Source: Flavobacteriales bacterium
Lineage (GTDB): Bacteria > Bacteroidota > Bacteroidia > Flavobacteriales > CAJXXR01
Length of the DNA: 64,000 nt
NCBI GenBank assembly: GCA_025210805.1
Contig: JAOAQX010000003.1
Coordinates: 124,001-188,000 of the forward strand
Direction: 5' to 3'
This document shows, one piece after another, positions 1 to 64,000 of this stretch. Both the position numbers and the translations under genes were made by a program. Positions within the stretch are counted from its first letter, which is position 1, and every line of letters begins with the position of its first letter. The notes under the pieces are model-generated. The model was not told where the DNA came from. It did not search any database and saw nothing but the letters and a program-made list of their open reading frames with translations.

Positions 1-3000
1 GTGAAGATGCATTCAAGGTTGCTGAAACATCTGTTAAGTTTGTTACATTAAGATTCACTGGTGTAGCACAGCTATCCATTTCTTCCCATGAAACATTATC
101 TATATGAATATAGTTATAAGTTCCGTTTTCTTTTAATCTAAATGCAATATACTTATCTGTTCCTGTATAATTAGCAAAACCATACTCAACTTCTTGGTAA
201 GATGTAGAAGTTGATGGATAAGTTGCTAACTCTGTAAATGTAGCAGGGTCAGTATTATCTGTCATCGTTCCCAATTGAAGAGTTCCAACTGGTCCATAAG
301 CTCTTCTATAGTTGAATACTAGCTTTCTATCACCACTATTCATATTAGACAGTTCAGGTGTTATTGCAAGAACTTCTTCATTATTAGCAGAACTACTGTG
401 GTATAAACGAACCGACTTAGAACTTGATTGAGCATATCCATTATAGATCGCACTGGTAACGAAACCTGATGGAGCATTTGCAATAAATGACCAACAAGGT
501 GCTCCATTTTCAAATCCTTCGTCTAAAGAATCTTGAGCAGTACATGCGGTAGTAAAATCAACACCATTCAGCATCCAATCAGATTGAACGATACCACAAT
601 TTGTTAAGAAATAAATTTCATATTGTGAGTTTGGATTCAGTCCTGAAATGGCAAAGTTTGTTGAAGTAATCGTATCTGTAGCAACACCAGTTACTGATTG
701 ACCAGCTGTTAAGTTTACAATTTCTGCAAACCACTCCGTATCGGCAGTATCAGCAGGAGTAAATGATCCAAAAACAGTATTTGCATTAGCACTATCTACA
801 ACTACATTCGTTGGTGGATAACATGTAGGAGCAATTTCCCAAATTACATCATCCATATATACATCAACACCATAAGATGAATTCCAGTCATAACGGAAAG
901 CGATTCTTGTTCCTTGGAAGTTTGGATAATCAGATGGTTTAAAATCATATTTTGTATATGATGAACCTGTTACTGTAATCGTTTCAAGTTCTACAAATGA
1001 ATCCTCATCCGTAATATCTGTAATATATCCTACTTCAATTTTTCTAACATGTGAACTTGAGTTATAACTACCTCTCAACCAGAAAGTCATCCACTTATCT
1101 GAAAGTGAGTCAAGCTCTGGAGAATAAAGAATCATATCAGGAATCAAACTACTTGATTGAGATCCGTGATCGAAATCCATTTTATATGAACCAGATTTTG
1201 CAGAATATTGAGTAATCTTAATAGATGCATTTGACGAAGCAGGAACATTTGCTAATATAGATCCCCAACAATTTGGCATGTCTGCACCATTTGCATTATC
1301 GAAGTTCTCTGTGAATGAGGTGAAAATACCACAATCTGTATTAAAGCTAACTGATGGTCCATTTACGGTATCTGAAGTACAGTACGTTGTCAAAGACATA
1401 TTATAAGAAGTACTTGACATTAATCCTGTAACTGTAAAAGGTGATGCTGTTGCAGTACCTGTAACAGTATCTGTTAAATCTGCTGAAATAGCTTCATAGT
1501 AGAACGATTGTGATTGATCTGCAACATCAATAAAGCTAAAGTTAGCTGTGGTAAGCGTTGCTGAGTCAAAAGTTAAGCTGAATGCTGGCTCACAAGTTGA
1601 GAAAGAGCGTACTCCAATATTATCAACAAACATGTTTGCTCCAGTATATGTTCCTCCAGAAGTTTTTCCTGCAGTAAATCTAAATTTCAAAGTTTGCCCA
1701 ACTAATGTAGTAGGTAACAAAACTAATTTTTCTTCCCAAACATGAGGGTTTACCGCATTGGTAAAAGAACTAGAAGTAGATGTAGATAAATCTTCATTTT
1801 CTTGTAACCAAAGGTTTGTCCATGTTGAACCACCATTTGTAGAATACTCTATTTTTAAAGAAGTGTTTGCTGTACCAGAATACTTAGTATTTGCTACATC
1901 AAAATGAAGGTAACCACCTGTTGAGTAATTTACTTCGGCAGTTGTAAACCAAATTGGCGTTTGTGTAGAAGTCATATAACGCGTAGGAGCTCTCATAGAC
2001 TTTCCATTAGAAGTATAGTGATTCCACTGATCTCCAGAAACCATTGGTCCAATTTCAAAACAGTCTGGAGCGAAATTATCAATTGAATCTACATAAGGCA
2101 TTGAGAAAGGAACACAAAGCGTTTGGAAGTTCAATGGCCCAATCCATGTACTTGAATCAGTTCCCGAACATTGTGCATTAACATAAACTGCATAATCTGT
2201 AGATGCAGCTAATCCTGTAAGGGTAATTGTTGGGTTTGTAGTTGCGATATAGTCATCTTCAAATTCTTGAGTCTCTCCATTATCAAGATTCACTAATTCG
2301 ATTCCCCATTCTGTTTCACCATCATTGGCTGTCCAAGAAAGTGTAATTCCACTAGCTGTTAACAAAGTATCCGTTAATCCTGAAGGTGGAAGACATGAAG
2401 GATCTGTTGTAAACGAAACTGCAGCAGACCACGCTCCATTACCATCTACTACTCCACAATTTGCTCTTACTTTAAAAGAGTAATCTGTTTCTGGTAAAAG
2501 AGAGGTAAATGTGTATGTTGAATCTGTAATACTCGTAACTGTTGGGTTTCCTGTAAAGGTTCCACTAGCTGAAGTATTAATCAATTCAATCTCCCATGCA
2601 TCTTCGGCTGAAATCCATTCAGCAACCGCAGAAACATCGGTGATATTTTGAATTGTTACATTCGATACTGGCAAACATGTAGGATCTGTTGTGAAATTCA
2701 ACGGCCCAGCCCACATACTAGAATCTGGAGAACACATTGCTCTAACGTAAATTGCATAGTCATTATCTGGTGTTAGTGAAGTTAAACTCACTTCTGAATT
2801 TCCGATAATGGTATTTGTTGGTGTTCCAGTAGCTGTATCTCCAGCTTCAACATTAACTAATTCATATTCCCACAAAAGAGCGGTTCCATTTTCATTGAAA
2901 TCAATGGTTGCAGTTGTTGTACCAATTGTCGTTGCATCCAATTCATTTGGTGGCGGACAAGTTGTTTGAATATACGTATAATCAACTGTTAAGTTAGTTA

Positions 3001-3394
3001 CTGTAGCATCAGAAACAGGGTCTGTGTTATGGATTTTAACTTGAATACTATCAATATTATTCAAATCAATCCCATGATCTGAAAGCATCACACTTTGATC
3101 ACAGGTTCCATCTAAAATGGTTTGACCATTTACGATGATGTCAAAATTATACCAGCTAGGGCAATAAACACTTGATCCTGAGCCATAGGTTATCACTGAT
3201 TGGACTTCAACTTCTGTTATCCATCCATTGGTTGCTGTATCCGCACAAGAAGGGCTATAAACCGAGGTAATATAATTCGAAGCATCTTGACCTGACTGCG
3301 TAGCAGTTTCTGTACAAGTCAATGACTGCGAAAACCCTTGATTTACAGCGAAAACCGTTGCGAATGCAGCTAACATTCTTAGTTTTTTAATCAT
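1..3394 (-). CDS. Secreted multidomain fibronectin-III / jelly-roll surface protein (C-terminus beyond window)
   Basis: An uninterrupted reading frame runs leftward from an ATG at 3394 off the window edge (about 1131 codons visible). The N-terminus MIKKLRMLAAFATVFAVNQGFSQ is a signal peptide. After an unassigned domain (about residues 25-142) there are at least six fibronectin type III-like repeats, recognisable by recurrent C-x-P-P/V starts and TDYxxxVRAxC ends, near residues 143, 238, 331, 600, 850 and 1100. Interleaved are three lectin-like / MAM-type modules of the FENFDNA...VDNI kind (about 420-595, 685-848, 945-1095). Such proteins are usually exported by T9SS and act as adhesins or extracellular enzymes; the sorting domain would lie beyond the window, so T9SS export is inferred. 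No catalytic motif is visible. A -7 promoter box lies 35 nt upstream. Confidence 0.85.
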   Translation of the reverse strand, partial: MIKKLRMLAAFATVFAVNQGFSQSLTCTETATQSGQDASNYITSVYSPSCADTATNGWITEVEVQSVITYGSGSSVYCPSWYNFDIIVNGQTILDGTCDQSVMLSDHGIDLNNIDSIQVKIHNTDPVSDATVTNLTVDYTYIQTTCPPPNELDATTIGTTTATIDFNENGTALLWEYELVNVEAGDTATGTPTNTIIGNSEVSLTSLTPDNDYAIYVRAMCSPDSSMWAGPLNFTTDPTCLPVSNVTIQNITDVSAVAEWISAEDAWEIELINTSASGTFTGNPTVTSITDSTYTFTSLLPETDYSFKVRANCGVVDGNGAWSAAVSFTTDPSCLPPSGLTDTLLTASGITLSWTANDGETEWGIELVNLDNGETQEFEDDYIATTNPTITLTGLAASTDYAVYVNAQCSGTDSSTWIGPLNFQTLCVPFSMPYVDSIDNFAPDCFEIGPMVSGDQWNHYTSNGKSMRAPTRYMTSTQTPIWFTTAEVNYSTGGYLHFDVANTKYSGTANTSLKIEYSTNGGSTWTNLWLQENEDLSTSTSSSFTNAVNPHVWEEKLVLLPTTLVGQTLKFRFTAGKTSGGTYTGANMFVDNIGVRSFSTCEPAFSLTFDSATLTTANFSFIDVADQSQSFYYEAISADLTDTVTGTATASPFTVTGLMSSTSYNMSLTTYCTSDTVNGPSVSFNTDCGIFTSFTENFDNANGADMPNCWGSILANVPASSNASIKITQYSAKSGSYKMDFDHGSQSSSLIPDMILYSPELDSLSDKWMTFWLRGSYNSSSHVRKIEVGYITDITDEDSFVELETITVTGSSYTKYDFKPSDYPNFQGTRIAFRYDWNSSYGVDVYMDDVIWEIAPTCYPPTNVVVDSANANTVFGSFTPADTADTEWFAEIVNLTAGQSVTGVATDTITSTNFAISGLNPNSQYEIYFLTNCGIVQSDWMLNGVDFTTACTAQDSLDEGFENGAPCWSFIANAPSGFVTSAIYNGYAQSSSKSVRLYHSSSANNEEVLAITPELSNMNSGDRKLVFNYRRAYGPVGTLQLGTMTDNTDPATFTELATYPSTSTSYQEVEYGFANYTGTDKYIAFRLKENGTYNYIHIDNVSWEEMDSCATPVNLNVTNLTDVSATLNASS

Positions 3395-3428
3395 AAGTTT
3401 TTAGATTTAAGAGTTTAGGTATCAATCC

Positions 3429-3436
3429 CAAATATA
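3429..3436 (-). promoter_or_regulatory. -7 promoter box for the surface protein gene
   Basis: The minus strand reads TATATTTG, an exact match to the Bacteroidota -7 consensus TAnnTTTG, 35 nt before the ATG at 3394. No convincing -33 TTG is present at the usual spacing. Confidence 0.5.
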
Positions 3437-3505
3437 AACATTTTTAATGAAATAGTTACATTTTGTTAATTTATTTTCTCCTAAAATTAGCCCATAAAGT
3501 TTTAT

Positions 3506-3513
3506 TAATTTTG
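3506..3513 (+). promoter_or_regulatory. -7 promoter box for gpmI
   Basis: TAATTTTG matches TAnnTTTG and ends 18 nt before the ATG at 3532. It lies downstream of the alternative in-frame ATG at 3463, so a transcript from it could only use 3532. Confidence 0.5.
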
Positions 3514-3531
3514 CTAAAAAATAAAATAGTT

Positions 3532-5046
3532 ATGTCTTCAAAATGTGCTTTGTTAATCCTAGATGGGTGGGGAATTGGGAATCAGAAACAGTCTGATGCC
3601 GTTTACCACTCCAATACGCCTTTCTTTAAAAAAATGATTTCTCAATACCCAGATGCTACTTTAAGAACCGATGGAAATTTTGTAGGCTTACCCGATGGAC
3701 AAATGGGAAACTCAGAAGTTGGACATTTAAATATCGGATCGGGTAGAGTGGTTTTTCAAGAATTGGTAAAAATTAATAATAGTATTAGCTCTGGAGCAAT
3801 AGCAGAAAACGAAACCTTACTTCAACTCAAAAAACTCGCTAAAAATGCTCCCAACAAAAGAATTCACTTGATGGGATTAGTTTCTGATGGAGGAATTCAT
3901 TCTCATATCAACCATCTAAAAGCTTTGATTAATATTTTAGATGAAAATTCAACCGAAATCTTCCTTCATGCCTTTACAGACGGACGAGACACCGATCCAA
4001 ACGGAGGAAAAGACTATATTCGTTCTCTAATAGAATATATAGAAGATAAGCCTAGCTGTAATTTATCTTCAATAATAGGAAGATACTATGCGATGGACAG
4101 AGACAACCGCTGGGAAAGAATTAAAAAAGCTTATGATTTATTAGTTCACCAAGATGGAGCCGTTTTTGATTCCGCCGAAGAAGTCTTTACACACTCTTAT
4201 CAAAATAATATAACAGATGAATTTATTTTACCATCTATAATAAAAAGCGAAAAAGACTCCCGTATAAAAGAAGGAGATATTGTTTTATGCTTTAATTATA
4301 GAACGGATCGATGTAGAGAAATTTCTATTGCATTGAGTCAAAAAGACCTTCCTGAATACAATATGCGTAAGCTGAATATTGAGTATTTCACCATGACTAA
4401 TTATGATGAAAAATTTGAAAATGTAAATGTGATCTTCAAAAAGAACAACCTCAACAATACGCTTGGTGAAGTAATTTCCAACAACGGTAAAACACAATTA
4501 AGAATTGCCGAAACGGAGAAATACCCACATGTGACTTTCTTTTTTAGTGGAGGAAGAGAACAGGAGTTTGATGGAGAAAAAAGGATTTTAATAAACTCCC
4601 CAAAAGTAGCCACCTATGACTTGCAACCAGAAATGGGCGCTCAAGAAATAAAAGATGCAACCATCCAACATATCCAATCAGAAGAGGCATCGGATTTTAT
4701 TTGTTTGAATTTCGCCAACCCAGATATGGTGGGACACACAGGTGTTTATGAAGCCGTACAAAAAGCAGTGGAAACGGTAGATTCTTGCCTATCCGAGTTG
4801 GTTCCAGAGTTAATTGCTCAAGATTATCAAATAATCGTAATTGCCGATCACGGAAATGCGGAGTTTATGATTAATGAAGACGGTAGCAAGCATACCGCAC
4901 ATACCACAAACCCAGTTCCTGTAATTTTAGCAAACAGTGAGCAAAAGAGTATTAATAATGGAAAATTGGCAGATATTGCACCCACAATTCTGAAGATTAT
5001 GGGAATCGAACAACCTTCAGAAATGGATGGAGTTCCTTTGTTTTAG
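3532..5046 (+). CDS. gpmI: 2,3-bisphosphoglycerate-independent phosphoglycerate mutase
   Basis: A 504-residue glycolytic enzyme interconverting 3- and 2-phosphoglycerate with two metal ions. Family landmarks are visible: LILDGWG near the N-terminus (metal ligand Asp11), DGQMGNSEVGH with the phosphorylated Ser61, FTDGRDTDP, YYAMDRDNRWER in the mobile substrate-binding domain, and IADHGNAE followed by HTAHTTNPVP (metal ligands) near the C-terminus. Length is typical. The frame is open from an ATG at 3463, but those extra 23 residues are hydrophobic, not family-like, and lie upstream of the -7 box, so the start MSSKCALL at 3532 is chosen. It stands alone with its own promoter and a strong terminator. 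Confidence 0.97.
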   Translation: MSSKCALLILDGWGIGNQKQSDAVYHSNTPFFKKMISQYPDATLRTDGNFVGLPDGQMGNSEVGHLNIGSGRVVFQELVKINNSISSGAIAENETLLQLKKLAKNAPNKRIHLMGLVSDGGIHSHINHLKALINILDENSTEIFLHAFTDGRDTDPNGGKDYIRSLIEYIEDKPSCNLSSIIGRYYAMDRDNRWERIKKAYDLLVHQDGAVFDSAEEVFTHSYQNNITDEFILPSIIKSEKDSRIKEGDIVLCFNYRTDRCREISIALSQKDLPEYNMRKLNIEYFTMTNYDEKFENVNVIFKKNNLNNTLGEVISNNGKTQLRIAETEKYPHVTFFFSGGREQEFDGEKRILINSPKVATYDLQPEMGAQEIKDATIQHIQSEEASDFICLNFANPDMVGHTGVYEAVQKAVETVDSCLSELVPELIAQDYQIIVIADHGNAEFMINEDGSKHTAHTTNPVPVILANSEQKSINNGKLADIAPTILKIMGIEQPSEMDGVPLF

Positions 5047-5071
5047 ATCCGATTTTATAATTCTACCAGTT

Positions 5072-5108
5072 AAAAACCCTTGATTTATTTAATATCTCAA
5101 GGGTTTTT
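5072..5108 (+). terminator. Rho-independent terminator after gpmI
   Basis: Twelve-base perfect inverted repeat (AAAAACCCTTGA / TCAAGGGTTTTT) with a 13-nt loop, ending in a T-tract, 26 nt after the gpmI stop. From here to the promoter at 5360 the sequence is AT-rich and I see nothing else in it. Confidence 0.85.
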
Positions 5109-5359
5109 ACTTCCAAAAATAACACATTAAATCTTCACCATTAAAACTAATTTATCACTAAATATCAAATGTTTAAGGTATAAAGAAATATAGTAAAATC
5201 ATATATCATATTTTCCTATCCCTCCCGAAAATTTGATACTGACAATTCAAAAATGGGGTTTACACATAACTTTTTCACTTTTCTACCATTGATTCACTTT
5301 AATTCTCATTTTTACTTTAAATAATCCTTTCCAAAATGGATTTTTCCAACTGCATTTTT

Positions 5360-5367
5360 TACATTTG
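5360..5367 (+). promoter_or_regulatory. -7 promoter box for the amino-acid dehydrogenase / nhaD operon
   Basis: TACATTTG matches TAnnTTTG and ends 33 nt before the ATG at 5401. No clear -33 element is present. Confidence 0.45.
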
Positions 5368-5400
5368 TGAAGTTTAAAAAGCTTTGCTAAAAATACATCA

Positions 5401-6627
5401 ATGAAAGAGACACTAAAGTTTTACGAAACCAAAGCACCAGAGATTGTCTTTGAGTGGCATGATTCTGAAACAGAAGCAAAAGGTTGGGTAGTAATCAACT
5501 CACTTAGAGGTGGAGCTGCCGGAGGGGGAACGAGAATGAGAAAAGGACTTAACAAACACGAGGTCGTTTCTCTTGCCAAAACAATGGAAGTAAAATTTAC
5601 CGTTGCAGGTCCAGATATAGGTGGTGCAAAATCGGGAATCGATTTTGATCCTGCAGATCCTCGTAAAGAAGGTGTTCTAAAAAGATGGTATAAAGCCGTT
5701 AAACCACTCCTTAAAAACTACTATGGTACAGGTGGAGATCTCAATGTGGATGAGATCCATGAAGTAATCCCTATTTGTAGCGAACTTGGAATAGATCATC
5801 CACAAGAAGGCGTTTTTAATGGACATTTTGCTCCAACAGATGAAGCAAAGAAGGTCATTATCAAACAACTTCAAGAAGGAGTTCTTTATCCAGTTACAAA
5901 TCCTGAACTTACACCAGAAATTAACGGAAAATACACAGTAGCCGATATGATTACTGGATATGGTGTTTCTGAAGCCGTAAGACATTTCTATGATATTTAT
6001 GGAGGAACTCTGGAAGGAAAAAGAGTCATCATTCAAGGATGGGGAAATGTAGGTGCAGCTGCCGCTTATTACCAAGCTAAAGCTGGAGCTAAAGTTGTGG
6101 GAATTATCGACCGTGTTGGTGGTTTGCTTAACGCCGATGGATTTAGCCTTGAAGAAATAGAAAATCTTTTCCTAAAAAAAGAAGGAAACTATTTAGTTGC
6201 TGAAAATATGCTTTCATTTGACGAAATCAATGAAAAAATATGGACTGTTGGAGCAGAAATTTTTGTTCCTGCCGCTGCCTCAAGATTGGTAAAGAAGTCT
6301 CAAGTTGACTTAATGAAAGAAAACGGATTAGAAGTCATCTCATGTGGAGCCAATGTTCCTTTTGCTGATGAAGATATTTTCTTTGGACCCACAGGAGAAT
6401 ATACCGATGCTCTTGTTTCAGTAATTCCAGACTTTATTGCTAATTGTGGAATGGCTAGAGTATTTGCTTATTTAATGCAGCATGGGATAGAATTATCAGA
6501 TAATAATATCTTTGAAGATACTTCATCTAGAATTAGAAAAGCATTAGAAATTGCTCACGATAAAAATGAATCTAAACTCAATCTCTCTAAAGTAGCTTTT
6601 GAGATTGCACTTAATAAATTAGTATAA
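5401..6627 (+). CDS. Glu/Leu/Phe/Val dehydrogenase family protein
   Basis: A 408-residue NAD(P)-dependent amino-acid dehydrogenase for reversible oxidative deamination. The N-terminal half has the substrate region GGAAGGGTRMRKG followed by AGPDIGGAKSGIDFDP, where the Lys of GGAKSG corresponds to the catalytic lysine. The C-terminal half has a Rossmann fold beginning RVIIQGWGNVGAAAA. The glycine-rich GGTRM signature is closer to the leucine/valine branch than to classical GdhA, but the length and insertions do not fix the substrate, so no gene symbol is given. The stop overlaps the nhaD start by one base (TAATG), indicating translational coupling. Confidence 0.9.
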   Translation: MKETLKFYETKAPEIVFEWHDSETEAKGWVVINSLRGGAAGGGTRMRKGLNKHEVVSLAKTMEVKFTVAGPDIGGAKSGIDFDPADPRKEGVLKRWYKAVKPLLKNYYGTGGDLNVDEIHEVIPICSELGIDHPQEGVFNGHFAPTDEAKKVIIKQLQEGVLYPVTNPELTPEINGKYTVADMITGYGVSEAVRHFYDIYGGTLEGKRVIIQGWGNVGAAAAYYQAKAGAKVVGIIDRVGGLLNADGFSLEEIENLFLKKEGNYLVAENMLSFDEINEKIWTVGAEIFVPAAASRLVKKSQVDLMKENGLEVISCGANVPFADEDIFFGPTGEYTDALVSVIPDFIANCGMARVFAYLMQHGIELSDNNIFEDTSSRIRKALEIAHDKNESKLNLSKVAFEIALNKLV

Positions 6628-7979
6628 TGGAAACGCTGATTATTTTAATCTTTGTAATAGGATATCTAGCTATTACACTAGAACATAACTTAAAAATAGA
6701 CAAGCTCATTCCAGCTTTAGCCATGATGGCTCTAGCTTGGGCTGCTGTAGCTTTTGGAATTGATAGTTTTGCCCAATGGTTTGACTCGGGAAAACATGCC
6801 TTAATGGAAAATTTTGGGATGATGGAACACGCCGACAAAATGCACCTAATGGAAGAAACCCTTCTTCACCACTTAGGGAAAACGGCCGAAATTCTATTTT
6901 TCTTGATGGGAGCCATGACTATTGTCGAAATTATCGATTATTACGATGGTTTTGCAACCTTTAAAAATTATATCCAAACTCGTAGTAAGAAAAAATTGCT
7001 TTGGATTTTCGCTTTCTTAGCATTTATCCTTTCGGCAATTATTGATAATCTTACCGCAACTATTGTATTGATTTCTATCCTACAAAAAATCATCAAGGAT
7101 ACAAATACCAAACTATGGTTTGGAGGGATGATAATTGTTGCAGCTAATGCCGGTGGAGCTTGGTCTCCAATTGGAGATGTTACCACAACCATGCTTTGGA
7201 TTGGAGATAAAGTAACTACAGGAAAACTTCTTTCTTATCTACTTCTTCCATCATTGCTTACCATGATTATCCCTACTTTTATTGCTTCTTTCCTTCCTGC
7301 ATTTCAGGGAGAAATAGAACCGATTCCAGAATCTGATAAACCAGCTAGTAAATTTGGGCCAACAATGCTTTACCTTGGTTTAGCAGGAATCATTTTTGTA
7401 CCAATTTTTAAAGTACTTACTCACCTTCCTCCTTATGTAGGAATGATGCTTTCACTTTCTGTAGTTTGTATTTTTGCTGAGATTTATAGTCGTGCTAAAT
7501 TTAGCATCGGAGATGTAGTATCTGATCATACTCACCACAGCCCAGTACACCACTCGCTTTCTAAAATAGAAATGCCTTCTATACTTTTCTTCTTTGGAAT
7601 TTTGATGGCAGTTGCTGCTTTAGAATCTCTAGGATTACTCTTTATTGGTGCTGAGTCTATGAGAGAAGTTATTCCAAACACAGATATTGTTGTAATGCTC
7701 CTAGGAGTTGGATCAGCCATTGTGGATAATGTACCACTTGTGGCAGCTTCTATGGGAATGTTTACAGAAGGTACTGATGATCAGCTTTGGCATTTTGTTG
7801 CCTTTGCAGCGGGTACAGGTGGTTCGATGCTTATTATCGGTTCTGCCGCTGGAGTTGTTGCTATGGGAATGTTAAAAATTGACTTCTTCTGGTATTTAAA
7901 GAAAATTTCTTGGCTTGCCTTTATTGGTTTTGCTATAGGATCTATTTCTTTTATGCTCCTTAGAGGATTTGTAGGCTAG
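6627..7979 (+). CDS. nhaD: NhaD-type Na+/H+ antiporter
   Basis: A 450-residue polytopic membrane protein with about a dozen hydrophobic segments. Conserved NhaD/arsenite-permease-superfamily sections are visible: ILFFLMGAMTIVEIID, LSAIIDNLTATIVL, ANAGGAWSPIGDVTTTMLWI and the second-half counterpart GSAIVDNVPLVAASMGM with FAAGTGGSMLIIGSAAG. The paired Asp-Asn and Asp-Asn-Val motifs in the two inverted halves are expected for ion binding. It would extrude sodium in exchange for protons across the inner membrane, in keeping with a marine lifestyle. It is translationally coupled to the upstream dehydrogenase. Confidence 0.93.
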   Translation: METLIILIFVIGYLAITLEHNLKIDKLIPALAMMALAWAAVAFGIDSFAQWFDSGKHALMENFGMMEHADKMHLMEETLLHHLGKTAEILFFLMGAMTIVEIIDYYDGFATFKNYIQTRSKKKLLWIFAFLAFILSAIIDNLTATIVLISILQKIIKDTNTKLWFGGMIIVAANAGGAWSPIGDVTTTMLWIGDKVTTGKLLSYLLLPSLLTMIIPTFIASFLPAFQGEIEPIPESDKPASKFGPTMLYLGLAGIIFVPIFKVLTHLPPYVGMMLSLSVVCIFAEIYSRAKFSIGDVVSDHTHHSPVHHSLSKIEMPSILFFFGILMAVAALESLGLLFIGAESMREVIPNTDIVVMLLGVGSAIVDNVPLVAASMGMFTEGTDDQLWHFVAFAAGTGGSMLIIGSAAGVVAMGMLKIDFFWYLKKISWLAFIGFAIGSISFMLLRGFVG

Positions 7980-8003
7980 TTTACTGAGCTTTTCGATATT
8001 ATT

Positions 8004-8035
8004 AAACCCCATTTCATTTATTTGAAATGGGGTTT
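8004..8035 (+). terminator. Terminator after nhaD
   Basis: Perfect 13-bp inverted repeat AAACCCCATTTCA / TGAAATGGGGTTT with a 6-nt loop, 24 nt after the nhaD stop. The A-rich left and T-rich right flanks could let it work in both directions. Confidence 0.8.
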
Positions 8036-8154
8036 CTATTGTTTAAAGCTTTAGAATTTAACAAATAAACGACCAAATACCATCTCCCAAATAGTAGAAT
8101 ACTACGTGATAATCCTTATCTTGCATCAGTTTATAAATTTTAGAAAAAACAAAC

Positions 8155-9126
8155 ATGAAATACGCTAATAATATCTTGGGGCTGATTGGTAATACCCCTA
8201 TGGTAAAGCTCAACGATGTTGCCAAAGACCTTAAACCCCTAATACTTGCTAAACTAGAATATCTAAATCCAGGAGGAAGTAGTAAAGACAGGATAGCTGT
8301 TTCCATGCTAGACCAAGCCGAAAAAGACGGACTTCTAAAACCTGGAGGCACAGTAGTAGAACCTACTTCAGGAAATACAGGAGTAGGATTAGCAATGGTT
8401 TGTAAACTAAGAGGATATCAAGCTATTTTTACCATGCCCGATAAAATGAGTATGGAAAAACAAAGACTTCTTGAAGCCTATGGAGCAAAAGTACTTAGAT
8501 GCCCAACAGCTGTTGAGCCAGAAGATCCAAAATCTTACTATTCCGTAGCCAAACAAAAAGTTACAGAAATAGAAGGTGCATTTTCTCCAAATCAGTATTT
8601 TAACCAAAACAATCCAAAAGCACACTATGTGAGTACGGGACCAGAAATATGGGAAGATACTGAAGGTAAAATCACTCATTTTGTTGCAGGAATGGGAACT
8701 GGAGGAACAATTTCAGGAACTGCCAAATATCTTAAAGAAAAGAACCCCAATATCAAAATAATTGGAGCAGATACAGAAGGATCTCTTTACTCTGGACGTT
8801 TCTATGGTACTGAAGAAGTAGTTCATTCCTATCTTATTGAAGGTATTGGAGAAGATTTCATGCCCGAAACCATGGATTTATCGGCAATAGATGAAGTACT
8901 TACTGTTACGGATAAAGATGCTTATGAAATGACCAGAAAGCTCACACAATCTGAAGCACTTCTTGGTGGATCATCAGCAGGTGCAGCAGTAGTAGCCGCT
9001 TTAGAATACGCTAAGAATTTAACAGAAGATGATGTGATGGTGGTCTTTTTACCAGACTCAGGACGTAGTTATCTTTCTACGGTGTATAACGACAATTGGA
9101 TGAAGGAAAACAAACTAATGAACTAA
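8155..9126 (+). CDS. PLP-dependent cysteine synthase / cystathionine beta-synthase
   Basis: A 323-residue fold-type II PLP enzyme. IGNTPMVKL starts the family domain, Lys44 in NPGGSSKDR forms the Schiff base, TSGNTGVGLA is the substrate/asparagine loop, and GMGTGGTISG binds the PLP phosphate. The section GSLYSGRFYGTEEVVHSYLI followed by EGIGEDFMP resembles the catalytic domain of cystathionine beta-synthases more than plain CysK, although no C-terminal CBS pair is present. The next gene, 7 nt downstream, is a cystathionine gamma-synthase/lyase, which supports a transsulfuration role (homocysteine plus serine to cystathionine). O-acetylserine sulfhydrylase activity cannot be excluded. Confidence 0.9.
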   Translation: MKYANNILGLIGNTPMVKLNDVAKDLKPLILAKLEYLNPGGSSKDRIAVSMLDQAEKDGLLKPGGTVVEPTSGNTGVGLAMVCKLRGYQAIFTMPDKMSMEKQRLLEAYGAKVLRCPTAVEPEDPKSYYSVAKQKVTEIEGAFSPNQYFNQNNPKAHYVSTGPEIWEDTEGKITHFVAGMGTGGTISGTAKYLKEKNPNIKIIGADTEGSLYSGRFYGTEEVVHSYLIEGIGEDFMPETMDLSAIDEVLTVTDKDAYEMTRKLTQSEALLGGSSAGAAVVAALEYAKNLTEDDVMVVFLPDSGRSYLSTVYNDNWMKENKLMN

Positions 9127-9133
9127 CAGAAAG

Positions 9134-10294
9134 ATGAAATTTAGAACAACCGCAATACATACAGGAGAGAAACCTAACACACTCCCTGGAGGAAGTGGAG
9201 ATGCTGTCTCTCCTATTCATTTAGCAACTACTTTTGCAAGAGAAAAAGTAGAAATCCCAACGAATGGATACGAATACTCAAGATCTTTAAACCCTACAAG
9301 AAAAACTCTTGAGGATAAACTTGCAGCTATTGAAAATGCACAATATGGTCTTGCCTTTGCTTCTGGTTTAGCTTCAGAAAGCACACTTCTTTTTGCTCTA
9401 GTAAAATCAGGTGACCACGTGGTTTGTATGGATGATGTTTATGGGGGAACTCAAAGATTATTCAGAAAAGTATTTGCAGAAAAATATCAAGTTTCTTTTG
9501 ATTTTGTTGACATGACCGTGGCAGAAAATGTTAAAAACGTCATTCAAGAAAACACCAAACTTATTTGGCTAGAAACTCCAACAAATCCGATGCTTAAAAT
9601 TAGTGATATAGAAGCTATTGCTAAAATTGCCAAAGAACACGGAGTTATTCTAGCTGTAGATAATACATTCATGAGTCCTTATTTTCAATCACCATTGGAA
9701 CTGGGAGCAGATGTTGTAATGCATTCTACATCAAAATATATCAACGGACATAGTGATTCCATAGGTGGTGCACTCATGATGAATGACTCAAAACTGTACG
9801 AACAAGTCCAGTTTATGCAAAACTCTGTAGGAGCTATCATGGCACCATTTGATAGTTATATGGTTGCAAGAGGAATTAAGACTTTAGGAATGAGAATGGA
9901 ACAACACCAAAAGAATGCTATGGCGATTGCTGAGTTTTTGGAAAATCATCCTAAAGTAAAAAAATGTATTTATCCAGGGCTTCCTTCTCATCCACAATAC
10001 GCTTTAGCAAAAAAGCAAATGAAAGGTTTTGGGGGAATGATCTCTGTTGATTTAGATACGGATTTAGAAGGAACAAATAAATTCTTAGAAAAACTGCATC
10101 ATTTTGTTTTGGCCGAAAGCCTTGGTGGTGTAGAATCTCTTGTAGAACACCCAGCTATTATGACTCACGCTTCTGTACCAGCAGAAGATCGTGCAAAACT
10201 GGGAATCTCTGATTCTCTTGTTAGGATTTCTGTAGGTGTGGAAAACCTAGAAGATCTTTTAGAAGATTTAGAGAATAGCCTAAAGGTCATATAA
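9134..10294 (+). CDS. Cystathionine gamma-synthase / gamma-lyase family PLP enzyme
   Basis: A 386-residue Cys/Met-metabolism PLP enzyme of typical length. YEYSRSLNPTRKTLE near residue 50, the aromatic loop region DDVYGGTQRLF, the cofactor Asp in LAVDNTFMSPY and the PLP lysine in HSTSKYINGHSD are all present, as is the C-terminal SLGGVESLVEHPAIMTHAS. Its position directly after a CBS-like enzyme favours cystathionine gamma-lyase (cystathionine to cysteine) in reverse transsulfuration. Sequence alone does not separate gamma-lyase from gamma-synthase. Confidence 0.92.
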   Translation: MKFRTTAIHTGEKPNTLPGGSGDAVSPIHLATTFAREKVEIPTNGYEYSRSLNPTRKTLEDKLAAIENAQYGLAFASGLASESTLLFALVKSGDHVVCMDDVYGGTQRLFRKVFAEKYQVSFDFVDMTVAENVKNVIQENTKLIWLETPTNPMLKISDIEAIAKIAKEHGVILAVDNTFMSPYFQSPLELGADVVMHSTSKYINGHSDSIGGALMMNDSKLYEQVQFMQNSVGAIMAPFDSYMVARGIKTLGMRMEQHQKNAMAIAEFLENHPKVKKCIYPGLPSHPQYALAKKQMKGFGGMISVDLDTDLEGTNKFLEKLHHFVLAESLGGVESLVEHPAIMTHASVPAEDRAKLGISDSLVRISVGVENLEDLLEDLENSLKVI

Positions 10295-10357
10295 TTAAAA
10301 TATACCTAAAGTAAAAAAATAGAACGCTTATTTTTTTATTCAAAACCTCCTTTTTTT

Positions 10358-10400
10358 AATCATCTAGATTCACCCACTTGTGGAATGAATCTAGGTGATT
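10358..10400. other. Near-perfect inverted repeat between transsulfuration genes and a response regulator
   Basis: Fifteen-base arms AATCATCTAGATTCA (10358-10372) and TGAATCTAGGTGATT (10386-10400) with one G-T wobble and a 13-nt loop. The T-tract lies on the 5' side, and no U-run follows on the plus strand, so it is not a canonical terminator of the upstream gene. It could be a factor-dependent terminator or a protein site. Confidence 0.5.
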
Positions 10401-10534
10401 CAAATACCTTCCTTATAATTCTTCCCTCTGCCTGCCTATCTAAACTCAATCACTTGAATTCTTATTCTATACATAGATATTTTTATAAAAAATTGTAATT
10501 TTCACAACTATAATAGTGTACTATAAATTACAAA

Positions 10535-11227
10535 ATGTCAAGAAAAAAGGTTTTAATTATTGAAGATGAATTGCTTATAGCAGAAGATATCAAACAATAT
10601 CTTACACAAAAGGGCTATGAAGTGGTGGATATTGCCATTTCCTATGAAACTGCTATCAAAATTCTAAAGAATCAACTTGTAGATATTGTACTCCTTGACA
10701 TTGTATTATATGGTACAAAATCTGGTTTTGAAATTGCCAATTACATCAATAAACATATCCATATTCCGTTTATTTATCTGACTTCTCACACAGACAGAGA
10801 GTTTTTAGAGAAAGCAAAAGAAACAGCTCCGAAAGCATATTTATCAAAACCTATTCAAAAGGAAAGCCTTTTTGCTACTTTGGAAATGGCAACTTTTTTA
10901 CCCAATGAACAAAACAGTAAAATAGTGATCAACGATGGTAAAATCTCACATTATATTGATAAAAATGAAATCGTTTTGATAAAGTCTGATCATGTCTATC
11001 TCAAAGTTTATTTAGAGAATATTGATAAACCACTTGTTACAAGAAACACCATCAAAAATATGTTGATTAACCTCTCTGGAAGTGGATTTATCTCTCCGCA
11101 TCGTAGTTATATTGTAAATATTGAAAAGATAGAATTTATAGATAAAAGTGATCTAATCATTAATAAAACAAGAATTCCGATTAGCAGAAGCCAAAAACAA
11201 GCTATTCTACAAGTACTTAAAGAATAA
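10535..11227 (+). CDS. LytTR-family response regulator
   Basis: A 230-residue two-domain regulator. Residues 1-120 form a receiver domain: acidic pair Glu10-Asp11 in IIEDELL, phospho-acceptor Asp55 in VLLDIVL, Thr/Ser in YLTSHTD and the conserved Lys in AYLSKPI. Residues 135-230 form a LytTR DNA-binding domain (DEIVLIKSDHVYLKVY-like section, then SGFISPHRSYIVNIEKIE). It sits 3 nt before a HisKA_2 sensor kinase, its presumed partner. Receiver plus LytTR with a HisKA_2 kinase is a frequent Bacteroidota pairing. Confidence 0.92.
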   Translation: MSRKKVLIIEDELLIAEDIKQYLTQKGYEVVDIAISYETAIKILKNQLVDIVLLDIVLYGTKSGFEIANYINKHIHIPFIYLTSHTDREFLEKAKETAPKAYLSKPIQKESLFATLEMATFLPNEQNSKIVINDGKISHYIDKNEIVLIKSDHVYLKVYLENIDKPLVTRNTIKNMLINLSGSGFISPHRSYIVNIEKIEFIDKSDLIINKTRIPISRSQKQAILQVLKE

Positions 11228-11230
11228 TAG

Positions 11231-12976
11231 ATGAAAATTGTTATATGGTTTTCAATATGCTTATTAAATATCTTGCCAAGTTTGGGTCAGATAAGAATCC
11301 CACGCAATAATTTATTACTTGAGAAGAAATGTCATGAGGCATATTTTCTCCGAAATCAACATCTTACAGATTCTGCTTGGATCATTTTAGAGCAAGCAAA
11401 AGAAATTTATGAATCAGATAATCAAAAAACTGCCGAATTTCATTTTTTTATCCAAACAGAAAAAGCTCACCTTATGGAGCTTGCAAATAAAGATGATAAA
11501 GCCTTAAAGATTCTCCTTCCACTTTTGGAGCAAATGAAAGCTCAAAAAGCTTACTGGTATTTTGCAAACGCCTCTATCCTAACCTCTTTAGTTTATGAAA
11601 AAAATGGGGATTATAAGACCTGTTTTTTGCATTTAAAAAATGCTTCAGAAATTATTTTTGACAAGAATTATCAAGATTTAAAATCCTATTTTTACGTCAG
11701 AGAAACATCAGCCTTTAGAGTTTCTAGTCAAATAGATTTTGCCAAACAAAGTTTAGACAGTGCTGAATACTATGGAAAAGAGAATAGTGACACCATTAAT
11801 TTGGCAACTACTTATATGCTTCATGCATTTCTATATGACTCAAACCGAATAGAACATTTAGAAAAAGCATTTGAGCTTGCGAATACACAAGGTAATATCT
11901 ATATGCGTTTGATGATTTTATTAAACCTCAGCAAACAACCACAAATTTCTACGCAAAAATTTATTGAGCATCAACAACTAGCAGAATCTTTGATGAATAC
12001 GGATGTCCTCAAAGAAGATTATAGTTCATTTTATTTAGTTTTTTCACGATTCTACAAAAAGAATGGCGATTATCAAAAAGCTCTTTACTATTCAGAAATC
12101 TTTCAAAAACACTATTTATCAAAGGTATTTAATGAGCAAAAAATTAAATTAGAAAAAATCACCAAAAAGTATGAAGACGAAAAAAAACAATTGATTATCA
12201 ATGAGCAAAAAATTAAAATAGATGATCAAAAATCAAAATATCACACTTCTATTATTTATTTCCTATCTCTTTTTGTTTTATTTATCATTATTCTATCTCT
12301 CTATTTCAAAACACGTATTTTTAATAAAAGACTTACAACAAAACAGGAAACTATTAAAAGTATAAACAAAGAACTTCATGCAGCTTTAACTCACGAACAA
12401 ACTCTAAAAAAGGAGCTCAACCACCGGGTAAAGAACAACTTACAACTAATCAACAGCTTGATGACTTTGGAAAACAAAAAGCAATTTGAGAATATGATTA
12501 ATAGAATTCAAAGTATCGGAAATATTCATCAGCTGATGTATGAAATGGAGCTAGAAGATCAGATTCCTTTTCAAGAATATGTTGAAAGAATGGTACATTA
12601 CTTTGATCAATCTTTTTCTCATGATCAAAAGCTGAGTTGGGAAATATATGGAAACAAAATCAGTCTTAATTTATCAACTTTAGTCCCAATTGGATTAATT
12701 CTCAATGAGCTCATCACAAACTCCCTCAAATATGCTCATAGTCAAGAGGAATTTCTACAAATCAACATTTCGATTTCTCAAAAAAAAGATGAAAGTTTTT
12801 CGATTCATTACCATGACAATGGCACAGGTATATTAACAGAAAAGCATCAAGAAAATTTTGGATTATATGTTATAGATACAATGGTTAAACAGCTTATGGG
12901 GAGTTCAAAATCTTACAATAATAATGGTGCTCATTTTGAATTTAGCTTTAGGGAAAAAGTACATTCTGAATGGTAA
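11231..12976 (+). CDS. HisKA_2-type sensor histidine kinase with TPR-like periplasmic region
   Basis: A 581-residue sensor. An N-terminal signal segment (MKIVIWFSICLLNILPSLGQ) is followed by about 320 residues of helical repeats resembling tetratricopeptides, a coiled coil, one membrane helix (IIYFLSLFVLFIIILSLYF), and a cytoplasmic kinase core. The phospho-acceptor His lies in KKELNHRVKNNLQLINSL, the HisKA_2 signature. The ATPase has LILNELITNSLKYAHS (N box) and HDNGTGI (G1 box). It is the obvious partner of the adjacent LytTR regulator. The signal sensed is unknown; TPR-type sensor regions often bind peptides or proteins. Confidence 0.92.
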   Translation: MKIVIWFSICLLNILPSLGQIRIPRNNLLLEKKCHEAYFLRNQHLTDSAWIILEQAKEIYESDNQKTAEFHFFIQTEKAHLMELANKDDKALKILLPLLEQMKAQKAYWYFANASILTSLVYEKNGDYKTCFLHLKNASEIIFDKNYQDLKSYFYVRETSAFRVSSQIDFAKQSLDSAEYYGKENSDTINLATTYMLHAFLYDSNRIEHLEKAFELANTQGNIYMRLMILLNLSKQPQISTQKFIEHQQLAESLMNTDVLKEDYSSFYLVFSRFYKKNGDYQKALYYSEIFQKHYLSKVFNEQKIKLEKITKKYEDEKKQLIINEQKIKIDDQKSKYHTSIIYFLSLFVLFIIILSLYFKTRIFNKRLTTKQETIKSINKELHAALTHEQTLKKELNHRVKNNLQLINSLMTLENKKQFENMINRIQSIGNIHQLMYEMELEDQIPFQEYVERMVHYFDQSFSHDQKLSWEIYGNKISLNLSTLVPIGLILNELITNSLKYAHSQEEFLQINISISQKKDESFSIHYHDNGTGILTEKHQENFGLYVIDTMVKQLMGSSKSYNNNGAHFEFSFREKVHSEW

Positions 12977-12978
12977 AA

Positions 12979-13012
12979 AGCCACTCCTAAACCATAAGGT
13001 CTAAAAGTGGCT
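12979..13012. terminator. Bidirectional terminator between converging operons
   Basis: Arms AGCCACT (12979-12985) and AGTGGCT (13006-13012) lie between the stop of the kinase at 12976 and the stop of arsM at 13040. A-tracts precede and T-rich sequence follows in either direction. Confidence 0.6.
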
Positions 13013-13039
13013 CTTATTAAAAATACACCCAAAAATATC

Positions 13040-14005
13040 TTAACAACAACCTCCACCGTCATAATGAAAAGTGGATTCGCTAATGTAAATTTCTTCATCA
13101 AGCTTTGCTAGTGCGCCAGCTGTTTTATCACATATAGCAGTTGGTTGATTTCTTAGCAGAATATGACCTGCATTATCGTCAAAAAATTCTTTTTCTCCAT
13201 GGTAAATAGCTGTTTTTCCCGTAAATACACAAGGACCATCAGCAGGCATCGGATCTTTTATTGCACAAACCTCTACACTTTCTATATAAATAAGTTCATC
13301 TGTAGGGTAATGGTTTGGACTCAGTACTCGGTAAGCTCTTTTGGCTCTTATTTCTATCGTCCCAAACCCTACGTCTGTCATCGCCTTGATATAATCTTTT
13401 AAAGGAATTGAACCGCTCAAACATTCTGCTCTTAGTCGGTCATCACTTCTAAGGGTTTCATTCATTTCTTGCTCACAAATAGGATCAGACATCACTAATC
13501 GACCATTTGGTTTAAGCACACGATACATTTCTTTTAAGGCTTTTGTAAGATCTTCTTCTTTAAAGATATTAAATAGGCAATTTTGAGCGGCTACATCTAT
13601 TGTATTATCTTCTATAGGGAGGTTGAGCGCATCTCCTTTTTTCAGTTCAACAAATTCTTTGTTGAACCAAGTATTACTCTTTTCAGCTTCCTCAAAATTT
13701 TTGGCTGAAGCCTCAAGCATTTCGTCAACGACATCTACTCCTATAACGCCCCCTTTTTTACGTGAAAAGTAGGAAAACTGAAGTAATTCCATTCCTCCTC
13801 CTACTCCTACATAAAGGACATTTGGAGTATTCACTAAATCTCTTGGGTTTACCGTAGAACCACATCCATAATTCATTTCTAACATGATTTTTGGAATTTC
13901 CAACTCTGGAAAACTCCAAACTGGATTTGTGGTACAACAAAGACCTACATCTGGGGTTTCTGCTGCTGCTTTATATAAATCGTTGGTGGCTTTTAAATAA
14001 CTCAT
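13040..14005 (-). CDS. arsM: Arsenosugar biosynthesis arsenite methyltransferase ArsM
   Basis: A SAM-dependent class I methyltransferase of 321 residues. The N-terminus MSYLKATNDLYKAAAETPDVGLCCTTNP carries the Cys-Cys pair, GCGSTVNP and VLYVGVGGGMELLQF form the SAM-binding region, and RAECLSGSIPL supplies the further conserved cysteine expected for As(III) binding. The chain ends in GGGCC. The arsS gene upstream ends at 14020. The frame extends back to 14041 inside arsS, but ATG 14005 gives the family-like start MSYL and a clean 14-nt spacer, so it is chosen. It is third in an operon with an AhpD-like protein and ArsS, which defines the arsenosugar type of ArsM. Confidence 0.9.
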   Translation of the reverse strand: MSYLKATNDLYKAAAETPDVGLCCTTNPVWSFPELEIPKIMLEMNYGCGSTVNPRDLVNTPNVLYVGVGGGMELLQFSYFSRKKGGVIGVDVVDEMLEASAKNFEEAEKSNTWFNKEFVELKKGDALNLPIEDNTIDVAAQNCLFNIFKEEDLTKALKEMYRVLKPNGRLVMSDPICEQEMNETLRSDDRLRAECLSGSIPLKDYIKAMTDVGFGTIEIRAKRAYRVLSPNHYPTDELIYIESVEVCAIKDPMPADGPCVFTGKTAIYHGEKEFFDDNAGHILLRNQPTAICDKTAGALAKLDEEIYISESTFHYDGGGCC

Positions 14006-14019
14006 ATCTTGGTGTTTTT

Positions 14020-15081
14020 TTATATTACCGTTCCTTGACAACTAGAACCCGCACCTGCGGTACATCCATAGCAATGTTGGTTGACGATAATATTTCTATT
14101 TTCTAATTCTTTTAGGTTAAAATCTTTGAGGTGCTTACTGGTTTTTGTGGCTACTTTTAGATCAAGCATTTGGTTAAAGTCACAATCGTATAAAAAACCA
14201 TCCCAGCTAACAGATAGTGTATTGGTACACATTACATTTTCTACTGCTGAAGGATTATATGCCTCAATCAAAGTTTCCATATAGTCTTCATAATTCTCTG
14301 AACGAATTAAATACTCTAAAAATCGACTTACGGGTAAATTGGTAATGGCAAAAAGGCTATTAAATTCTATTCCAAAATCTTCTTTTAGAGATTTTTTAAA
14401 TTGATTTTCTAGCTCACCTTGGTCAGCAGGCAAAAAAGCTCCAGCAGGATTATAAACCAAATCTAGTTGTAATCCGCTTCCTTCTTTACCATATCCTACC
14501 TTATTCAGCTCCTTCAATGCTTCTATAGATGCTTGAAAAACTCCATCTCCTCTTTGTTTGTCTGTTTTTCCTTTTTTATAGAAAGGTAATGAAGAAACTA
14601 CGTGGATATTATGTTTCTTAAAAAAGGCAGGCATATCATGATACCTTGGTGCAGCACGCAAAATGGTAAGATTCGATCTTACAATAAAATCTTGAACACC
14701 TATTTTACTTGCTTCTTCCACAAACCATCTAAAGTGCGGATTCATTTCTGGTGCTCCACCAGTGAGATCTAAAGTTGTTGCTCCAGATTTTTTATAGACT
14801 TCCAAACAAAGCTCCATCGTTTCTTTGGTCATAATCTCTCGTCTATCTGGGCCAGCGTCTACATGACAATGTGCACATACTTGATTACACATATATCCAA
14901 CATTTATCTGAAAGATATCAAGTTTCTTAGGCTTCAGTGGAAAATGAGTACCTTCTTTTAATTTTTGAGTAAATGTAGGCAATTCTGTTTCCTGAAAACG
15001 CTTACCAGAAAGCCAATCCATTTGTAATTTAGGACTTGCTAAAGGAATTTTTTGAGCTAATAATGATTTTTTACTTCCCAT
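14020..15081 (-). CDS. arsS: Arsenosugar biosynthesis radical SAM protein ArsS
   Basis: A 353-residue radical SAM enzyme. The 4Fe-4S/SAM motif is the CxxxCxxC of NVGYMCNQVCAHCHVDAG, followed by LDLTGGAPEMNPHF. The C-terminal Cys motif CYGCTAGAGSSCQG is typical of this family, whose relatives in some genomes are selenoproteins; here the positions are ordinary Cys codons and no in-frame UGA occurs. Family knowledge links ArsS to 5'-deoxyadenosyl transfer onto dimethylarsenite on the way to arsenosugars. It lies 3 nt after the AhpD-like gene and 14 nt before arsM. Confidence 0.92.
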   Translation of the reverse strand: MGSKKSLLAQKIPLASPKLQMDWLSGKRFQETELPTFTQKLKEGTHFPLKPKKLDIFQINVGYMCNQVCAHCHVDAGPDRREIMTKETMELCLEVYKKSGATTLDLTGGAPEMNPHFRWFVEEASKIGVQDFIVRSNLTILRAAPRYHDMPAFFKKHNIHVVSSLPFYKKGKTDKQRGDGVFQASIEALKELNKVGYGKEGSGLQLDLVYNPAGAFLPADQGELENQFKKSLKEDFGIEFNSLFAITNLPVSRFLEYLIRSENYEDYMETLIEAYNPSAVENVMCTNTLSVSWDGFLYDCDFNQMLDLKVATKTSKHLKDFNLKELENRNIIVNQHCYGCTAGAGSSCQGTVI

Positions 15082-15084
15082 AGA

Positions 15085-15423
15085 TTACATCGAAAGTTTA
15101 TCATATTTATTCATCATCTGAACACTGTGTACCAATGTCGCTCCTGAACGGATTGCAGCAGCTACATGAACTGCTTCCATCATTTCTTCTTTTTCTAATC
15201 CTCTCTTGATCCCATCTTGCGAATAAGCATCAATACAATAGGAACATTGTACAGTATGTGCCACTGCGAGTGCTATTAAAGATTTTTCTCTGCTCGTTAA
15301 AGCTCCGTCTTTAAAAACCTCTCCATAGTAGTCAAAGAATTTTTCTCCGAGCTCTTGATCCCATTCTGTTATTTCACCAAATTTTTTGAGATCTTTAGGG
15401 TTGTAATAAGTTTTTTCAGCCAT
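15085..15423 (-). CDS. Arsenosugar biosynthesis-associated AhpD-like protein
   Basis: A 112-residue carboxymuconolactone-decarboxylase / AhpD fold protein. The catalytic-type motif is AHTVQCSYCIDAYSQDG (CxxC plus downstream residues), flanked by LTSREKSLIALAVA and AIRSGATLVHS. It is the first gene of the operon with arsS and arsM, where this small protein is a recurrent companion. Its exact step is unknown; a thiol redox role on an arsenic intermediate is a reasonable inference. Confidence 0.88.
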   Translation of the reverse strand: MAEKTYYNPKDLKKFGEITEWDQELGEKFFDYYGEVFKDGALTSREKSLIALAVAHTVQCSYCIDAYSQDGIKRGLEKEEMMEAVHVAAAIRSGATLVHSVQMMNKYDKLSM

Positions 15424-15730
15424 AATTTAGCATTAATATTATTTTTAAAAAAATCAAACAAATTTTCTATTAAGAAACCTATTTTCAAGTATTTTCCTTT
15501 TTAGAATCGCTATCAAATTGCCCGATTTATCTTTTCTTGTTCAGTTTATACCGATTACTTGCTGAAAGTACTCACTTATATCATTACGTTCATAACTGAT
15601 TTTTAGCAATGTATCGACATAACACCACTGTGTAAATTCACACCGTAAATGGTATTACTTCTTTTAGTATCTAAAAATAATCAATCATTACAAATTTAAT
15701 AGGGAAATATTCATTTTTATTGGCAAACAA
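15424..15730. other. Intergenic region upstream of the arsenosugar operon
   Basis: No coding frame or RNA gene is visible. It must contain the promoter of the leftward arsenosugar operon, but no exact TAnnTTTG was found near 15423. It contains the 11-mer ACCGATTACTT at 15549-15559, which also occurs twice upstream of folE (63793 and 63823) in the same orientation relative to the downstream gene. Confidence 0.4.
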
Positions 15731-15763
15731 AAAACAGGAGCTTTTTAATAAAGTCCTGTTTTT
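15731..15763 (-). terminator. Terminator after the S9 peptidase gene
   Basis: Arms AAAACAGGA (15731-15739) and TCCTGTTTT (15754-15762), with an inner CTTT/AAAG extension and one bulged G. It lies 39 nt past the peptidase stop, and a T-tract follows in the minus direction. Confidence 0.75.
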
Positions 15764-15801
15764 AGTGTTTTAAATTCGTCTTTTAAAAAAGCCCTATATT
15801 T

Positions 15802-17847
15802 CTACATGGTCTCCTCCAGCCACTTAAAGAATTCTCTGTGCCAAAGCAAAGAATTTTGTGGTCCAAGCACCCAGTGTCCTTCATTTGGAAAATACATCAA
15901 TCTTGCTTTCAATCCCTTCATTCTTGCAGCTTGATAAGCTTCTAATCCTTGAGTATCTGGAACACGATAGTCTTTTCCTCCATGGATAACCATCATCGGT
16001 GTATCCCAGTTTTGAACATATTTATGTGGTGAGTTTTTCTGGTAATTTTCTTTGTAGGTATCTATCCAATAAGGACCACCAATATCCCAATGTGCAAAAA
16101 ACAATTCCTCAGTAGATCCATACCAAGATTCTAAGTTGAATAGACCACAATGAGAAATAAATGTTTTAAATCTCTTTTGATGAATTCCTGCCAGCATATA
16201 AACAGAATATCCACCATAAGAAGCTCCCACAGCTCCTATTTTATCTTCATCTACAAAAGATTCTTTTTTAAGATCATCTACTGCTGATAAATAATCCTTC
16301 ATAGCTTGACCACCCCAATCTCTACTAATTGCGGCATTCCATTCTTCTCCAAAACCTGGTAATCCTCTTCGGTTTGGAGCTATTACGATATAACCTTGTG
16401 CTGCCATCAACTGGAAATTCCAGCGGTATGAATAAAATTGTGAAACCATCGCTTGTGGTCCACCCTGACAATACAATAATGCTGGGTACTTTTTATTGGG
16501 ATCAAAATTTGGAGGATAAATCACCCATGTGAGCATCTTCTTCCCGTCTGAGGTAGTTACAGCTCTTTTTTCCACTTTACTATCCAAAATTTTACTGTAT
16601 ACGTCTTCATTCACCTTAGAAATCGCCTTAAGATTACCTCCGTCTAAATCGCATTGATAAAGTTCTGTAGCTCTATTAAAATCTGTTCTTGACAAAATCA
16701 ATTTATTTTCCAAAACATCTGCCAATCCATAGTTAAAATCTCCTGTGGTTATTTTAGTAATAGGTGGATTTTCGAAGGTACTCGATACATCTATTTTAAA
16801 AATATGATTGCTTCCTCTAAATGGTGCTTGAAAATAAATATTGTTTCCATCTTTGGACCATTTGAAATCTTGAACTGTTTCAGAAAAATTGTAGGTCAAA
16901 TTGTATAATAAATCTTTAGATCTTTTAAGAACTACAATATTGTTTTTATCTGATTCATAAGTAGGTGTTCGCATTTGTGTCCATGCCAAATATTTTCCAT
17001 TTGGAGAAAAACTTGGGTGCGTATCATATCCTTTATTTTCAGCTGATAAAACTTTTGTTTTCCTTGACTTAACATCATATTCATATAAATCAGTATTGGT
17101 ACTTGAAGCGTATTTTTTACCTGTGTATTTCTTCGCTACGTATACTAATTTTCGTCCATCAGGTGACCACGTAAGATCTCCAAATCCTCCAAAAGGCTTG
17201 GTAGGAACATCAAATTTTGTTTTCTTTAAAATATCAACCTTCTCTCCATACAGTCTTCCGCTGTTATAACTCTGCACTACTAAATGATCATAAAACTCAT
17301 CATTCCATTGATTCCAATGACGATAGTTGAGATCATCATATATTTTTACATCTGCTTTTGGTAAATCTTTATGAATATCTCTAACGGATTTTCCTAATTT
17401 CACAGCTTTGGAATACACCGCATAAGTACTTGAAGGGGAGTATTTAAAAACTTTTGTTCCTTTAGAATCATTGAGAAGGTTAACTCTTCTCTTGGTATCC
17501 AAATTTAGCTCATACCACTGTCCATCATAAAGAAAACCAATGGTTTCATCATCTTTGGTTTTACTCACCTTACTCACGTGTCCACTAAGCTTCGTCAAAG
17601 CTTTTAGCTCTTTGGTTTTGTAGTTTAAAAGGTAAATATTTGATTGTCCTTCGTTTCTTTTTACGTTATAAGTTCCTAAGGTTACAATTCCTTCATCCTC
17701 ATTTAGGCTAAAATGATATCTAATTCGGTTTAACTCCCATAATTTTTCGGGAGTTATAGGGTATTTTTTTTGTGCCTTAGCCTCTTGAAAAAAAGAGGTT
17801 GTGATTAATACAAAAAGAATAAATGTGTGTTTCAATAATACCTTCAT
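15802..17847 (-). CDS. Secreted S9-family prolyl oligopeptidase-like peptidase
   Basis: A 681-residue exported serine peptidase. After a signal peptide (MKVLLKHTFILFVLITTSFF, ending AKAQ), residues 30-430 form a TolB/PD40-like beta-propeller with repeats such as LTWSPDGRKLVYVA and PSFSPNGKYLAW. The C-terminal alpha/beta hydrolase has the nucleophile in GASYGGYSVYM, the acid in VIHGGKDYRVPDTQG and the His in PNEGHWVLGP. The architecture matches dipeptidyl-peptidase 5 / acylaminoacyl-peptidase relatives that trim oligopeptides in the periplasm. It is monocistronic with its own terminator. Confidence 0.9.
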   Translation of the reverse strand: MKVLLKHTFILFVLITTSFFQEAKAQKKYPITPEKLWELNRIRYHFSLNEDEGIVTLGTYNVKRNEGQSNIYLLNYKTKELKALTKLSGHVSKVSKTKDDETIGFLYDGQWYELNLDTKRRVNLLNDSKGTKVFKYSPSSTYAVYSKAVKLGKSVRDIHKDLPKADVKIYDDLNYRHWNQWNDEFYDHLVVQSYNSGRLYGEKVDILKKTKFDVPTKPFGGFGDLTWSPDGRKLVYVAKKYTGKKYASSTNTDLYEYDVKSRKTKVLSAENKGYDTHPSFSPNGKYLAWTQMRTPTYESDKNNIVVLKRSKDLLYNLTYNFSETVQDFKWSKDGNNIYFQAPFRGSNHIFKIDVSSTFENPPITKITTGDFNYGLADVLENKLILSRTDFNRATELYQCDLDGGNLKAISKVNEDVYSKILDSKVEKRAVTTSDGKKMLTWVIYPPNFDPNKKYPALLYCQGGPQAMVSQFYSYRWNFQLMAAQGYIVIAPNRRGLPGFGEEWNAAISRDWGGQAMKDYLSAVDDLKKESFVDEDKIGAVGASYGGYSVYMLAGIHQKRFKTFISHCGLFNLESWYGSTEELFFAHWDIGGPYWIDTYKENYQKNSPHKYVQNWDTPMMVIHGGKDYRVPDTQGLEAYQAARMKGLKARLMYFPNEGHWVLGPQNSLLWHREFFKWLEETM

Positions 17848-18031
17848 GCTGAACTTGTTGAGTCGATGTGTTTTTGTTAAATTTGATTTCTATACAAGAC
17901 TTACCAATTTATATGCCCTTTTAGAAAATCAATTTTATTTTTTTGTGCTAGTCAATAGTTTTTATTCAATTATACCATCTTAAATAGTTATTTCCTTGCA
18001 TAAAAAACAATTGAGTTTGCAAATATAATTA

Positions 18032-18065
18032 AATAGCCCATAGAGTATTATATCTATGGGCTATT
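18032..18065 (-). terminator. Terminator after the OmpA-family gene
   Basis: Perfect 13-bp inverted repeat AATAGCCCATAGA / TCTATGGGCTATT with an 8-nt loop, 35 nt past the stop. T-rich sequence follows in the minus direction. An eight-T run on the plus side would also allow it to act rightward. Confidence 0.8.
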
Positions 18066-18099
18066 CCTTTTTTTTATTATAAGCAAAATTCGTTTTTCA

Positions 18100-19020
18100 C
18101 TATTTCACAAAGAAATCTACTCTTCTATTTTGATCAAAACCTTGATACAAAGGTTTTAATTCACCATTACTACTTGTGGTAATTCTTGAGCGATTGATTC
18201 CGTATTGCTTCACTAAAAGATCGGCACATTCATCGGCACGGTTTTTTCCGAGTTTTTGATTGTAATCCTTTGTTCCACGGATATCTGTATTTCCTACAAT
18301 ACATACTTTTTTATCCGCATTCTCTTTAAGGTAATTGGCTACTTTCGCTACTTCAGTAATCTTTATTTTCTTATAGTCGTCTGTAGAGAAATACACCGAG
18401 TGAAATTTATTTTCGGCTACTGCACATGATTTTAAACTAGATGCACAGGTAGTTTTCTTGCTATCACAACTTTTCTTAGTATCACAAGATTTCTTGGAAG
18501 TTTTACAAGATGCTTTCGTTTTACATGAACTGCTTTTAGCTTTTGTTTTACATGCTGATGGAAATGCCGTATAGGATCCTCCTTTTGAGAAAACATAAAC
18601 TGTTTTGCTCGTTCTCATATAATTTGGTTCTGTAGCAATATCTCCAATTTTTGCGGTACCGTTTCTTCCTTCGTTATAGTTTTTGGTTCCATCAGGATGA
18701 TCCCAATAAGCAAATTTCGAAAGGTTCAGATTATATCCGTTTCTTGACAAAAACTTGTTTGCATCTTCCAAATTTTCGAAATACACTACATGACGATTTT
18801 TATTCAGTTTCAACCGATTATCAAAATAAATTCGATCTTCTTGTGCATCTCTTTGTCTATCGTTGTTAACACGCATGGTGTATTTGTTTCCAATAACTCG
18901 TTTATTGAGTTTTACAACGATGTCTTCATGTCCTTCTGTTAATTCACTAAGATTTGTTTCTTGAGCACTCCCAAAACCAACAAATAAAAGGGTTACTAAG
19001 GTTAAAAATGTATTTTTCAT
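18100..19020 (-). CDS. OmpA-family outer-membrane protein with a Cys/Lys/Ser-rich linker
   Basis: A 306-residue protein starting MKNTFLTLVTLLFVGFGSAQ (signal peptide). An ATG 69 nt further upstream would place 23 non-signal residues before this, so it is rejected. Residues 30-155 have no recognised domain. Residues 157-199 are an unusual linker of Lys, Ser and Thr with cysteines at about 157, 166, 172, 179, 185, 192 and 199. Residues 205-306 are a peptidoglycan-binding OmpA C-terminal domain (VGNTDIRGTKDYNQKLGKNR, then QNRRVDFFVK). It would tether the outer membrane to peptidoglycan. The linker could be disulfide-bonded or metal-binding, which is untested. Confidence 0.88.
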   Translation of the reverse strand: MKNTFLTLVTLLFVGFGSAQETNLSELTEGHEDIVVKLNKRVIGNKYTMRVNNDRQRDAQEDRIYFDNRLKLNKNRHVVYFENLEDANKFLSRNGYNLNLSKFAYWDHPDGTKNYNEGRNGTAKIGDIATEPNYMRTSKTVYVFSKGGSYTAFPSACKTKAKSSSCKTKASCKTSKKSCDTKKSCDSKKTTCASSLKSCAVAENKFHSVYFSTDDYKKIKITEVAKVANYLKENADKKVCIVGNTDIRGTKDYNQKLGKNRADECADLLVKQYGINRSRITTSSNGELKPLYQGFDQNRRVDFFVK

Positions 19021-19109
19021 AGATAATATTTGTTTGACTAAAAACGTTTTCTGAATCCAAAAAATTGCTTCATTTTTCAAAATCTGCAATAAATATAAGA
19101 CATTTTCGG

Positions 19110-20546
19110 CTATATTCGGATACAGATATTCTTTTCTTCTGTAAAGAAATGCAAGGCTTTAAATCCTCCTTCCCTACCTACTCCTGAGTTTTTTGCACCT
19201 CCAAATGGGGTTCTCAAGTCTCTTAATAACCAAGTATTAATCCATACAATTCCTGTATCTAATTGATGAGCTAATTGATGGGCTCTGGTTAAATCTTGTG
19301 TCCACAGAACGGCTGTAAGCCCATACTGAGTATCATTGGCTTGAGCCAAAACGTCTGTATCATTTTCAAATGGAATAATTGATACAACAGGTCCAAAAAT
19401 CTCTTCTTGATTGACTCTATCACAGGTATTCAACTCTGCAATCACGGTAGGTTCTAGGTAAAATCCTTTTTCAAATCCTTCTGGATACACACGGTTTCCA
19501 CCATGCAAAATTTCCCCTCCTTCTTCTTGGGCAAGTTCTATATAAGACATCACTTTCTCAAGATGTGGCTCAGAAACCAATGCACCCACTTTTGTATCCT
19601 CGGCAAGTGGATTTCCTACTTTGAGTTTTTTTACTCTTTCGAGAAATGCTTGGATAAAACGGTCATAAATTCCTTTCTGAACATAGATTCTAGATCCACA
19701 AAGGCAAATTTGTCCTTGGTTTGCAAATGAAGAACGCACCACTCCTTTGATCATTTGATCGAAATCGCAGTCATCAAAAACCATCACTGGGTTTTTCCCT
19801 CCAAGCTCTAATGAAAGTTTTTTAAACATTGGAGCGGCAATTTTTGCAATCTGCTCACCTGTTTTTGTTCCTCCCGTAAAGGAAATAGCTTTTATGTTTG
19901 GATGCTCTACAATAGCTTGTCCTACATTAGGACCCAAGCCATGAACAATATTGAGAACTCCAACTGGAAGCCCAGCTTCTTGGCATATTTTTGAAAATAA
20001 AAATGCGGTATATGGTGTCACTTCACTAGGTTTTGCTACCACACAATTTCCTGCTGCCAAAGCGGGAGCAATTTTCCATGTAAAAAGATATAGTGGCAAA
20101 TTCCATGGAGAAATACAACCCACAACACCCAAAGGTTTTCTTTGTGTATAATTGATTGCCAAACCATCCATTTCGTAGGCTTTCTGGCTATCATGAAGAA
20201 TAGCTGTAGCAAAAAATGCCATATTGGAAGCGGCTCTAGGGATATCTACAGATTTTGCCAATTTCAGAGGCTTTCCGTTATCTGTTGACTCTGCAAGTGC
20301 CAATTCTTCAAGATTTTCGGTAATTCCTTGTGAGATTTTCAAAAGAATTTCCGAGCGTTCTTGCTTACTCATTCCAGACCATACGGGAAACGCTTTTTCA
20401 GCTGCTTGGTAGGCTTTTTCTACATCTGGTTTATGACTCGATGCTATTTGAGAAAAAACCGAGCCTGTTGCTGGATTCACATTTTCTAACCATTCATTTG
20501 ATTCGGCAGGAAAATGTGTTCCGTCAATATAATTAAGGATTTTCAT
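19110..20546 (-). CDS. Aldehyde dehydrogenase, muconic-semialdehyde (ALDH8-like) type
   Basis: A 478-residue NAD(P)+-dependent aldehyde dehydrogenase of full length. The oxyanion Asn lies in SPWNLPLYLFTWK, cofactor loop FTGGTKTGEQ, general-base Glu in LELGGKNPV, nucleophile Cys in NQGQICLCGSRIYV and EEIFGPVVSI. The C-terminal section INTWLLRDLRTPFGG with SGVGREGG is characteristic of 2-hydroxymuconate / 2-aminomuconate semialdehyde dehydrogenases, which points to tryptophan (kynurenine) or aromatic breakdown. It occupies the place directly after scoA (3-nt gap) where a partner CoA-transferase subunit would be expected. Confidence 0.9.
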   Translation of the reverse strand: MKILNYIDGTHFPAESNEWLENVNPATGSVFSQIASSHKPDVEKAYQAAEKAFPVWSGMSKQERSEILLKISQGITENLEELALAESTDNGKPLKLAKSVDIPRAASNMAFFATAILHDSQKAYEMDGLAINYTQRKPLGVVGCISPWNLPLYLFTWKIAPALAAGNCVVAKPSEVTPYTAFLFSKICQEAGLPVGVLNIVHGLGPNVGQAIVEHPNIKAISFTGGTKTGEQIAKIAAPMFKKLSLELGGKNPVMVFDDCDFDQMIKGVVRSSFANQGQICLCGSRIYVQKGIYDRFIQAFLERVKKLKVGNPLAEDTKVGALVSEPHLEKVMSYIELAQEEGGEILHGGNRVYPEGFEKGFYLEPTVIAELNTCDRVNQEEIFGPVVSIIPFENDTDVLAQANDTQYGLTAVLWTQDLTRAHQLAHQLDTGIVWINTWLLRDLRTPFGGAKNSGVGREGGFKALHFFTEEKNICIRI

Positions 20547-20549
20547 ACA

Positions 20550-21248
20550 CTATGATTCTCTTACCGTTCTTTGTTCTATTCTCTTTTCGTAATCTACTCC
20601 TTGAAAAATTCTTTGAATATAAATTCCTGGAGTGTGAATTTGATTTGGATCTAATGTTCCTGCAGGTACTAGCTCTTCCACTTCTGCAATGGTAATTTTA
20701 CCAGCTGTTGCCATCATGGGATTAAAATTTCTTGCAGTTCCTTTAAATATTAAATTTCCTGCGGTATCTCCTTTCCAAGCTTTTACAATGGCAAAATCGG
20801 CATCAAAAGCTTCTTCCATTAAATAGGTCTTCCCATTGAATTCTCTAGTTTCCTTACCTTCAGCAACTTCTGTTCCTACTCCTGCTGGTGTGAAAAATGC
20901 TGGAATTCCTGCACCTGCGGCTCTACATCTTTCTGCAAGAGTTCCTTGTGGGATCAGTTCTACTTCTAGTTCGCCTGAAAGCAATTGACGCTCAAACTCG
21001 GCATTTTCTCCTACATAAGAAGAAATCATTTTTTTCACTTGCTTTTGTTGCAACATCAATCCTATTCCAAAATCATCTACTCCAGCGTTATTAGAAATAC
21101 AAGTAAGTTCTTTTGTTCCTTGCTTAACTAAAGCGGAAATAGAATTTTCTGGGATTCCACAAAGTCCAAATCCTCCAAGCATGAGTGTCATTCCGTCTTG
21201 AATATCTTTTACGGCTTCTTCGGCATTGTTTACTGTTTTGTTGATCAT
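20550..21248 (-). CDS. scoA: 3-oxoacid CoA-transferase subunit A
   Basis: A 232-residue class I CoA-transferase alpha subunit. [16 protein letters not shown] is the glycine-rich CoA-binding start, and [31 protein letters not shown] and [15 protein letters not shown] are family sections. It transfers CoA from succinyl-CoA to acetoacetate or a related oxoacid together with a beta subunit that carries the catalytic Glu. That beta subunit is not encoded next door: the following gene is an aldehyde dehydrogenase. The gene belongs to the long leftward operon and starts 15 nt after PBP1A. Confidence 0.92.
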
Positions 21249-21263
21249 GGCGTTTTGTTTTTA

Positions 21264-23609
21264 TTAGAATTCTAAGTCTGGACTATCGATACCAAAAGAG
21301 GGATTATCTTGATCCTGATCTTTCTTTTTACAGTTTGTTTCTATGGTCATTTTCTGAGCAGGTCTTTCAAAACTTTTATCAGAAATATTCAGTGTTTTAT
21401 CGGCGTAGGCCATTTTCATATACTCTGCCCAAATAGGAAGTGCCATATTAGCCCCTTGCCCATATTTGGTTTTTCTAAAACGAATGGCTTGATCTTCGTG
21501 CCCTGTCCAAACACCAGTTACGAGATTTGGTACAATTCCCATAAACCATCCATCTTTATTGCTTTGGGTTGTCCCGGTTTTTCCTGCAATGGGGTTATAG
21601 AATTTATATTTTGATCTTAATCTCGCTCCCGAACCATATTTTGAGACTCCTTCCATAAGTTTGAGCATTACATAAGCTTTCTCTTCACTCAAAACGGCTT
21701 TAGTTTCTGGGGCGTATTGATAAATAATGGTTCCATTTCTATCTTCAATTTTGGTAATATAAATCGGCTTTGTATAAATTCCTTTATTCGCAAATGCACC
21801 ATAAGATCCTACCATTTCAAAGAGACTAATATCTGGTGTACCTAAACAAATACTCGGTGAACTTGGAATCTCTGATTCTATTCCTGCTTTACGTGCCAAT
21901 TGAATAACTTTTTTAGGTCCTACTTTTTTCATTAGGAATGCAGTGATGGTATTTGTGGAGTTTGCCAATGCATCTGCCAAGCTTTTTTCCCCACCGTATT
22001 TTCCATCGGAGTTTTTGGGAATCCAATCTTTTCTTAAATTCCAGTTTTCTTTTTCAAAAACTACTTGCGCGTTTGGCACCATATCACATGGCGAAAAATT
22101 ATGCTGATCTATAGCTGTTGCATACACAAATGGCTTAAAGGTAGAACCTACTTGTCTTCTTCCTTGATGTACATTATCATATTTAAAGACCGAGTGGTTT
22201 ATTCCTCCCACCCACGCTTTTACAAAACCTGTTTGAGGATCCATACTCATCAATGAATGATGGAGAAACCATTTCATGTGTAAAATAGAATCCATGGGTG
22301 TTAATACAGTATCCACCATTCCTTTCATGGTGTAAAGACGCATTTTGGTTTTGGTATTAAAGGCTTTGTCAATTTCTTTTTGAGAAGCTCCCGCCTTTTT
22401 CATTACTCGGTAACGCTCCGTGCGTTTTTTACTTTGCTCTAAGTTCTTCTTGATCTTCTTTTTTGAATAATTCCAAGGCCATGGAGCACTTTTATAATAA
22501 GACATTCTTTTGTAGAATGTTTTCTGAAGTTCTTTATTGTGTTTAGAAACAGCTTTTTCAGCATATGCTTGAAGGCGCGAATCTATGGTTGTATGAATTC
22601 TCAATCCATCAGAATAAAGATTATAAGGCTCTCCATTGGGCTTTTTATTTTGCTTACACCAAGTGGTTAGTTCTTGACGAATAAATTCTCTAAAATAAGT
22701 TGAAAGTCCTGTATCATGACTTTCTCTTGTGTATTTTAAACCTAATGGTAAAGCTCTCAAACTATCTTTTTCTGCTTCGGTTATAAGTCCGTTTCTAAGC
22801 ATTTGTCCAAAAACCGTATTTCTTCTGTTTAATGCTCTTTTGGGTCTTGAAAGCGGATTATACATGGAAGGGTTTTTAGCCATCCCGACTAATACGGCAC
22901 ATTCATGAAGCTCAAGATCTTTTGGATTGTCTTTATTAAAATAGATTTTTGATGCCGATTTGATTCCCACTGCTTGGCGAATAAAATCGAATTTATTGAA
23001 GTACATAGCAATAATTTCCTGTTTGGTATATTGCCTTTCCAATCGTGCTGAGATCACCCACTCTTTAAATTTCTGTTGTAACCTTCCTAGTTTACTTTTA
23101 TCTCTTTCTCCCGTAAACAGCATTTTTGCAAGCTGCTGTGTAATGGTTGATGCTCCTCCTGTGTTTTTCCCAATGAGTCTTTTGAGCACCGCACGGCTTA
23201 ATCCATAAGCATCAATTCCTGAGTGTTCATAAAAGCGTTCATCTTCTGTGGCTACGAGCGCTTTATGCAAATTATTGGGGAGTTCATAAAATTTTACTGG
23301 TGTTCTATTTTCTCTATAATATTTCCCTAACACTTTCCCATCTGTACTCATTACTTCTGTTGCAAAATTGTTTTCAGGGTGTTCGATATCTTCCACCGTT
23401 GGCAGGTCTCCAAACCATCCTAAAGAGGCGAAGAGCAAACCAAAACTGATGACAATTAATGGCAAAGTAATCACAATCCAAAATACACGTATAATTCTGG
23501 TAGTGAGTTTTTGTCTTGCTGTTCCTTCTGCGTCTAGTGCGAGTAACTTTACAAAAAGTGGACGAAGGAAAGTCCATATTTTATTTAATATTGATTTAAT
23601 TTTTTCCAT
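21264..23609 (-). CDS. Class A penicillin-binding protein (PBP1A-type, GT51 plus transpeptidase)
   Basis: A 781-residue bifunctional peptidoglycan synthase. One N-terminal membrane helix (VFWIVITLPLIVISFGLLFA) is followed by the glycosyltransferase with catalytic Glu in ATEDERFYEHSGID and GGASTITQQLAKMLF. The transpeptidase has the nucleophile in GSTFKPFVYA (SxxK), NSTN (SxN) and GKTGTTQ (KTG). It polymerises and cross-links murein at the outer face of the inner membrane. Its start lies inside gldH (14-nt overlap), so the two are coupled. The clustering holB-ricT-gldH-PBP1A-scoA is a familiar order in Flavobacteriia. Confidence 0.96.
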   Translation of the reverse strand: MEKIKSILNKIWTFLRPLFVKLLALDAEGTARQKLTTRIIRVFWIVITLPLIVISFGLLFASLGWFGDLPTVEDIEHPENNFATEVMSTDGKVLGKYYRENRTPVKFYELPNNLHKALVATEDERFYEHSGIDAYGLSRAVLKRLIGKNTGGASTITQQLAKMLFTGERDKSKLGRLQQKFKEWVISARLERQYTKQEIIAMYFNKFDFIRQAVGIKSASKIYFNKDNPKDLELHECAVLVGMAKNPSMYNPLSRPKRALNRRNTVFGQMLRNGLITEAEKDSLRALPLGLKYTRESHDTGLSTYFREFIRQELTTWCKQNKKPNGEPYNLYSDGLRIHTTIDSRLQAYAEKAVSKHNKELQKTFYKRMSYYKSAPWPWNYSKKKIKKNLEQSKKRTERYRVMKKAGASQKEIDKAFNTKTKMRLYTMKGMVDTVLTPMDSILHMKWFLHHSLMSMDPQTGFVKAWVGGINHSVFKYDNVHQGRRQVGSTFKPFVYATAIDQHNFSPCDMVPNAQVVFEKENWNLRKDWIPKNSDGKYGGEKSLADALANSTNTITAFLMKKVGPKKVIQLARKAGIESEIPSSPSICLGTPDISLFEMVGSYGAFANKGIYTKPIYITKIEDRNGTIIYQYAPETKAVLSEEKAYVMLKLMEGVSKYGSGARLRSKYKFYNPIAGKTGTTQSNKDGWFMGIVPNLVTGVWTGHEDQAIRFRKTKYGQGANMALPIWAEYMKMAYADKTLNISDKSFERPAQKMTIETNCKKKDQDQDNPSFGIDSPDLEF

Positions 23610-24060
23610 GTTCTATACTAATAGCTAATTTTTCAATTCCTGTTAGTTTTTCTGTTCTCATTGCTTGAGTAAGCTCAAGTTTATAATTTCCTTTCTGACG
23701 AAGATTTAAGGGATAATGAAGTAAAATGGTTTTAGAGTTAGACATTCCACTTCCCATCCATTTCCCATTTTTTTCTGCCAAATAATACTGCAAGGTATCT
23801 TTTTTTGTGCTAAAATCTGGAAAAGTAATCTTTGAGAAAAAGTAAATATTTTGAAAACGATAGTCATTATTGTGTTGTAGATGAATGAATAAATCCAAAT
23901 CCTTTGTGTTTTCTTCATTCAAATCAAAGTTAAAAGAGTGAGATTCATCAGCATTCCATCCGTCTGAGTTTATGGTTTTAACCTCAGAAACAAACACTTC
24001 TGAACCGCAGGAATACAAAAGCATTCCTAATAAAAAAATAAGGATATTCTTTTTTAACAT
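23596..24060 (-). CDS. gldH: Gliding-motility lipoprotein GldH
   Basis: A 154-residue lipoprotein with signal MLKKNILIFLLGMLLYSC (lipobox Cys18). The section NADESHSFNFDLNEENTKDLDL, then IHLQHNNDYRFQNIYFFSKI, and a terminal beta-sandwich are typical of GldH. GldH is required for gliding in Flavobacterium johnsoniae and is associated with the Gld/T9SS machinery, in agreement with several T9SS cargo proteins in this window. It starts immediately after the ricT stop and overlaps PBP1A by 14 nt. Confidence 0.88.
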   Translation of the reverse strand: MLKKNILIFLLGMLLYSCGSEVFVSEVKTINSDGWNADESHSFNFDLNEENTKDLDLFIHLQHNNDYRFQNIYFFSKITFPDFSTKKDTLQYYLAEKNGKWMGSGMSNSKTILLHYPLNLRQKGNYKLELTQAMRTEKLTGIEKLAISIEHGKN

Positions 24061-25482
24061 CTATTCTTTTTTGTCTTTAGGTTTTCTATAATTTCTTGGT
24101 TTTCTTTTGGGTTTTGCTCTGTTTGGTTTCTTATCCTCTGCTCCCGTTTTTTCTTGACCACCCATTTTATCTAGCATTTTGGCTATTCTTTTTTGGTGTT
24201 CTTCTTTGGAAACAGGTTTGTCATTCCTTTTATTGTTCGCTCTGTTTTTATTTGGGTGTTTCTTGGCAACGGCACCTTGTCCTTGGTTATTATTTTTGGG
24301 TTTTCCCCCATTGGCTGAAGCCGATTTCTTTTTTGGATTTCTATTGTTTGGTCGGTTATTAGACGGTTTTCGCTTATTGCGATTTCTGTTTTTATTACGA
24401 TCCTTTTTCTGGGTATCAAAACGCGTCAAACTATCTTGCCCCACTACGTTTTCAAAGGTAAGACTTGCATCTTCCTCTTTTACAATAGCATAATCTTCTA
24501 GAGAATCTGGCTGAATTCCCTTTTTGTTCATCGCAATGATTTCTTTTACCTCTTCTATAGGTAATTCAAACCAATGCGTCATGATATCTTCTTTTACACA
24601 ATACAAGATTTTACCTCCAAAAATATCTACCTTTTGGCTATAAGCTTTCCCTGCTTTTGTAAAAAGTGGCTGTTGTGTTGAAGGAAAATGCTGTAATGCA
24701 TCCAAATAGGATTCCAATTCAAAATTGAGACAACATTTCAATTTTCCGCATTGCCCTGCAAGTTTTTGCGGGTTTAAGGAGAGTTGTTGATATCGAGCTG
24801 CCGAAGTATTTACTGATCGAAAGTCTGAAAGCCAAGAACTACAACAGAGTTCTCTACCACAAGACCCAATTCCTCCAAGTCTGGCAGACTCTTGCCTAGC
24901 TCCTATCTGGCGCATTTCGATTCTGATTTTAAAATCGGTAGCCATGACCTTTATCAGCTCTCTAAAGTCTACACGAGCATTTGCTGTATAATAAAAGGTG
25001 GCTTTGGTATTGTCGCCTTGGAATTCTACATCGGTTATTTTCATTTCTAAACCTAAATCCAATGCCATCAACCTTGTTTGGTGCATGGTTTCGTGCTCTC
25101 TACCACGGGCTATTTCCCATTTTTCTATATCGGCTTGACTTGCCTTTCGGTAGATTTTTTTGATGGATTCGTCTTTTCTCGAAATTCCTTTCCTACGCAT
25201 TTGCAACCTTACGATATCTCCCACAAGGCTCACAATTCCTACATCATGTCCTGGTGCTCCTTCTACGCAAACGATATCTCCTACTTGCATCATCAGTTTG
25301 TTTTCATTTCGGAAAAACTCTTTTCTTCCGTTTTTAAAACTGACTTCTATGATATTTAAATTCGGGTTTTGAACACCGCTTAACCAGTTAAATACAGGCA
25401 ATTTACCATGACATACGCCACAACCACCACCTGAGGTACCACAGCCTCCTCCCGAAGAACTACTACATCCGTTACATCCCAT
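24061..25482 (-). CDS. PSP1 / RicT (YaaT)-like protein with Cys-rich head and Lys/Asn-rich tail
   Basis: A 473-residue protein. The PSP1 core (about residues 40-290) includes VCVEGAPGHDVGIVSLVGD, IRIEMRQIGARQESARLGG, then CGRELCCSSWLSDF and CGKLKCCLNFE, whose cysteines match the iron-sulfur-binding set of RicT. In Bacillus, RicT works with RicA and RicF in RNA processing by RNase Y. Here the N-terminus has an extra Gly/Cys-rich stretch (MGCNGCSSSSGGGCG, with more Cys to residue 23), and residues 340-473 are a Lys/Arg/Asn/Pro-rich tail probably binding nucleic acid. The start overlaps holB by 11 nt. Confidence 0.85.
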   Translation of the reverse strand: MGCNGCSSSSGGGCGTSGGGCGVCHGKLPVFNWLSGVQNPNLNIIEVSFKNGRKEFFRNENKLMMQVGDIVCVEGAPGHDVGIVSLVGDIVRLQMRRKGISRKDESIKKIYRKASQADIEKWEIARGREHETMHQTRLMALDLGLEMKITDVEFQGDNTKATFYYTANARVDFRELIKVMATDFKIRIEMRQIGARQESARLGGIGSCGRELCCSSWLSDFRSVNTSAARYQQLSLNPQKLAGQCGKLKCCLNFELESYLDALQHFPSTQQPLFTKAGKAYSQKVDIFGGKILYCVKEDIMTHWFELPIEEVKEIIAMNKKGIQPDSLEDYAIVKEEDASLTFENVVGQDSLTRFDTQKKDRNKNRNRNKRKPSNNRPNNRNPKKKSASANGGKPKNNNQGQGAVAKKHPNKNRANNKRNDKPVSKEEHQKRIAKMLDKMGGQEKTGAEDKKPNRAKPKRKPRNYRKPKDKKE

Positions 25483-26632
25483 TGGATTCTATTTTTAGTT
25501 TCCTATGAAGATTTCTTGCTATTTTGAATGCTAGATCCAAAAAAACAATTTTTGCATTGGCATTTCTTGCTATATGCTTGCTTGCCAATTCCAATTCTTC
25601 TATAATCTCTTGATAATTTTGAGCATGTATAAAAGGACTAAATTTCGATAAATCGAATTGAACATCTTTTAGGCGAAAACTTGACAACTGATCCATTTGA
25701 TAATTTGCCAAAAATGATTTTCGGATATATTGTGCCGAAAAATCTAAAAATTTTATTTGTTTTCCTCTTCCAAGTTTTGACATTTCAGACACCCAAAGCA
25801 CGAGTTTATCTAGGCTTTTCTTTTGTAAAGCTTGAAAACTCAGTCGCATCCATTGGACAAACAATTGAGAATACAATTGTAAATCTTCTGAATCTTGTAA
25901 CCATCTTATTGCCAAAGAAATATTACCATCAGCAACTACCGAAATATCTTCGGCTAAGTTTGGGTTTATATTTTTCTCATTGATTAAATACCTTGCTATT
26001 TCATCATCTGCAATGGGTTGTAGCCTTGTTTTTTGCATCCTAGATTGTAGGGTGGGCAAAATATCTTCCCAAGAATCGCCCACAAACAAAATAAGTGTTT
26101 TTCCTTGTGGCTCTTCGATGAATTTGAGCAATTTATTGGAAGCGGCTATATTCATTTTTTGGGGTTGCCAAACCACCAAGATTTTATAAGAACCCATAAA
26201 AGGTCTTAAAGACAAATCTTTGAGAATACTTGCTGCTTCTTTTATATCAATGATACTCTGCTTAGTTTGAAATTCTCCTTCCCGAATCCAGTCATCCATA
26301 TTGGAATAAGGATTGGCAAGTACCATTTTTCTCCAAGCGGAGAGAAAACTGTTTTTATCGCCATTTTTTTGAGACCTCACCAGTGGAAAACTAAAATGCA
26401 AATCGGGATGTTGAAGCTGTGCCGTTAACCGACAGGGCTGACAATCTCCACATGCATCGTTTTCACTGGGGTTTTTACATAGCAAATACTGAGCTACTGC
26501 CCAAGCAAATGCAAAACCAGAACCATTCCCAGCATCAGCAATAAACTGAGCATGAGCAATATGCTGATTCTGAACACTATCTAAAAACCGCTGAATATTA
26601 TGTTCTTGTCCTAATATTTTCTCAAATTGCAT
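25472..26632 (-). CDS. holB: DNA polymerase III delta-prime subunit
   Basis: A 386-residue clamp-loader subunit of the AAA+ type without a true P-loop, as expected for delta-prime. GQEHNIQRFLDSVQ, HAQFIADAGNGSGFAFAWA, the zinc module CKNPSENDACGDCQPCR, and KILVVWQPQKMNIAASNKLLKFIEEP (sensor region) are recognisable. Start at ATG 26632 (MQFEKILGQEH) is preferred over a TTG three codons earlier. It is the first gene of a long leftward operon, and a -7 box lies only 6 nt before the ATG. Confidence 0.88.
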   Translation of the reverse strand: MQFEKILGQEHNIQRFLDSVQNQHIAHAQFIADAGNGSGFAFAWAVAQYLLCKNPSENDACGDCQPCRLTAQLQHPDLHFSFPLVRSQKNGDKNSFLSAWRKMVLANPYSNMDDWIREGEFQTKQSIIDIKEAASILKDLSLRPFMGSYKILVVWQPQKMNIAASNKLLKFIEEPQGKTLILFVGDSWEDILPTLQSRMQKTRLQPIADDEIARYLINEKNINPNLAEDISVVADGNISLAIRWLQDSEDLQLYSQLFVQWMRLSFQALQKKSLDKLVLWVSEMSKLGRGKQIKFLDFSAQYIRKSFLANYQMDQLSSFRLKDVQFDLSKFSPFIHAQNYQEIIEELELASKHIARNANAKIVFLDLAFKIARNLHRKLKIESNGM

Positions 26633-26638
26633 ATCAAA

Positions 26639-26646
26639 CAAAGATA
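26639..26646 (-). promoter_or_regulatory. -7 promoter box almost touching the holB start
   Basis: The minus strand reads TATCTTTG, an exact TAnnTTTG, separated from the holB ATG by 6 nt. If used, the mRNA would be leaderless or nearly so. Confidence 0.45.
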
Positions 26647-26691
26647 CAATAATTAATGCAAGAGAATGGGATTAGATTGAGATATAAAAAT

Positions 26692-26726
26692 GAAGCCCCT
26701 TGCAAGGTTTTATCGCAAGAGGCTTC
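26692..26726 (-). terminator. Terminator-like hairpin in the holB upstream region
   Basis: Arms GAAGCCCCTTGC (26692-26703) and GCAAGAGGCTTC (26715-26726). The single mismatch on the plus strand becomes a G-U pair on the minus strand, and a T-rich stretch follows in that direction, so it looks like a leftward terminator. No leftward gene ends here. It may end a short transcript or attenuate read-through into holB. Confidence 0.55.
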
Positions 26727-26875
26727 TGGAGTCATTTTGTTTTATTTATAGGAGGGGTTTATCTGTCGAATACTCCCTCAACTTCGTAGAATATATAAAC
26801 CATTAAATAGAGTTTGTTTTTTATTTACTAGTAATCATTTGATATTTGTATTGTAAATTTCTTAAAAACAGTACG

Positions 26876-27496
26876 ATGAAAAATTTTATTAAAACATTTA
26901 TTTTGATCTCCTTCATGGGATCAAACGCATTTGCACAACATCCCTCAAAAAAACATCACCCAAAACGACATCTTGAAACTCTTGATAGAGCTTTAAATTT
27001 GTCTGAAGAACAAGAGAAACAGGTTTTAGTTCTTTTTGAGCAGATGAAACCTAATAAAGAAATGCGCTTAGAGAAAAAGGAACAAAGGAAAAAACTTCAA
27101 AATGAGTTTTCTAAGTTTCTTTCTAAAAAACAAATGAAGAAGCTTCGTGCAATAAAAAAAGAAGAACGTGCATTGGCATTAAAAAAGCATCAAGAGCATG
27201 AGCGCTTAGATGAGATTCCTGAGAATAAAGCTCAAAGGGAAGAAATTCGAGAAAGAATTCAAAAAAGAGTAGTGACTGAGCTGAAGCTAACAGTAGAGCA
27301 AAAGAGTCAAATGCAAAAGGTGATGACTGATCATTTTTCTTATCAAGAAGCTTTTATGACTAAAAGAAAGAACTCAATGAAAGAAAAAAAGCGTAAATTC
27401 AATGCGGAAATGAAGCAAATTTTATCGACTGAACAATTTGCTAAATTTCAAGAAATGCGAAAAGAAAGACATAAAAACAAAAAGGCTTTTAATTAA
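26876..27496 (+). CDS. Secreted, highly charged helical protein (Spy/CpxP-like organisation)
   Basis: A 206-residue protein starting MKNFIKTFILISFMGSNAFAQ (signal peptide). An upstream in-frame ATG at 26846 adds ten residues before the signal and is rejected. The mature part is almost all helix, rich in Lys, Glu and Gln, with two repeats containing LxLSEEQEKQVLVLFEQM and LKLTVEQKSQMQKVM, each followed by a basic coiled coil. This LTxxQ-like organisation recalls periplasmic Spy/CpxP proteins, but the match is structural only. It lies 9 nt before a sensor kinase, so an accessory or feedback role in that signalling pair is an inference. Confidence 0.75.
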   Translation: MKNFIKTFILISFMGSNAFAQHPSKKHHPKRHLETLDRALNLSEEQEKQVLVLFEQMKPNKEMRLEKKEQRKKLQNEFSKFLSKKQMKKLRAIKKEERALALKKHQEHERLDEIPENKAQREEIRERIQKRVVTELKLTVEQKSQMQKVMTDHFSYQEAFMTKRKNSMKEKKRKFNAEMKQILSTEQFAKFQEMRKERHKNKKAFN

Positions 27497-27505
27497 AACA
27501 AAAAA

Positions 27506-28642
27506 GTGATTCACAAAGAGAAATATCAATCAAAAAAAGCAACAATCACCACCATGTTACCTCATATCATCGTGGTGGTTTTAGCCTTTTTACTCCCTTT
27601 TAGTGTCCGGGAATTTGAAGAAATTAATTGGACAACAATTGTTCTATTTGAATTACCAATAATATTACTTCTTGCTATATTTTATGTGAATTATTTTTGG
27701 CTAGTAAAAAAATGGTTCTTCAAACGAAAATATCTAATTTTCACAGTGATACAAATATTAATGATTGGCGGTTCGACATTAATATTAAGTTCCCGTTCTT
27801 TTAAAAAAATAAGGAAAGAATTCTTTCAGCAAAGACCTGCTAAACATCATGATAATGAAATCAATTTCCATTCCGAACATCAACATAAATTAAACAAAGA
27901 ATCAACAAAAAATAGGAGATCCAAAGTCCCTTTTCTTAAAAAAAGAAAATATCGTGCACCCATCGGGTTAATAGTTTTGCAACTTATCGCAATTTTAGTT
28001 GCAATATTAATTAAGCTACAACAGAAATGGCAAAACGAAGAAGACACTAGGAAAAATGCGGAATCACTATTGCTTCAAGCTCAACTTACGAATTTATCCT
28101 ACCAGATACAACCTCATTTTTTCTTTAATACACTCAATACCATTCATGCCTTGATAGATATATCGTCTGAAAAAGCTCAGGATACTTTAGTCAACCTTAG
28201 CGAAATGATGCGATATGTTTTAGATGTCAGTCAGACTCAAAAAGTCCCTATACAGGATGAAATTAAACTGATCAACTCCTATATAGATATTATGCGGCTA
28301 CGACTTCCAGAAGGACTTATGATTCAAAAGGATTTTGCGGGAGATTATCAGTATAAACAAATTACACCTTTAGTTCTTATCGTTTTGGTTGAAAACGCCT
28401 TTAAGCATGGAACGCTTAATGAAGAGGATAGTTTTCTTAAAATTAGTTTAGCTTTTCAGGATAAAAAACTGCTGTTTCAAGTTTCGAATACTTTTACCAA
28501 GAAAGAACAACTTACTGATAGAGAAGGAACAGGCCTAAATAATCTAAAAGAGCGTTTAGAATTACTATACCCCGATTTATACAAGCTCGATATAACTAAA
28601 ACAGAGCATATTTTTCATGCAAAATTAACATTATGGATTTAA
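27506..28642 (+). CDS. LytS/YehU-type sensor histidine kinase
   Basis: A 378-residue membrane kinase. Four hydrophobic helices lie in the first 180 residues, with a charged loop rich in His, Lys and Arg (about residues 110-150) between the third and fourth. The His_kinase motif QIQPHFFFNTLNTIHALID carries the phospho-acceptor His. The ATPase has LVLIVLVENAFKHGT and GTGLNNLKERLELLY. The start is uncertain: GTG 27506 keeps 16 extra residues, while ATG 27554 begins right before the first helix. It overlaps its LytTR partner by 10 nt, so the pair is translationally coupled. Confidence 0.9.
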   Translation: MIHKEKYQSKKATITTMLPHIIVVVLAFLLPFSVREFEEINWTTIVLFELPIILLLAIFYVNYFWLVKKWFFKRKYLIFTVIQILMIGGSTLILSSRSFKKIRKEFFQQRPAKHHDNEINFHSEHQHKLNKESTKNRRSKVPFLKKRKYRAPIGLIVLQLIAILVAILIKLQQKWQNEEDTRKNAESLLLQAQLTNLSYQIQPHFFFNTLNTIHALIDISSEKAQDTLVNLSEMMRYVLDVSQTQKVPIQDEIKLINSYIDIMRLRLPEGLMIQKDFAGDYQYKQITPLVLIVLVENAFKHGTLNEEDSFLKISLAFQDKKLLFQVSNTFTKKEQLTDREGTGLNNLKERLELLYPDLYKLDITKTEHIFHAKLTLWI

Positions 28643-29358
28643 AAACTTGTATTGTTGTAGAAGATGAACCTTTGGCTCGTCAGCAGATAGAAAACTATAT
28701 TTCAGACATAGACGCACTGGAACTCAAAGGAAGTTTTTCGAATGGACTAGAAGCTCAAAAATTTTTGATGAATAATCAAATAGATTTTTGTTTTTTGGAT
28801 ATAGAAATGCCAAAACTAAATGGAATGGAGCTTGCAAAAAGATTAAAAGAACAAAAAAATGAATGCAAAATTATTTTTACAACAGCTTATGCAAATTTTG
28901 CTGCAGAATCTTATGATGTTCAGGCAATAGATTACCTTCTAAAACCTTTGTCCAAAAAGAAATTTATAAACCGAGTTGAGCGAATATTATCTGAAGAGCA
29001 AAATATGGATAAAGCGTCTTTAGAGCATATTCAGCAAGAATTTTTGTTTGTAAAAACAAGCTATCAAATCAAAAAAATAGCGTTAAAAGACATCTTGTAT
29101 TTCGAGGGATTAAAGGATTATATTCAGATTTTTACAAAAAACGAAAAGCATCCTGTTCTCATTCTATCTAATTTTAAAAATATTTTAAAAAAACTGCCCG
29201 AAGAGCAATTTATGAGGGTACACAGATCTTATATTGTCAATCTCAAAAAAATAGAAATTGTTGAAAAAAACAGAATTATTTTTGGGGAAAAATTTATTCC
29301 AATATCAGAAACCTACAAGGATCCATTTTTTGAGTTTTTAGACGATTTTTTGTTGTAA
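28633..29358 (+). CDS. LytTR-family response regulator (second pair)
   Basis: A 241-residue regulator. The receiver domain has CIVVEDEPLAR, phospho-acceptor Asp in FCFLDIEMPKLNGMELA, FTTAYANFAAESYDVQAIDY and LLKPLSKKKF. The LytTR domain (about 135-241) includes LKDILYFEGLKDYIQIFT and RVHRSYIVNLKKIEIVEK. It pairs with the overlapping LytS-type kinase. Together with the small charged secreted protein upstream it forms a three-gene unit, most likely an envelope-signal response. Confidence 0.93.
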   Translation: MDLKTCIVVEDEPLARQQIENYISDIDALELKGSFSNGLEAQKFLMNNQIDFCFLDIEMPKLNGMELAKRLKEQKNECKIIFTTAYANFAAESYDVQAIDYLLKPLSKKKFINRVERILSEEQNMDKASLEHIQQEFLFVKTSYQIKKIALKDILYFEGLKDYIQIFTKNEKHPVLILSNFKNILKKLPEEQFMRVHRSYIVNLKKIEIVEKNRIIFGEKFIPISETYKDPFFEFLDDFLL

Positions 29359-29512
29359 TACCACTTATGGAGATCAAGCATTGAAAAGACCCTATTCATT
29401 CTTCTGAAAATACTGATTTTGAAGTCTCTTTTTTTCCTAAAAAACTTCTATCTAAAAAACGCTGATATATTGGGAAAAAACTTAAGTTTGTGTTGGGTTA
29501 ATTTGTAATAAG

Positions 29513-30709
29513 ATGAATATACTTTCCAATAGAATTTTGTCCATGGAAGCATCGCAAACGATTGCTATGGCACAAAAAGCAAGAGAACTAAAGAACCAAG
29601 GAATAGACGTAGTCAGTTTAAGTCTAGGAGAACCAGATTTTGACACCCCTGATTTTATCAAAGAAGGGATGAAGAAAGCAATTGATGATAATTTTTCTCA
29701 CTATACACCTGTTCCAGGATATTTAAGTGCCCGAGAAGTTATTGTCAAAAAATTAAAAAGAGACAATCAATTAGACTTTTCACCATCACAAATAGTGATG
29801 TCCACAGGAGCAAAACAATGCTTAGCAGAAATTATGCTGTCCATCTTGAATCCTGGTGACGAAGTCATTCTTCCTGCACCCTATTGGGTAAGTTACAAGC
29901 AAATGGTAGAATTAGCCGAAGGAACTGCCAAAGAGATTCCTACCGCTGTAGAAAACCATTATAAAATAACACCAAAGCAGCTTGAGGAAGCAATTGGACC
30001 TAAAACAAAAGCTTTTTTGTTTAGTTCGCCCTCAAACCCCAGTGGGATGCTTTATACTAAGGATGAATTGAAGGCTTTGGCAAAAGTTTTTGAAAAACAT
30101 CCTGAAATTCTCATTATTTCCGATGAAATCTATGAGTTAATCACCTTTGATGGTAAACACGAAAGCATTGCTCAATTTGAAAACATCAAAGAGCGAGTGT
30201 GTATCGTAAACGGATTATCAAAAGGATTTGCAATGACAGGGTATCGTTTAGGCTATATTGCAGCTCCACAATGGCTGGCATCAGCTGTGAGTAAAATGCA
30301 AAGTCAAATTACCTCAGGAACCTGCTCCATTGCCCAAAAAGCAGTAGAAACAGCACTGGCAGAATCACCAGAAAAAGTAAGCTATATGCGAGATACTTTT
30401 CTAAATAGGAGAGATTTTATGCACGGTGAACTCAGTAAATTAAAAGGTTTTAAAATGCCTTTACCTCAAGGTGCTTTTTATCTTTTCCCTGATATTTCCT
30501 ATTATTTCGGAAAAAAACATCAAGGAGAAACAATAAAAAATGCTTCCGATTTTGCTCAAAAACTTCTCGAAGATAAATTTGTAGCTACCGTGAGTGGAGA
30601 TGCCTTTGGGACACCAAATTGCTTGAGATTATCTTATGCAACTTCCGAAGAAAACTTAAAAAAAGCGGCAGAAAGAATTATCGATTTTGTCAATAATCTT
30701 GAAGACTAA
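29513..30709 (+). CDS. PLP-dependent aminotransferase, class I (aspartate aminotransferase-like)
   Basis: A 398-residue fold-type I aminotransferase. SLSLGEPDFDTPDFI, YTPVPGYLSARE, the cofactor-binding SSPSNPSGMLYT, IISDEIYELI, and the PLP lysine in NGLSKGFAMTGYRLGY are present. The C-terminus SYATSEENLKKAAERI carries the carboxylate-binding Arg region in NCLRLSYATS. It belongs to the I-gamma aspartate/prephenate aminotransferase group. It lies 6 nt before the heptose-kinase-like gene, which is probably a chance operon arrangement. Confidence 0.93.
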   Translation: MNILSNRILSMEASQTIAMAQKARELKNQGIDVVSLSLGEPDFDTPDFIKEGMKKAIDDNFSHYTPVPGYLSAREVIVKKLKRDNQLDFSPSQIVMSTGAKQCLAEIMLSILNPGDEVILPAPYWVSYKQMVELAEGTAKEIPTAVENHYKITPKQLEEAIGPKTKAFLFSSPSNPSGMLYTKDELKALAKVFEKHPEILIISDEIYELITFDGKHESIAQFENIKERVCIVNGLSKGFAMTGYRLGYIAAPQWLASAVSKMQSQITSGTCSIAQKAVETALAESPEKVSYMRDTFLNRRDFMHGELSKLKGFKMPLPQGAFYLFPDISYYFGKKHQGETIKNASDFAQKLLEDKFVATVSGDAFGTPNCLRLSYATSEENLKKAAERIIDFVNNLED

Positions 30710-30715
30710 TGCCGA

Positions 30716-31690
30716 ATGGTAGAGATTTCTACATTTTTAAATAAGACCAAAGACTCAAGAATCCTTGTTTTAGGAGATTCTATGATTGATGCTTACCAGT
30801 GGGGAAGTATTGAAAGAATGAGCCCCGAAGCGCCCATACCTGTAGTGGATGTTCAGACAAAGGATGAAAGACTTGGAGGTGCAGCCAATGTGGCTTTAAA
30901 CCTCAAAAGTTTGGAAGCTCAAGTAGAAATCATATCGCTCATTGGGAATGATGCATCTGGGGAACGTATGAAACGTCTTTTTGAACAAAATGGTCTCAGT
31001 TCTCGTGGTCTGATTACCGCAAAAGGAAGAAAAACGACCATTAAAACAAGGATTATTGTAGATGATAAACATGTTTTAAGAGTTGATGAAGAAGATAAAC
31101 ATGATTTTTTAGAGCATGAGAAAATTCTCGATATCTTAAAAAAAATCCATCAAGAAAACCCCTTAGATGTACTTATTTTTCAAGATTATAACAAAGGTTT
31201 ATTAACTCCCGAAACTATTTCTAAAACTACCCATTTTTGTAAAGAAAATGGTATTAAAATAATCGTTGACCCTAAAAAAAAGAATTTCTTAGCTTTTAAG
31301 AATGTAGATGTTTTCAAACCTAATTTAAAGGAAATTATAGAAGGTTTAGGAGAAAATTGCGACCCTAGTAAAGACGAAGAATTAGAAAATATTTGTCGAA
31401 ATCTTAATACTAAAATAGAGGCAGACACTATTTTTCTCACCCTATCTGAATATGGAGTAGCACTTTATCAAAAAGACAAATCACTCTACAGACACCCCGC
31501 ATTCAAACGAAATATTGTTGATGTAAGCGGTGCAGGAGACACCGTGGTATCTGTTGCAGCACTTGCTCTAGCACAAAACTTAGAACGCTCCCAAATGGCT
31601 TGGATTGCTAATTTGGCTGGTGGGCTAGTTTGTGAACATTTAGGCGTTGTACCCATTCAAAAAGAGTGGCTATTAAATCATAAAAAATGA
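30716..31690 (+). CDS. PfkB-family kinase, RfaE1/HldE kinase-domain type
   Basis: A 324-residue sugar kinase. ILVLGDSMIDAYQWGSIERMSPEAPIPVV is close to the D-glycero-beta-D-manno-heptose-7-phosphate kinase signature. GGAANVALNLKSL follows, and the catalytic Asp lies in VDVSGAGDTVVSVAALALA. Only the kinase half is present; the nucleotidyltransferase half of bifunctional HldE is absent, as in organisms with separate HldA/HldC-type enzymes. Its overlapping neighbours include a KdtX/WaaE-like glycosyltransferase, which supports a lipopolysaccharide core role. The stop overlaps the next start by four bases. Confidence 0.85.
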   Translation: MVEISTFLNKTKDSRILVLGDSMIDAYQWGSIERMSPEAPIPVVDVQTKDERLGGAANVALNLKSLEAQVEIISLIGNDASGERMKRLFEQNGLSSRGLITAKGRKTTIKTRIIVDDKHVLRVDEEDKHDFLEHEKILDILKKIHQENPLDVLIFQDYNKGLLTPETISKTTHFCKENGIKIIVDPKKKNFLAFKNVDVFKPNLKEIIEGLGENCDPSKDEELENICRNLNTKIEADTIFLTLSEYGVALYQKDKSLYRHPAFKRNIVDVSGAGDTVVSVAALALAQNLERSQMAWIANLAGGLVCEHLGVVPIQKEWLLNHKK

Positions 31691-32103
31691 AGAAGCTTTT
31701 AGTTTTTAGTTTTCTATTATTGATGCTTGGAAGTTGTAAAACCCAAGATTACTTAGCCGTAAAATATGGTATGTTTACGGATATTTACCCAAATACCCAA
31801 GTGGTTCAAATAACGGAAACGCCCGATGGTGATACACAAATTAATATTCCATTAAGGAAAAATCAGGTATTACATATTCAAACACCCGAAGATTTTGATG
31901 ACTTCACCAGAAACAGTTTACGTGATGCTGATATGTGGATCAGTCGCCCCTACGACGATCCCCCATTGAAATGTTTTAAACGCAAAAAAGTAAAAGTGCT
32001 TAAAGGCGATAAAAAGAAAGAAATCTATATTGACGCGCATTTCGGATTTGGAAATGATATCATCTCCGTGCAAGGTAGATTTTTTGTTCAAAAAGGAAGT
32101 TGA
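31687..32103 (+). CDS. Small lipoprotein of unknown function
   Basis: A 138-residue lipoprotein with signal MKKLLVFSFLLLMLGSC (lipobox LGSC). No family recognised. The mature part is beta-rich with a conserved-looking core (VVQITETPDGDTQINIPLR) and a basic stretch RKKVKVLKGDKKKE. It overlaps both neighbours (ATGA with the kinase and TGATG with the glycosyltransferase), so it is co-translated with envelope-building genes and may be an envelope component. Confidence 0.75.
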   Translation: MKKLLVFSFLLLMLGSCKTQDYLAVKYGMFTDIYPNTQVVQITETPDGDTQINIPLRKNQVLHIQTPEDFDDFTRNSLRDADMWISRPYDDPPLKCFKRKKVKVLKGDKKKEIYIDAHFGFGNDIISVQGRFFVQKGS

Positions 32104-32861
32104 TGCATCAAATTACTGGCGCTATATTGACCTTTAACGAGGAAAAACATATTGAAGCATGTATTCAATCTATTCAAGAAATATGTGACGAAATTATTGT
32201 TTTGGATTCCTATAGTACAGATCACACTGTGGCAATTGCTAAAAAAATGGGGGCAATTGTTTACCAAGAGAAATGGGCAGGCTTTGTGGCATCAAAAAAT
32301 CGTTTGAATCATTTAGCCTCTTATGAATATGTACTCAATATAGATGCTGATGAAAGAGTCTCAGAAGAATTAAAAAAATCCATTCTTAGCCTGAAAAAAA
32401 ACGATTTTAGAGGTGTTTTTGAGCTTCAAAGACTTAATAATTATTGCGGAAAATGGATTAAGCATGGTGAATGGTATCCAGATAAAAAAATCAGACTTTT
32501 TCCGAGAAACACCCAATGGAAAGGTGGAAAAGTTCACGAATACATTGAAACTGAAGGTGAAATCACTACCTTGAAAGGGCATTTATTTCATTTTGGTTTT
32601 GATCATATAGCAGATCATAAAAAACGCTCGAAAAAATACGCCAAACTTGCTGCAGAACAGTATCAAGGAAAATCCAATTTCTCCTTATTCCTTAAAATGA
32701 TTTTTAGTCCGCCCTTTCGGTTTTTAAAAGCATATTTTCTAAAACAAGGTTTCCGAGATGGCTTTGCTGGTTTCAAGATTGCTCAAATTACAACCAAAGA
32801 AGTTTTTTTAAAGTATTTTTGGGCATTGAAATCAAAAAAAATAAACCATGGCACTCATTAA
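32103..32861 (+). CDS. Family 2 glycosyltransferase (WaaE/KdtX-like)
   Basis: A 252-residue GT-A fold transferase. ITGAILTFNEEKHIEACIQS starts the nucleotide-sugar domain, DSYSTDHT lies in the donor site, and the metal-binding DxD-type motif is NIDADERVS. The section FHFGFDHIADHKKRSKKYAKLAAEQY is typical of the WaaE/KdtX group, which adds sugar to the lipopolysaccharide core. A TTG one codon upstream is possible, but ATG 32103, overlapping the previous stop, is the natural start. Its last 14 nt overlap the gamma carbonic anhydrase gene. Confidence 0.9.
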   Translation: MHQITGAILTFNEEKHIEACIQSIQEICDEIIVLDSYSTDHTVAIAKKMGAIVYQEKWAGFVASKNRLNHLASYEYVLNIDADERVSEELKKSILSLKKNDFRGVFELQRLNNYCGKWIKHGEWYPDKKIRLFPRNTQWKGGKVHEYIETEGEITTLKGHLFHFGFDHIADHKKRSKKYAKLAAEQYQGKSNFSLFLKMIFSPPFRFLKAYFLKQGFRDGFAGFKIAQITTKEVFLKYFWALKSKKINHGTH

Positions 32862-33366
32862 AAAAGTACGAGGTTGTACTCCTCAAATTCCCACTTCTTG
32901 TTTTTTGGCAGAAAATGCAACTTTAGTTGGAAATATTCAGGCTGGTGAAAACTGTAGTTTTTGGTTTTCTTCTGTTGTGAGAGGTGATGTTTGCAAAATT
33001 ACTCTTGGGAACAAAGTAAATGTTCAAGATGGGGCAGTACTTCATGGAACCTATGAAAAATATGATTTGTTGATCGGAAATAATGTTTCTATAGGTCATA
33101 ATGCCAATGTACACGGTTGTACAATTCAAGATAACGTACTGATAGGAATGGGATCAACTGTTATGGATGGTTGTGTTGTAGAATCAAACGCAATTGTGGC
33201 TGCGGGATCTGTGGTTACACAAAATACGAGAGTAGAAAGCGGTTGGATTTATGCAGGTGTTCCTGCCAAAAAAGTGAAACAATTAAACCCTGAGCATTTT
33301 GAACAATTGGTAAAAGGAATTGCCGATAATTATGTGATGTATTCTTCTTGGTTTGAAGAAGAATAA
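32848..33366 (+). CDS. Gamma carbonic anhydrase-family protein
   Basis: A 172-residue left-handed beta-helix protein with hexapeptide repeats. RGDVCKITLGNKVNVQDGAVLHG is followed by SIGHNANVHGCTIQDNVLIGMGS, which together supply the three His ligands of the active-site metal (first in VLHG, then GHNANVHG). It ends with YAGVPAKKVKQL. Homologues such as YrdA/PaaY bind zinc or iron and trimerise; carbonic anhydrase activity is not guaranteed. It is the last gene of the kinase-lipoprotein-glycosyltransferase operon, overlapping by 14 nt. Confidence 0.9.
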   Translation: MALIKKVRGCTPQIPTSCFLAENATLVGNIQAGENCSFWFSSVVRGDVCKITLGNKVNVQDGAVLHGTYEKYDLLIGNNVSIGHNANVHGCTIQDNVLIGMGSTVMDGCVVESNAIVAAGSVVTQNTRVESGWIYAGVPAKKVKQLNPEHFEQLVKGIADNYVMYSSWFEEE

Positions 33367-33374
33367 CTTACGTA

Positions 33375-34310
33375 TTATCGATGATTTTGCGCATTTTCCT
33401 CCTGAATATCATTCACAAATTGTAGATAATTTTCATATCTCGTAGAGAATAATTCACCTTTTTCTACTGCCGCTTTCACAGCACATTTTGGCTCGTGAAG
33501 GTGCTGACAATTATGAAATTTACATTCCTTAGAATAAGACTGAAACTCGGGAAAAAGCCCTTTTATTTCTTCCACATCCATATATACTAAACCGAAACCT
33601 CTTATACCGGGAGTGTCTATTATATTTCCTCCAAAACTCAAAGGATGCATTTCGGCAAAAGTAGTGGTATGCTTTCCTTGTAAATGTATATCCGAAATTT
33701 CATCCGTTCTCAAATCAAGCGTAGGTTCTATGGCATTAACAAGAGTGGATTTCCCTACACCAGAATGACCAGATAATAGCGTTGTTTTGTCTTTCAGAAT
33801 TTCTATTAAAGGTTCTAAACCAAATTTTTCTTCCGCAGAACACACAAGTGTATCATAACCAATAGCCTCATACATCATTCTATAGGCTTCTAAGTCTAAC
33901 TCAAGTTCTTCATCATAAAGATCATATTTGTTAAACACAATGGTTACTGGAATATAATAAGCTTCGGCAGTAATTAAAAATCTGTCTATAAAACTCAAGC
34001 TCGTTTCTGGATATGCTAGGGTAACTATCAAAATGGCTCTATCAATATTAGATGCCAATATATGTGCTTCTTTAGATAGATTTACAGATTTTCTAATAAT
34101 ATAATTTCTTCTTGGATATATTTTATGAATCAAGGGAATATCTTGATTATCATTCTGCAGAATTTCCACTTCATCTCCCACAGCAACAGGATTGGTTGTC
34201 CGAATCCCTTGGATTCTAAACTTCCCTTTGATTTTACAATCATACAACTTTCCTTTGTTGTCTAATACTTTATACCAACTCCCAGTTGATTTAATGACTA
34301 ATCCTTTCAT
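33375..34310 (-). CDS. rsgA: Ribosome small-subunit-dependent GTPase A
   Basis: A 311-residue circularly permuted GTPase for 30S maturation. After an N-terminal OB-fold (residues 1-70), motifs come in permuted order: G4 VFNKYD, G5 CSAEEKFG, G1 LLSGHSGVGKSTLVN, G2 region KHTTTF and G3 IDTPGIRGFG. The C-terminal zinc finger is CKFHNCQHLHEPKC. Length and order are standard. The start ATG at 34310 lies only 3 nt beyond the T-tract of the preceding gene's terminator, so its promoter must lie further upstream or expression depends on read-through. Confidence 0.96.
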   Translation of the reverse strand: MKGLVIKSTGSWYKVLDNKGKLYDCKIKGKFRIQGIRTTNPVAVGDEVEILQNDNQDIPLIHKIYPRRNYIIRKSVNLSKEAHILASNIDRAILIVTLAYPETSLSFIDRFLITAEAYYIPVTIVFNKYDLYDEELELDLEAYRMMYEAIGYDTLVCSAEEKFGLEPLIEILKDKTTLLSGHSGVGKSTLVNAIEPTLDLRTDEISDIHLQGKHTTTFAEMHPLSFGGNIIDTPGIRGFGLVYMDVEEIKGLFPEFQSYSKECKFHNCQHLHEPKCAVKAAVEKGELFSTRYENYLQFVNDIQEENAQNHR

Positions 34311-34313
34311 AAT

Positions 34314-34348
34314 AAAAAAAAATCCACAAGCAAATTTACTTGTGGATT
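34314..34348 (-). terminator. Terminator of the SprB-repeat gene, ending at the rsgA start
   Basis: Perfect 10-bp stem AATCCACAAG (34321-34330) / CTTGTGGATT (34339-34348) with an 8-nt loop, followed in the leftward direction by nine T. The T-run ends 3 nt before the rsgA ATG. Confidence 0.8.
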
Positions 34349-34379
34349 TTGAGTTGTTTTCCTTTTTTGGAAATTATTT

Positions 34380-36683
34380 TTAATAAGTAACTAATAAAGT
34401 TCCCTTCTCTTTATGAGAATTACCTCTAGAGTCATAGTATGTAAGGATATAAACATAGATTCCGTCATCTACCAAAATTCCTTTTGGATCATGTCCGTAC
34501 CATTTTCTATTATCCTTAGTTGATTGGAATAATTTTTTACCCCATCGTGTATGAATTTCGAATTCAAAATCTTTTTCACAGTCAAATACAGGAGCCCAAT
34601 ATTCGTTTAATCCATCACCATTAGGTGTAAAGATCGTTGGGATATTGAGTTTTGTTGGTTCGGGTGTAAATGAAAAATAAGAATAATGTTCACAACCATT
34701 TTCATCGGTTATCTTCACGGAGTATTTCCCTGGGTGGAATGATTCTGGATCTACACCAAGCCATTCTGTTGTAAGCTCTCCTTTTCCTCCAGAAGCAGTG
34801 AGCTCTGCTCTACCCATAAATTCATTACAATCGTCTTGATAAACCACTACATTGGAAATAATAGAATCTGCCGAAGGAATTACCACACTTTGTGTTCTAT
34901 TACATCCGTTTTCATCTACAAATTGAACAGTGTAATTACCCGGTAAGAAATTAATAACAGAATCTTCTTTTCCGTTGATAAGAATTCTACCTGTTCCTCC
35001 TTGAAGGTTGTACACATGGTAGCTTCCTGGATCACCAGGACAAAGTGGAGCACTAATAGAATCTGACCAAGTAATATTATCTGGTTCTTCGATTCTAAAT
35101 GTGTCAGAATACTGACAACCATATTTATCTACCACATACATGGTGTAAAAACCTGCTCTTGGATTATGTTCGCTAAATCCGTTGCTATAAGAAACGGTAT
35201 AGGGTGGGATTCCTCCCCAAATTGTCTTTTTGAACTTACCATTTTCTTGATAACATCTGGCATCTTCTACTTCTATTAAAGAACGTATTGAATCTGGTTC
35301 TGTAATTTTAAAATTCAATACTACAGATGCTCCTGAACAGCTATTATCTGAAATAGTCACTTTATAGGTTCCTTTTCCCAAATTATTTGCACTTAATAAA
35401 TTTGAACCATTATGATCCCAGTTAATCGAGTACGGTGGCATTCCTCCTGCGAGTGTTAGTTGGATTTTACCATTGCTTTCTCCAATACATTTTACTGGAG
35501 TAATTTTAGCAGAATAGTCTAAGAAACTAATATAAATATCACTTTGAGTAAGATCACTCAATCCTTTATACATATCTCCTATTGTATTCTTATAATCAAT
35601 ATTTATTGTCGTATTATCAGGGTCTGAAATTTCTAAAATAGAGCATTCACCTACAATTGGAGAATAAATTTTGTTTGAAGTCATTAATTCTAACTGCCCA
35701 AGCCCAACATCGTGAACACTATCGCCTTTACAGTCAACAAATGTCCCTATTTTATAAACATTTGGCGGATTGATAGCACTTCCTGTAGCTACTCTCATTA
35801 AATTACTGTTTCCAGCATTGGTATTTATAGCTTTTTCACTGGATCCGTATAGATATTTTGCTGTGGGAGAAAATTCTACTCCATAAATTCCGTCAAAAGT
35901 TTCACTAAAGACATTCAAATTACTTGATTTCCCTGTACAAGGATTGAATTCAAAGTGGATCATTTCATTAGACTCCGTAGAAGCATAAGCAAGATACTCG
36001 TTATGGTAATCTAATTCTCCACGACCTGAATCTGCTGGATTAAGAACAGTTCCTGGTGTCCAAACTTTAACAGTTTTTCTATTATTGATTCCCAGTTGGG
36101 TAATGTCAAATTTTTCAAAACCAAAATCACAACGTCTTACAATAAGGTATTTATCCTGAGAGTTTGGTTTATTTATAATTTCCTTTCCCTCTGCATATAA
36201 TCCACTACTGTTAGAGGTATCACTCAATAATAAGTTGAGATTTACAGGAACGATTTGTCCTTGACCTTGGTTTAGTGCTAAGTTAATCTTAGAATAGTAT
36301 AACAAATCACAACCTTCATCTTTGGTATATACGATATAGTAATCCGTTACAGTACCAGGTACTTTACAGGTAACTATTTCTGTGATTCCAGCATGGCTGT
36401 TAATCGCACCCGAACCTGCTACTAGGTTTCCATTGGCATTAAAAACTCCATCACCAGTAACATAGAAATGGACATCTCCGAAATTATCTTCTACATGAGA
36501 AATTCCCTCAATATCTGCTGGGGCAGTTCCTGCAATAGTATCCATATAACTTGGCACAGATGTTCCTGCGTTAACCGCTCCAAAAAGGGCATTTGTTCCA
36601 TACATTAGTTTCTGAACGCTCTGGGCTTGAGAGAAAGAAAAAATAAAAGAAAAAACAATTAAAAAACGATTCATCATCTTCAT
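34380..36683 (-). CDS. T9SS type B-sorted surface protein with SprB repeats
   Basis: About 767 residues. Start MKMMNRFLIVFSFIFSFSQAQS gives a signal peptide (ATGs at 36683, 36677 and 36674 are all possible); an open frame back to 36845 lacks signal features. Residues 25-420 resemble a beta-propeller (GVEFSPTAKYLYGSSEK). Then follow SprB-like repeats beginning GGMPPYSINWDHNG and GGIPPYTVSYSNG, and the C-terminal gliding-associated sorting domain NIPTIFTPNGDGLNEYW ... GWYG-type core ... DDGIYVYILTYYDSRG. This C-terminus is the type B T9SS signal (CHU_C class), so export to the cell surface is expected. Confidence 0.9.
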   Translation of the reverse strand: MKMMNRFLIVFSFIFSFSQAQSVQKLMYGTNALFGAVNAGTSVPSYMDTIAGTAPADIEGISHVEDNFGDVHFYVTGDGVFNANGNLVAGSGAINSHAGITEIVTCKVPGTVTDYYIVYTKDEGCDLLYYSKINLALNQGQGQIVPVNLNLLLSDTSNSSGLYAEGKEIINKPNSQDKYLIVRRCDFGFEKFDITQLGINNRKTVKVWTPGTVLNPADSGRGELDYHNEYLAYASTESNEMIHFEFNPCTGKSSNLNVFSETFDGIYGVEFSPTAKYLYGSSEKAINTNAGNSNLMRVATGSAINPPNVYKIGTFVDCKGDSVHDVGLGQLELMTSNKIYSPIVGECSILEISDPDNTTINIDYKNTIGDMYKGLSDLTQSDIYISFLDYSAKITPVKCIGESNGKIQLTLAGGMPPYSINWDHNGSNLLSANNLGKGTYKVTISDNSCSGASVVLNFKITEPDSIRSLIEVEDARCYQENGKFKKTIWGGIPPYTVSYSNGFSEHNPRAGFYTMYVVDKYGCQYSDTFRIEEPDNITWSDSISAPLCPGDPGSYHVYNLQGGTGRILINGKEDSVINFLPGNYTVQFVDENGCNRTQSVVIPSADSIISNVVVYQDDCNEFMGRAELTASGGKGELTTEWLGVDPESFHPGKYSVKITDENGCEHYSYFSFTPEPTKLNIPTIFTPNGDGLNEYWAPVFDCEKDFEFEIHTRWGKKLFQSTKDNRKWYGHDPKGILVDDGIYVYILTYYDSRGNSHKEKGTLLVTY

Positions 36684-36713
36684 GAGAATTAAAGGTATTT
36701 GTTCTAGTAATAA

Positions 36714-36721
36714 CAAATATA
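36714..36721 (-). promoter_or_regulatory. -7 promoter box for the SprB-repeat gene
   Basis: The minus strand reads TATATTTG, an exact TAnnTTTG, 30 nt before the ATG at 36683. This supports the short start, since the longer frame would begin upstream of it. Confidence 0.5.
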
Positions 36722-36847
36722 CTTTTTTTTTAGCAAATTTCCTTTTGTAATCTATAAATCTGGTATCAATAGTGCTAAAAAATAGCTTACAAATGTGGAA
36801 ATTAGCCAATATTTCCTCTAAAAAAGATAAAAACAAAGTGCTCAACT

Positions 36848-37765
36848 ATGGATCATAAGCATCAAACAATTGTACAAAGTATTCAGGACGATTTAATGGA
36901 CAATCATGGCGTTTCTCTTGATATTCAACGAGATGATTTATTACACCCATTTGTTTCAGGAAATAAATGGAGAAAGCTCTTTTTCTTTCTCGAAAAATTT
37001 CCAAGCTTAGAAAAACAAGGAATTGTGTCTTTTGGTGGGGTTTTCTCTAATCATTTAGTCGCTACAGCATTTGCCTGCTATGAGCATGAAATTCCATTTG
37101 CCTGCATAATTCGTGGAGAGGAGGATTACAATAATCCTACGATACAGTTTTTACAAAAATATGGTACTGATATTCAATTCGTCTCTCGTTCTGATTTTAG
37201 AGCTTTTCGGGAAAAAAATTGGCAAATAGACCTTCCTGTAAAATGGAAGAATTATTATATCCTCCCAGAAGGTGGACATAGCCTAGAAGCTTTAAAAGGT
37301 TGCGCTTTAACTTCCAAAAGTTGGAAAAAAAACTACGACTATTTTGTTTCTAGTATTGGAACTGGAACAACATTTTCGGGGATTATGAATGGGCTTAAAG
37401 AACCCACTAAAGGCATCGGAATGGTGATGCTGAAAGATAAAAATTATCTAGATAAAGAAATAGAAAAAATGATTTCTACTCCTTTCGAGTACGAACTTAT
37501 TCGTGACTATCATTTCGGGGGATTTGGAAAGGTAAAACCCGAGTTGATTCACTTTATCAATGATTTTTATCAAAAACATAAAATCCCTTTAGACCCTGTT
37601 TATACAGGCAAAATGCTCTTTGGGATTTATGATATGGTGAAAAAAGGATATTTCCCTCGAGGATCTAGAATTGTAGCTATTCACACAGGAGGAATACAAG
37701 GCGTAAGTGGTTATAATTATCAACAACTTCAAAAAGAAAACCCACACTTTATTGATATTGAATGA
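36848..37765 (+). CDS. ACC deaminase / D-cysteine desulfhydrase family PLP enzyme
   Basis: A 305-residue fold-type II PLP protein. HPFVSGNKWRKL contains the Schiff-base lysine region, FGGVFSNHLVATAFAC is the substrate-binding Ser-Asn loop, and SSIGTGTTFSGIMNG binds the phosphate. It ends with IHTGGIQGVSGYNY, as is typical for the family. Bacteroidota members are slightly shorter than plant or enteric homologues. The likely reaction is breakdown of D-cysteine to pyruvate, sulfide and ammonia; ACC deamination is the alternative. It is monocistronic. Confidence 0.88.
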   Translation: MDHKHQTIVQSIQDDLMDNHGVSLDIQRDDLLHPFVSGNKWRKLFFFLEKFPSLEKQGIVSFGGVFSNHLVATAFACYEHEIPFACIIRGEEDYNNPTIQFLQKYGTDIQFVSRSDFRAFREKNWQIDLPVKWKNYYILPEGGHSLEALKGCALTSKSWKKNYDYFVSSIGTGTTFSGIMNGLKEPTKGIGMVMLKDKNYLDKEIEKMISTPFEYELIRDYHFGGFGKVKPELIHFINDFYQKHKIPLDPVYTGKMLFGIYDMVKKGYFPRGSRIVAIHTGGIQGVSGYNYQQLQKENPHFIDIE

Positions 37766-37769
37766 TAAA

Positions 37770-37810
37770 AAAAGCTCCAAAGTAACTAGATAGTCGACTT
37801 TGGAGCTTTT
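37770..37810. terminator. Strong bidirectional terminator
   Basis: Perfect 14-bp inverted repeat AAAAGCTCCAAAGT (37770-37783) / ACTTTGGAGCTTTT (37797-37810), loop 13 nt, between the converging desulfhydrase (stop 37765) and nuclease (stop 37836) genes. Confidence 0.88.
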
Positions 37811-37835
37811 GTAATTTATTTAGAGGATTATCTGG

Positions 37836-40097
37836 TTATTGAATAACCCATTTTTGAGTTTTAAACACTCCATTTTTCTCTAACCTAATGAAATAAGTTC
37901 CATTAGAAAAAAGAGGAATCTCCGAGTGTTCTTCAATATTATTTCTTTCAAAAATCTTTTTTCCTTCTACAGACCAGATAGATACATGAATATTCTCTCC
38001 TGTATTTATTAGTAGAATTCCTGATTTAGTTCCAACAAATTGAATCCCTTCTAATTCGTTTTCTTCAACGGATACATTGTTATGATTAGAAACGAAATCA
38101 ACAGTTGTTATTCCTCCAATATTTCCTTTTAAATCGACTACTTGAGAAGATGTTAACGTATGAGTTCCCACTGTTTGGTTCAGGATCGTCATGATTAACT
38201 TTGTTTTCTCAAGTGCGTGTTGATTAATTGAGGTAATTTGAATTCCATTATTAATACTAAAATTAGCCAAAGTCTCTGCTGATACTTCTTCCGTAGCTTC
38301 ATTAAACCATACGTTTAAGTATCCTTTTGCTGGACTTTCTGCTTTAAGTAATCTAGGACCAGAAGTATCAACTGGAGCCGAAATATCTTCTGCAAATCTT
38401 AACTCAACTTTGAATTCATCAAAATTATAATTTAAAACACCTGAGATATCATAACTTTCTCCTTGAGTAGGATCAAAAGAATAAACTGAAGAATTGTGGA
38501 TTAATGCATCTCCTGATCCATCACTCACTTTCCACATTCCAAATCCTACATCTTCGTTTACACAAGTTGCATCGCTTAATTTTACAAGTACAGATTCATA
38601 ATCTTCGGCAGAAGCATTTCCTGTAGAAATATCACCGGTGTTTACAAATTGAAAATTTGGAAGTGGGTGATTATTTGAGATAATATTTACTAAGCTTACA
38701 TCCACTACTTCTGTAAGATTATGATACTCGGTAATTTTTCCTGTGATGATTACACTATCACCAATAGCAGGAAAGCTTGGTGCATCATATACATATATTC
38801 CTGATCTCAAAGAATCTGATTCTTGCACAAAGAAACTATTTCCAAAAACTCCTGTTACGATTCCTGTTACAGATCGCTCTACATTATTGGCTGCATTTGT
38901 TGTAGTATTTCCTTGTGAAACAATCTTCCAAGCCATTGGTGAATGTACTCCTGTTCCTTGAATGGCACGTATTGACGTAATGGTTCCGTTAAATGGTTCT
39001 GATTGAATCTTAAATCTATGAGAGATATAACTACCATTATTTCCTGTAGATCTAATTCTGAATTTTACTTGAGCAGAATATACTTGAGCTGGAATTTGAG
39101 CCGTATAACTCGTCCCATTCTGTGTCATAGTAACCGAATTTGTAGAGTCTAATACGTCATTCCAGTTATTTCCCCAATAAAGTGTAAGATCAGAAGAGTT
39201 CCCTCCTGTAAAATCTACAGTAACGGTAATAATGTCTCCTTGAGTAGGAGCTGAAGGACTTATTGCTAGATTACTAAATGAACCTACAAAAGCTGAATTT
39301 GTACCAAAAACGATATGTGCTAGTTCTGGATGATCAATAAATGGATTTCTATTTTGCTGCCAGTTTTCTATAATATCATTTCTATTGAGTTCAAATGCAT
39401 CTACTGGATCATTTAAATGCCATTGGAGAAGAGTAGAAAGTCTTCCTAATTCTGCATTAGGAAATGTATTAATCGCTTCCACTAATTCTAAATCTGGCTC
39501 TGCATTTCCCACAGCACTATTACCACCTTCATATCTTGCTGCCATATAAAACATCATTCTGGCTACATCTCCTTTTACGGCATCTCTAGGCTCCCATGTG
39601 TTGTTGGTAGATTTACACTGCGTAGGTGTCGATCCGTTATTTACGATGGTTCCTCCATTATCAAAATCTTTATAAGACCTTGCAGAGTTCATTGTCATAT
39701 CTACAGGACGCAAGTGATGAGCATCTGTATTGGCTCCTTTTACTCCAAAAACACCATTAGGACCAAAATTTCCATGAGACTTTGGCCAAGTATGCTCTCT
39801 ATTCCAGTAATCATACATCCCTGGATCTGTTGGATCATTTGCAAAATCCCATTTGCTAATAGAATTCCCGGTGTACATCAAGATGATATTATTAGCATTC
39901 GCAGGATCCACATCAGCTTGTCTAATGATTGTTTTGATGGTTCCGTATTCAAATTCTGAATGATCATCTATTAGATCATGTAAAGTGGTTTTAAGAGTCG
40001 TACCTGTTTGACCGTAGGTATTCTCGTAGTAGTTTAAGTTTTGGGCAGATAAACCAAAACTTGTAGCAAATGCTGCTAGTATGAGTATTTTTTTCAT
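37836..40097 (-). CDS. Secreted endonuclease I-family protein with OB-fold and T9SS type A sorting domain
   Basis: A 753-residue exported nuclease. A signal peptide (MKKILILAAFATSFGLSAQ) precedes the endonuclease I domain (about 20-260), with metal-binding and catalytic residues in NREHTWPKSHG, DAHHLRPVDMTMNSARS. Next come a beta-sandwich (about 270-370), an OB-fold segment (about 385-510, SIRAIQGTGVHSPM, VTGIVTGVFGNSFFVQ) like that of ExeM-type nucleases, an Ig-like domain (about 575-670) and a type A sorting domain (GTYFIRLEKNGVFKTQKWVIQ). It would degrade extracellular DNA or RNA. Only 12 nt separate it from the upstream TonB receptor, so both are probably one transcript. Confidence 0.92.
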   Translation of the reverse strand: MKKILILAAFATSFGLSAQNLNYYENTYGQTGTTLKTTLHDLIDDHSEFEYGTIKTIIRQADVDPANANNIILMYTGNSISKWDFANDPTDPGMYDYWNREHTWPKSHGNFGPNGVFGVKGANTDAHHLRPVDMTMNSARSYKDFDNGGTIVNNGSTPTQCKSTNNTWEPRDAVKGDVARMMFYMAARYEGGNSAVGNAEPDLELVEAINTFPNAELGRLSTLLQWHLNDPVDAFELNRNDIIENWQQNRNPFIDHPELAHIVFGTNSAFVGSFSNLAISPSAPTQGDIITVTVDFTGGNSSDLTLYWGNNWNDVLDSTNSVTMTQNGTSYTAQIPAQVYSAQVKFRIRSTGNNGSYISHRFKIQSEPFNGTITSIRAIQGTGVHSPMAWKIVSQGNTTTNAANNVERSVTGIVTGVFGNSFFVQESDSLRSGIYVYDAPSFPAIGDSVIITGKITEYHNLTEVVDVSLVNIISNNHPLPNFQFVNTGDISTGNASAEDYESVLVKLSDATCVNEDVGFGMWKVSDGSGDALIHNSSVYSFDPTQGESYDISGVLNYNFDEFKVELRFAEDISAPVDTSGPRLLKAESPAKGYLNVWFNEATEEVSAETLANFSINNGIQITSINQHALEKTKLIMTILNQTVGTHTLTSSQVVDLKGNIGGITTVDFVSNHNNVSVEENELEGIQFVGTKSGILLINTGENIHVSIWSVEGKKIFERNNIEEHSEIPLFSNGTYFIRLEKNGVFKTQKWVIQ

Positions 40098-40109
40098 GTT
40101 CGTTCCTTT

Positions 40110-42731
40110 TTAGAGTGTAATTTTTATCGAAGTAGATAAGTTTCTTCCAGCTCCGAAGAATACAGATGCCGAAGCAGCATCATTATTGTTTATTTGACCG
40201 TCAATCATGTAACGGGCGTTGTTTCGAGCATCCGAAATATATTTCGTATCTAAGACATTGAATAAACTAAATTGCCAAGCTACTTTATGCTTTTTAATTT
40301 TGAAATTATACCCTAAAAACAAGTCGAATCTCCCGTAGTCTGGAATTCTCCAAGGCTCTATTGGCTTATAGTTATCTCCTAAATTGTCTGCTGTTGGCTC
40401 TGGATTATAATCAGAAAAATAGCGAGCATTATAACCATATTTCAAACGAACATAAGCACCTTTAATTGGTTTTACATTCAGCGAAGCACCTAATTGTGTT
40501 TGTGGAGCATCTCCAACGTGAACTCCGTCAAAAGAAAAGGTTTGGTCTGAAGATTCTGTGACACCAGTTTGCTGGTTATACACTTCTATACCTACATTTT
40601 TTGAAGTCCAAACCCAGTCACCTATCGAAACAGTTCCTTGTAAATCCACTTTTGGGGTAATTTTATAAACTCCATCTATTTCTACTCCCATGTGGCGTGC
40701 GTCTAATCCTGGAAGTACAAAGAAAATATTATCTTCACCAGGTACTTTTATATTGTTTACAGGTTTCCCATTCCATAACGTATAGTATGCATTGGCATCA
40801 ATAGTAAATTTTGACGAACCAAAATGATACCCAAGTTCTGCAGCCGTTACAACTTCGTTATCTGTATGTGCTCTAAAGTCTGTTGTATATCCGTTAAAAA
40901 TAAATTTTGAAGGTCTAGCTTTATTCAAGTATCCAACATTTACAAAAATATTAGAGTTTTCATCAAGATTGTAATTTGCTCCTGTTTTTACGGTAAACCC
41001 AATTTTATTTTTCGTTTCAGATTCTTCATTACTATAATAATCTTCTTTTCTAAAGGAAATATTAGATACCGATAAATTTAAGAAACCGCTTAAAGCACCT
41101 TCTGTATATTCTGCTTGACCGAATAATCCTGCCCAGTTTACAAACACAGAGTTATTAAAATCTAAGGTATCACCTTCTTTTACAAGAACATCTTTTTGAT
41201 TTGGATCGCTTACATAATCTCCTCCTAAAAGGTCATGAACTGTTTTAAAGTGTTTTCCTTCATAGGTTCTTAAATCAAGACCTCCTGATAGGTTCCAAGC
41301 ATCATTCATCTGGTAATCAACCTTTGATAATAATCCTCCCCAAACGTGCTCATTATGATTTGCAATCAAAAAAGTATTTGATTTATGTAGATTTCCTGTT
41401 TTTTCAATTGGATTTCTAGCATTCTGATCATAAAAAGGTTGTAAATCTATGAGTCCATTTTCATCATAATATTTTGCACCTACAGTACTGTTTATATTGG
41501 TTCCCCCTCCTTTTCCAATAGATAAATAAAGAGCATTATTGATCACTAAATCATCATTAACTAAATAGGTATGGTTAAGGTTCAATTGAGGCTTCATATA
41601 GAAGTTCTTTCTCACAGTTAATGCTTCTTTGTCAACAAAATTATTATATCGACTTCTTTTAATATATCCCCAATCTCTATTGTATGCTCTTCCTAAGTTT
41701 ACTGGTTGAACAGAAAGATACTTAGAAGTGTCTATTCCTTGTTCGTGTGCATATTCTGAATCATAAGCTAAAATTCTTTGTTGAGAACTTCTTTGTGCAT
41801 GTTCTTGGGGTGCAATAAATCCTGAAAGAGATAAGATATGGTTGTCCCATTTTTTTGTTCCTTTTGCGTAAGCAAAAAATCCTTCTACACCTGAATTATC
41901 TGTATAGTTTTCTCCCTTTTTATAAGAAAAAGCACCTGTAAAATTCCATCCTTTTTCGCTCATTCCAGAATTATATCCAATATTGGTTGTGGATTTACCC
42001 CATTGATTAAATGCTTGACGAACTTTGAGATATTTTTTAGACTCCGTATCATTCGTTAGGATATTAATAGTTCCTCCCACAGAAGGAATAGAAAGTTTTG
42101 AAGCAGATAAACCTCTCTGAACTTGCATACGTTTTGTAACAATATCTAGACCGAACCAGTTTGACCAATATACAGCTCCATTCTCCATGTCATTTACAGG
42201 AATTCCATCAATAAGAACAGCCATGTTTTCTTGTTTGAATCCTCGAATATTGATTCGAGCATCTCCATCTCCACCTCCACTCTGTGTGGCATATACACCA
42301 GGGGTTTGGTTAAGAACCAATGGAAGATCTCTTCCTCCTAGCTCTTCAGTAATTTTTTTGGGAGTAATAGAAGTAAAAGCTACAGGTGTTTTACGTTCTT
42401 GTGCAATATCGGCTACGAGGGTAACTTCATCTAGAATTTCTGGTTGTAAATTAATTACCAGATTTTGGGTATTATTTGAAACCGAAACATTCCTTATAAC
42501 ACTTTTGTAACCAACATAGCTTACAGTCAGTTTATATTCCCCATTTGGTACACTCATGGAGAATTTACCATTGATATCTGTGACAACACCTTTATTTTCT
42601 CCGTACATAATACTTGCCGAGATTAGTGTTTCACTTGTTCTTGCATCTTTTACTACTCCTTTGATGAGTCCTTGTGCATTTACAAGGGTAACGCAAAAGA
42701 AAAGAATGCTAATGAATAAGAGCTTTTTCAT
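40110..42731 (-). CDS. TonB-dependent outer-membrane receptor with CarboxypepD_reg-like domain
   Basis: An 873-residue receptor starting MKKLLFISILFFCVTLVNAQ (signal peptide). A frame extending to 42812 runs through the terminator of the upstream gene and is rejected. Residues 22-105 are a carboxypeptidase-regulatory-like domain (GLIKGVVKDARTSETLISAS). The plug domain has TPGVYATQSGGGDGDARINIRGFKQENMAVLIDGIPVND, then PSVGGTINILT. About 22 beta strands follow, ending in SVFFGAGRNLSTSIKITL with an aromatic-poor last strand. It would import a bulky substrate using TonB energy. The nuclease encoded 12 nt downstream suggests a nucleic-acid-derived or phosphate-containing ligand, which is an inference. 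Confidence 0.93.
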   Translation of the reverse strand: MKKLLFISILFFCVTLVNAQGLIKGVVKDARTSETLISASIMYGENKGVVTDINGKFSMSVPNGEYKLTVSYVGYKSVIRNVSVSNNTQNLVINLQPEILDEVTLVADIAQERKTPVAFTSITPKKITEELGGRDLPLVLNQTPGVYATQSGGGDGDARINIRGFKQENMAVLIDGIPVNDMENGAVYWSNWFGLDIVTKRMQVQRGLSASKLSIPSVGGTINILTNDTESKKYLKVRQAFNQWGKSTTNIGYNSGMSEKGWNFTGAFSYKKGENYTDNSGVEGFFAYAKGTKKWDNHILSLSGFIAPQEHAQRSSQQRILAYDSEYAHEQGIDTSKYLSVQPVNLGRAYNRDWGYIKRSRYNNFVDKEALTVRKNFYMKPQLNLNHTYLVNDDLVINNALYLSIGKGGGTNINSTVGAKYYDENGLIDLQPFYDQNARNPIEKTGNLHKSNTFLIANHNEHVWGGLLSKVDYQMNDAWNLSGGLDLRTYEGKHFKTVHDLLGGDYVSDPNQKDVLVKEGDTLDFNNSVFVNWAGLFGQAEYTEGALSGFLNLSVSNISFRKEDYYSNEESETKNKIGFTVKTGANYNLDENSNIFVNVGYLNKARPSKFIFNGYTTDFRAHTDNEVVTAAELGYHFGSSKFTIDANAYYTLWNGKPVNNIKVPGEDNIFFVLPGLDARHMGVEIDGVYKITPKVDLQGTVSIGDWVWTSKNVGIEVYNQQTGVTESSDQTFSFDGVHVGDAPQTQLGASLNVKPIKGAYVRLKYGYNARYFSDYNPEPTADNLGDNYKPIEPWRIPDYGRFDLFLGYNFKIKKHKVAWQFSLFNVLDTKYISDARNNARYMIDGQINNNDAASASVFFGAGRNLSTSIKITL

Positions 42732-42787
42732 AATGAGTCTTTTGTGAAGATTTCCTCTGTTTGGTGGTGTTTTTAAAGACAAAAAAG

Positions 42788-42820
42788 CCGGTTGGGTAAG
42801 ACTTCTGTCCACCTAACCGG
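42788..42820 (-). terminator. Terminator after the lamin-tail protein gene
   Basis: Stem CCGGTTGGGT (42788-42797) / ACCTAACCGG (42811-42820), one G-U pair, with an inner GAC/GTC mini-stem, followed in the leftward direction by CTTTTTT. It separates the lamin-tail gene from the TonB receptor. Confidence 0.85.
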
Positions 42821-42845
42821 TCATTTTTTAATTCTTCATCCTTAT

Positions 42846-43775
42846 CTATTGGATATTTACTTTAGAAGAAGAAACTGTATTTTCAGTTGACGTAAGCTTC
42901 AAAATATAAATACCTTTTAAGCTTTCAACTGGAATTTCTAATTGATTACTTTCCGCTGAAACGGTTTTTACATGTTGTCCTGCAGTATTAAACAATTGTA
43001 CGTTTTTAATTTCAGTTGCTGCTCCAATGTTTAAAAGTCCATTGTTTGCAAATGCAATAAAACTAAATGCTTGATATTCGTTTACGTTAAGTACTAATTC
43101 AGTCCAATCAGAATCATCAGTGTTTCCACATTCACAAGTGTGCTTCCCTAGATTTCCTGTATAGTTAATTGCATTTGAATCATACTCTAATGCTGGGTTG
43201 AAAAAGCTTGGGTTCGCAGTGATTCCTTTTTTTACTGTTGCTTTTCTTACCAAAGTATGGTTTGAAGTCCATGAAAGAAAGAAATTGTTATCGTCTGCTT
43301 TGTAATCTAAAGCTGCAGAATCACACCATCCTTCTCCTGGGTCTTCTCCTATTTTTCCAAAGATATCAACGATAGTTCCGTCAATTTTCTCAAGAGTCAT
43401 AGCATCGTTACCATTAAAAAACATCGGTGAAGTTGCATAAATTCCTGTTCCTTGAATATCTGCATAAGCAAATAATTTAGGGTCAACAGTTCCAAAACCT
43501 CCGTCTTCTTTTTCTCCATTTGATACAACAACTACATCTTTCGACTTAACTACTCCAGAAAGTTGTAGCTCTGTGTCAGCAAGACCCTGTCCATTTTTAT
43601 ATCTTTTGATATAATAAGTTGATAAATCAACATTCTCCCCTTTAGGATTGTAAATTTCTAAAGCTTTGTTTTTACTAGATCCCTCAATGTACTCTGAGAA
43701 AAATAGCTCTGAACAATCTTGTGCGTTTACAGCACTTAGGCTTAATGCCAATGCAGAAAATAATATTTTCTTCAT
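42846..43775 (-). CDS. Lamin-tail-domain (LTD) secreted protein with T9SS type A sorting domain
   Basis: A 309-residue protein. A signal peptide (MKKILFSALALSLSAVNAQ) precedes a lamin-tail domain (about 22-200) with FFSEYIEGSSKNKALEIYNP, VVVVSNGE, FFNGNDAMTLEK and WTSNHTLVRK. The C-terminus (about 235-309) is a type A sorting domain (VQLFNTAGQHVKTV, ... LKGIYILKLTSTENT). LTD modules often accompany secreted nucleases and phosphatases in this phylum, and the nuclease/TonB pair lies just downstream, although a terminator separates them. No catalytic residues are visible; a binding role is likely. Confidence 0.87.
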   Translation of the reverse strand: MKKILFSALALSLSAVNAQDCSELFFSEYIEGSSKNKALEIYNPKGENVDLSTYYIKRYKNGQGLADTELQLSGVVKSKDVVVVSNGEKEDGGFGTVDPKLFAYADIQGTGIYATSPMFFNGNDAMTLEKIDGTIVDIFGKIGEDPGEGWCDSAALDYKADDNNFFLSWTSNHTLVRKATVKKGITANPSFFNPALEYDSNAINYTGNLGKHTCECGNTDDSDWTELVLNVNEYQAFSFIAFANNGLLNIGAATEIKNVQLFNTAGQHVKTVSAESNQLEIPVESLKGIYILKLTSTENTVSSSKVNIQ

Positions 43776-43869
43776 AATCTGATGTTTGTGTTTAGAATAT
43801 GCTGCAAAAGTATTATATTTTGACTTCTGTAGTTGTTAAAAAAGGTACCAATCCATCCAAAAATAACAA

Positions 43870-44925
43870 TTACTTAACACTTGAATTTTTGTTTGCCAAT
43901 TGCCCACAAGCTGCATCAATGTCTTTCCCTCTACTTCTACGAATATTGACAATCAACCTTTTTCCTTCTAAATAATCTTTAAAGGCATCCACTTTTTTGA
44001 GATCTGCCTTTTTGAATCCTCCATCATCTATTGGGTTATATTCTAAGATATTTATTTTACAAGGAACTTTTTTAGCAAACTGATGCAAGTGTTTTGCGTC
44101 TTCAATGGAATCATTAAAATCTTTGAAAATAATATACTCTAAGGTAATCTGATTTCCTGTTTGCTCATAATAATACTGTAGCGCTTGAGAAAGAACTTCA
44201 AGATTATTTGTCTCATTGATCTGCATGATCTTCGTTCTTTTCTCATCGGTAGCAGCATGGAGAGAAAGTGCGAGTGGAAAACGTACTTTTTCATCTGCCA
44301 TTCTTGTAATCATTTTGGCAACACCTGCGGTAGAAAGGGTAATTCTCCTTGGAGACATTTGCAAACCAATCTCTTGGGTGATTTTTTCGATTCCTTGTTT
44401 TACGTTTTTATAATTCATCAAAGGCTCCCCCATTCCCATAAGTACAATGTTTGAGAGCTTTTTTTGATAGTATTTTTGTGCAATTTGGTTGATCAACCAA
44501 ACTTGGTCATATATTTCTGGATAAGTAATATTTCTTTCTCTCTTGAGTTTTCCTGTTGCACAGAACTCACAAGCTAAAGAACATCCTACCTGAGAGGAAA
44601 TACAGGCGGTCATTCTATCTCCCGCTGGAATCAAAACTCCTTCGCATATTTTTCCGTCGTGCAATTCAAAGGCTACTTTGATGGTTTTATCATTACTGAT
44701 TTGTTCTTCGGCTATTTGCACAGGGTAAATACCAAAGTTTGTTTCCAAGGTTTGTCTAAGACCTTTTGAAAGATTGGTCATTTCCTCAAAACTACGAGCG
44801 CCTTTTACCCAAAGCCACTCTTCTATTTGCTTGGCCCTAAATTTTTTTTCCCCTAGTGAAACTAGTGATTCTATAAGTTCATCCTTAGAGAAAAGTCTGA
44901 TGTCTGGTTTGGTTGGTGTTTGCAT
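43870..44925 (-). CDS. rlmN: 23S rRNA (adenine-2503-C2)-methyltransferase
   Basis: A 351-residue radical SAM methyltransferase. KFRAKQIEEWLWVKGARSFEEMTNLSK is the RNA-recognition start, SSQVGCSLACEFCATGKLK holds the CxxxCxxC cluster, and GMGEPLMNYKNV, RRITLSTAGV and NILEYNPIDDGG are family sections. The second catalytic Cys lies in DIDAACGQLA near the C-terminus. It methylates C2 of A2503 in 23S rRNA and A37 of some tRNAs. It is monocistronic; an exact -7 box ends only 4 nt before its ATG. Confidence 0.96.
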   Translation of the reverse strand: MQTPTKPDIRLFSKDELIESLVSLGEKKFRAKQIEEWLWVKGARSFEEMTNLSKGLRQTLETNFGIYPVQIAEEQISNDKTIKVAFELHDGKICEGVLIPAGDRMTACISSQVGCSLACEFCATGKLKRERNITYPEIYDQVWLINQIAQKYYQKKLSNIVLMGMGEPLMNYKNVKQGIEKITQEIGLQMSPRRITLSTAGVAKMITRMADEKVRFPLALSLHAATDEKRTKIMQINETNNLEVLSQALQYYYEQTGNQITLEYIIFKDFNDSIEDAKHLHQFAKKVPCKINILEYNPIDDGGFKKADLKKVDAFKDYLEGKRLIVNIRRSRGKDIDAACGQLANKNSSVK

Positions 44926-44929
44926 GGTG

Positions 44930-44937
44930 CAAAGGTA
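44930..44937 (-). promoter_or_regulatory. -7 promoter box immediately before rlmN
   Basis: The minus strand reads TACCTTTG followed by CACC and the ATG. The same TAnCTTTGCACC string precedes the glutamine synthetase gene at 50715, where a normal leader follows. Here the transcript would be leaderless or nearly so. Confidence 0.5.
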
Positions 44938-44981
44938 CAGTTTTTAAGAATGAAGAAACAGCTTATTCTAAACACAAAAAA

Positions 44982-45006
44982 CCACCTCTTTCAAAGAAAG
45001 AGATGG
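44982..45006 (-). terminator. Terminator after the thioredoxin-like T9SS gene
   Basis: Stem CCACCTCTTTC / GAAAGAGATGG with a 3-nt loop. The plus-strand mismatch is a G-U pair on the minus strand, and a T-run follows leftward. Confidence 0.75.
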
Positions 45007-45042
45007 CTTAATCAAAAAAAGTGAAAAACTTTTATAGTAGAA

Positions 45043-46479
45043 TTATCTTACGATAAACTTCTCTGTGTGATTACCGATAGTTACTAAGTAAGTTCCAGAA
45101 GCTAAGTTTTGTGTGTCGAAAGTTAAATCTTCAGCTACTTTTGCAGCGTGAATTGTTTTTCCTTGAATGTCTGTAATAGTTACTGTGTTTCCAATTAATC
45201 CTGGATTAGTAATAATTACAAAACTTCCATCTTGGTAAATTTTAAATGCACCTTTCATGATTTCATCAATCGATACATTTTCATCAGCCTTAACAAATTT
45301 ACCTACAGTTCTGAAGTTACCATCAGTATTTTTCACCTCAGCAATAAGGTTGTTATTCGCATCTTTAACTCTCATATATGCTCCAGAAGCTCCAGCTACT
45401 TTCATACCATCACCATAAGAATCACGTAAATAAACTAAAACACACTCTCCATTCGTAATATTCTGAGTGTATGAAAAATCTTTATCAGCATCAGGACCAC
45501 CAGGGTAAAGATTTCCACCACTAATATTCCCTTGATATTGTGGAGTACTCCACAAAACAGTTGATGTTATTGGGTTAATCAATAAAACACTAGTTTCTGA
45601 TGGGAAACTATCTGTATGTAAAGTAATATTAAACTCGTTGAAAGCATCCATTGTAGTTTGATTGATTGATGCATCATCAACGTTATTATATGCCTTATCT
45701 GTTCCTGAAGCTGGTGTAAATTCAAACGTCAAATCATTTGTATTTACACTTGATGATGTAAATGAAGATAAGAAAGTTGAATCAGCCAAAGAAGGTGCTG
45801 AAATATTAAATGTATGAACGGTAGTTCCTTGGTGTTTGATATCAACTGCACCTGTTGAAGTTGCAGAACCAAAGTTTGTAGCTTTTACAGAAACACCAAT
45901 TTCGTCATCACAAGCGTAAGAATAATTCGCTGTAATTCCTATTTCATTTGCTGGCAATTCAACCCCCGTACATCCTTTAAGGGCATTAAAGATACCGATA
46001 GGTGTTCTTGGTGAAACCTCTGTCATTGTTCCATCAGGACAAATTTTGAAAAGAGTTGGAAAGTAAGTTGCATTAAAAGCCTGAGCTAAAGCACCATCAT
46101 CAATGATTGGGTAATTAGTTCCTTCAATCCAGTTTCCAATAGTTTTAGGTCCTGTACCTTGTAAATCGGCTAAAGTAGTTGAGTTATCTCCTTCTATAAA
46201 AAGAACAACTACATCATCTTGACCGTTTGGTCCTAGTATTTGATAAGCTGTTTCTAGTCCTTTATTGTTATGTAGAGACCAACATGGTCCACACCACGTT
46301 GCAGAAATATCAACTAGCACTGTTTTACCTGCATTCAAATATCCTTGGATATCATGAGAGTTTCCGTTAAGATCCGTGTAAGTTCCACTTGGTACAGATG
46401 CAGGTGGAGACCATGGGTTTTGAGCAGAAACTACTCCAACACTCATTAGTGCTATTGCAGAAAGTAATAATTTCTTCAT
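45043..46479 (-). CDS. Secreted thioredoxin-fold protein with T9SS type A sorting domain
   Basis: A 478-residue protein. After the signal peptide (MKKLLLSAIALMSVGVVSAQ), residues 25-170 form a thioredoxin/TlpA-like domain with the CxxC active site in VDISATWCGPCWSLHN and the cis-Pro region YFPTLFKICPDG. Residues 180-400 are beta-sandwich modules (NFGSATSTGAVDIKH, DSYGDGMKV). The last 75 residues are the type A sorting signal (GNTVTITDIQGKTIHAAKV, ... ASGTYLVTIGNHTEKFIVR). It may shuffle disulfides at the surface. A second CxxC protein with the same sorting signal is encoded divergently. Confidence 0.88.
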   Translation of the reverse strand: MKKLLLSAIALMSVGVVSAQNPWSPPASVPSGTYTDLNGNSHDIQGYLNAGKTVLVDISATWCGPCWSLHNNKGLETAYQILGPNGQDDVVVLFIEGDNSTTLADLQGTGPKTIGNWIEGTNYPIIDDGALAQAFNATYFPTLFKICPDGTMTEVSPRTPIGIFNALKGCTGVELPANEIGITANYSYACDDEIGVSVKATNFGSATSTGAVDIKHQGTTVHTFNISAPSLADSTFLSSFTSSSVNTNDLTFEFTPASGTDKAYNNVDDASINQTTMDAFNEFNITLHTDSFPSETSVLLINPITSTVLWSTPQYQGNISGGNLYPGGPDADKDFSYTQNITNGECVLVYLRDSYGDGMKVAGASGAYMRVKDANNNLIAEVKNTDGNFRTVGKFVKADENVSIDEIMKGAFKIYQDGSFVIITNPGLIGNTVTITDIQGKTIHAAKVAEDLTFDTQNLASGTYLVTIGNHTEKFIVR

Positions 46480-46897
46480 AAGTTTTTTAGTTTTAGGTTA
46501 AATTCTAAGTATAGTCGTCTAATTTCTAAAAAACAATTGAAATATTTTTGCTTTTTTTAATTTACTGCTGTTTTCATATTGTTAATTAGTATTAAAAGTT
46601 TATTTTTTGTTAAGAAAATATTTATATCAACTTTTTTTGTTCATTTACACACAATTATCACTCATTCAAACCATTACATAACCCTTTTGGTTTTCATTAT
46701 TTATATATGGAAAATATTATTTAAACGTGGTAGCAAAAACATTTACGATCACTCCATTTTTAAATATGTCAATATTTTAAACTGTAAAAAAAACTTTTAA
46801 GTTGAATTAACATTCCTAGGTCAAACATCAGGCAATAAAAGTATTTATAAATTAAGAAAAGATGAAGAAATTGCAGTCTTACTAATCTATTTTGACT
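46480..46897. other. AT-rich divergent intergenic region
   Basis: 418 nt between two divergent T9SS cargo genes, extremely AT-rich between 46540 and 46860. A 73-codon open stretch on the plus strand (46579-46800) has composition typical of random AT-rich DNA and no neighbours in phase, so it is not called. Both promoters must lie here, but no exact TAnnTTTG at a proper distance was found. Confidence 0.4.
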
Positions 46898-48865
46898 ATG
46901 AAAAACTACAAATTTACTACCTTATCTATTGTGGGACTACTTGCTTTTTCGAGCATGAATGCCCAACTTACAGTAGATACATCCCCACAAAAGAAAAATG
47001 TGGTATTGGAAGAATACACAGGAATTTACTGTGGATATTGTCCTGATGGACATAAAATTGCTAATCAAGTTAAACAAGCAAACCCAAATGACGTTGTTTT
47101 AATTAATGTTCATACTGGAAGCTTTGCAAATCCTAATGGTTCTGACCCAGATTTTAGAACACCATTCGGTTCTGCACTAGCGGGTCAAACAGGACTTACG
47201 GGTTACCCTGCAGGAACAGTAAACAGACATGTATTTTCGGGATCTAACACAGCTCTTAGTAGAAGTGCATGGCAAGCATCTGCTACGACCATTTTAGGAC
47301 AAGACTCTTATGTAAACATGGCAATTGAAGGATCTGTTAATGTTCAAACAAGAGTACTCACTGTTAACGTTAAGGCCTACTATACAGGAAACGGAGCAAA
47401 CAATAACAAGATAAATGTTGCACTTCTTCAATCAAAAGTAGAAGGACCACAGTCTGGTTCTGCTGGAAACCCAAGTCAAGTGTTACCGAACGGTAATTAC
47501 GAGCATAATCACATGTTGAGACATTTGATCACTGGACAATGGGGAGAAGCAATTGATACGACAACACAAGGAACAACCGTTACAAAAACCTATACTTATA
47601 CTATTCCAGCTGATTTGAATGGTGTTGCATACGAAATTGGAAACCTTGAAGTAGCTGCTTTTATTACAGAAGGTCAGCAAGAAATCATTACAGGTGTAGA
47701 TGCTGATGTTACTTTGGATGTTCCTGCTGGAGTGAGCATTATTGACTTTGAGAGTACAGATGCCACAGATGCAGCAGTAGGGTATTGTAACACTTCTGCC
47801 ACTCCAAAATTAACTGTAAAGAACGCTGGAAACAATGTAATCTCTTCATTCAAGGCTTCCTATTCTTTAAATGATGGTACAAAAGTATATGAGAATGTTT
47901 CTACACCTTTGGCTGTAGGTGCAAGTACTACCGTTTCTTTCCCAGTAGTTAACCTAACGGATATGGTTAACAGATTTGAATTTGGAGTAGAGGGTACTTC
48001 TAGCTCAGAAATTGAAGTGACTTTCGGGAATAATTCAGCAAGAACAGGACTTTTCTTAAACCTTGGATCTTTGGGTGTAAAGCATACAGAATCATTTGAG
48101 GATGCTTCAAATGCAGGTGATCTAGAAAAATGTGCATTAACATCTACTGGACTTAGTGTATATGTACTAAAACAAGGAGACTTACAGAATTGGAATACAA
48201 AACTGGGAGCTTACGAGCAAAGTGAAAAAGCCATGATGTTCCATAACTACGCCGCTCCTAAAGGATCAAAAGTATATGTAACTTATGAAAAAGTGGACTT
48301 TTCAGCTGGAGTAGATCATGGTTTTGTATTTGATCACGCCTATGCTCAATACGATGATTCTTCAAATGACGAATTATCTGTGAGAATTTCTGAAGACTGT
48401 GGTGCAAATTGGACTAATGTATTAACGCTAAAAGGTGCTTCTGCAGCAACTGGACCACTCTCTTCAAACGGATTATTTGCTCCTAAGTCAGCGCACTGGA
48501 GAAAAAACATCATTGATCTTACATCTTATTCAGGAAAATCAGATCTAATGATTCAAATCGTTGGAACGTCTGATTATGGTAACAACTTCTGGGTTGATAA
48601 TGTAACTTTTGGTGAAGATGCTCCTATTAGTGTGAACGAAAACAATGTAATTGACTATACTGTTTTCCCAAATCCAGCAACAGATTTTGTTAACCTAAAA
48701 GGTGAAAACCTTCAAGGTGAAACATTTAAAATCTTTGATGTAACAGGAAAACTCATCAAGCAAAATACTTTGAATAATGATTTAAGAATTGATGTGTCAG
48801 AATTGGCTGCAGGAGTGTATTCTCTTCAGGTAAAAGGACAATCAAGTCGCTTAATTGTTCAGTAG
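46898..48865 (+). CDS. Secreted Omp28-related thioredoxin-fold protein with T9SS type A sorting domain
   Basis: A 655-residue protein. ATG 46898 (MKNYKFTTLSIVGLLAFSSMNAQ) is chosen over a TTG two codons earlier because it opens the signal peptide. Residues 35-230 resemble Omp28: VLEEYTGIYCGYCPDGHKIA contains a CxxC, and LTGYPAGTVNRHVFSG sits in the thioredoxin-like fold. Residues 270-400 form a CARDB-like beta-sandwich (LTVKNAGNNVISSFKASYSL), residues 410-560 a lectin-like jelly-roll (FVFDHAYAQYDDSSNDELSV), and the end is a type A sorting domain (NENNVIDYTVFPNPATDFV, ... LAAGVYSLQVKGQSSRLIVQ). Confidence 0.9.
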   Translation: MKNYKFTTLSIVGLLAFSSMNAQLTVDTSPQKKNVVLEEYTGIYCGYCPDGHKIANQVKQANPNDVVLINVHTGSFANPNGSDPDFRTPFGSALAGQTGLTGYPAGTVNRHVFSGSNTALSRSAWQASATTILGQDSYVNMAIEGSVNVQTRVLTVNVKAYYTGNGANNNKINVALLQSKVEGPQSGSAGNPSQVLPNGNYEHNHMLRHLITGQWGEAIDTTTQGTTVTKTYTYTIPADLNGVAYEIGNLEVAAFITEGQQEIITGVDADVTLDVPAGVSIIDFESTDATDAAVGYCNTSATPKLTVKNAGNNVISSFKASYSLNDGTKVYENVSTPLAVGASTTVSFPVVNLTDMVNRFEFGVEGTSSSEIEVTFGNNSARTGLFLNLGSLGVKHTESFEDASNAGDLEKCALTSTGLSVYVLKQGDLQNWNTKLGAYEQSEKAMMFHNYAAPKGSKVYVTYEKVDFSAGVDHGFVFDHAYAQYDDSSNDELSVRISEDCGANWTNVLTLKGASAATGPLSSNGLFAPKSAHWRKNIIDLTSYSGKSDLMIQIVGTSDYGNNFWVDNVTFGEDAPISVNENNVIDYTVFPNPATDFVNLKGENLQGETFKIFDVTGKLIKQNTLNNDLRIDVSELAAGVYSLQVKGQSSRLIVQ

Positions 48866-48895
48866 TTTCCTATATAAAACTACAACAAACTATTA

Positions 48896-48924
48896 AACCG
48901 TTCGGATTCCCGAACGGTTTTTTT
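48896..48924 (+). terminator. Terminator after the Omp28-like gene
   Basis: Perfect 10-bp stem AACCGTTCGG (48896-48905) / CCGAACGGTT (48910-48919) with an ATTC tetraloop and a T7 tract. This is a textbook rho-independent terminator. Confidence 0.92.
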
Positions 48925-48951
48925 ATGTACTTAAAAAAGATAAAAAGACAA

Positions 48952-48996
48952 TATTTTGGTAAAAAAGATGTATTTTTGACATAAAAAACCAATATA
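48952..48996 (+). promoter_or_regulatory. hipBA promoter with candidate autoregulatory operator
   Basis: The exact -7 box TATTTTTG lies at 48971-48978. It is flanked by an inverted repeat TATTTTGGT (48952-48960) / ACCAATATA (48988-48996), 8 of 9 positions complementary, whose right arm abuts the hipB ATG. This is the layout expected for repression by the HipB-like antitoxin. The arms are unlike the E. coli HipB site. Confidence 0.45.
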
Positions 48997-49272
48997 ATGG
49001 TAAATATATCCATTTCTACACCTCAAGATATCAAACTTAGAATAGCCGATATCTGTAAGAGTAAAAGAAAAAAAGAAAAGGTGAGCAGAGAAGAGCTGGC
49101 TCAATTTGTAGGAATGTCTAAAACTACTTTACAAAATATTGAATTGGGCAAAAATTATACTTTCGATAATCTTTTAAAAGTGGCTTATTATTTTGGATTA
49201 TTAGATCAAATTATGGAAACTTTGACTGCTTATCAAGAACAAGATGACTTGAATAATATGTCTCTCTATTAA
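48997..49272 (+). CDS. hipB: HipB-like antitoxin (XRE-family HTH)
   Basis: A 91-residue DNA-binding protein. The helix-turn-helix is VSREELAQFVGMSKTTLQNIELGKNYTFDNLLKVAYYFGL (about residues 28-67, described by its end motifs VSREELAQ and YYFGL). It is followed 9 nt later by a HipA-family kinase, the usual antitoxin-toxin order. It would bind its own promoter and neutralise HipA. Confidence 0.85.
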   Translation: MVNISISTPQDIKLRIADICKSKRKKEKVSREELAQFVGMSKTTLQNIELGKNYTFDNLLKVAYYFGLLDQIMETLTAYQEQDDLNNMSLY

Positions 49273-49281
49273 TACCCTACC

Positions 49282-50541
49282 ATGAAAAAGGAATTTCTTA
49301 TTGATATACGTTTATTTGAAACCGAAATTGCTCGTTTGGGAATAGATCCTGCCCAAAAAACGGTTCATTTCCAATACAACGAAAGCTTTTTAGAGCGTAA
49401 TTTATATAAGAGTATATTCCCATATATTTTCAGGAGAATCAAAAACATACAAAGCTTTAATCAATTCTTTGATAGTTCTTTTCAAGGGCTTCCTCCGATG
49501 ATTGCAGATTCTTTACCCGATGCCTTCGGAAATTCGATTTTTAAAACTTGGTTTGAACATCAAAAAAAACAAGGACAAACGCTTACAAATATAGAACTAC
49601 TCTCTTATGTAGGAAATAGAGGAATGGGTGCTTTGGAGTTTTTCCCGAATAAAACAAAATTACCGTTATCCGAATTTTCCTTACATGATCTAGCAAATAT
49701 TTCCGAACAAATTTTACAACAAAAAAGAGGGATTAAAGAATGGAGATTTAATGAGCAAGCTCTTTTGAATATTTTCAAATTAGGTACCTCAGCAGGTGGA
49801 GCAAGACCCAAAGTACTGATAGCCGAAAACCCATTAAACAAAAGTATCACCGCTGGAGATATTTTCGAAAACAAAAACCTAAATTACTATATTGTTAAGC
49901 TCCATTTGGAAATGGACGAATACAATAAATCGCAAATAGAGTTCACCTATCATCAACTGGTAAAAAAATGTGGAATTCAGATGATGGATTCGAAGCTCAT
50001 TGATGGTAAACACTTTGCTACTTTACGCTTTGATCGACTTCATGGTGAAAAACATCATTGTCTCACAGCATCTGGAATGAGTGGTTGGGATTTTAAATCA
50101 TCCACATACGCTAGTTATGAAAACTTATTTAAACTCTGCTTAGGTATAAAATTACCCTTACAAGATCTTGAAGAGCTTTATAGACGTATGGTGTTTAATG
50201 TGACTTTTGCTAATGAAGATGACCATTTGAAAAATCATAGTTTTATTTATCAAAAAGAGACGGATTCATGGAGATTATCCCCTGCTTACGATATCACTTA
50301 TTCCAAAAATCCATTAGTAAATTACAGAGAAACTCAGAGAGCTTTATCTATTAATAATAAAAGGAATCATATCAAATTTGAGGATCTACAAACAGTAGCG
50401 AAACAGTTTCAAATAAAGAAATACAAACAAATTATTGATGCTGTCCAAAGCCAAATACCGCAATGGAACATATTAGCAAAAAACAATGGAGTCCATCAAT
50501 ATTTAATTAAGTCCATAGAAAAGGATTTTGCGATATTCTAG
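49282..50541 (+). CDS. hipA: HipA-family serine/threonine kinase toxin
   Basis: A 419-residue HipA homologue of usual length. The N-terminal lobe has GLPPMIADSLPDAFGN (65-84 region). The Gly-rich/ATP section is LGTSAGGARPKVLIA (about 167-181), the catalytic loop NEDDHLKN (311-318, Asp314 and Asn318), and the metal-binding Asp337 lies in LSPAYDITY. All key kinase residues are intact, so it is probably active. E. coli HipA phosphorylates glutamyl-tRNA synthetase and causes growth arrest and persistence. The target here is unknown. Confidence 0.9.
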   Translation: MKKEFLIDIRLFETEIARLGIDPAQKTVHFQYNESFLERNLYKSIFPYIFRRIKNIQSFNQFFDSSFQGLPPMIADSLPDAFGNSIFKTWFEHQKKQGQTLTNIELLSYVGNRGMGALEFFPNKTKLPLSEFSLHDLANISEQILQQKRGIKEWRFNEQALLNIFKLGTSAGGARPKVLIAENPLNKSITAGDIFENKNLNYYIVKLHLEMDEYNKSQIEFTYHQLVKKCGIQMMDSKLIDGKHFATLRFDRLHGEKHHCLTASGMSGWDFKSSTYASYENLFKLCLGIKLPLQDLEELYRRMVFNVTFANEDDHLKNHSFIYQKETDSWRLSPAYDITYSKNPLVNYRETQRALSINNKRNHIKFEDLQTVAKQFQIKKYKQIIDAVQSQIPQWNILAKNNGVHQYLIKSIEKDFAIF

Positions 50542-50645
50542 TTCACAATACAAAAAATGATCAATTCATTAGATAATTAATAAATTTTAAATTCACTATC
50601 CATTTTAAAGGGTGTTTTAATTAAAAAAGTACACTCAAGCAGAAT

Positions 50646-50667
50646 TACCCTTAAAAAAATAAGGGTA
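50646..50667. other. Small hairpin between hipA and the glutamine synthetase gene
   Basis: TACCCTT / AAGGGTA, 7 bp with an A-rich 8-nt loop and no T-tract. It lies 48 nt before the -7 box of the glutamine synthetase gene, so it could be a weak terminator or an operator. Nothing else is evident in 50542-50714. Confidence 0.35.
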
Positions 50668-50714
50668 TTCTCACAAAAACATGAAAAATAAAATTTCCTC
50701 TAAATAAAATAACC

Positions 50715-50722
50715 TATCTTTG
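50715..50722 (+). promoter_or_regulatory. -7 promoter box for glutamine synthetase III
   Basis: TATCTTTG followed by CACC matches the strongest form of the Bacteroidota -7 box and leaves a leader of roughly 20 nt before the ATG at 50746. Confidence 0.6.
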
Positions 50723-50745
50723 CACCAAATTATAAAAGTCTAATC

Positions 50746-52941
50746 ATGACCAATCTACGTTTTCAAGCCTTAGCAGAGCAACACCACAGAGAGCCAAATA
50801 AAACAGAAGCTCCAAGTGAAAAAATCTCAGATTATTTCGGAACCCTTGTTTTTAATGAGGATGCCATGCTTTCTTTTTTACCAAAAGAAGCCTATGAAAG
50901 CTTACAAGAAGCGATTCATGACGGAACAAAAATTGATAGAAAAATTGCCAATCAAGTTGCTTCCGCAATGAAAAACTGGGCAATGACTCATGGGGTGACT
51001 CATTACACGCACTGGTTTCAACCACTAACGGGAACTACAGCAGAAAAGCACGATGCTTTCTTTCAGCCCATTGCAGGAGGACGAGTAATTGAGCGTTTTG
51101 ACGGATCATTATTAGTACAACAAGAACCTGATGCTTCTAGTTTTCCAAATGGAGGAATCAGAAATACTTTTGAAGCACGTGGTTACACTGCTTGGGACCC
51201 TACTTCACCCGCTTTTATTATTGGAAAAACACTTTGTATTCCTACCATCTTTGTTTCTTACACGGGTGAGGCATTGGATTATAAAACACCTCTTCTTAGA
51301 GCACTTCACTCAGTAGATGAAGCTGCCACAGCAGTTTGTCAGTCCTATTTTGATAGAAATGTAACCAAAGTAAATGCTTCTTTGGGATGGGAACAAGAAT
51401 ATTTCTTGGTAGATACCGCATTATATAACGCTCGTCCTGATTTGATGATGACAGGAAGAACGCTTTTTGGTCATTCACCAGCAAAAGGTCAACAGTTAGA
51501 TGATCATTATTTTGGAGCAATTCCTGCAAGAGCCTTGGCTTATATGCAAGATTTTGAAACAGAATGTCTAAAATTGGGTATTCCTGTTACTACAAGACAC
51601 AACGAAGTGGCTCCAAATCAATTTGAATGTGCTCCAGTATATACAGAAGGAAACTTGGCAAACGATCAAAACCAACTGTTGATGGATGTGATGGATAAAG
51701 TAGCAGCACGCCATCATTTTAAAGTGCTTACACATGAAAAACCTTATGCAGGGGTTAATGGATCTGGAAAGCATAATAACTGGTCTTTAGCCACCAATAC
51801 AGGTAAAAACTTATTAAGCCCAGGAAAAACACCTAAAAGCAATCTACAATTCCTTACTTTCTTTATCAATACCATTAAGGCAGTATATGAATACGATGAT
51901 ATTTTAAGAGCTAGTATCGCCTCGGCTTCAAACGAGCACCGCTTGGGAGCAAACGAAGCACCACCTGCGATCATCTCTCTATTTATCGGGTCCCAACTTT
52001 CGGGAGTGTTAGATGAGCTCGAAGCTACACTGAAAGGTGGAAAAATGAGCCCTGAAGAAAAAACAAACCTAAAACTTAATGTAGTAGGGAAAATTCCAGA
52101 TGTATTACTAGATAATACCGATAGAAACAGAACTTCTCCATTTGCCTTTACAGGAAATAAATTTGAATTCCGTGCAGTAGGATCTGATGCAAACTGCGCT
52201 TTCCCAATGACCGTTTTAAACGCAATTATGGCAAAACAGCTAAAAGTTTTTAAAGCTGATGTAGATGCTAAGATTGCCACAGGTCTTGCTAAAGATGAAG
52301 CCATTTTTGATATCCTACGTCAATATATTGTAGAGTCTAAAAGAATTCGTTTTGAAGGAGATGGATATGGAGATGCCTGGAAAGAAGAAGCTAAAAAACG
52401 AGGAATGAATAATGTGACTAGAACACCTTATGCATTTGATTTCCTTCATGAAGAAAAGGCTTTTAACTTATTCTCAGAACTCAATATACTATCTAAAAGA
52501 GAATTAGAAGCACGTTATGAAATTTTGAATGAACAATATCAAATGGTTATTCAAATTGAATCTAGAGTGCTTGGTGATTTGGTAGGAAACCACGTGATCC
52601 CAACGGCCATTAGATATCAAAATACCTTGATTAAGAACGTAAAAGGTCTTAAAGAGTTATTTGGAGATAATGAATACAAGAACTTAGCACAGGAACAACT
52701 TAAAACGATTACTTCTATCTCTGAACATATTAGTTCATTGAGAACTTTGGTGGACGGAATGACTGAAGCTCGTAAAAAATGTAACAGAATTGAAGACGTT
52801 CCCACAATGGCAAAAGCTTATTGTGACGAAGTATTTCCATTTTTGGATAAGATTAGATACAAAACAGATAAGCTAGAAATGATGATAGATGACGAAGTTT
52901 GGCCATTGCCAAAATATCGTGAGATGTTATTTGCTCGATAA
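50746..52941 (+). CDS. glnN: Glutamine synthetase type III
   Basis: A 731-residue GSIII, far longer than GSI, as the family requires. Recognisable parts are the N-terminal ISDYFGTLVFNEDAM, HWFQPLTGTTAEKHDAFF, GWEQEYFLVD (metal ligands Glu), NEVAPNQFECAPVY, GVNGSGKHNNWSLATN (His and ammonium-site residues), SNEHRLGANEAPPAI and NRTSPFAFTGNKFEFRAVGS. It makes glutamine from glutamate, ammonia and ATP as a double-ring dodecamer. It is monocistronic, with a strong promoter and a terminator. Confidence 0.97.
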   Translation: MTNLRFQALAEQHHREPNKTEAPSEKISDYFGTLVFNEDAMLSFLPKEAYESLQEAIHDGTKIDRKIANQVASAMKNWAMTHGVTHYTHWFQPLTGTTAEKHDAFFQPIAGGRVIERFDGSLLVQQEPDASSFPNGGIRNTFEARGYTAWDPTSPAFIIGKTLCIPTIFVSYTGEALDYKTPLLRALHSVDEAATAVCQSYFDRNVTKVNASLGWEQEYFLVDTALYNARPDLMMTGRTLFGHSPAKGQQLDDHYFGAIPARALAYMQDFETECLKLGIPVTTRHNEVAPNQFECAPVYTEGNLANDQNQLLMDVMDKVAARHHFKVLTHEKPYAGVNGSGKHNNWSLATNTGKNLLSPGKTPKSNLQFLTFFINTIKAVYEYDDILRASIASASNEHRLGANEAPPAIISLFIGSQLSGVLDELEATLKGGKMSPEEKTNLKLNVVGKIPDVLLDNTDRNRTSPFAFTGNKFEFRAVGSDANCAFPMTVLNAIMAKQLKVFKADVDAKIATGLAKDEAIFDILRQYIVESKRIRFEGDGYGDAWKEEAKKRGMNNVTRTPYAFDFLHEEKAFNLFSELNILSKRELEARYEILNEQYQMVIQIESRVLGDLVGNHVIPTAIRYQNTLIKNVKGLKELFGDNEYKNLAQEQLKTITSISEHISSLRTLVDGMTEARKKCNRIEDVPTMAKAYCDEVFPFLDKIRYKTDKLEMMIDDEVWPLPKYREMLFAR

Positions 52942-52964
52942 ACTTTTAATAACTAGATTGGGGA

Positions 52965-53002
52965 AGCAGTGTTGGAAATTAATTTTCAGCACTGCTTTTT
53001 TT
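52965..53002 (+). terminator. Terminator of glutamine synthetase, overlapping the WYL gene 3' end
   Basis: Stem AGCAGTGTTG (52965-52974) / CAGCACTGCT (52987-52996) with one G-U pair, then seven T. The right arm and T-run encode the last residues (KKSSAEN) of the converging WYL gene, whose stop is at 52979. Confidence 0.85.
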
Positions 53003-54004
53003 GTGGTAATTATTTAGTGCTTGCTTTAATTTCCGTTTAATTCTCCTTCTTAGCCCATTAGGCTTTAGGACTTCAATAGAATCTCCAAATCCTAAAATCA
53101 ATCTTTCAAGTTCGTAGTTTTGATGAACTTCTATTTTTATTTCTATGGATTGATCTGCATAGGTTTTTATTAATTCTTGCGATGAATGAAAAGGCTTTGT
53201 GAGTACATAAGGAGCATTTGATCGATCTATTTTTAAAAAAATCGACTCTTTTTGCTTTGGTTTCATCACAGTAACTCCAATGGTGTTTTTGTAGTATTCA
53301 TCAGGATTAATCGTGGTTTTTTTATAGAAATAATCCCATAAAAAATCAATGGAAATAATTCTATCTAAGGCCAGTGTCATAAGAGTTTCTTTACTGGAAC
53401 CCACTAAGAACCAACGATTATTAAATTCCTTTAACCAATAAGGATGAATTGTGAATAAAGACGATTTTCTGGCAGAAAAAGACTGGTAACAAATACTCAA
53501 AACTGTTTTTTTTATAATGCTTTGATAAAGAATATCTAGGTATTTCAAACCTTTTAATCTTTCGTTTTTATCAAGGTGAATTACCGGACCTCTTTGGTTT
53601 TGCTCGGCATAAATCTTGTCTTCAAGTCTATGGATAATACCTCCTAGCTCAGAAAAAAGTGAAAAATCTTTAAATTGTTTTAGCATTTCAACAGTTTCAG
53701 AGAGAATATACATATCGTTTTCCGTTATAGGAATATCCGTTATGGTGTAGTTAGGATCTTCATATTTATAATATTTTTTATCATACACTACAATCGGTGC
53801 ATTATAGCCCAATTTATCACTTCGCATATTTTGGATATCCAATTGAATCGTTCTCTTACTCACATTGACATCACGACTCTCATACTCATAAAGAGCATCT
53901 GAACAGGCTGTGATTAAATCCTTCAAAGTCCATTTTTTATACCTGTTTTGAAGACATTTATCAATGGTTTTATATCGTATTAATGCATTTTTATTTTGAG
54001 CCAT
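52979..54004 (-). CDS. WYL-domain transcriptional regulator divergent from the RNA-repair cassette
   Basis: A 341-residue regulator. Residues 1-75 are a winged helix-turn-helix (DKCLQNRYKKWTLKDLI, VSKRTIQLDIQNM). Residues 165-225 are the WYL domain (HPYWLKEFNNRWFLVGSS at about 187-204, ALDRI at 212-216). A C-terminal WCX-like segment ends FGDSIEVLKPNGLRRRIKR. This is the domain order of BrxR/CapW-type repressors that control phage-defence operons by sensing a nucleic-acid-like ligand in the WYL pocket. It is transcribed away from the tRNA-like array and SPFH-ligase-PNKP genes, which it probably regulates (inference from position). Confidence 0.9.
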   Translation of the reverse strand: MAQNKNALIRYKTIDKCLQNRYKKWTLKDLITACSDALYEYESRDVNVSKRTIQLDIQNMRSDKLGYNAPIVVYDKKYYKYEDPNYTITDIPITENDMYILSETVEMLKQFKDFSLFSELGGIIHRLEDKIYAEQNQRGPVIHLDKNERLKGLKYLDILYQSIIKKTVLSICYQSFSARKSSLFTIHPYWLKEFNNRWFLVGSSKETLMTLALDRIISIDFLWDYFYKKTTINPDEYYKNTIGVTVMKPKQKESIFLKIDRSNAPYVLTKPFHSSQELIKTYADQSIEIKIEVHQNYELERLILGFGDSIEVLKPNGLRRRIKRKLKQALNNYHKKSSAEN

Positions 54005-54230
54005 TAGTGATGTTTTTTGATAAAATTAGAAATAAAAAACTACTACGCAAAATAAATACGCACTTACTATTCATCTTTGCTTTGTCATTTAGAAATAAAT
54101 GCTCAAAACGATCTTTAAATTTATTTACAATATTGAGAGAGCCTTGTTTTGTGTTTCTGTATAGCACTATTGTTCAATAATCTGCCCTTTAGGTATCGAT
54201 TTATAGTATTCAGCTCGGCTCAAAGGTTTG
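54005..54230. promoter_or_regulatory. Divergent control region between the WYL gene and the tRNA-like array
   Basis: 226 AT-rich nt with no plausible gene. It should hold promoters for the leftward WYL gene and the rightward RNA/repair cassette. A near -7 box CATCTTTG lies at 54071-54078 (first base deviates). The 11-mer TTAGAAATAAA occurs at 54026-54036 and 54089-54099, exactly 63 nt (six helical turns) apart, and could be paired regulator sites. The evidence is weak, because such AT-rich words arise by chance. Confidence 0.35.
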
Positions 54231-54248
54231 TGAGTTACCAAAAACTCA
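54231..54248 (+). ncRNA. Hairpin leading the tRNA-like array
   Basis: Perfect 6-bp stem TGAGTT / AACTCA with loop ACCAAA, ending one base before module A begins. It resembles a reduced anticodon stem-loop (TTACCAA would be a Gly loop with A at position 34), but the closing pairs differ from a true 7-nt loop, so the identity is tentative. An upstream stretch, GCTC ... GAGT at 54218-54235, could alternatively form a D-arm-like hairpin. Confidence 0.45.
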
Positions 54249-54318
54249 TATCACGCTATGGCCGCAGGTTCGAATCCTGCCGAGAGTTTCTCGTAGTTCA
54301 GAGGTTAGAACAATAGCC
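54249..54318 (+). ncRNA. Permuted tRNA-like module A (opened in the anticodon loop, Asp-like)
   Basis: Order along the DNA: loop bases TATCAC, anticodon-stem 3' strand GCTAT (54255-54259), 4-nt variable loop, T-arm GCAGG-TTCGAAT-CCTGC (54264-54280), acceptor 3' strand CGAGA, cap GTT, acceptor 5' strand TCTCG (54289-54293), linker TA (positions 8-9), D-arm GTTC-AGAGGTTA-GAAC (54296-54311), A26, anticodon-stem 5' strand ATAGC (54313-54317), C32. All stems pair perfectly (5+5+4+5 bp). Rejoining the halves gives the loop CTATCAC, which differs from the usual tRNA-Asp loop only by A for G at position 34. The natural 5' and 3' ends are fused by a triloop and there is no CCA. Confidence 0.8.
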
Positions 54319-54398
54319 ACCCTATGTAGGTTCGAATCCTACTACTCTTCACTTGAGTATGGCGGAACTGGAAGACGCGCTAGATTTAAGTTCTAGTA
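54319..54398 (+). ncRNA. Permuted tRNA-like module B (opened in the variable arm, Leu-UAA type)
   Basis: Order: variable-arm 3' strand ACCCTA, T-arm GTAGG-TTCGAAT-CCTAC (54326-54342), acceptor 3' strand TACTC, 7-nt cap TTCACTT, acceptor 5' strand GAGTA (54355-54359), TG linker, class II D-arm GCG ... CGC with GG in its loop (54362-54378), and a complete anticodon arm CTAGA-TTTAAGT-TCTAG (54380-54396) with anticodon TAA. The 3-bp D-stem, TG linker and long variable arm are leucine-tRNA features. The variable arm can close as TAG-GGT / ACC-CTA with one bulged A if it borrows 54399-54403 from module C. The acceptor has only 5 bp and no CCA. Confidence 0.8.
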
Positions 54399-54473
54399 GA
54401 GGTAGAGCAATCGACTGATAATCGATGTGTTGTGGGTTCGATTCCCACTTTGACTGAAGAGTCAAATAGCTCA
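54399..54473 (+). ncRNA. Permuted tRNA-like module C (opened in the D-loop, Ile-GAU type)
   Basis: Order: D-loop remainder GAGGTA, D-stem 3' strand GAGC (54405-54408), A26, anticodon arm ATCGA-CTGATAA-TCGAT (54410-54426) with anticodon GAT, 5-nt variable loop, T-arm GTGGG-TTCGATT-CCCAC (54432-54448), acceptor 3' strand TTTGACT, tetraloop GAAG, acceptor 5' strand AGTCAAA (54460-54466), TA linker, D-stem 5' strand GCTC (54469-54472), A14. All 26 pairs (7+4+5+5+5 counting the joined D-loop as canonical AGAGGTA) are Watson-Crick except none required wobble. The full 7-bp acceptor makes this the clearest case. Confidence 0.85.
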
Positions 54474-54477
54474 ATTT

Positions 54478-54496
54478 TTCAGACTAAAAATCTGAA
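54478..54496 (+). ncRNA. Isolated anticodon stem-loop-like hairpin (Phe-like) ending the array
   Basis: Six-bp stem TTCAGA / TCTGAA with 7-nt loop CTAAAAA. It resembles a tRNA-Phe anticodon arm (usual loop CTGAAAA) with A for G at position 34. No T-arm, D-arm or acceptor follows, so only this arm is present. Confidence 0.55.
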
Positions 54497-54782
54497 GTTA
54501 ACTTACAGAAAATGGGTGAATGATTTCGGTGTTAAAAGTCAACAACTGTTGAAAAATGACACAACTTGTAACAGACTTGCAATTGCTATCAATAGGATTC
54601 ATTAAAGTGTTTCTCTTCTATTGAGAATATTGGATTCATTAAGAATACCAATAAAGAAAAATAGAACACAAGCATATTTAAGAATCAAATTCATAGAAAT
54701 TCCGTTTGTTTCACGAGTGAAATCACTCACTCATTTCTTTATGAAGTATCAAACAAAAATTAATCTATAAAAACAAAAAAAA
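54497..54782 (+). other. Structured leader between the tRNA-like array and the SPFH gene
   Basis: 286 nt without a gene. It holds several small hairpins: TCAAC-AACT-GTTGA (54539-54552), TATTGG / CCAATA (54628-54653) and GAGTG-AAAT-CACTC (54715-54728). The direct repeat GGATTCATTAA occurs at 54595-54605 and 54632-54642. No terminator and no -7 box were found, so the array is probably the 5' leader of the SPFH-ligase-PNKP messenger. Confidence 0.4.
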
Positions 54783-55886
54783 ATGGAACTAAGAGTAAAA
54801 ATAAATGCCTACGAAGTAGGAATCGTAATGAAAGATGGGAATATTATTGATATTCTTACAGAAGGTAAATACTTCAAGAAACTTGGTACCGAGGTGTATA
54901 TTTATAATACAACACAGCTCTTTACAAGTAGAATTGAGTGGTCAATTTTGGAAAAAAATGAAAAACTCATGAAAATGTTGGAAATTGTGGATACCACTGA
55001 GAGTGAATTGGCAATAGTATATAAAGACAACAGGTTTTATACTGTTGTAAATAACTCTAGACTTGCGTACTGGAAAGGAGTTTTGAATATGAAATATAAA
55101 AAATATGACATTGAAGAACTTTCTGTTCCTAAAGAAATCAATAAAGCGATACTGAAATACCCACTAATGACTCAGTATTATAGACTTCTAGAAGTATCTT
55201 CACAAGAACAAGCAATCCTGTATGTGAATGGTGAAAAACGCAGTATTATCAAGGGGGGACAATACTATTTCTGGAACAACACAAAGAAATTGAGACTAGA
55301 AAAAGTGGATATGAGAAATCAGGACATGGAAATTATCGGTCAGGAAATTCTCACCAAAGATAAAGCAGCAATTAGGATAAATTTTCAAGCCAATTATAAA
55401 ATAATTGATGTAGAAAAAGCCCTGATGGAAAACAAAGATTTCAGCAAACAACTGTATTCTTCGCTTCAAATGGCGATAAGATCTTATATCGGTACACTAA
55501 CGCTGGATGAATTGATGGAAAACAAAGAGCAAATTTCTGGTTTTATTATAGAAAAAATCAAAAGTAAAATCACAAAACTGGGTGTCGCAGTAAACTCTGC
55601 AGGAATTAAAGATATTATTCTTCCTGGTGAGATAAAGGAAATTATGAACAAAGTATTGGTAGCACAAAAGAGTGCTCAAGCAAATACGATCACCAGAAGA
55701 GAGGAAACGGCTTCAACAAGAAGTTTGTTGAATACTGCAAAATTGATGGATGACAATGAAATGCTCTTCAGATTGAAAGAGATGGAATATGTAGAAAAAA
55801 TTGCAGAAAAAATCGGAGAAATTTCCTTGAATGGAAATGGAGGTATGGTGAAGCAATTGAAAGAAATCTTTGGAGCTAAATCTTGA
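54783..55886 (+). CDS. SPFH/slipin-family protein of an RNA-repair cassette
   Basis: A 367-residue protein. Residues 1-160 are a mixed alpha/beta region starting MELRVKINAYEVGIVMKDGN. Residues 165-290 match the band-7/SPFH fold (EQAILYVNGEKRSIIKGGQYYFW, EILTKDKAAIRINFQANYKI, IKSKITKLGVAVNSAGIKDI). A helical coiled coil rich in Glu and Ala follows (VLVAQKSAQANTITRREE). No N-terminal membrane helix is visible. Slipins are known companions of bacterial RNA-repair operons (for example with RtcB), as I recall. A scaffold role is inferred. It is the first coding gene after the tRNA-like array. Confidence 0.85.
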   Translation: MELRVKINAYEVGIVMKDGNIIDILTEGKYFKKLGTEVYIYNTTQLFTSRIEWSILEKNEKLMKMLEIVDTTESELAIVYKDNRFYTVVNNSRLAYWKGVLNMKYKKYDIEELSVPKEINKAILKYPLMTQYYRLLEVSSQEQAILYVNGEKRSIIKGGQYYFWNNTKKLRLEKVDMRNQDMEIIGQEILTKDKAAIRINFQANYKIIDVEKALMENKDFSKQLYSSLQMAIRSYIGTLTLDELMENKEQISGFIIEKIKSKITKLGVAVNSAGIKDIILPGEIKEIMNKVLVAQKSAQANTITRREETASTRSLLNTAKLMDDNEMLFRLKEMEYVEKIAEKIGEISLNGNGGMVKQLKEIFGAKS

Positions 55887-55892
55887 ACTAAG

Positions 55893-55919
55893 GCACGATT
55901 TGAATAATCAATCGTGCCG
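55893..55919 (+). other. Intercistronic hairpin between SPFH and RNA ligase genes
   Basis: Perfect 9-bp stem GGCACGATT (55893-55901) / AATCGTGCC (55911-55919) with a 9-nt loop and no U-tract. It lies in the 52-nt spacer before the ligase ATG and could tune stability, processing or translation of the two halves of the messenger. Confidence 0.6.
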
Positions 55920-55938
55920 TTCTATAAAAACAGAAAAA

Positions 55939-56961
55939 ATGAAATCTACAATAAACATTCAGAAAATTAGAGAATACATATCAAAAGGCTGGATTACAGA
56001 AAAAAAACACCCTATTCATGATATTTTTATTTACAATTACAGCCAAAAAACACAATTTGAATATTTTTGGGACACAACCACAATACAGTGTAGAGGATTG
56101 ATTTTAAACAAAGAGGGCTTTATACATGCAAGACCTTTTCAGAAATTCTTTAACCTATCTGAGCATCAAGGTGAAATCCCAAATGAAGCCTTTGAAGTTT
56201 TTGAAAAAATGGATGGTTCATTGGGGATATTATATTGGCTAGAAAATGAACCTTATATTGCAACAAGAGGCTCTTTTGAGTCTTGTCAAGCAAAGTTTGC
56301 AAATCAACTTTTAAGAACAAAATATCGACATATCTGGCAAAATTTGAATCCTAAATACACATACCTATTTGAGATTATCTATCCAGAAAATAGAATTGTG
56401 GTAGATTATGGAGCAGATGAAAAACTGGTTTTACTAGCCATTATTGACACACAAACAGGACAAGATATACCATTAAAAAACATCGGATTTCCTTTGGTAA
56501 AGAAATACTCAAACATCAAAAACATTACAGGTTTATCTAAGGAAAACAAAAAGAATGCTGAAGGCTATGTATTGCGATTTGAAAGTGGATTGAGATTAAA
56601 AATCAAATTTGACGAATATATTCACTTACATAAAATATACAATAACATTTCCTCTTTAGTCATTTGGAATCAGATGAAAAACGAAAGTTTAAACGAAAAA
56701 TTTTTAGCGGAAATTCCCGATGAAATTTATCCATGGATAAAAGAAATACAACATAAACTTGAGAAACAATATTCTGAAATAGAAAATCTTGCAAAACAAG
56801 AATACAAAGAATATCATACAAGAAAAGAAACTGCTGAATATTTCAAAACTTGTAAGCATCCAAGTATTTTGTTTTCCATGTTGAATGGAAAAAGTTATTC
56901 GGAATATATATGGAAATTAATTAGACCAAATTTTGAAAAACCCAAAATAACAAGAAAATGA
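55939..56961 (+). CDS. T4 Rnl1-like RNA ligase
   Basis: A 340-residue ATP-dependent RNA ligase. CRGLILNKEGFIHARPFQKFFN (about 51-72) precedes the adenylated Lys90 in FEKMDGSLGILYW (motif I KxDG). GSFES (motif III-like region), YLFEIIYPENRIVVDY, and EGYVLRFESGLRLKIKFDEY (motifs IV-V) complete the nucleotidyltransferase. A C-terminal helical domain follows. It seals 5'-phosphate to 3'-OH ends, the second half of T4-style tRNA repair. Start ATG 55939 (MKSTINIQKI) is chosen; the frame is open into the SPFH gene but that extension is not family-like. Its stop overlaps the PNKP start (ATGA). Confidence 0.93.
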   Translation: MKSTINIQKIREYISKGWITEKKHPIHDIFIYNYSQKTQFEYFWDTTTIQCRGLILNKEGFIHARPFQKFFNLSEHQGEIPNEAFEVFEKMDGSLGILYWLENEPYIATRGSFESCQAKFANQLLRTKYRHIWQNLNPKYTYLFEIIYPENRIVVDYGADEKLVLLAIIDTQTGQDIPLKNIGFPLVKKYSNIKNITGLSKENKKNAEGYVLRFESGLRLKIKFDEYIHLHKIYNNISSLVIWNQMKNESLNEKFLAEIPDEIYPWIKEIQHKLEKQYSEIENLAKQEYKEYHTRKETAEYFKTCKHPSILFSMLNGKSYSEYIWKLIRPNFEKPKITRK

Positions 56962-57839
56962 AAAAGATCATTTTACTTAAAGGTTTACCCGCAAGTGGAA
57001 AATCAACTTATGCAAAAGCCTTGGTAAAAAACAACCCAGGAATGTATAAAAGAATCAATAGAGATGAACTAAGAGACATGCTAGATTCTGGAAAATTTTC
57101 TAAGGGAAATGAGCAATTTGTTAAAAAAACCAGAGACTTTTTAATCAAAATGGCACTACAAGACGGAAAACACGTGATTGTAGATGATACCAATTTGCAT
57201 AGCTCAAATGAAGAGAAAATGAGAGCAATTGCAAAAGAATTTAAAGAAGAAACTGGACACCAAGTTCGGGTAGAAATAAAAACATTTGACACTTCTGTAG
57301 AAGTTTGTATAAAACGAGATCTATTGCGTGAAAATCCCGTTGGACAAGCAGTTATTAGAAAAATGGAACGACAAATGAATTCTAAGGAAAAAAAGTATCC
57401 TAAATACAGCGTTCAAAACCCTGAACTGCCCAAGGCAATTATATGCGATTTAGATGGAACTCTAGCCTTAATGCACGATAGAGGTCCATTTGAGGGGAAT
57501 AAATGCTTATCAGATTTACCAAACACTCCAATAGTGAATTTGGTGAAAAATTATCATAAAATGGGCTTCAAAATACTCTTGCTTTCGGGGAGAGATGGAC
57601 AATTTGAAAATGAAACCAAAAAATGGCTGGAGCAATATAAAATCCCTTATGATCAACTATGGATGCGTGCTAAAAAAGACATGAGAAAAGATGCCATTAT
57701 CAAAAAAGAATTATTCAAACAAAACATTCAGGATCAATATTTTGTGGAATTTATTCTCGATGACAGAAATCAAGTAGTGGATTTATGGAGAAATGAATTA
57801 AATTTACCTTGTCTTCAAGTGTATTATGGGGATTTTTAA
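56958..57839 (+). CDS. pnkp: T4 Pnkp-like polynucleotide kinase-phosphatase
   Basis: A 293-residue end-healing enzyme with the same domain order and length as phage T4 Pnkp. Residues 1-150 are the 5'-kinase: P-loop GLPASGKST (9-17), INRDEL, DDTNLH (76-81) and RDLLRENPVGQAVI. Residues 158-293 are the HAD-type 3'-phosphatase: DLDGTLA (nucleophile Asp164, acid Asp166), LLSGRDGQ, Lys in RKDAIIK, and LDDRNQVVDLWR. It removes 2',3'-cyclic phosphate or 3'-phosphate and phosphorylates 5'-OH, preparing ends for the adjoining ligase. It is translationally coupled to the ligase by a 4-nt overlap. Confidence 0.95.
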   Translation: MKKIILLKGLPASGKSTYAKALVKNNPGMYKRINRDELRDMLDSGKFSKGNEQFVKKTRDFLIKMALQDGKHVIVDDTNLHSSNEEKMRAIAKEFKEETGHQVRVEIKTFDTSVEVCIKRDLLRENPVGQAVIRKMERQMNSKEKKYPKYSVQNPELPKAIICDLDGTLALMHDRGPFEGNKCLSDLPNTPIVNLVKNYHKMGFKILLLSGRDGQFENETKKWLEQYKIPYDQLWMRAKKDMRKDAIIKKELFKQNIQDQYFVEFILDDRNQVVDLWRNELNLPCLQVYYGDF

Positions 57840-57857
57840 ATTTATTAAATAAAGTAT

Positions 57858-58646
57858 ATGAAACGTAAACAACTATTCGAATTTGAAGATTTTCATTGGA
57901 TTCCTTCATCCATCCGAGCTGGGATGACCAATTTATTAATTGCTTTTGGAAATGTTGTAAAAGCAGATGAAGCCGTGTTTTCTCGACTCAATGAAGTGAA
58001 AAAAGAAATTCCCTTTGATCAAATTGTGGATCTTGGTTCTGGATCAGGTGGTATTATGCCTAAAGTAGCAAAAAAACTGGGAGTCAAATTAGTTTTAACA
58101 GATTTATATCCGAACCCAAAAGTAGTTTCTAGTTTTAATGAACCTCAAAACGCCGATATTCGATATGAGGAGAAATCTGTAGATGCGACTCATTTTGAAA
58201 CAGCTCCAAGGGGTTTTAAAACCATGATTAATAGTTTTCATCACATGCCAGTACCCGTGGCAAAAAAGATTTTGGCTTCCGCCCAAAAAAACCGAGAGGG
58301 AATTTTGATTTATGAATTGGCAGAAAACAATATCCCATTTTTAGTATGGCTTTTATTGTTACCTATTTCTATCCCAATCTTAATGCTGATGGCTGTTTTC
58401 TTAACCTTACAAGTAAAAAAATGCACTTGGCAGCAGATTGTTTTCACTTTTATAATTCCCATTATTCCATTTATGTACGCCTTCGATGGTCAAACATCAT
58501 TAATGAGAATCTACTCATTTAAAGATATCGAAAATGATTTATTAGGTGATCTTCCAAAAGAAGATTCTTATGTCTGGAGAATAGAAAAAGCCTTTAAGGA
58601 AAATGGAAAACAAATGGGTTATACCATTATTGGACAACCAAAATAA
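57858..58646 (+). CDS. Class I SAM-methyltransferase-like protein with membrane segments
   Basis: A 262-residue protein. Residues 45-150 are a Rossmann methyltransferase core (IVDLGSGSGGIMPKVAK, then LVLTDLYPNPKVV). Residues 165-225 contain two hydrophobic segments (VWLLLLPISIPILMLMAVFL and IVFTFIIPIIPFMYAFDG). The N-terminus FEDFHWIPSSIRAGMTN is distinctive. The substrate is unknown. It begins 18 nt after PNKP and might belong to the repair transcript, but similar stand-alone proteins occur in Bacteroidota, so membership is uncertain. It converges with the next gene at only 7 nt. Confidence 0.75.
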   Translation: MKRKQLFEFEDFHWIPSSIRAGMTNLLIAFGNVVKADEAVFSRLNEVKKEIPFDQIVDLGSGSGGIMPKVAKKLGVKLVLTDLYPNPKVVSSFNEPQNADIRYEEKSVDATHFETAPRGFKTMINSFHHMPVPVAKKILASAQKNREGILIYELAENNIPFLVWLLLLPISIPILMLMAVFLTLQVKKCTWQQIVFTFIIPIIPFMYAFDGQTSLMRIYSFKDIENDLLGDLPKEDSYVWRIEKAFKENGKQMGYTIIGQPK

Positions 58647-58653
58647 TAGCTAC

Positions 58654-59070
58654 TTAGGACTCCTTCGCCTCAGGTGTATTGACCAATTCTTTAAAATAAT
58701 CTGAATAAAGCAAACGAATAACTAAATAAGCTTCAAAAATCAGAAAAGCAAAATATGGCGCCAAAAAATGGAGCAATTGATGCTTTGGCAATGATTTTTC
58801 TAACCTTAAAACTTCAGGAAATGTGATATAAATAAAAATCATCTTAATCAAAATAACCGCCAAAAAAACAAAGCCGACATACTCCTTCATAACACTAGAA
58901 ACTAAACTAGAAAACAAAACAATATTTATGGCAAAAATCCCATGGAACAAATACACTTTATCTATACTATAATCCAAAGAATCAGGACTAATCATGTATT
59001 TATGAATAACAAATAGCAGTACACTTACTACCACAGCAAGGATTAAACCTATAATCAATTGTTTTTTCAT
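58654..59070 (-). CDS. Small four-helix membrane protein (DUF6168-like)
   Basis: A 138-residue integral membrane protein with four hydrophobic segments (LIIGLILAVVVSVLLFVI; VYLFHGIFAINIVLFSSLVS; YVGFVFLAVILIKMIFIYIT; LLHFLAPYFAFLIFEAYLV). It resembles the small protein commonly placed between AtpI/AtpZ and the ATP synthase a subunit in Bacteroidota, and an AtpZ/AtpI-like gene lies just upstream. The ATP synthase genes themselves are not downstream here. Function unknown. Confidence 0.7.
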   Translation of the reverse strand: MKKQLIIGLILAVVVSVLLFVIHKYMISPDSLDYSIDKVYLFHGIFAINIVLFSSLVSSVMKEYVGFVFLAVILIKMIFIYITFPEVLRLEKSLPKHQLLHFLAPYFAFLIFEAYLVIRLLYSDYFKELVNTPEAKES

Positions 59071-59139
59071 GGCTAATATTTTTTAGTATCGTTTTTTAAA
59101 AACCCAATGATGCAATAGATGCCTATACATACTCTGGGT

Positions 59140-59364
59140 TTAATTCTTAGACATTTTGTTTACTTGGTGAATAATAGAATAAATAGAAAGAAAAATAGCC
59201 AAAAGTGTGATTCCTTTGCTATACCACTCTCCTTCATTGGGGAATTTTCCGTCTAACCATTTACCCAAAAGGTTTCCGAGCCAAATAGTAGCAGCCATCT
59301 GAATGGCAATTCCAGAAAAAACCGCATAGTTTTTAATATTCTTTTGGATTTTTGGCTTTTTCAT
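59140..59364 (-). CDS. AtpZ/AtpI-family protein
   Basis: A 74-residue protein with two membrane helices (AVFSGIAIQMAATIWLGNLLG; WYSKGITLLAIFLSIYSII) separated by KWLDGKFPNEGEW, the AtpZ/AtpI arrangement. Such proteins assist F-type ATP synthase assembly or magnesium handling. ATG 59364 (MKKPKIQKNIKNYA) is chosen because the upstream frame runs into the preceding hydrolase gene. It starts one base after the hydrolase stop. Confidence 0.82.
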   Translation of the reverse strand: MKKPKIQKNIKNYAVFSGIAIQMAATIWLGNLLGKWLDGKFPNEGEWYSKGITLLAIFLSIYSIIHQVNKMSKN

Positions 59365-59365
59365 T

Positions 59366-60142
59366 TTAAGAATATTGGATAAAATGCATGACTTTTTCCC
59401 AAAACAAATCAGCTTGTTCTGCATGCACCCAATGCCCCGCATTAGGAATTTCTACAATTTCGTTATCAGGAAAATGCTCCTCTATCAAATCGTGATCTTC
59501 TTCCAAAATATAATTAGAAAGCGCTCCATCCACAAACATTGTTGGCTTATCAAAAACACAGGAAATATCAGAACTTCCACCGATACTTTCTATTTGAGCC
59601 TCTAGTGTCGGTAAATTGAATCTAAAACCATACGTTTTATCTTCCTTTCGGTACAAACTTTTGAGTAAAAACATTCTGATTGCTTGATTATCAAAAAAGT
59701 TCGACAAGACTTCATCAGCTTGTTTTCTACTTGTTATTTGGCTCGTCTCTACCGCATTCAAACCTTGTAAAATAACCTGATGATGGGGCGGATAATATTT
59801 TGGTGCAATATCCACCACGATAAGCTTTTCGATTCTTTCGGGAAAACTACAAGCAACTTGCATCACGGTCTTTCCTCCCATAGAGTGCCCTAGCAAATAT
59901 ACTTGATCCAAATCTTTGGCATCGAGATAATTTACTAAATCCTGAGCCATTTCTTGGTAATTATGCACAGGATGATGAAAAGATCTTCCATGATTTCTTT
60001 GATCAATTAAATGAACTTCAAAAAACTCTGCAAAACGTTTCCCAAGGCTTATCCAATTATCAAGCATCCCAAAAAGTCCGTGCAATATGACCAATTTTTT
60101 AGGTTTCCCCTCCCCGAGTATTTTATGATTGAGTATCTCCAT
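59366..60142 (-). CDS. Alpha/beta hydrolase (YbfF-like esterase)
   Basis: A 258-residue hydrolase. [13 protein letters not shown] carries the oxyanion [13 protein letters not shown] follows, the nucleophile Ser lies in [15 protein letters not shown], an acid in [10 protein letters not shown], and the His in [14 protein letters not shown]. This set is typical of the YbfF short-chain acyl esterases. ATG 60142 ([14 protein letters not shown]) is the start; it overlaps pdxJ by 20 nt, indicating coupling. Confidence 0.88.
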
Positions 60143-60854
60143 CTGCCAATTGTTTTCGATACATAGCAATCGTGTTTTGAATTCCCAAATACAGTGCATC
60201 GCAAATTAAAGCATGCCCTATTGAAACTTCCAAAAGATTGGGAATTTGTTGGGCAAAATACGCCAAGTTATCCAAATCTAAATCATGACCTGCATTGAGC
60301 CCCAAGCCTAATGATTGGGCCTTTTCAGCCGCCAAAATATATGGCTGAATTGCCTGATTTTTATCCAAATGGTATCCTGTGGCATAATCTTCTGTATAAA
60401 GCTCTATACGGTCTGCTCCTGTTTTTGCAGCCCATTCTATTTGTACTAAATCACACTCCATAAACAAAGAAGTGCGAATACCTTGAGCTTTAAATTTTGC
60501 GATTATTTCTTTGAGAAAATCAAAGTGCTTTTTACAATCCCATCCTGCATTAGAGGTAAGGACTCCTGGAGGATCTGGTACTAGAGTTACCTGTGCAGGT
60601 TTATTTGCAAGAACTAAATCCACGAATTTCTCATTAGGATATCCCTCAATATTAAGTTCTGTAGCAATATGTTTTTTTAAATCAGACACATCGGCATAGC
60701 GAATATGTCTTTCATCTGGGCGAGGATGCACGGTGATTCCTTGAGCTCCAAATTTTTCACAATCCAATGCAAATTGTAAAACATTGGGATTATTACCTCC
60801 ACGGGCATTTCTGAGCGTAGCGGCTTTATTGATATTGACACTTAGTAAAGTCAT
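60123..60854 (-). CDS. pdxJ: Pyridoxine 5'-phosphate synthase
   Basis: A 243-residue TIM-barrel enzyme. [17 protein letters not shown] is the first strand and loop, [13 protein letters not shown] supplies active-site His and Arg, [19 protein letters not shown] and [27 protein letters not shown] follow, and [12 protein letters not shown] and EVSIGHALI end the barrel. It condenses 1-deoxyxylulose 5-phosphate with aminoacetone phosphate in de novo vitamin B6 synthesis. It is the first gene of the leftward hydrolase/AtpZ/membrane-protein unit. Confidence 0.95.
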
Positions 60855-60873
60855 TTTCTTTCAAATTGTTTGG

Positions 60874-60881
60874 CAAAAATA
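60874..60881 (-). promoter_or_regulatory. -7 promoter box for pdxJ
   Basis: The minus strand reads TATTTTTG, an exact TAnnTTTG, 19 nt before the pdxJ ATG. Confidence 0.5.
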
Positions 60882-60901
60882 AGGAGAATTGTTTTTCTTT
60901 T

Positions 60902-60934
60902 TGTCAGTTCGAGTGATTTTTGATGAAAAGCAAT
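60902..60934. repeat. Solo inverted copy of the palindromic repeat
   Basis: TGTCAGTTCGAGTG followed by TTTTTGATGAAAAGCAAT matches the reverse complement of the first part of the 155-bp units at 61806-62172 with two differences. It sits between pdxJ and the DUF2807 gene, so that gene is bracketed by opposed copies. Confidence 0.75.
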
Positions 60935-61021
60935 AAAACAAAAATTACAGCAAGAAGCCATCTTTGAAATCTGAAACTGTATGCATACCTTTATACCATC
61001 ATGAATTACAAAAATTGAATT

Positions 61022-61756
61022 ATGAAAAAGTTTGTCCTTAAGTTTTTGAGTTCCCTATTTATTTTAAGCCTTGTTTCTTGTGCTTCCAATACTTCAGAGT
61101 GGTTTGGAATAGAAGGCAATCACCATGTAGTTACTCAAGAAAGGAATATTCAGGAACCTTTTACGAAAATAAAAGTCAGTTCGGGAATTGAAGTTTTTTT
61201 CACCGAATCAGCCCAAACTAGCTTGAGAGTAATTGCCGATGAAAATATTCAAGAAAATCTCATCACGGAAGTAAAGGACCAAACGCTCCATATCTACAAT
61301 AAAAAAATGGTGAGAAATGTAGAAAAAAAAGAAGTCTATCTTTCTGCCCCTTCTATTACCGATGTCTTAGTGACTTCGGGAGCTTATTTTAAATCTAAAA
61401 ATATCCTTAAAGAACAAAAACTTTATGCAAAGGCTACTTCTGGTGCAGGTATTGAAATAGAAATAGACAATTCATTCTTAGGCGCTACAGCAAATAGCGG
61501 AGCAAGCCTTGAAGTGGCAGGAAAAACCGAAAAATCGGATCTAAGAGCCACCAGTGGCTCGTCTATTAGAGCCAAAAATCTTCAAACAGAAAACCTGAGT
61601 GCACATGCAAATTCTGGAGCTTCAATAAAAATCCATGTAAACAAAAAAATAGAAGCAAAAGCAACTAGCGGTGGATCTATCAAATATTATGGAAAACCAA
61701 ACCATAAAGATATCACTCGTAACTCTGGAGGATCTGTGCGTTCTTTGGGTGAGTAA
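61022..61756 (+). CDS. DUF2807 (head GIN domain) lipoprotein
   Basis: A 244-residue lipoprotein with signal MKKFVLKFLSSLFILSLVSC (lipobox LVSC). The remainder is a right-handed beta-helix-like DUF2807 domain: FTKIKVSSGIEVFFTES opens it, and repeated xxSGAxxx rungs follow (VTSGAYFKSK, ATSGAGIEIE, ANSGASLEVA, ATSGSSIRAK, ANSGASIKIH, ATSGGSIKYYG, NSGGSVRSLG). Function is unknown across Bacteroidota; a surface adhesive or scaffolding role is speculated. A near -7 box TACCTTTA lies at 60986-60993. Confidence 0.88.
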   Translation: MKKFVLKFLSSLFILSLVSCASNTSEWFGIEGNHHVVTQERNIQEPFTKIKVSSGIEVFFTESAQTSLRVIADENIQENLITEVKDQTLHIYNKKMVRNVEKKEVYLSAPSITDVLVTSGAYFKSKNILKEQKLYAKATSGAGIEIEIDNSFLGATANSGASLEVAGKTEKSDLRATSGSSIRAKNLQTENLSAHANSGASIKIHVNKKIEAKATSGGSIKYYGKPNHKDITRNSGGSVRSLGE

Positions 61757-61805
61757 TGAATACCCTAATGTGGTATAAAATGATTTCAAAAACTGAACGA
61801 TCCTG

Positions 61806-62172
61806 TTCTCGATAAAATTTTTGACTCCATTGCATTTCATCAAAAACCACTCGAACTGACAAAAGCAATACAATCTTTATATTCCTGTCAGTTCGAGTGA
61901 TTTCTTTGGAGAGCAGCGGAAAAGAAATTGTATCGAGAACTTTTTTGATTATCGTATGCTATTCTCGATAAAATTTTTGACTCCATTGCATTCTATCAAA
62001 AACCACTCGAACTGACAAAAGCATACAATTTTTATATCTCTGTCAGTTCGAGTGATTTCTTTGGAGAGAAACGGAAAAGGAATTGTATCGAGAACTTTTT
62101 TGATTATCGTATGCTATTCTCGATAAAATTTTTGACTCCATTGCATTTCATCAAAAAACACTCGAACTGACA
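61806..62172. repeat. Tandem array of a nested-palindrome repeat (2.4 copies of about 155 bp)
   Basis: Units begin with TTCTCGATAAAATTTTTGA at 61806, 61962 and 62117, giving periods of 156 and 155 bp; the third stops at 62172. Within a unit, outer arms TTCTCGATA (61806-61814) / TATCGAGAA (61931-61939) enclose inner arms CACTCGAACTGACA (61848-61861) / TGTCAGTTCGAGTG (61886-61899), so each unit can form a long hairpin. Copies differ by about 10-12 substitutions or small indels. No transposase is present. The rest of the gap 61757-62254 contains only the fabD terminator. Confidence 0.88.
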
Positions 62173-62198
62173 TGCACTTCAAAGGGGAAAAAACAAAA

Positions 62199-62230
62199 AA
62201 CCCATTTGAAAAAATAATTTCAAATGGGTT
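62199..62230 (-). terminator. Terminator after fabD
   Basis: Perfect 13-bp inverted repeat AACCCATTTGAAA / TTTCAAATGGGTT, loop 6 nt, with T-tracts on both sides, 24 nt past the fabD stop. Confidence 0.88.
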
Positions 62231-62254
62231 TTTATCTTTTACTCACAAGTTCTA

Positions 62255-63145
62255 TTACTCAACAGAGGCAGAACTTGTAGGGAATTTTCTATCTACTTTT
62301 TTAACCAATCCTTGAAGGACTTTTCCTGGACCTACTTCTGTAAAAGACTCTACTCCGTCTTCAATCATTTTGATCATAGTTTGTGTCCATTTTACTGGAG
62401 CAGTCAACTGAGCAATTAGATTGATTTTGATAATCTCAGGATCTTCAATTGGGCTTGCCGTTACGTTTTGATACACTGGGCAAACAGGTTTTTTGAATAC
62501 TGTTTCTTCAATAGCTTTTGCCAAAGCTTCTGCTGCGGGCTCCATCAATGGGCTGTGGAATGCTCCACCTACAGGAAGAAGTAAAGCACGTCTGGCTCCT
62601 TTTTCTTTAAGCGTTTCACAAGCTTTTTCTACGGCTTCAATTTCTCCAGAAATTACCAACTGACCTGGACAATTATAATTTGCTGCCACTACTACCCCTT
62701 CGGTTTCTTGACAAACTTGCTCTACCACTTCGTCTTCAAGACCCAACACTGCTGCCATAGTAGAAGGTTTTGCTTCGCAGGCTTTTTGCATAGCGTTGGC
62801 TCTTTGTGCAACGAGTTTGAGACCACTTTCAAAATCGATAGCTTTACTGGCAACTAAAGCCGAAAGCTCACCTAAAGAGTGACCTGCAACGGCTGATGGT
62901 TGGAAATTATCCCCCAAAACGGTAGCCAAAATTGTGGAATGCAAAAAGATGGCTGGTTGGGTTACTTTTGTTTGTTTTAATTCTTCGGCACTACCCTCAA
63001 ACATGATGTCGGTAATACGAAAACCAAGGATTTCATTGGCTTTTTCGAATAATTCTTTGGCTTCCGCCGAATTTTCATAAAGGTCTTTTCCCATTCCTGT
63101 GAATTGGGCTCCTTGACCAGGGAATACATAGGCTTGTTTCATCAT
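62255..63145 (-). CDS. fabD: Malonyl-CoA:acyl-carrier-protein transacylase
   Basis: A 296-residue enzyme. YVFPGQGAQFTGMGKDLY opens the fold, the nucleophile Ser lies in VAGHSLGELSALVA, QRANAMQKACE carries the malonate-binding Arg, and the catalytic His lies in GGAFHSPLMEPA. It moves malonyl from CoA to ACP for fatty-acid elongation. Two adjacent ATGs (63145 and 63142) are possible starts. It follows folE by 5 nt and is probably co-transcribed with it. Confidence 0.96.
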   Translation of the reverse strand: MMKQAYVFPGQGAQFTGMGKDLYENSAEAKELFEKANEILGFRITDIMFEGSAEELKQTKVTQPAIFLHSTILATVLGDNFQPSAVAGHSLGELSALVASKAIDFESGLKLVAQRANAMQKACEAKPSTMAAVLGLEDEVVEQVCQETEGVVVAANYNCPGQLVISGEIEAVEKACETLKEKGARRALLLPVGGAFHSPLMEPAAEALAKAIEETVFKKPVCPVYQNVTASPIEDPEIIKINLIAQLTAPVKWTQTMIKMIEDGVESFTEVGPGKVLQGLVKKVDRKFPTSSASVE

Positions 63146-63150
63146 ACAGT

Positions 63151-63747
63151 CTATTTAAGAGATATTAAATGTAAGAATTCATTTTTCATCATAAAATCCT
63201 CTGCATACTTACCACTAAAAGCAGTGGTGGTGGTTATGGATTTTTGAGATTCTACTCCACGCATTTGCATACACATGTGTTGCGCTTCAAGAACTACCGC
63301 TACCCCTTTTGGTTGCAGCACTTCTTCAATACATTCTTTTATCTGTCTTGTCAATCTTTCTTGTACTTGTAGTCTTCTTGAGAAAACCTCCACAATACGG
63401 GGTATTTTACTCAATCCCACAATTTTTCCGTCTGGGATATAAGCGATATGCGCTTTCCCGAAAAACGGTAAAATATGGTGCTCACAAAGACTATAGAATT
63501 CAATTTCTTTTACAATTACTGGATCTTGATAATCTTCATCAAACATGGCTGAAAGGAGAATTTCTTTTGGGTCTTGCTCATACCCGCTTGTAAGAAACTG
63601 CATAGATTTAGCCACCCGCTCTGGTGTTTTCTCTAGCCCTTCTCTTTCACTATCTTCTCCAAGATCTTTGAGAATCTTGAGATAAGATTCTGCCAATTTC
63701 TCTGTTTTTATTTTTGGGTATTTTTCTTCGTTCATCCCTTGTTTCAA
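63151..63747 (-). CDS. folE: GTP cyclohydrolase I
   Basis: A 198-residue enzyme for the first step of folate synthesis (GTP to dihydroneopterin triphosphate). Zinc ligands are Cys and His in [10 protein letters not shown] and Cys in [43 protein letters not shown] and QERLTRQI are conserved. ATG 63747 ([10 protein letters not shown]) or 63735 (MNEEKY) may be the start; both follow the -7 box. Confidence 0.96.
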
Positions 63748-63761
63748 AAACTATTAGGAGG

Positions 63762-63769
63762 CAAAGTTA
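63762..63769 (-). promoter_or_regulatory. -7 promoter box for folE-fabD
   Basis: The minus strand reads TAACTTTG, an exact TAnnTTTG, 14 nt before the upstream folE ATG. Confidence 0.5.
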
Positions 63770-63792
63770 ATTATTAAAGACGAATTAAGTTT

Positions 63793-63833
63793 ACCGATTA
63801 CTTTCTAAAATTATTCTCTTACACCGATTACTT
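63793..63833 (-). promoter_or_regulatory. Tandem 11-mer upstream of the folE promoter
   Basis: AAGTAATCGGT (read on the minus strand) occurs at 63793-63803 and 63823-63833, exactly 30 nt apart, 23 and 53 nt upstream of the -7 box. A third copy lies upstream of the arsenosugar operon at 15549. This may be a regulator site; the protein is unknown. The remaining sequence to 64000 shows no gene. Confidence 0.35.
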
Positions 63834-64000
63834 ATTCAATACTGGTTTACTTCTCTTCATTCACAATTAAGTTTTCACAATATATCGGTATTGGACAAAA
63901 AGAAAAGTCCATTTTCACTGAGTTTACAACTGATTATTAACAATATATAAAGACTACACAGTGAGTAATTTCACACCCTATTCTCAAAAAGATTACCTTT

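What the first reader, a model, noticed from the sequence alone, without database searches (positions are those of the whole stretch)
54231..54496. Tandem array of circularly permuted tRNA-like modules
Three consecutive modules each carry T-arm and acceptor 3' strand first, a short cap loop, then acceptor 5' strand and D-arm, so that the tRNA fold closes only if the RNA is read as a permuted tRNA. The acceptor stems pair perfectly across caps of 3, 7 and 4 nt, and canonical positions (U8-A9 or UG, GG in the D-loop, TTCGAAT/TTCGATT) are kept. The modules tile end to end with almost no spacer and differ in the opening point: anticodon loop, variable arm, D-loop. Permuted tRNA genes are established in some algae and archaea; I know of no such tandem array in bacteria. 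Perfect pairing of this many stems by chance or decay is very unlikely.
Basis: partly seen in the sequence, partly recalled or inferred. Interest (0 to 1): 0.97.

Follow-up and report, generated by a model that had tools for sequence, protein, structure and literature searches.

The report
RNA chain of inside-out tRNA mimics
In front of a set of RNA-repair genes, this bacterium carries a non-coding RNA built from three tRNA look-alikes wired in permuted order with sealed ends, and the same design recurs beside the same cage-type (SPFH) gene across the Bacteroidota, so it is a real RNA family, akin to bacterial Y RNAs and probably part of how cells handle damaged tRNA.

Summary
Window 54255-54472 encodes three tRNA-like modules in permuted order (T-arm, acceptor 3' strand, 3/7/4-nt cap, acceptor 5' strand, D-arm), opened at the anticodon loop, the variable region and the D-loop. 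It lies in the leader of a WYL-slipin-RNA ligase-polynucleotide kinase cluster. The same design occurs upstream of slipin in 89 of 97 Bacteroidota loci. A test that ignores acceptor pairing finds all five leading acceptor pairs in 138 of 176 units (shuffled partners: mean 7.6, maximum 15 in 1000); the ordinary tRNA reading gives 4 of 87. All four helices covary.

These are not permuted tRNA genes: the caps leave no room for mature ends, and the first module's ends lie in the anticodon loop. [quoted passage not shown] Full YrlA membership fails (31.5 bits against 69; no Ro60 gene in the genome). From memory, a 2016 survey reported a "novel tRNA-like molecule" cognate to SPFH/Band-7 proteins in RNA-repair operons; this is probably that RNA, but I could not read the paper.

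The tandem permuted architecture, anticodon-open first module and flanking pseudoknots look new. Function (slipin-bound scaffold or nuclease bait) is inferred.

The parts
52979..54004 (-). WYL-WCX transcription regulator, divergent; likely regulator of the unit
   Evidence: Pfam WYL 1.2e-10, WCX 1.7e-12; tblastn finds a WYL relative within the fetched flank in 26 of 97 loci
54041..54079 (+). Operator-like repeat TACGCA-N7-TACGCA (family consensus ACTGCGCA-N7-TGCGCAGT), followed by CATCTTTG (54072-54079), a Bacteroidota -7-like element
   Evidence: Same repeat with exactly 7-nt spacing in 52 of 97 loci; promoter role inferred
54153..54165 (+). Conserved 5' motif GTTTCTGTATAGC of the RNA
   Evidence: Motif in 57 of 97 loci
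54225..54248 (+). 5' H-type pseudoknot GG..CC / TGAGTT..AACTCA with A-rich loop
   Evidence: Pattern in 54 of 97 loci with compensatory changes, 2-6 in shuffles
54255..54317 (+). Module 1: permuted tRNA-like unit opened at the anticodon loop, acceptor capped by GTT
   Evidence: Model R1 64.6 bits; anticodon-stem closure 61/89 first modules vs 21.9 in shuffles; covariation
54326..54396 (+). Module 2: Leu-like permuted unit opened in the variable region, cap TTCACTT, anticodon loop TTTAAGT (UAA)
   Evidence: Direct reading; R1 27.3 bits
54398..54472 (+). Module 3: Ile-like permuted unit opened in the D-loop, cap GAAG, anticodon loop CTGATAA (GAU)
   Evidence: Direct reading; R1 36.8 bits; by eye the same split in L057, not found by the script
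54480..54494 (+). Terminal free-standing anticodon-like hairpin CAGA-CTAAAAA-TCTG
   Evidence: Direct reading; similar terminal hairpins in many loci
54783..55886 (+). Slipin (SPFH/Band-7) with three N-terminal beta repeats; the one constant protein partner of the RNA
   Evidence: Pfam Band_7 6e-25; PDB stomatin 1e-15; model
55870..56961 (+). T4 Rnl1-like RNA ligase (likely ATG start 55942)
   Evidence: Pfam RNA_lig_T4_1 1.2e-16; TIGR02308 match below its cut-off
56958..57839 (+). Polynucleotide kinase - HAD phosphatase (RNA end healing)
   Evidence: Pfam HAD_PNKP 3e-51, AAA_33

Best explanation
The segment encodes a structured non-coding RNA, transcribed from a WYL-controlled promoter as the leader of an SPFH/slipin RNA-repair operon. 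SHOWN by comparative sequence: its core is a chain of circularly permuted tRNA mimics with sealed acceptor stems (YrlA-type topology), preceded by a pseudoknot and, in most relatives, followed by another. INFERRED: it is transcribed; the mimics fold into tRNA elbows and are bound by the (probably ring-forming) slipin, which replaces Ro60 as the RNA's protein partner. The RNP then acts as a multi-headed tRNA-shaped scaffold that brings tRNA-handling enzymes (here T4-type RNA ligase and polynucleotide kinase-phosphatase; in many relatives RtcB) together with damaged tRNA. The first module, open in the anticodon loop, has the shape of a tRNA cut by an anticodon nuclease with its far ends sealed, which could dock, gate or calibrate the repair enzymes.
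For: Capped acceptor stems covary; anticodon-stem closure of module 1 covaries. Conserved placement upstream of slipin in 89 of 97 loci, also where slipin has no operon partner, so slipin is the constant partner. Cluster holds RNA ligase and PNK or RtcB (41 of 97 within the fetched flank). Module matches the Rfam YrlA tRNA-like domain at E = 1e-4. In other Bacteroidota, YrlA-scoring tandem units lie directly upstream of RtcB, and other R1 matches sit beside Ro60 (TROVE) and often RtcB. Ro60 is absent from the window's genome. Conserved operator with exact 7-nt spacing; 5' and 3' pseudoknots. Slipin core resembles stomatins, solved as ring- and cage-like assemblies.
Against: No expression, probing or binding data. 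The slipin-RNA contact is inferred from gene order only. In the window itself the 3' pseudoknot was not recognised, and its three modules differ from the usual pair, so this copy is divergent. Folding energy alone does not pick the permuted fold.
Confidence: 0.55

Rival explanations
1. Bait or sensor for anticodon nucleases: the chain offers several anticodon-like loops and tRNA elbows; its cleavage, or titration of the nuclease, protects real tRNAs and signals damage to the WYL regulator or the repair enzymes.
For: Anticodon-like hairpins recur in the arrays, with Lys UUU the most frequent; RNA ligase and end-healing enzymes are the next genes; WYL proteins occur among defence-associated regulators. 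A competitive-inhibitor role was suggested for YrlA's tRNA-like domain (PMC7790460).
Against: Many modules lack an intact anticodon loop and 34 of 88 loci have no canonical anticodon hairpin by a strict rule. In Salmonella, YrlA fragments were not detected when tRNAs were cut (PMC7790460).
Confidence: 0.25
2. Cis-acting leader: the tRNA-like chain is a riboregulator of the downstream slipin mRNA, responding to tRNA-binding or tRNA-modifying proteins, and has no role of its own in trans.
For: It lies between the predicted promoter and the slipin start codon on the same strand.
Against: About 290 nt separate the array from the slipin start; no alternative expression fold was found. A stem followed by a T-rich stretch at 54715-54732 could separate RNA from mRNA.
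Confidence: 0.15
3. Circularly permuted tRNA genes that are processed into working tRNAs.
For: The order of halves is permuted as in algal and archaeal permuted tRNA genes.
Against: Caps of mostly 3-7 nt leave no CCA or mature ends; module 1 has its ends in the anticodon loop; the genome has about 41 ordinary, full-scoring tRNA genes elsewhere.
Confidence: 0.02
4. Decayed tandem tRNA genes whose permuted pairing is a by-product of duplication.
For: Tandem identical tRNA genes do give matches to the permuted model, and parts of the array resemble ordinary tRNA genes at 79-92% in short stretches.
Against: Ordinary reading pairs no better than chance (4 of 87); caps are too short; stems covary and the position is conserved across many families.
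Confidence: 0.02

Closest known systems
YrlA bacterial Y RNA (Rfam RF02553; structure PDB 6CU1)
   Same: tRNA-like domain is a circular permutation of tRNA (PMC11472068): T-arm, sealed acceptor stem, D-arm, with the RNA entering through the anticodon side; occurs in RNA-repair operons.
   Different: Window modules match only model positions 26-82 and 25-83 of 114 and score 31.5 and 24.4 bits against a gathering score of 69. No Ro60 gene in the genome, several modules fused in one leader, pseudoknot flank, slipin partner.
'Novel tRNA-like molecule' cognate to SPFH/Band-7 modules in RNA-repair systems (Burroughs and Aravind 2016, NAR 44:8525; recalled from memory, paper not held)
   Same: tRNA-like RNA beside an SPFH gene in an RNA-repair operon.
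   Different: I could not check whether that paper describes permutation, capped acceptors, tandem modules or the pseudoknots.
rsr-yrlBA-rtcBA RNA-repair operon of Salmonella (PMC7790460)
   Same: Repair-ligase operon with a tRNA-mimicking RNA, induced by tRNA damage.
   Different: Here WYL instead of RtcR, slipin instead of Rsr, and T4-type ligase plus PNK instead of RtcBA.
Circularly permuted tRNA genes of algae and archaea (from general knowledge; PMC3978253 seen in search results only)
   Same: 3' half encoded before 5' half.
   Different: Those give mature tRNAs; here acceptors are sealed by very short loops.
Vault particle (MVP, TEP1 with TROVE, vault RNA)
   Same: SPFH-type shell protein with a small RNA, and a TROVE partner in some relatives.
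   Different: The full-length slipin model matches MVP (rank 9) after stomatins and HflK/C, but the N-terminal repeats alone match nothing significantly.

Membership tests
YrlA Y RNA | Circularly permuted tRNA-like domain with sealed acceptor stem | tested here: met
   Structure and covariation; Rfam YrlA local match E = 1e-4
YrlA Y RNA | Whole RNA reaches the Rfam gathering score, including the basal Ro60-binding stem | tested here: not met
   31.5 and 24.4 bits against 69; model positions 26-82 and 25-83 of 114 only
YrlA Y RNA | Ro60/Rsr (TROVE) protein encoded in the genome | tested here: not met
   No TROVE in G000; 2 of the 18 genomes with the slipin have one
SPFH/Band-7-associated tRNA-like RNA (2016) | tRNA-like RNA encoded next to an SPFH gene in an RNA-repair cluster | tested here: met
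SPFH/Band-7-associated tRNA-like RNA (2016) | Same sequence and structure as published | not testable with these tools
   Paper not held
Circularly permuted tRNA gene | 3' half precedes 5' half | tested here: met
Circularly permuted tRNA gene | Continuous anticodon loop and processable mature acceptor ends | tested here: not met
Ordinary tRNA gene or tandem tRNA genes | Acceptor 5' strand pairs with the 3' strand that follows it | tested here: not met
   4 of 87 across loci
tmRNA (permuted) | Match to the tmRNA model | tested here: not met
   Only a 17-nt, 11.3-bit match

The most novel reading that the evidence does not exclude
A widespread bacterial ribonucleoprotein in which a ring- or cage-forming SPFH protein holds a chain of permuted tRNA mimics, the first shaped like a nuclease-cut tRNA with its far ends sealed, and uses it to guide or gate tRNA repair: a Ro60-free counterpart of the Y-RNA system, possibly vault-like in principle.
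Probability: 0.3. Interest if true: 0.85.

Novelty: new variant of a known kind. Interest (0 to 1): 0.68.

Why it matters
It shows that permuted, acceptor-sealed tRNA mimics are not confined to single Y RNAs but are strung together in a large RNA family of the Bacteroidota that is tied to an SPFH protein instead of Ro60. That makes concrete questions testable: what the tRNA mimic does in RNA-repair operons, whether SPFH cages bind RNA, and whether the anticodon-open module is a stand-in for cut tRNA. It also warns that tRNA finders miscall such arrays.

Tried and rejected
Ordinary tRNA or tandem tRNA reading: rejected. Genome-wide tallies with model R1: not usable, because tandem identical tRNA genes also match. 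Slipin relatives in viral contigs: none. Plasmid DNA search: only a 41-nt match. Vault-like N-terminal repeats: the full-length model hits MVP, but the repeat part alone has no significant match, so the vault parallel rests on the SPFH domain only. The 3' pseudoknot, found in 52 of 89 relatives against 1-8 in shuffles, could not be found in the window. The script test for D-loop-split modules found only the window's own; L057 shows the same split by eye but fails its strict anticodon-stem rule. Key papers (Burroughs and Aravind 2016; Chen 2014; Sim 2020) were not held.

Full report
OBSERVATION. Window 54231-54496 was read base by base. Three modules are present, each with T-arm, acceptor 3' strand, short cap, acceptor 5' strand, U8-A9 (or UG) and D-arm strand. 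Module 1 (54255-54317) closes an anticodon stem GCUAU/AUAGC across its two ends, so the RNA enters and leaves in the anticodon loop. Module 2 (54326-54396) is Leu-like and keeps its anticodon arm; it is open in the variable region. Module 3 (54398-54472) is Ile-like, keeps its anticodon arm and is open in the D-loop (GAGC first, GCUC last). Caps are 3, 7 and 4 nt. A further anticodon-like hairpin follows at 54480-54494. The tRNA-Ser called by ARAGORN and the Rfam tRNA hit run across modules 2 and 3; at 32.2 bits the Rfam hit is far below the genome's ordinary tRNA genes, about 41 at 47.9-75.3 bits.

SURROUNDINGS. The array lies in a ~780-nt gap between a divergent WYL-WCX regulator (52979-54004, minus) and a slipin (SPFH/Band-7, 54783-55886), followed by a T4 Rnl1-like RNA ligase (55870-56961) and a polynucleotide kinase with HAD phosphatase (56958-57839). 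These are enzymes that heal and seal cut RNA.

RELATIVES. Slipin relatives in Bacteroidia genomes and in 80 named genome loci (Flavobacteriaceae, Saprospiraceae, Chitinophagaceae, Cytophagales and others) were examined for their upstream DNA. Of 97 leaders, 89 carry at least one permuted module, usually two; 175 modules in all, against 2.65 in Markov shuffles of the same sequences. Caps are mostly 3-7 nt, nucleotides 8-9 are UA or UG in 160 of 175, and there are 133 different acceptor 3' strands. A few of these automatic calls upstream of the array are ordinary tRNA genes, so the count is approximate.

COVARIATION. To avoid circularity, units were found by T-arm and D-arm only; the first five acceptor positions then pair in full in 138 of 176 units, against a mean of 7.6 and a maximum of 15 in 1000 shuffles of partners. 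The ordinary tRNA reading (5' strand of one unit with the 3' strand of the next) gives 4 of 87. The anticodon-stem closure of first modules is perfect in 61 of 89 against 21.9 (maximum 34) in shuffles. On alignment A2, 96.5% of cells pair, 260 cells have changes on both sides, and the covariation score is 0.785 against 0.244 in shuffles and at most 0.22 when slid. A2 was selected for closure, so these figures lean towards the structure; the test does not. The covariance model R1 finds all three window modules (64.6, 36.8 and 27.3 bits); the window's first module was in its training set.

WHOLE RNA. Upstream there is a conserved GTTTCTGTATAGC motif (57 of 97) and an H-type pseudoknot (54 of 97 against 2-6 in shuffles, with compensatory changes; window 54225-54248). 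After the last module most relatives have a second pseudoknot with an A-rich loop (52 of 89 against 1-8 in shuffles at the stricter score), not recognised in the window. A repeat TGCGCA-N7-TGCGCA (palindromic when extended to ACTGCGCA...TGCGCAGT) with a following TTTG element is found in 52 loci and in diverged form at window 54041-54079; it is the likely WYL operator and promoter (inference).

PARTNERS. The constant protein is slipin, also in loci where no operon partner follows it. Ro60 is missing from the window's genome and from 16 of the 18 genomes that have the slipin. Slipin's core resembles stomatins, whose solved relatives form rings and cages. Its model has three N-terminal beta repeats, the SPFH domain and a C-terminal helix. 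MVP appears among the full-length hits, but the repeats alone match nothing significantly.

LINK TO Y RNA. Rfam YrlA matches modules 1 and 3 over model positions 26-82 and 25-83 of 114 (31.5 and 24.4 bits, gathering score 69). YrlA is a known circular permutation of tRNA (PMC11472068), with a tRNA-like domain on a basal stem that holds Rsr (PMC8394870). In another class of the phylum, a tandem array directly upstream of RtcB has units that do pass YrlA's gathering score (L146), and further R1 matches lie beside Ro60 and often RtcB. So window-type arrays and Y RNAs share the module but differ in partner and assembly.

WHAT IT IS AND DOES. Shown: a conserved, covarying structured element made of permuted tRNA mimics, in the leader of slipin/RNA-repair units. 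Inferred: it is transcribed as an RNA, binds slipin and acts as a tRNA-shaped scaffold for repair; the main rival is a bait for anticodon nucleases, and a leader-only role is possible. Permuted tRNA genes and tRNA remnants are rejected.

KNOWN OR NEW. From memory, Burroughs and Aravind (2016) named a novel tRNA-like molecule as the cognate RNA of SPFH/Band-7 modules in RNA-repair systems; this is probably the same class, and I could not read the paper. The permuted tandem build, the anticodon-open first module, the operator and the pseudoknots are what this analysis adds, as far as I can tell. Hence: new variant of a known kind.

Noticed in passing
L146 1100-2200 (G521:C1 ~886600-887700) and L145: Long tandem arrays of YrlA-type units (five or more in L146, directly upstream of RtcB; L145 has several irregular ones) in another Bacteroidota class, each unit with its own flanking stem.
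   Followed up: partly
L169, L170, L172, L174, L175, L176: R1-matching RNAs beside Ro60 (TROVE) genes, often with RtcB; L170 also has a palindromic TACGTA-type repeat upstream of the module.
   Followed up: partly
L062, L063, L064, L115, L126: Some first modules have 7-bp acceptors closed by caps of about 18-22 nt instead of 3-7 nt, as if a leader-trailer joint had been kept.
   Followed up: no
window 57858-58646: Methyltransferase-like gene 18 nt after the PNK gene, weak Pfam match below cut-off; may belong to the repair unit.
   Followed up: no
window 54360-54457: ARAGORN and Rfam call a tRNA here that is an artefact of two adjoining permuted modules; such arrays will be mis-annotated.
   Followed up: yes
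Bacteroidota genomes (e.g. L151, L154, L163): Tandem identical tRNA genes score well with a permuted-tRNA model because neighbouring copies can pair across; a trap for searches of this kind.
   Followed up: yes

Follow-up and report, generated by a model that had tools for sequence, protein, structure and literature searches.

The window, by which we mean the whole 64,000-nucleotide stretch of Flavobacteriales DNA that was analyzed, contains an RNA-repair operon. On the forward strand, this encodes a 367-residue SPFH/Band-7 (slipin) protein (54783–55886; Pfam Band_7, 6.4e-25; stomatin in the PDB, 1e-15), a T4 Rnl1-like RNA ligase (55939–56961; PF09511, 1e-16; T4 RNA ligase 1 in the PDB, 3e-18), and a PNKP with a 5′ kinase and a HAD 3′ phosphatase (56958–57839; HAD_PNKP, 3e-51; AAA_33, 4e-19). 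A regulator with a WYL domain is encoded divergently on the reverse strand (52979–54004; WYL, 1e-10; WCX, 2e-12). The RNA that we describe lies directly upstream of the slipin gene, on the same strand, and the Pfam and PDB matches, which bear out the PNKP and ligase of the original prediction, place its module A in a repair operon. Ahead of the RNA, a probable operator and promoter can be recognized by eye (54044–54079, forward strand). These consist of the operator repeat TACGCA...TACGCA (54044–54062) and a Bacteroidota-type −7 element ending in TTTG (54076–54079), and in relatives the palindrome TACGCAA-n-TTGCGTA precedes a TTTG box at the equivalent site. Transcription of the RNA probably begins some 10 bases past the −7 element.

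As for module A (54255–54317, forward strand), its predicted topology is that of a circularly permuted tRNA, in which a short loop caps the acceptor end and the anticodon stem is where the chain comes in and goes out. This stem (54255–54259 with 54313–54317), seen in both the fold and the alignments, encloses a T arm (54264–54280), a closed acceptor (54281–54285 with 54289–54293; CGAGA-gtt-TCTCG), and a D stem (54296–54299 with 54308–54311). The bases had been placed exactly by the original prediction, with GCTAT at 54255–54259, ATAGC at 54313–54317, T at 54249, and C at 54318. When the segment 54249–54318 is folded in isolation, the minimum free energy (MFE) structure and the centroid are the same permuted cloverleaf, with its anticodon stem, T arm, closed acceptor, and D arm, and this structure makes up about half of the ensemble. 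The fold energy is unremarkable for the base composition (z of −1.85, 7 of 200 shuffles being equally stable), and folding energy by itself therefore could not decide whether module A is real. When the full-length RNA is folded by energy alone, the anticodon stem of module A is absent. The idea that this stem can exist only in a permuted reading has to be abandoned, since ATAG (54313–54316) also pairs locally with CTAT (54322–54325). We rejected the corresponding linear reading, in which module A pairs with the next T arm. It is possible in the window, but even under a lenient test the alternative pairing is found in only 5 of 22 slipin-linked loci, whereas the permuted stem is present in all 22. 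The description of the module as Asp-like is half right. Its 5′ half and loop resemble tRNA-Asp, and in the window the joined loop is truly close to the Asp loop, but the 3′ half best matches tRNA-Pro(tgg), with 22 identical bases, and the loop likeness is not conserved among relatives.

The case for the permuted fold is comparative. We collected relatives of the operon's RNA ligase from bacterial genomes and found six with paired T-arm motifs upstream. When seven homologous modules opened at the anticodon loop, from the window and its relatives, were aligned, 97.7% of the cells in the helices were paired and the covariation score was 0.752, compared with 0.216 ± 0.040 in shuffled alignments (0/500). 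The anticodon helix in this alignment is 100% paired, and four of its five pairs show two-sided changes. A second alignment, of 12 slipin-linked modules without the window, gave 96.5% paired cells and a covariation score of 0.641, compared with 0.246 when shuffled (0/500). The covariance model built from these 12 modules finds module A at 54.7 bits (E of 8e-16 over the genome), and the one genome match that outscores it extends over 113 bases and coincides in part with an ordinary tRNA gene; module C, described below, scores 39 bits with the same model. The permuted anticodon stem, sought at fixed geometry, has four or more of its five pairs in every one of 22 slipin-linked loci, with 13 distinct stem sequences among them. 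As a check independent of our models, the Rfam YrlA model (RF02553) gives module A 31.5 bits and module C 24.4 bits, neither of which reaches the threshold of 69. A chance match, which energy alone had left possible, is ruled out by covariation. The MFE fold, the covariation, and a covariance model made without the window thus uphold the prediction of a circularly permuted tRNA mimic opened at the anticodon loop.

Judging by the aligned leaders, module A belongs as one of several domains to a longer conserved RNA, made up of a structured 5′ domain and, after it, two or three tRNA-like modules. The point of opening differs from module to module, being the anticodon loop in A, the variable loop in B, and the D loop in C. 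The conserved 5′ domain (54141–54229, forward strand), outlined by RNAalifold on the aligned leaders, contains a hairpin P1 (GTG 54151–54153 with CAC 54165–54167, loop TTTCTGTATAG) and a second helix. On 21 loci, RNAalifold predicts 12 pairs in this domain, 8 of them with compensatory changes, the covariation covering two helices, and a sequence motif of the domain is conserved in 24 aligned leaders. Directly 5′ of module A, a forward-strand hairpin recognized by eye (54230–54249; GTGAGTT 54230–54236 with AACTCAT 54243–54249) has T54249 as its last base, and similar GAT..GTTTT/AAAAC..ATC hairpins are kept in most flavobacterial relatives.

Modules B and C, which are permuted as well, were delineated by eye, with support from folding and the covariance models. 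Module B (54326–54396, forward strand) is predicted to have a T arm (54326–54342), a closed acceptor (54343–54347 with 54355–54359), and its own anticodon hairpin, CTAGA-TTTAAGT-TCTAG (54380–54396), all three of which appear in the full-length fold. The D arm of module B is Leu-like and its 5′ half matches the tRNA-Leu of the host; with the R2 model, the module scores 19.7 bits. Module C (54405–54472, forward strand) shows a D stem (GAGC 54405–54408 with GCTC 54469–54472), an anticodon hairpin (54410–54426), a T arm (54432–54448), and a closed acceptor (54449–54455 with 54460–54466). It is marked by its fold energy (z of −2.65, with 0 of 200 shuffles as good), by a score of 39 bits with the R2 model, and by the Rfam YrlA match given above. 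Two conventional candidates, an ARAGORN tRNA-Ser at 54360–54457 and an Rfam tRNA match at 54390–54456, both run from module B into module C and are probably spurious. Further along the forward strand, an extra anticodon-like hairpin, CAGA-CTAAAAA-TCTG (54480–54494), can be made out by eye, and similar hairpins follow module B in relatives.

We searched 395 Bacteroidota genomes with the R1 module model and counted the compact matches (span of at most 72) that score at least 50 bits. Among these 33 compact matches, 16 lie within 3.5 kb of the slipin gene of this type and 16 within 3.5 kb of Ro60, the sole exception being a run of ordinary tRNAs; the slipin-side matches include the window itself and one over neighboring tRNA genes at the slipin locus of genome G085. 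Long matches, with a span above 72, are mostly neighboring ordinary tRNAs, and 35 of 37 are near neither slipin nor Ro60. Slipin itself is present in 20 of the 395 genomes, with a module match upstream in 19. The twentieth locus (L188) retains, as judged by eye, the motif of the 5′ domain along with a closed acceptor and its T arm. Three loci (L004, L011, and L014) have the ligase and the same promoter palindrome, without slipin and without the module. In one of these (L011:2874-4164), the place before the ligase gene that slipin and its RNA would take is filled by a different open reading frame of about 430 codons. Taken as sequence evidence, these comparisons establish how the RNA folds, that it is conserved, and that it is linked to slipin or, in a sister arrangement, to Ro60. 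The sister arrangement is seen in another member of the Bacteroidota (L016), where Ro60 and YrlA-like modules occupy the slot held here by slipin and the RNA in an operon of the same type. Mutually exclusive use of slipin and Ro60 by a genome is not supported, the overlap being one genome when about 1.4 would be expected by chance. The repair genes that adjoin slipin-linked modules elsewhere include RtcB, RlaP, and others, and no Rfam leader family beyond tRNA was found in the slipin loci inspected.

A repeat, TGCCGTAG..TACTTC, occurs at least once in 11 of 14 Ro60 loci and in none of 26 slipin records, in which one of 25 loci, that of the window, is represented twice, and may be a binding site for Ro60. 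Many of the Ro60 loci L131–L152, as well as L016, hold two to six copies of the TGCCGTAG..TACTTC hairpin around the tRNA-like modules.

Outside the Bacteroidota, a T arm with a closed acceptor is found, by eye and with the model, upstream of slipin homologues on large replicons of Citrobacter (beside rtcR), E. coli, and Subdoligranulum. In the Citrobacter locus (L194:6552-7001), slipin is divergent from rtcR, and a sigma54-like TGGCAC-N-TGGCA sequence and the T-arm/acceptor unit lie between the two genes. The tRNA-like units upstream of the Photobacterium and Burkholderia homologues are, by eye and with the model, in ordinary order. At two loci (L198 and L199), the non-permuted tRNA-like units upstream of slipin have anticodon arms that are shortened or odd.

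The circular permutation of Y RNAs relative to tRNA is documented (PMC11472068). The RNA in the window is best read, by sequence comparison, as the slipin-linked counterpart of the tRNA-like module of the Ro60 Y RNA YrlA, because 32 of the 33 compact matches adjoin slipin or Ro60. Like YrlA (RF02553), which goes with Ro60/TROVE, it permutes the tRNA fold circularly, closing the acceptor and placing the T arm before the D arm, and its gene lies beside RNA-repair enzymes. In contrast to YrlA, it has a different 5′ domain of its own and tandem modules opened at differing loops. It does not belong to YrlA proper, because the window's own genome has no Ro60 (TROVE) match at an E of 0.01, the repeat of the Ro60 loci is absent, and the Rfam score stays below 69. 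Against the permuted tmRNA family (RF04321), it scores 11.3 bits, short of the 47 required. In 2016, Burroughs and Aravind reportedly predicted a novel tRNA-like molecule for the SPFH/Band-7 proteins of RNA-repair operons, which we take to be probably of the same class as the RNA here. As in that class, a slipin/SPFH gene and RNA-repair genes are both adjacent, and within the class the SPFH protein would be expected to bind the RNA.

The arrangement of the operon has other parallels. As in Rtc operons (RtcR, RtcB, RtcA), the repair enzymes are under a divergent regulator, but the ligase here is T4 Rnl1-like and comes with a PNKP, and a WYL domain marks the regulator. A slipin lies within the rtc locus of P. 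aeruginosa (PMC13086221). In the TrcR regulon of Anabaena, which has an RHH repressor as its own feature, a slipin gene shares its control with rtcB and a reserve array of tRNAs (PMC10272220). Several of the slipin loci collected here likewise hold tRNA arrays. At L155, L156, L157, L160, L162, L164, and L165, arrays of up to nine ordinary tRNA genes lie beside slipin and the RNA, recalling the reserve array of Anabaena.

We think it reasonably likely that the RNA is a structural mimic of tRNA that acts with slipin in RNA repair, and it is probably a structural decoy or docking RNA rather than a broken tRNA awaiting sealing. We infer that it is transcribed, bound by slipin, and used for docking. 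It would be made upon induction of the operon and, being tRNA-shaped, would work together with slipin, whose scaffold would hold tRNA-handling or repair enzymes, or damaged tRNAs, via the RNA. Two points weigh against this reading: the full-length energy fold lacks the anticodon stem of module A, and slipin is not known to bind RNA. The main rival, which we regard as unlikely, is an autoregulatory leader. The RNA would then imitate the substrates of the enzymes, and ligase, PNKP, or slipin unoccupied by damaged tRNA would bind their own mRNA leader and thereby lower expression. In its favor, the RNA sits between the conserved promoter region and the slipin start codon, on their strand, in all of the 25 loci inspected, and it is absent where slipin is absent. 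However, the closely similar permuted modules at L016 lie downstream of Ro60 and not in its leader, and two or three domains of this size would be a high price for a simple switch. A decoy for anticodon nucleases, which would spare cellular tRNAs, seems quite improbable to us. The anticodon-like loops are diverse, real tRNA arrays are present at several slipin loci, and a decoy role has been suggested for YrlA (PMC7790460), but module A has no intact anticodon loop and the identity of the anticodon is not conserved.

The original prediction went further and proposed that module A may resemble a cleaved tRNA ready for ligation, which would imply that the PNKP and ligase process it and seal it into a circle. 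We consider this improbable, although several observations favor it. The opening does fall in the anticodon loop, the PNKP and ligase genes do adjoin, the 5′ half and loop do resemble tRNA-Asp, and a purine is present at position 37, on the 3′ side of the loop, in 18 of 22 homologues. By contrast, U33 is present in 8 of 22, the bases that follow the 5′ strand, on the 5′ side of the loop, are unconserved, and T54249, which is needed for a seven-base loop, can pair in the upstream hairpin. The openings of modules B and C fall in other loops, and the place of opening therefore has no fixed relation to anticodon nucleases. The anticodon opening also persists at loci without a recognized ligase in the stretch inspected and at loci with RtcB as the neighboring ligase (L158), an enzyme whose end chemistry is other than that of a ligase with PNKP. 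Moreover, the same topology was already known in YrlA Y RNAs (PMC11472068). A version in which the operon's PNKP and ligase seal module A into a circle in vivo, so that the state of the module reports repair capacity and sets the expression or assembly of the slipin complex, strikes us as very improbable. Hardly credible, finally, is the reading of the modules as permuted tRNA genes that yield working tRNAs after circularization, as in red algae and Thermofilum. As in circularly permuted tRNA genes (PMC3978253), the 3′ half precedes the 5′ half, and modules B and C retain loops of anticodon type. However, the acceptor of module A, five pairs closed by three bases, makes a 7-bp acceptor with a discriminator impossible and is not the full acceptor with a removable intervening sequence that such genes have. 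The acceptors of relatives often end in tetraloops such as GCAA. A permuted tRNA gene would also be expected to show U33 and a complete anticodon loop once joined, as the window does, but U33 is kept in only 8 of 22 homologues. The host has ordinary tRNA genes, and nothing points to a mature tRNA product.

What appears to be new is the tandem arrangement of permuted modules, together with its covariation. Under our preferred reading, that of a tRNA mimic acting with slipin, slipin and Ro60 would be alternative protein partners that RNA-repair operons use for one permuted tRNA-like fold. Should slipin bind the RNA, a soluble stomatin-like protein would gain a role in RNA biology, and the purpose of the tRNA-like module of Y RNAs could be tested directly. 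With the covariance models and coordinates, the RNA can readily be located and tested.

A search for slipin in phages gave no match. On each of two phage contigs from IMG/VR (L042:10670-10745 and L043:9318-9400), a permuted tRNA-like RNA stands by itself, with a basal stem of 8 bp; on these records, which are possibly partial, there is no TROVE match. With the R1 model, the RNAs score 47.7 bits (L042) and 45.5 bits (L043). The basal stem in L042 is formed by GTGGACGT/ACGTCCAC, and a run of T follows the RNA in L043.

Follow-up and report, generated by a model that had tools for sequence, protein, structure and literature searches.

Permuted tRNA-like modules chained upstream of a slipin and RNA ligase operon in a Flavobacteriales bacterium

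Introduction

The rtc RNA-repair operon consists of RtcR, RtcB, and RtcA, which are accompanied in Salmonella by Rsr and YrlA. In 2016, Burroughs and Aravind reportedly described RNA-repair systems in which a Band-7/SPFH module comes with a cognate novel tRNA-like molecule. In algae and archaea, circularly permuted tRNA genes mature into translating tRNAs. Y RNA is itself circularly permuted relative to tRNA (PMC11472068), mimics its D, T, and acceptor arms (PMC8394870), and, in the case of YrlA, binds an effector via this tRNA-like domain (PMC8394870).

Here, we analyzed a 64,000-nt stretch of DNA from a Flavobacteriales bacterium (contig JAOAQX010000003.1, positions 124,001 to 188,000), hereafter the window, in which a tRNA-like array at 54255-54496 lies in the probable leader of a WYL-regulated operon encoding a slipin, a T4 Rnl1-type RNA ligase, and a polynucleotide kinase-phosphatase (Pnkp). 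The Band-7 system of Burroughs and Aravind is reportedly of the same operon type, and its tRNA-like RNA probably belongs to the same family as the array. Like YrlA-type bacterial Y RNA (RF02553; PDB 6CU1), the array has the permuted order of T-arm, closed acceptor hairpin, and D-arm. Unlike YrlA, it chains several modules, bears anticodon arms on modules B and C, has slipin as its partner gene, and shows no match to the Ro-binding stem, nor is there any match to a Ro/TROVE gene in the host genome. With the rtc operon, it shares the design of a regulated repair operon combining a ligase with a tRNA-like RNA, and RtcR adjoins the enterobacterial slipin-RlaP version, but the window has a WYL regulator, an Rnl1-type ligase, Pnkp, and slipin. 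As in algal and archaeal permuted tRNA genes, the order of the halves is reversed, but the array differs in its sealed acceptor and missing CCA, and it shows no processing signal. The array is real, conserved, and unusual. It extends a known kind of RNA, the Y-RNA-like permuted tRNA mimics, to chains in which two modules have anticodon arms and which show anticodon loops beside a tRNA-repair operon.

Table 1. Features of the array and its operon, with positions in the window
Feature	Position	Strand	Description
WYL/WCX transcriptional regulator	52979-54004	-	Pfam PF13280, PF25583; divergent from array and operon
Putative regulator site (ACGCA...TACGCA) and promoter -7 box (TTTG)	54045-54079	+	Predicted; diverged copy
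Conserved 5' domain of leader RNA, GTGTTTCTGTATAGCAC core	54134-54222	+	Alignment and consensus fold of related leaders
Module A	54255-54317	+	Class I, Y-RNA-like core; permuted, opened in anticodon loop (GCTAT/ATAGC); fold
Module B	54319-54402	+	Class II permuted tRNA form, variable arm opened
Module B variable-arm helix	54321-54323/54400-54402	+	Weak, 3 bp, CCT/AGG
Module B T-arm	54326-54342	+	GTAGG-TTCGAAT-CCTAC
Module B acceptor	54343-54347/54355-54359	+	TACTC/GAGTA, 5 bp
Module B cap	54348-54354	+	TTCACTT, 7 nt, closes acceptor
Module B linker	54360-54361	+	TG
Module B D-stem	54362-54364/54376-54378	+	3 bp, GCG GAACTGGAAGA CGC; long class II D-loop with GG
Module B anticodon stem	54380-54384/54392-54396	+	CTAGA/TCTAG
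Module B anticodon arm	54380-54396	+	Loop TTTAAGT; anticodon TAA (UAA) at 54387-54389
Module C	54398-54472	+	Permuted, opened in D-loop (GAGC 54405-54408/GCTC 54469-54472); fold and helix probabilities
Module C Ile-GAT anticodon arm	54410-54426	+	
Module C T-arm	54432-54448	+	
Module C acceptor	54449-54455/54460-54466	+	GAAG cap
Isolated anticodon-type stem-loop	54478-54496	+	TTCAGA CTAAAAA TCTGAA; fold
Slipin (SPFH/Band 7)	54783-55886	+	Pfam PF01145; family alignment; AlphaFold2 mean pLDDT 82, with alignment rows from window and genome loci only
T4 Rnl1-type RNA ligase	55939-56961	+	Pfam PF09511, E 1e-16
Pnkp	56958-57839	+	Pfam PF25109, E 3e-51; PF13671

Results

The preliminary description had read module B as a class II tRNA in permuted order, with a short capped acceptor, a TG linker, a 3-bp D-stem, and an intact anticodon arm, and the coordinates confirm this anatomy (Table 1). 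The permuted fold is real at 54326-54396, passing from T-arm to acceptor, linker, D-stem, and anticodon arm, with G26 between the D-arm and the anticodon arm. Taken in this order, the acceptor strands form a closed hairpin, and both ends of the chain lie in the variable region. B is, as had been proposed, the sole class II module within the array. When the segment 54319-54402 is folded alone, it adopts the permuted fold at -20.8 kcal/mol. The global minimum free energy (MFE) structure of the whole array (-72.9 vs. -65.9 for the all-permuted structure) misfolds B, and the case for its fold therefore rests on comparative evidence and not on energy alone. The class II permuted form is borne out by the isolated fold together with covariation among homologous modules.

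For this comparison, 68 permuted modules with 63 different acceptors were parsed in 37 loci (window included), upstream of slipins of the same subfamily. Typing gave 30 modules open in the anticodon arm, 25 open in the variable region, and 13 without an assigned type, some calls being uncertain, since a few second modules called anticodon-open (e.g., L204) look variable-open by eye. The opening in the variable region is thus conserved, with 25 homologous modules parsed in this form, although for B-type modules it holds by definition of the type. Most, but not all, parsed arrays have a B-type module, usually after an anticodon-open one.

We then considered the 71 canonical T-arms found in the 650 nt before homologous slipin genes. 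In 46 of them, five or more Watson-Crick pairs form a hairpin directly 3' of the T-arm, compared to 1.7% of shuffles and 0/31 ordinary host tRNAs. By contrast, linear acceptor pairing is seen for 35/71 array T-arms vs. 44% when shuffled, and for 30/31 ordinary host tRNAs. An ordinary tRNA-Leu would have a 7-bp linear acceptor with a strand 5' of the D-arm, and array T-arms show the reverse of the host pattern. No ordinary linear tRNA-Leu lies at this place; the preliminary description had named such a tRNA in homologues as fatal to its claim. The linear reading was rejected because its acceptor strands pair no more than in shuffles. In a sequence-based (MAFFT) alignment of 23 B-type modules, with structure supplied by hand, covariation is 0.813, compared to 0.219 in shuffles and no more than 0.147 when partners are slid, and two-sided changes occur in 18/20 pairs, including all six pairs of the permuted acceptor. 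As many as 95.2% of cells pair, a percentage that is inflated since the parser demanded an acceptor hairpin and an anticodon stem; the T-arm acceptor test is free of that bias. U8, A14, and the T-loop residues are invariant in B-type modules, and one D-loop G is nearly so.

A covariance model built from the B-type modules finds B, itself in the training set, as the best match in the host genome (70.7 bits), followed by a 53.1-bit match spanning neighboring ordinary tRNA genes. Over 295 genomes, array loci are the top matches, but the model alone cannot count arrays because tandem ordinary tRNAs reach ~62 to 65 bits. It nevertheless found a new array in a genome outside the training set (L373, 4570-4702, minus strand). 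This array adjoins a WYL gene and an RtcB-type ligase, in a stretch without slipin.

Standard searches, which assume linear tRNAs, give only chimeras here. The ARAGORN call is a tRNA-Ser(AGA) at 54360-54457, and the Rfam match is a 32-bit tRNA at 54390-54456; both stitch parts of B to C and were rejected. ARAGORN reports no tmRNA in the window. That these tools yield nothing but a spurious tRNA-Ser and a weak chimeric match, and that tRNA clusters flank many homologous loci, would be expected of a decayed tRNA gene cluster without function. We find such decay scarcely credible since it is contradicted by the strong compensatory change in the permuted acceptor, and both the 63 different acceptors in 68 modules and the conserved position beside the same operon type argue against it.

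In class II modules, the opening tends to be bridged by a helix, which has at least 4 bp in 8/11 cases vs. 26% with swapped partners (CGAT/ATCG, AAACT/AGTTT, GATCA/TGATT, AACAT/GTGTT, and ATTTC/GAAAT, for example). The corresponding values are 2/14 vs. 17% in class I modules. Across modules, acceptors have 4 to 9 bp and caps 3 to 10 nt; 21 caps are four nucleotides long, among them eight GNRA and two UNCG tetraloops, and (N)CCA starts only 2/55 caps. Each unit retains the elbow of a tRNA, but since its acceptor is sealed into a hairpin, it is unlikely to be a normal charged tRNA. Aminoacylation of B, which had not been expected from the outset, is accordingly held unlikely, as judged from the sealed acceptor and a cap without CCA. 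The array might instead be a permuted pre-tRNA, processed and ligated by the operon's own ligase into functional tRNAs as in algae; the ligase and kinase-phosphatase adjoining the array, and a class II body resembling tRNA-Leu, would suit such a role. We consider it very unlikely because of the sealed acceptors and the rarity of (N)CCA, because module A has no anticodon, because bodies and anticodons are mismatched in homologues, and because two tRNA-Leu(UAA) genes already exist elsewhere in the host genome.

For the anticodon, the original Leu-UAA reading is not borne out. UAA is not kept in homologues, the closest of which (in L093) has UCU in the same Leu-like body. Other homologous anticodons include GAA, CAA, UGG, AGG, UAG, AAA, and UUU. 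By count, GUU occurs six times, GAA and CAA three times each, and UUU and UCG twice, with the others found once. Leu-like bodies are seen with the mismatched anticodons UCU, GAA, and UGG. When loops were recounted with neither residue as a requirement, U33 and a purine at position 37 were each present in 23/24 loops, around positions 34 to 36 that vary. The anticodons have no clear match to one known nuclease. B itself shares its anticodon stem with host Leu(UAG) tRNA, and three positions of its loop TTTAAGT (32, 37, and 38) depart from the CTTAAAA loop of host Leu(UAA) tRNA. On these sequence grounds, the label Leu-UAA describes the ancestry and shape of B, not a retained identity.

The preliminary description had suggested that B is opened where this would disturb the fold least. 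The position of the opening differs along the array, being in the anticodon arm in A, in the variable arm in B, and in the D-loop in C. Among anticodon-open modules, of which A is one, the module's own anticodon strands pair 5/5 in 24/30 cases vs. 15.5% with swapped partners. No second D-loop opening like that of C was recognized in homologous arrays, using a parser not designed for such modules. C-U-NNN-A-A hairpins similar to that at 54478-54496 often end other arrays.

Module A (54259-54312) matches positions 26-82 of the Rfam YrlA family (RF02553) with 31.5 bits (E 9e-5 in 801 bases), module C matches the YrlA core weakly (24.4 bits, E 0.0097), and B is not among the matches. The score of A is below the curated cut-off of 69 bits, and the alignment covers the core but not the basal stem. 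This cut-off is strict since two TROVE-linked loci also fall below it, at 48.1 and 28.4 bits. Scanning viral sequences for the permuted T/D pattern returned tandem tRNAs for the most part, together with Y RNAs next to TROVE genes; in viral contigs, single permuted T/acceptor/D modules, which are Y RNAs, adjoin TROVE (Ro) in 4/6 loci checked. Because of the YrlA core matches and the published permutation and tRNA mimicry of Y RNA, the array looks like a Y-RNA-type core that was multiplied, with anticodon arms added in B and C.

Upstream of the array is a putative regulator site with a promoter box (Table 1), a diverged copy of a motif, RCGCA-N7-TGCGY with TTTG 3' of it, that precedes 24/42 loci vs. 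4% in shuffles. The array is therefore probably the leader of the operon transcript. It could act mainly in cis, as a riboregulator of the operon mRNA whose folding or cutting switches slipin and ligase expression, and its location after the putative promoter and before slipin, with flanks conserved on both the 5' and the 3' side, is consistent with this. We regard such a role as improbable, given that no terminator or start-site sequestration has been demonstrated and that the array in L373 has RtcB, not slipin, downstream.

Many Bacteroidota have homologous arrays ahead of their slipin genes, often beside a WYL relative, and reduced forms occur elsewhere. Twelve other genomes of this order, along with additional families of the class, have slipin relatives with 43 to 54% identity, and there is one also in a Flavobacteriales metagenome-assembled genome, in a genome-contig scan that used a single protein query and gave only two loci. 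Distant relatives are found in plasmid-collection records of Subdoligranulum, enterobacteria, Burkholderia, and Photobacterium. Among viral sequences, slipin searches gave no relevant match apart from one enterobacterial-type contig, and viral relatives of the ligase exist without slipin. The orthologous slipin of enterobacteria sits between RtcR and RlaP. In the E. coli locus of the slipin-RlaP type (L136, 6599-6633), the leader has one T-arm with a sealed acceptor, and there is a sigma-54-like site. Most of the locus of this simplified form is present in 1617/5426 complete E. coli genomes (~30%), which brings some of the question within reach of laboratory strains. Ordinary tRNA genes are frequent near arrays, with 122 in 35 loci (353 per Mb) compared to 44 tRNA matches in the 3.12 Mb of the host genome.

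Discussion

What might such a chain do? Our best guess, drawn from sequence, is that the array would serve as a bait or sensor for anticodon nucleases and would also dock the repair machinery. For B in particular, we put the chances at about even that it is a unit of a permuted tRNA-mimic chain in a repair-operon leader that acts as bait or cut sensor. The chain would be co-transcribed with the operon upon tRNA damage. Anticodon-intact units such as B would present loops attacked by anticodon nucleases, and anticodon-open units such as A would look like a tRNA that is already broken, or like the core of a Y RNA, and would dock the machinery of slipin, ligase, and Pnkp. Since the chain of B is opened in the variable arm, only the short anticodon stem would hold the pieces together after a cut in its anticodon loop. 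Such a cut would therefore part the array from the RNA downstream of it, which cutting an ordinary tRNA does not do. Ignoring tertiary contacts and modified bases, the predicted binding of the pieces after an anticodon cut is -4.2 kcal/mol for B and -6.0 (median) for 25 permuted modules vs. a median of -12.9 for 34 host tRNAs, with -10.0 and -14.3 for host Leu(UAA) tRNAs. Such a weak predicted hold fits a bait or cut sensor.

In phage T4, enzymes of the kind encoded downstream of the array mend anticodon cuts. Fragments of tRNA activate RtcR (PMC7790460), and in Anabaena a slipin, RtcB, and a tRNA operon share regulation under translation stress (PMC10272220). Taken together, the repair enzymes, the RtcR link, the enrichment in tRNA genes, and the Anabaena co-regulation suggest that the arrays take part in a tRNA-damage response.

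Several points count against the bait reading. By the parser, some arrays have no anticodon-intact B-type unit; the anticodons do not clearly match any one known nuclease; and the MFE structure misfolds B. Moreover, Salmonella YrlA, which has no anticodon loop, is not cut by a RecA-dependent anticodon nuclease (PMC7790460). The main rival is a scaffold, in which Y-RNA-like mimics recruit tRNA-binding enzymes (ligase, Pnkp, PNPase-like nucleases, or modification enzymes) to slipin, and the anticodon arms are not meant for cutting. The YrlA core matches of A and C, the single permuted modules that adjoin Ro/TROVE genes elsewhere, and effector binding by the tRNA-like domain of YrlA (PMC8394870) all favor a scaffold, which we take seriously while leaning against it, because it leaves unexplained both the retention of U33 and purine 37 amid varying anticodons and the isolated anticodon stem-loop that frequently ends arrays. 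As for the bait in its fullest form, in which the chain would offer several anticodon loops and the permutation would turn a cut into a separation that is reported to, or repaired by, a slipin/ligase/Pnkp complex, we advance it tentatively and think it rather unlikely as a whole. If cut sensing is true, the variable anticodons would mirror the nucleases faced by each lineage, and a bait or sensor would open a direct way into the question of how tRNA cleavage is detected by bacteria, and into the role of slipin in RNA repair.

Additional observations

The loci hold further features. Ahead of its SPFH domain, the N terminus of the slipin seems to carry a short beta unit in repeated form. Next to slipin arrays are clusters with as many as 19 ordinary tRNA genes (L114, L115, L120, L205, and others). 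Upstream of the array in L093 (6096-6299) lies a linear tRNA-like RNA whose anticodon region holds a very long insert, and a WYL/ligase/Pnkp locus (L084, 5680-6000) has another linear tRNA-like RNA, which contains a large insert, as well as repeated GGTCAA...CTTACTTC motifs ahead of a 747-residue protein without a clear Pfam family. Elsewhere in the host genome (L146, 1644-1720), odd tRNA-Asn(ATT) copies with an unusual T-arm adjoin a normal tRNA-Asn. Finally, a small helix-turn-helix ORF followed by a HipA-like protein in the window (48997-50541) is likely a toxin-antitoxin pair.

Follow-up and report, generated by a model that had tools for sequence, protein, structure and literature searches.

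The 64,000-nucleotide stretch of Flavobacteriales DNA analysed here (the window) contains, between a WYL regulator gene and an SPFH/Band-7 gene, an intergenic RNA of about 650 nt (54100–54742, with inferred ends) that carries three permuted tRNA modules. Judged from the sequence, it is a real and conserved part of a tRNA-damage response and not debris, because in relatives a similar RNA adjoins the gene of the same scaffold protein. It most probably serves the SPFH protein as partner RNA, being a tRNA mimic that would scaffold or bait the machinery of tRNA damage and repair. The features of the locus are as follows.

52979–54004, minus strand: gene of a WYL-WCX transcription regulator, transcribed away from the RNA (Pfam WYL 1e-10, WCX 2e-12)
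54044–54062, plus strand: operator-like element TACGCAAAATAAATACGCA, of the form TRCGCA-N6/7-TRCGYA
54072–54080, plus strand: candidate Bacteroidota −7 element CATCTTTGC (AATCTTTGT in relatives), proposed from its position and conservation 3′ of the operator
54133–54248, plus strand: 5′ domain, with hairpin GTGTTTCTGTATAGCAC (54151–54167), a second stem and a CCAAAA hairpin (54231–54248); an alignment of 49 relatives shows that it is conserved, with covariation in part of it
54255–54318, plus strand: module A, with lower stem GCTAT/ATAGC, T arm (54264–54280), capped acceptor CGAGA-GTT-TCTCG (54281–54293) and D arm (54296–54311)
54326–54396, plus strand: module B, with T arm, capped acceptor TACTC-TTCACTT-GAGTA, Leu-type D arm and anticodon arm CTAGA-TTTAAGT-TCTAG
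54399–54473, plus strand: module C, with the 3′ part of the D-loop and GAGC, GAU anticodon arm, T arm, capped 7-bp acceptor and GCTC; permuted in the D-loop
54478–54496, plus strand: second hairpin resembling an anticodon arm, TTCAGACTAAAAATCTGAA (counterpart TTCTGTTGAAAACAGAA at the same position in the relative L102)
54715–54732, plus strand: terminator-like hairpin upstream of the SPFH start, from a pattern scan
54783–55886, plus strand: SPFH/Band-7 gene (Pfam Band_7 6e-25)
55870–56961, plus strand: T4 Rnl1-type RNA ligase gene (Pfam RNA_lig_T4_1 1e-16)
56958–57839, plus strand: PNKP gene, a polynucleotide kinase with HAD 3′-phosphatase (Pfam HAD_PNKP 3e-51, AAA_33 4e-19)

The gap between the WYL and SPFH genes is 778 nt, and the SPFH, ligase and PNKP genes stand in a row on the plus strand.

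Anatomy of the permuted modules

The modules have the tRNA halves in reversed order, with acceptor strands that pair. The 3′ acceptor strand of each unit pairs with the next 5′ strand and not with its own: TCTCG and TACTC, which bound the unit running from A to B, cannot pair with each other, whereas they pair with their neighbours. The point of permutation in module B is the variable loop. Apart from generic tRNA, no Rfam family matches the RNA at its own cut-off.

The tRNA calls made by ARAGORN and Rfam within the RNA, together with the canonical appearance of the arms, would fit permuted or chimeric tRNA genes that are matured into functional tRNAs. This is very improbable, as the called units straddle modules, the acceptor strands pair with a neighbour, and the D-stem partner in module C sits across the permutation. 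Moreover, the caps are only GTT, TTCACTT and GAAG (3–7 nt), with no splice motif, no CCA-bearing intervening segment and no processing sites for a mature tRNA. One such false call, a tRNA-Ser(AGA) at 54360–54457, straddles modules B and C, and false calls of this kind probably hide arrays in public annotation.

Module C was the subject of the original prediction, which described an Ile-GAU permuted tRNA opened in the D-loop. The elements that it listed are all present as read from the sequence: a 5-bp anticodon stem (ATCGA-CTGATAA-TCGAT, 54410–54426, anticodon GAU), a 5-bp T stem (GTGGG-TTCGATT-CCCAC, 54432–54448), a 7-bp acceptor with a GAAG cap (TTTGACT-GAAG-AGTCAAA, 54449–54466), and a 4-bp D-stem whose strands lie at the two ends of the module (GCTC, 54469–54472, with GAGC, 54405–54408). 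Joining the ends does give the D-loop A|GAGGTA. Module C is thus a permuted mimic with a capped acceptor, as proposed; it is one of three linked modules within a larger RNA tied to SPFH, and not a free-standing gene. A pattern search of the genome assembly found no tRNA-Ile gene with a GAU anticodon.

It had been suggested that the folding energy of module C be compared with shuffled controls. The intended fold has an energy of −22.7 kcal/mol, 0.7 above the minimum of −23.4; the minimum-energy fold retains the anticodon, T and acceptor arms and pairs the ends slightly differently from the drawing. Equal energy is reached by about 2% of dinucleotide shuffles and not by none (4 of 200, z −2.5; 18 of 1000), and the energy of module C by itself is therefore modest evidence, only suggestive. 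For the whole RNA (54100–54742) the folding z is −6.3 with 60 shuffles.

What confirms the permuted architecture is comparison with relatives, which is decisive where energy is not. The nearest relative is L102, from Saprospiraceae, whose SPFH protein is 54% identical. It has the same order as module C: the 3′ strand of the D-stem, an anticodon-like hairpin, T arm, capped acceptor, TAGCTCA and a second hairpin. The sequences of the T and acceptor stems have changed between the two, and L102 does not share the GAU anticodon. The 4-bp D-stem is identical in both, and hence has no support from covariation. The D-loop opening is found in module C and this one relative, while modules A and B are opened at other places. 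For this reason module C is not the best proof of permutation that it was taken to be; that role belongs to module A, which is conserved across Bacteroidota.

Conservation beside SPFH genes

Relatives were sought with the SPFH protein alone, which gave 80 named loci, almost all with a Bacteroidota label; 77 of them had enough upstream sequence. A module was counted when a T arm and a capped acceptor stood in the 1 kb upstream of SPFH and on its strand. By this pattern 70 of the 77 loci have at least one module and 43 at least two, the pattern being absent in seven. The same pattern has 27 matches in 2.0 Mb of control sequence. In a set from whole genomes, which partly overlaps the 77, a module is found in 20 of 25 loci. 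It is the contrast of these two sets with the control that links the RNA to SPFH, and in the window as in its relatives the RNA adjoins the SPFH gene on the same strand. Prevalence over whole genomes could not be taken from a covariance model or from RF02553, since tandem ordinary tRNA genes match these too. A viral scan gave a single weak SPFH relative, with no array within its 180 nt of upstream sequence.

The structure itself was analysed in an alignment of 38 module-1 sequences, including module A of the window, with the permuted-tRNA structure. In this alignment 94.1% of pairs are kept, and there are 189 double changes compared to 52 (sd 6) in shuffles, while controls with slid strands reach 39–50% pairing. 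The T and D arms of this set were partly pre-selected for pairing; the acceptor and lower stem were not. Pairing of the acceptor hairpin was likewise not demanded when modules were chosen, and 83% of 95 distinct acceptor hairpins are perfect over 5 bp; exchanging strands among loci lowers this to 7%. The structure is concluded to be real because pairs are kept, double changes exceed those in shuffles, and swapped acceptor strands fail. In the 49 aligned relatives there is also covariation in a 5′ stem and in the anticodon stem that follows module 2. A covariance model (R1) built from the 38 module-1 sequences scores module A, which was in its training set, at 61.2 bits (E 4.7e-18); modules C and B, both outside the training set, score 38.1 bits (E 2e-10) and 21.5 bits (E 9e-5). 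From these comparisons module A appears as the best conserved part of the RNA.

A set of decaying tandem tRNA pseudogenes with structure arising by chance would agree with the z of only −2.5 for a single module. It is the least probable of the readings considered, given a level of compensatory change above the control and a synteny with SPFH that extends across Bacteroidota. Neighbour pairing and covariation are the grounds for rejecting ordinary or pseudo tRNAs.

The constant position of the RNA, upstream of SPFH and on its strand in nearly all loci, could alternatively mark a cis-acting leader, whose structure mainly controls SPFH expression by attenuation, T-box-like competition for tRNA, or processing. 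There is a terminator-like hairpin between the RNA and the SPFH start codon, and the pattern scan gave three terminator-like sites in the region against 0.5 expected. We nevertheless regard a leader as unlikely: an unsystematic look noticed no alternative anti-terminator pairing, the RNA imitates tRNA rather than binding it, and closed acceptors fit a mimic that acts in trans.

The genes around the RNA belong to RNA repair. The neighbourhood holds ligase and end-healing functions, as the Rnl1 ligase and PNKP in the window and as RtcB in relatives, where 38 of 68 full related SPFH loci have it no more than 5 kb away; a WYL homologue is near 19 of the 68. The operator-like pattern TRCGCA-N6/7-TRCGYA precedes 39 of 95 related arrays, as well as other RNA-repair genes in relatives. 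Within the genome itself it has a single match (54044–54062), as has a reversed control pattern. The locus is read as a repair operon because of the ligase and PNKP in the window, RtcB near relatives, and an operator common to repair loci. An SPFH gene is also contained in the rtc locus of P. aeruginosa (PMC13086221). PADLOC recognised no defence system apart from the WYL regulator, and a first search of a collection of genome contigs with the ligase as query gave no matches.

Several further observations were made in these loci. The element TRCGCA-N7-TGCGYA followed by TCTTTG occurs at many repair loci (54044–54062 of the window, L040–L045 and L081–L098), with five copies in L041, and this recurrent operator probably defines a WYL regulon across Flavobacteriales. 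Genes for an RNase_T-type exonuclease and a calcineurin-like phosphoesterase lie beside SPFH in some Flavobacterium-like genomes (L087, L092, L098). The same operator stands upstream of tRNA-like genes that contain a long insertion and in which GGTCAA...AACTTACTTC motifs recur (L042:1460-2000 and L041:11900-12500). These genes are possibly a second family of RNA-repair RNAs; those of L042 precede a gene whose 746-aa product belongs to no clear Pfam family. It is also found with TROVE (Ro60-like) genes that have their own YrlA-like RNAs, with TTACTTCG motifs (L095, L096, L097); in some genomes such loci are beside the SPFH array. Three short tRNA-like genes in ordinary order (L043:2352-2576) are near a similar half-operator and overlap the end of a dehydrogenase gene. 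In the window, 48997–50541 holds a probable HipBA toxin-antitoxin pair, in which the gene of a HipA-like kinase comes after an HTH gene.

Known tRNA-like RNAs and the proposed function

The tRNA-like module of Y RNA is a circular permutation of tRNA in PDB 6CU1 (PMC11472068). The RNA described here resembles YrlA (RF02553) in having T arm, capped acceptor and D arm in that order, and in its context, RNA-repair operons being a frequent home of YrlA. It differs in that it chains several modules and adds anticodon arms, and in that its proposed partner is SPFH and not Ro60: no TROVE/Ro60 match turned up in its own genome, and a Deinobacterium control was positive. With RF02553 the array scores 31.5 bits (module A) and 24.4 bits, which does not reach the cut-off of 69. 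The array would work like a Y RNA module, but it is not a member of the YrlA family. The permuted tRNA genes of algae and archaea similarly have the 3′ half ahead of the 5′ half; here, in contrast, there is no CCA leader and no splice motif, the caps are tiny, and there are multiple modules per RNA.

In 2016 Burroughs and Aravind (NAR) reportedly predicted, for RNA-repair systems, that SPFH/Band-7 scaffolds have a tRNA-like cognate RNA of a novel kind. The present RNA agrees with that partner RNA in position and context, and it is probably a variant of it. The present data document the linking of permuted, capped modules into a chain, the covariation, and module C.

The AlphaFold model of the SPFH protein (pLDDT 83) has two N-terminal β repeats, an SPFH domain and a long helix, and hydropathy predicts no transmembrane segment. 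In the eukaryotic vault, the shoulder of MVP is an SPFH domain, and the particle bears vault RNA and the TROVE protein TEP1. MVP aligns to residues 4–321 of the model, covering β repeats, SPFH domain and helix, with Z 11.9, which is suggestive of kinship over the full model. Kinship of the N-terminal part alone is unsupported: erlin and prohibitin fit the repeats as well or better (Z about 6, compared to 4.5 for MVP), and the protein has no match to Pfam Vault. The likeness, as an idea only, is of a soluble layout of β repeats, SPFH and helix with a small RNA partner.

In 83 of 89 loci there are anticodon-like loops that have U33 and, at position 37, a purine. The anticodons vary among genomes (UUU, CAA, GAA, CAU, GUC and others), and the stems that carry them covary. 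This raises the possibility, which we hold tentatively, of a decoy or bait: exposed anticodon arms would divert anticodon nucleases from real tRNAs, or would act as sensors of damage whose cleavage is signalled to the operon. It has likewise been suggested that the tRNA-like domain of YrlA could inhibit a nuclease (Hughes et al., 2020; PMC7790460). On the other hand, the best conserved module, A, has no anticodon loop, nor has a module of L045, and YrlA stayed uncut in Salmonella (PMC7790460).

We favour a scaffold: 54100–54742 is probably a structured non-coding partner RNA of SPFH, in a WYL-controlled repair operon, that would hold cut tRNAs for rejoining. At its core, circularly permuted tRNA mimics follow one another in a chain, each 3′ acceptor strand pairing with the next 5′ strand across a short loop, so that there would be no free CCA, no charging and no 3′ end accessible to exonucleases; the hairpins of the anticodon arms are exposed along the chain. 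RNA damage may cause the WYL regulator to free the promoter, leading to production of the RNA. The RNA would then dock on a soluble ring or cage of SPFH, analogous to YrlA on Ro60, and its tRNA-shaped modules would position proteins that handle tRNA: the ligase, PNKP, RtcB in relatives, and perhaps the damaging nuclease. Cut tRNAs may in this way be kept in place and rejoined on the assembly of RNA and SPFH.

The locus provides an RNA of defined structure with which to ask what role tRNA-like RNAs have when bacteria repair RNA: it covaries, it has a gene partner across Bacteroidota, and annotation tools mistake it for tRNA. Since the anticodon arms vary among genomes, direct tests can separate a decoy from a scaffold. 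More speculatively, the RNA could represent a widespread and unlisted class of polymeric tRNA mimics that assemble on a soluble SPFH cage and whose anticodon arms are exchangeable and match the local anticodon nucleases. If this is true, it would be a bacterial RNA-repair particle akin to Ro60–Y RNA or to a miniature vault.
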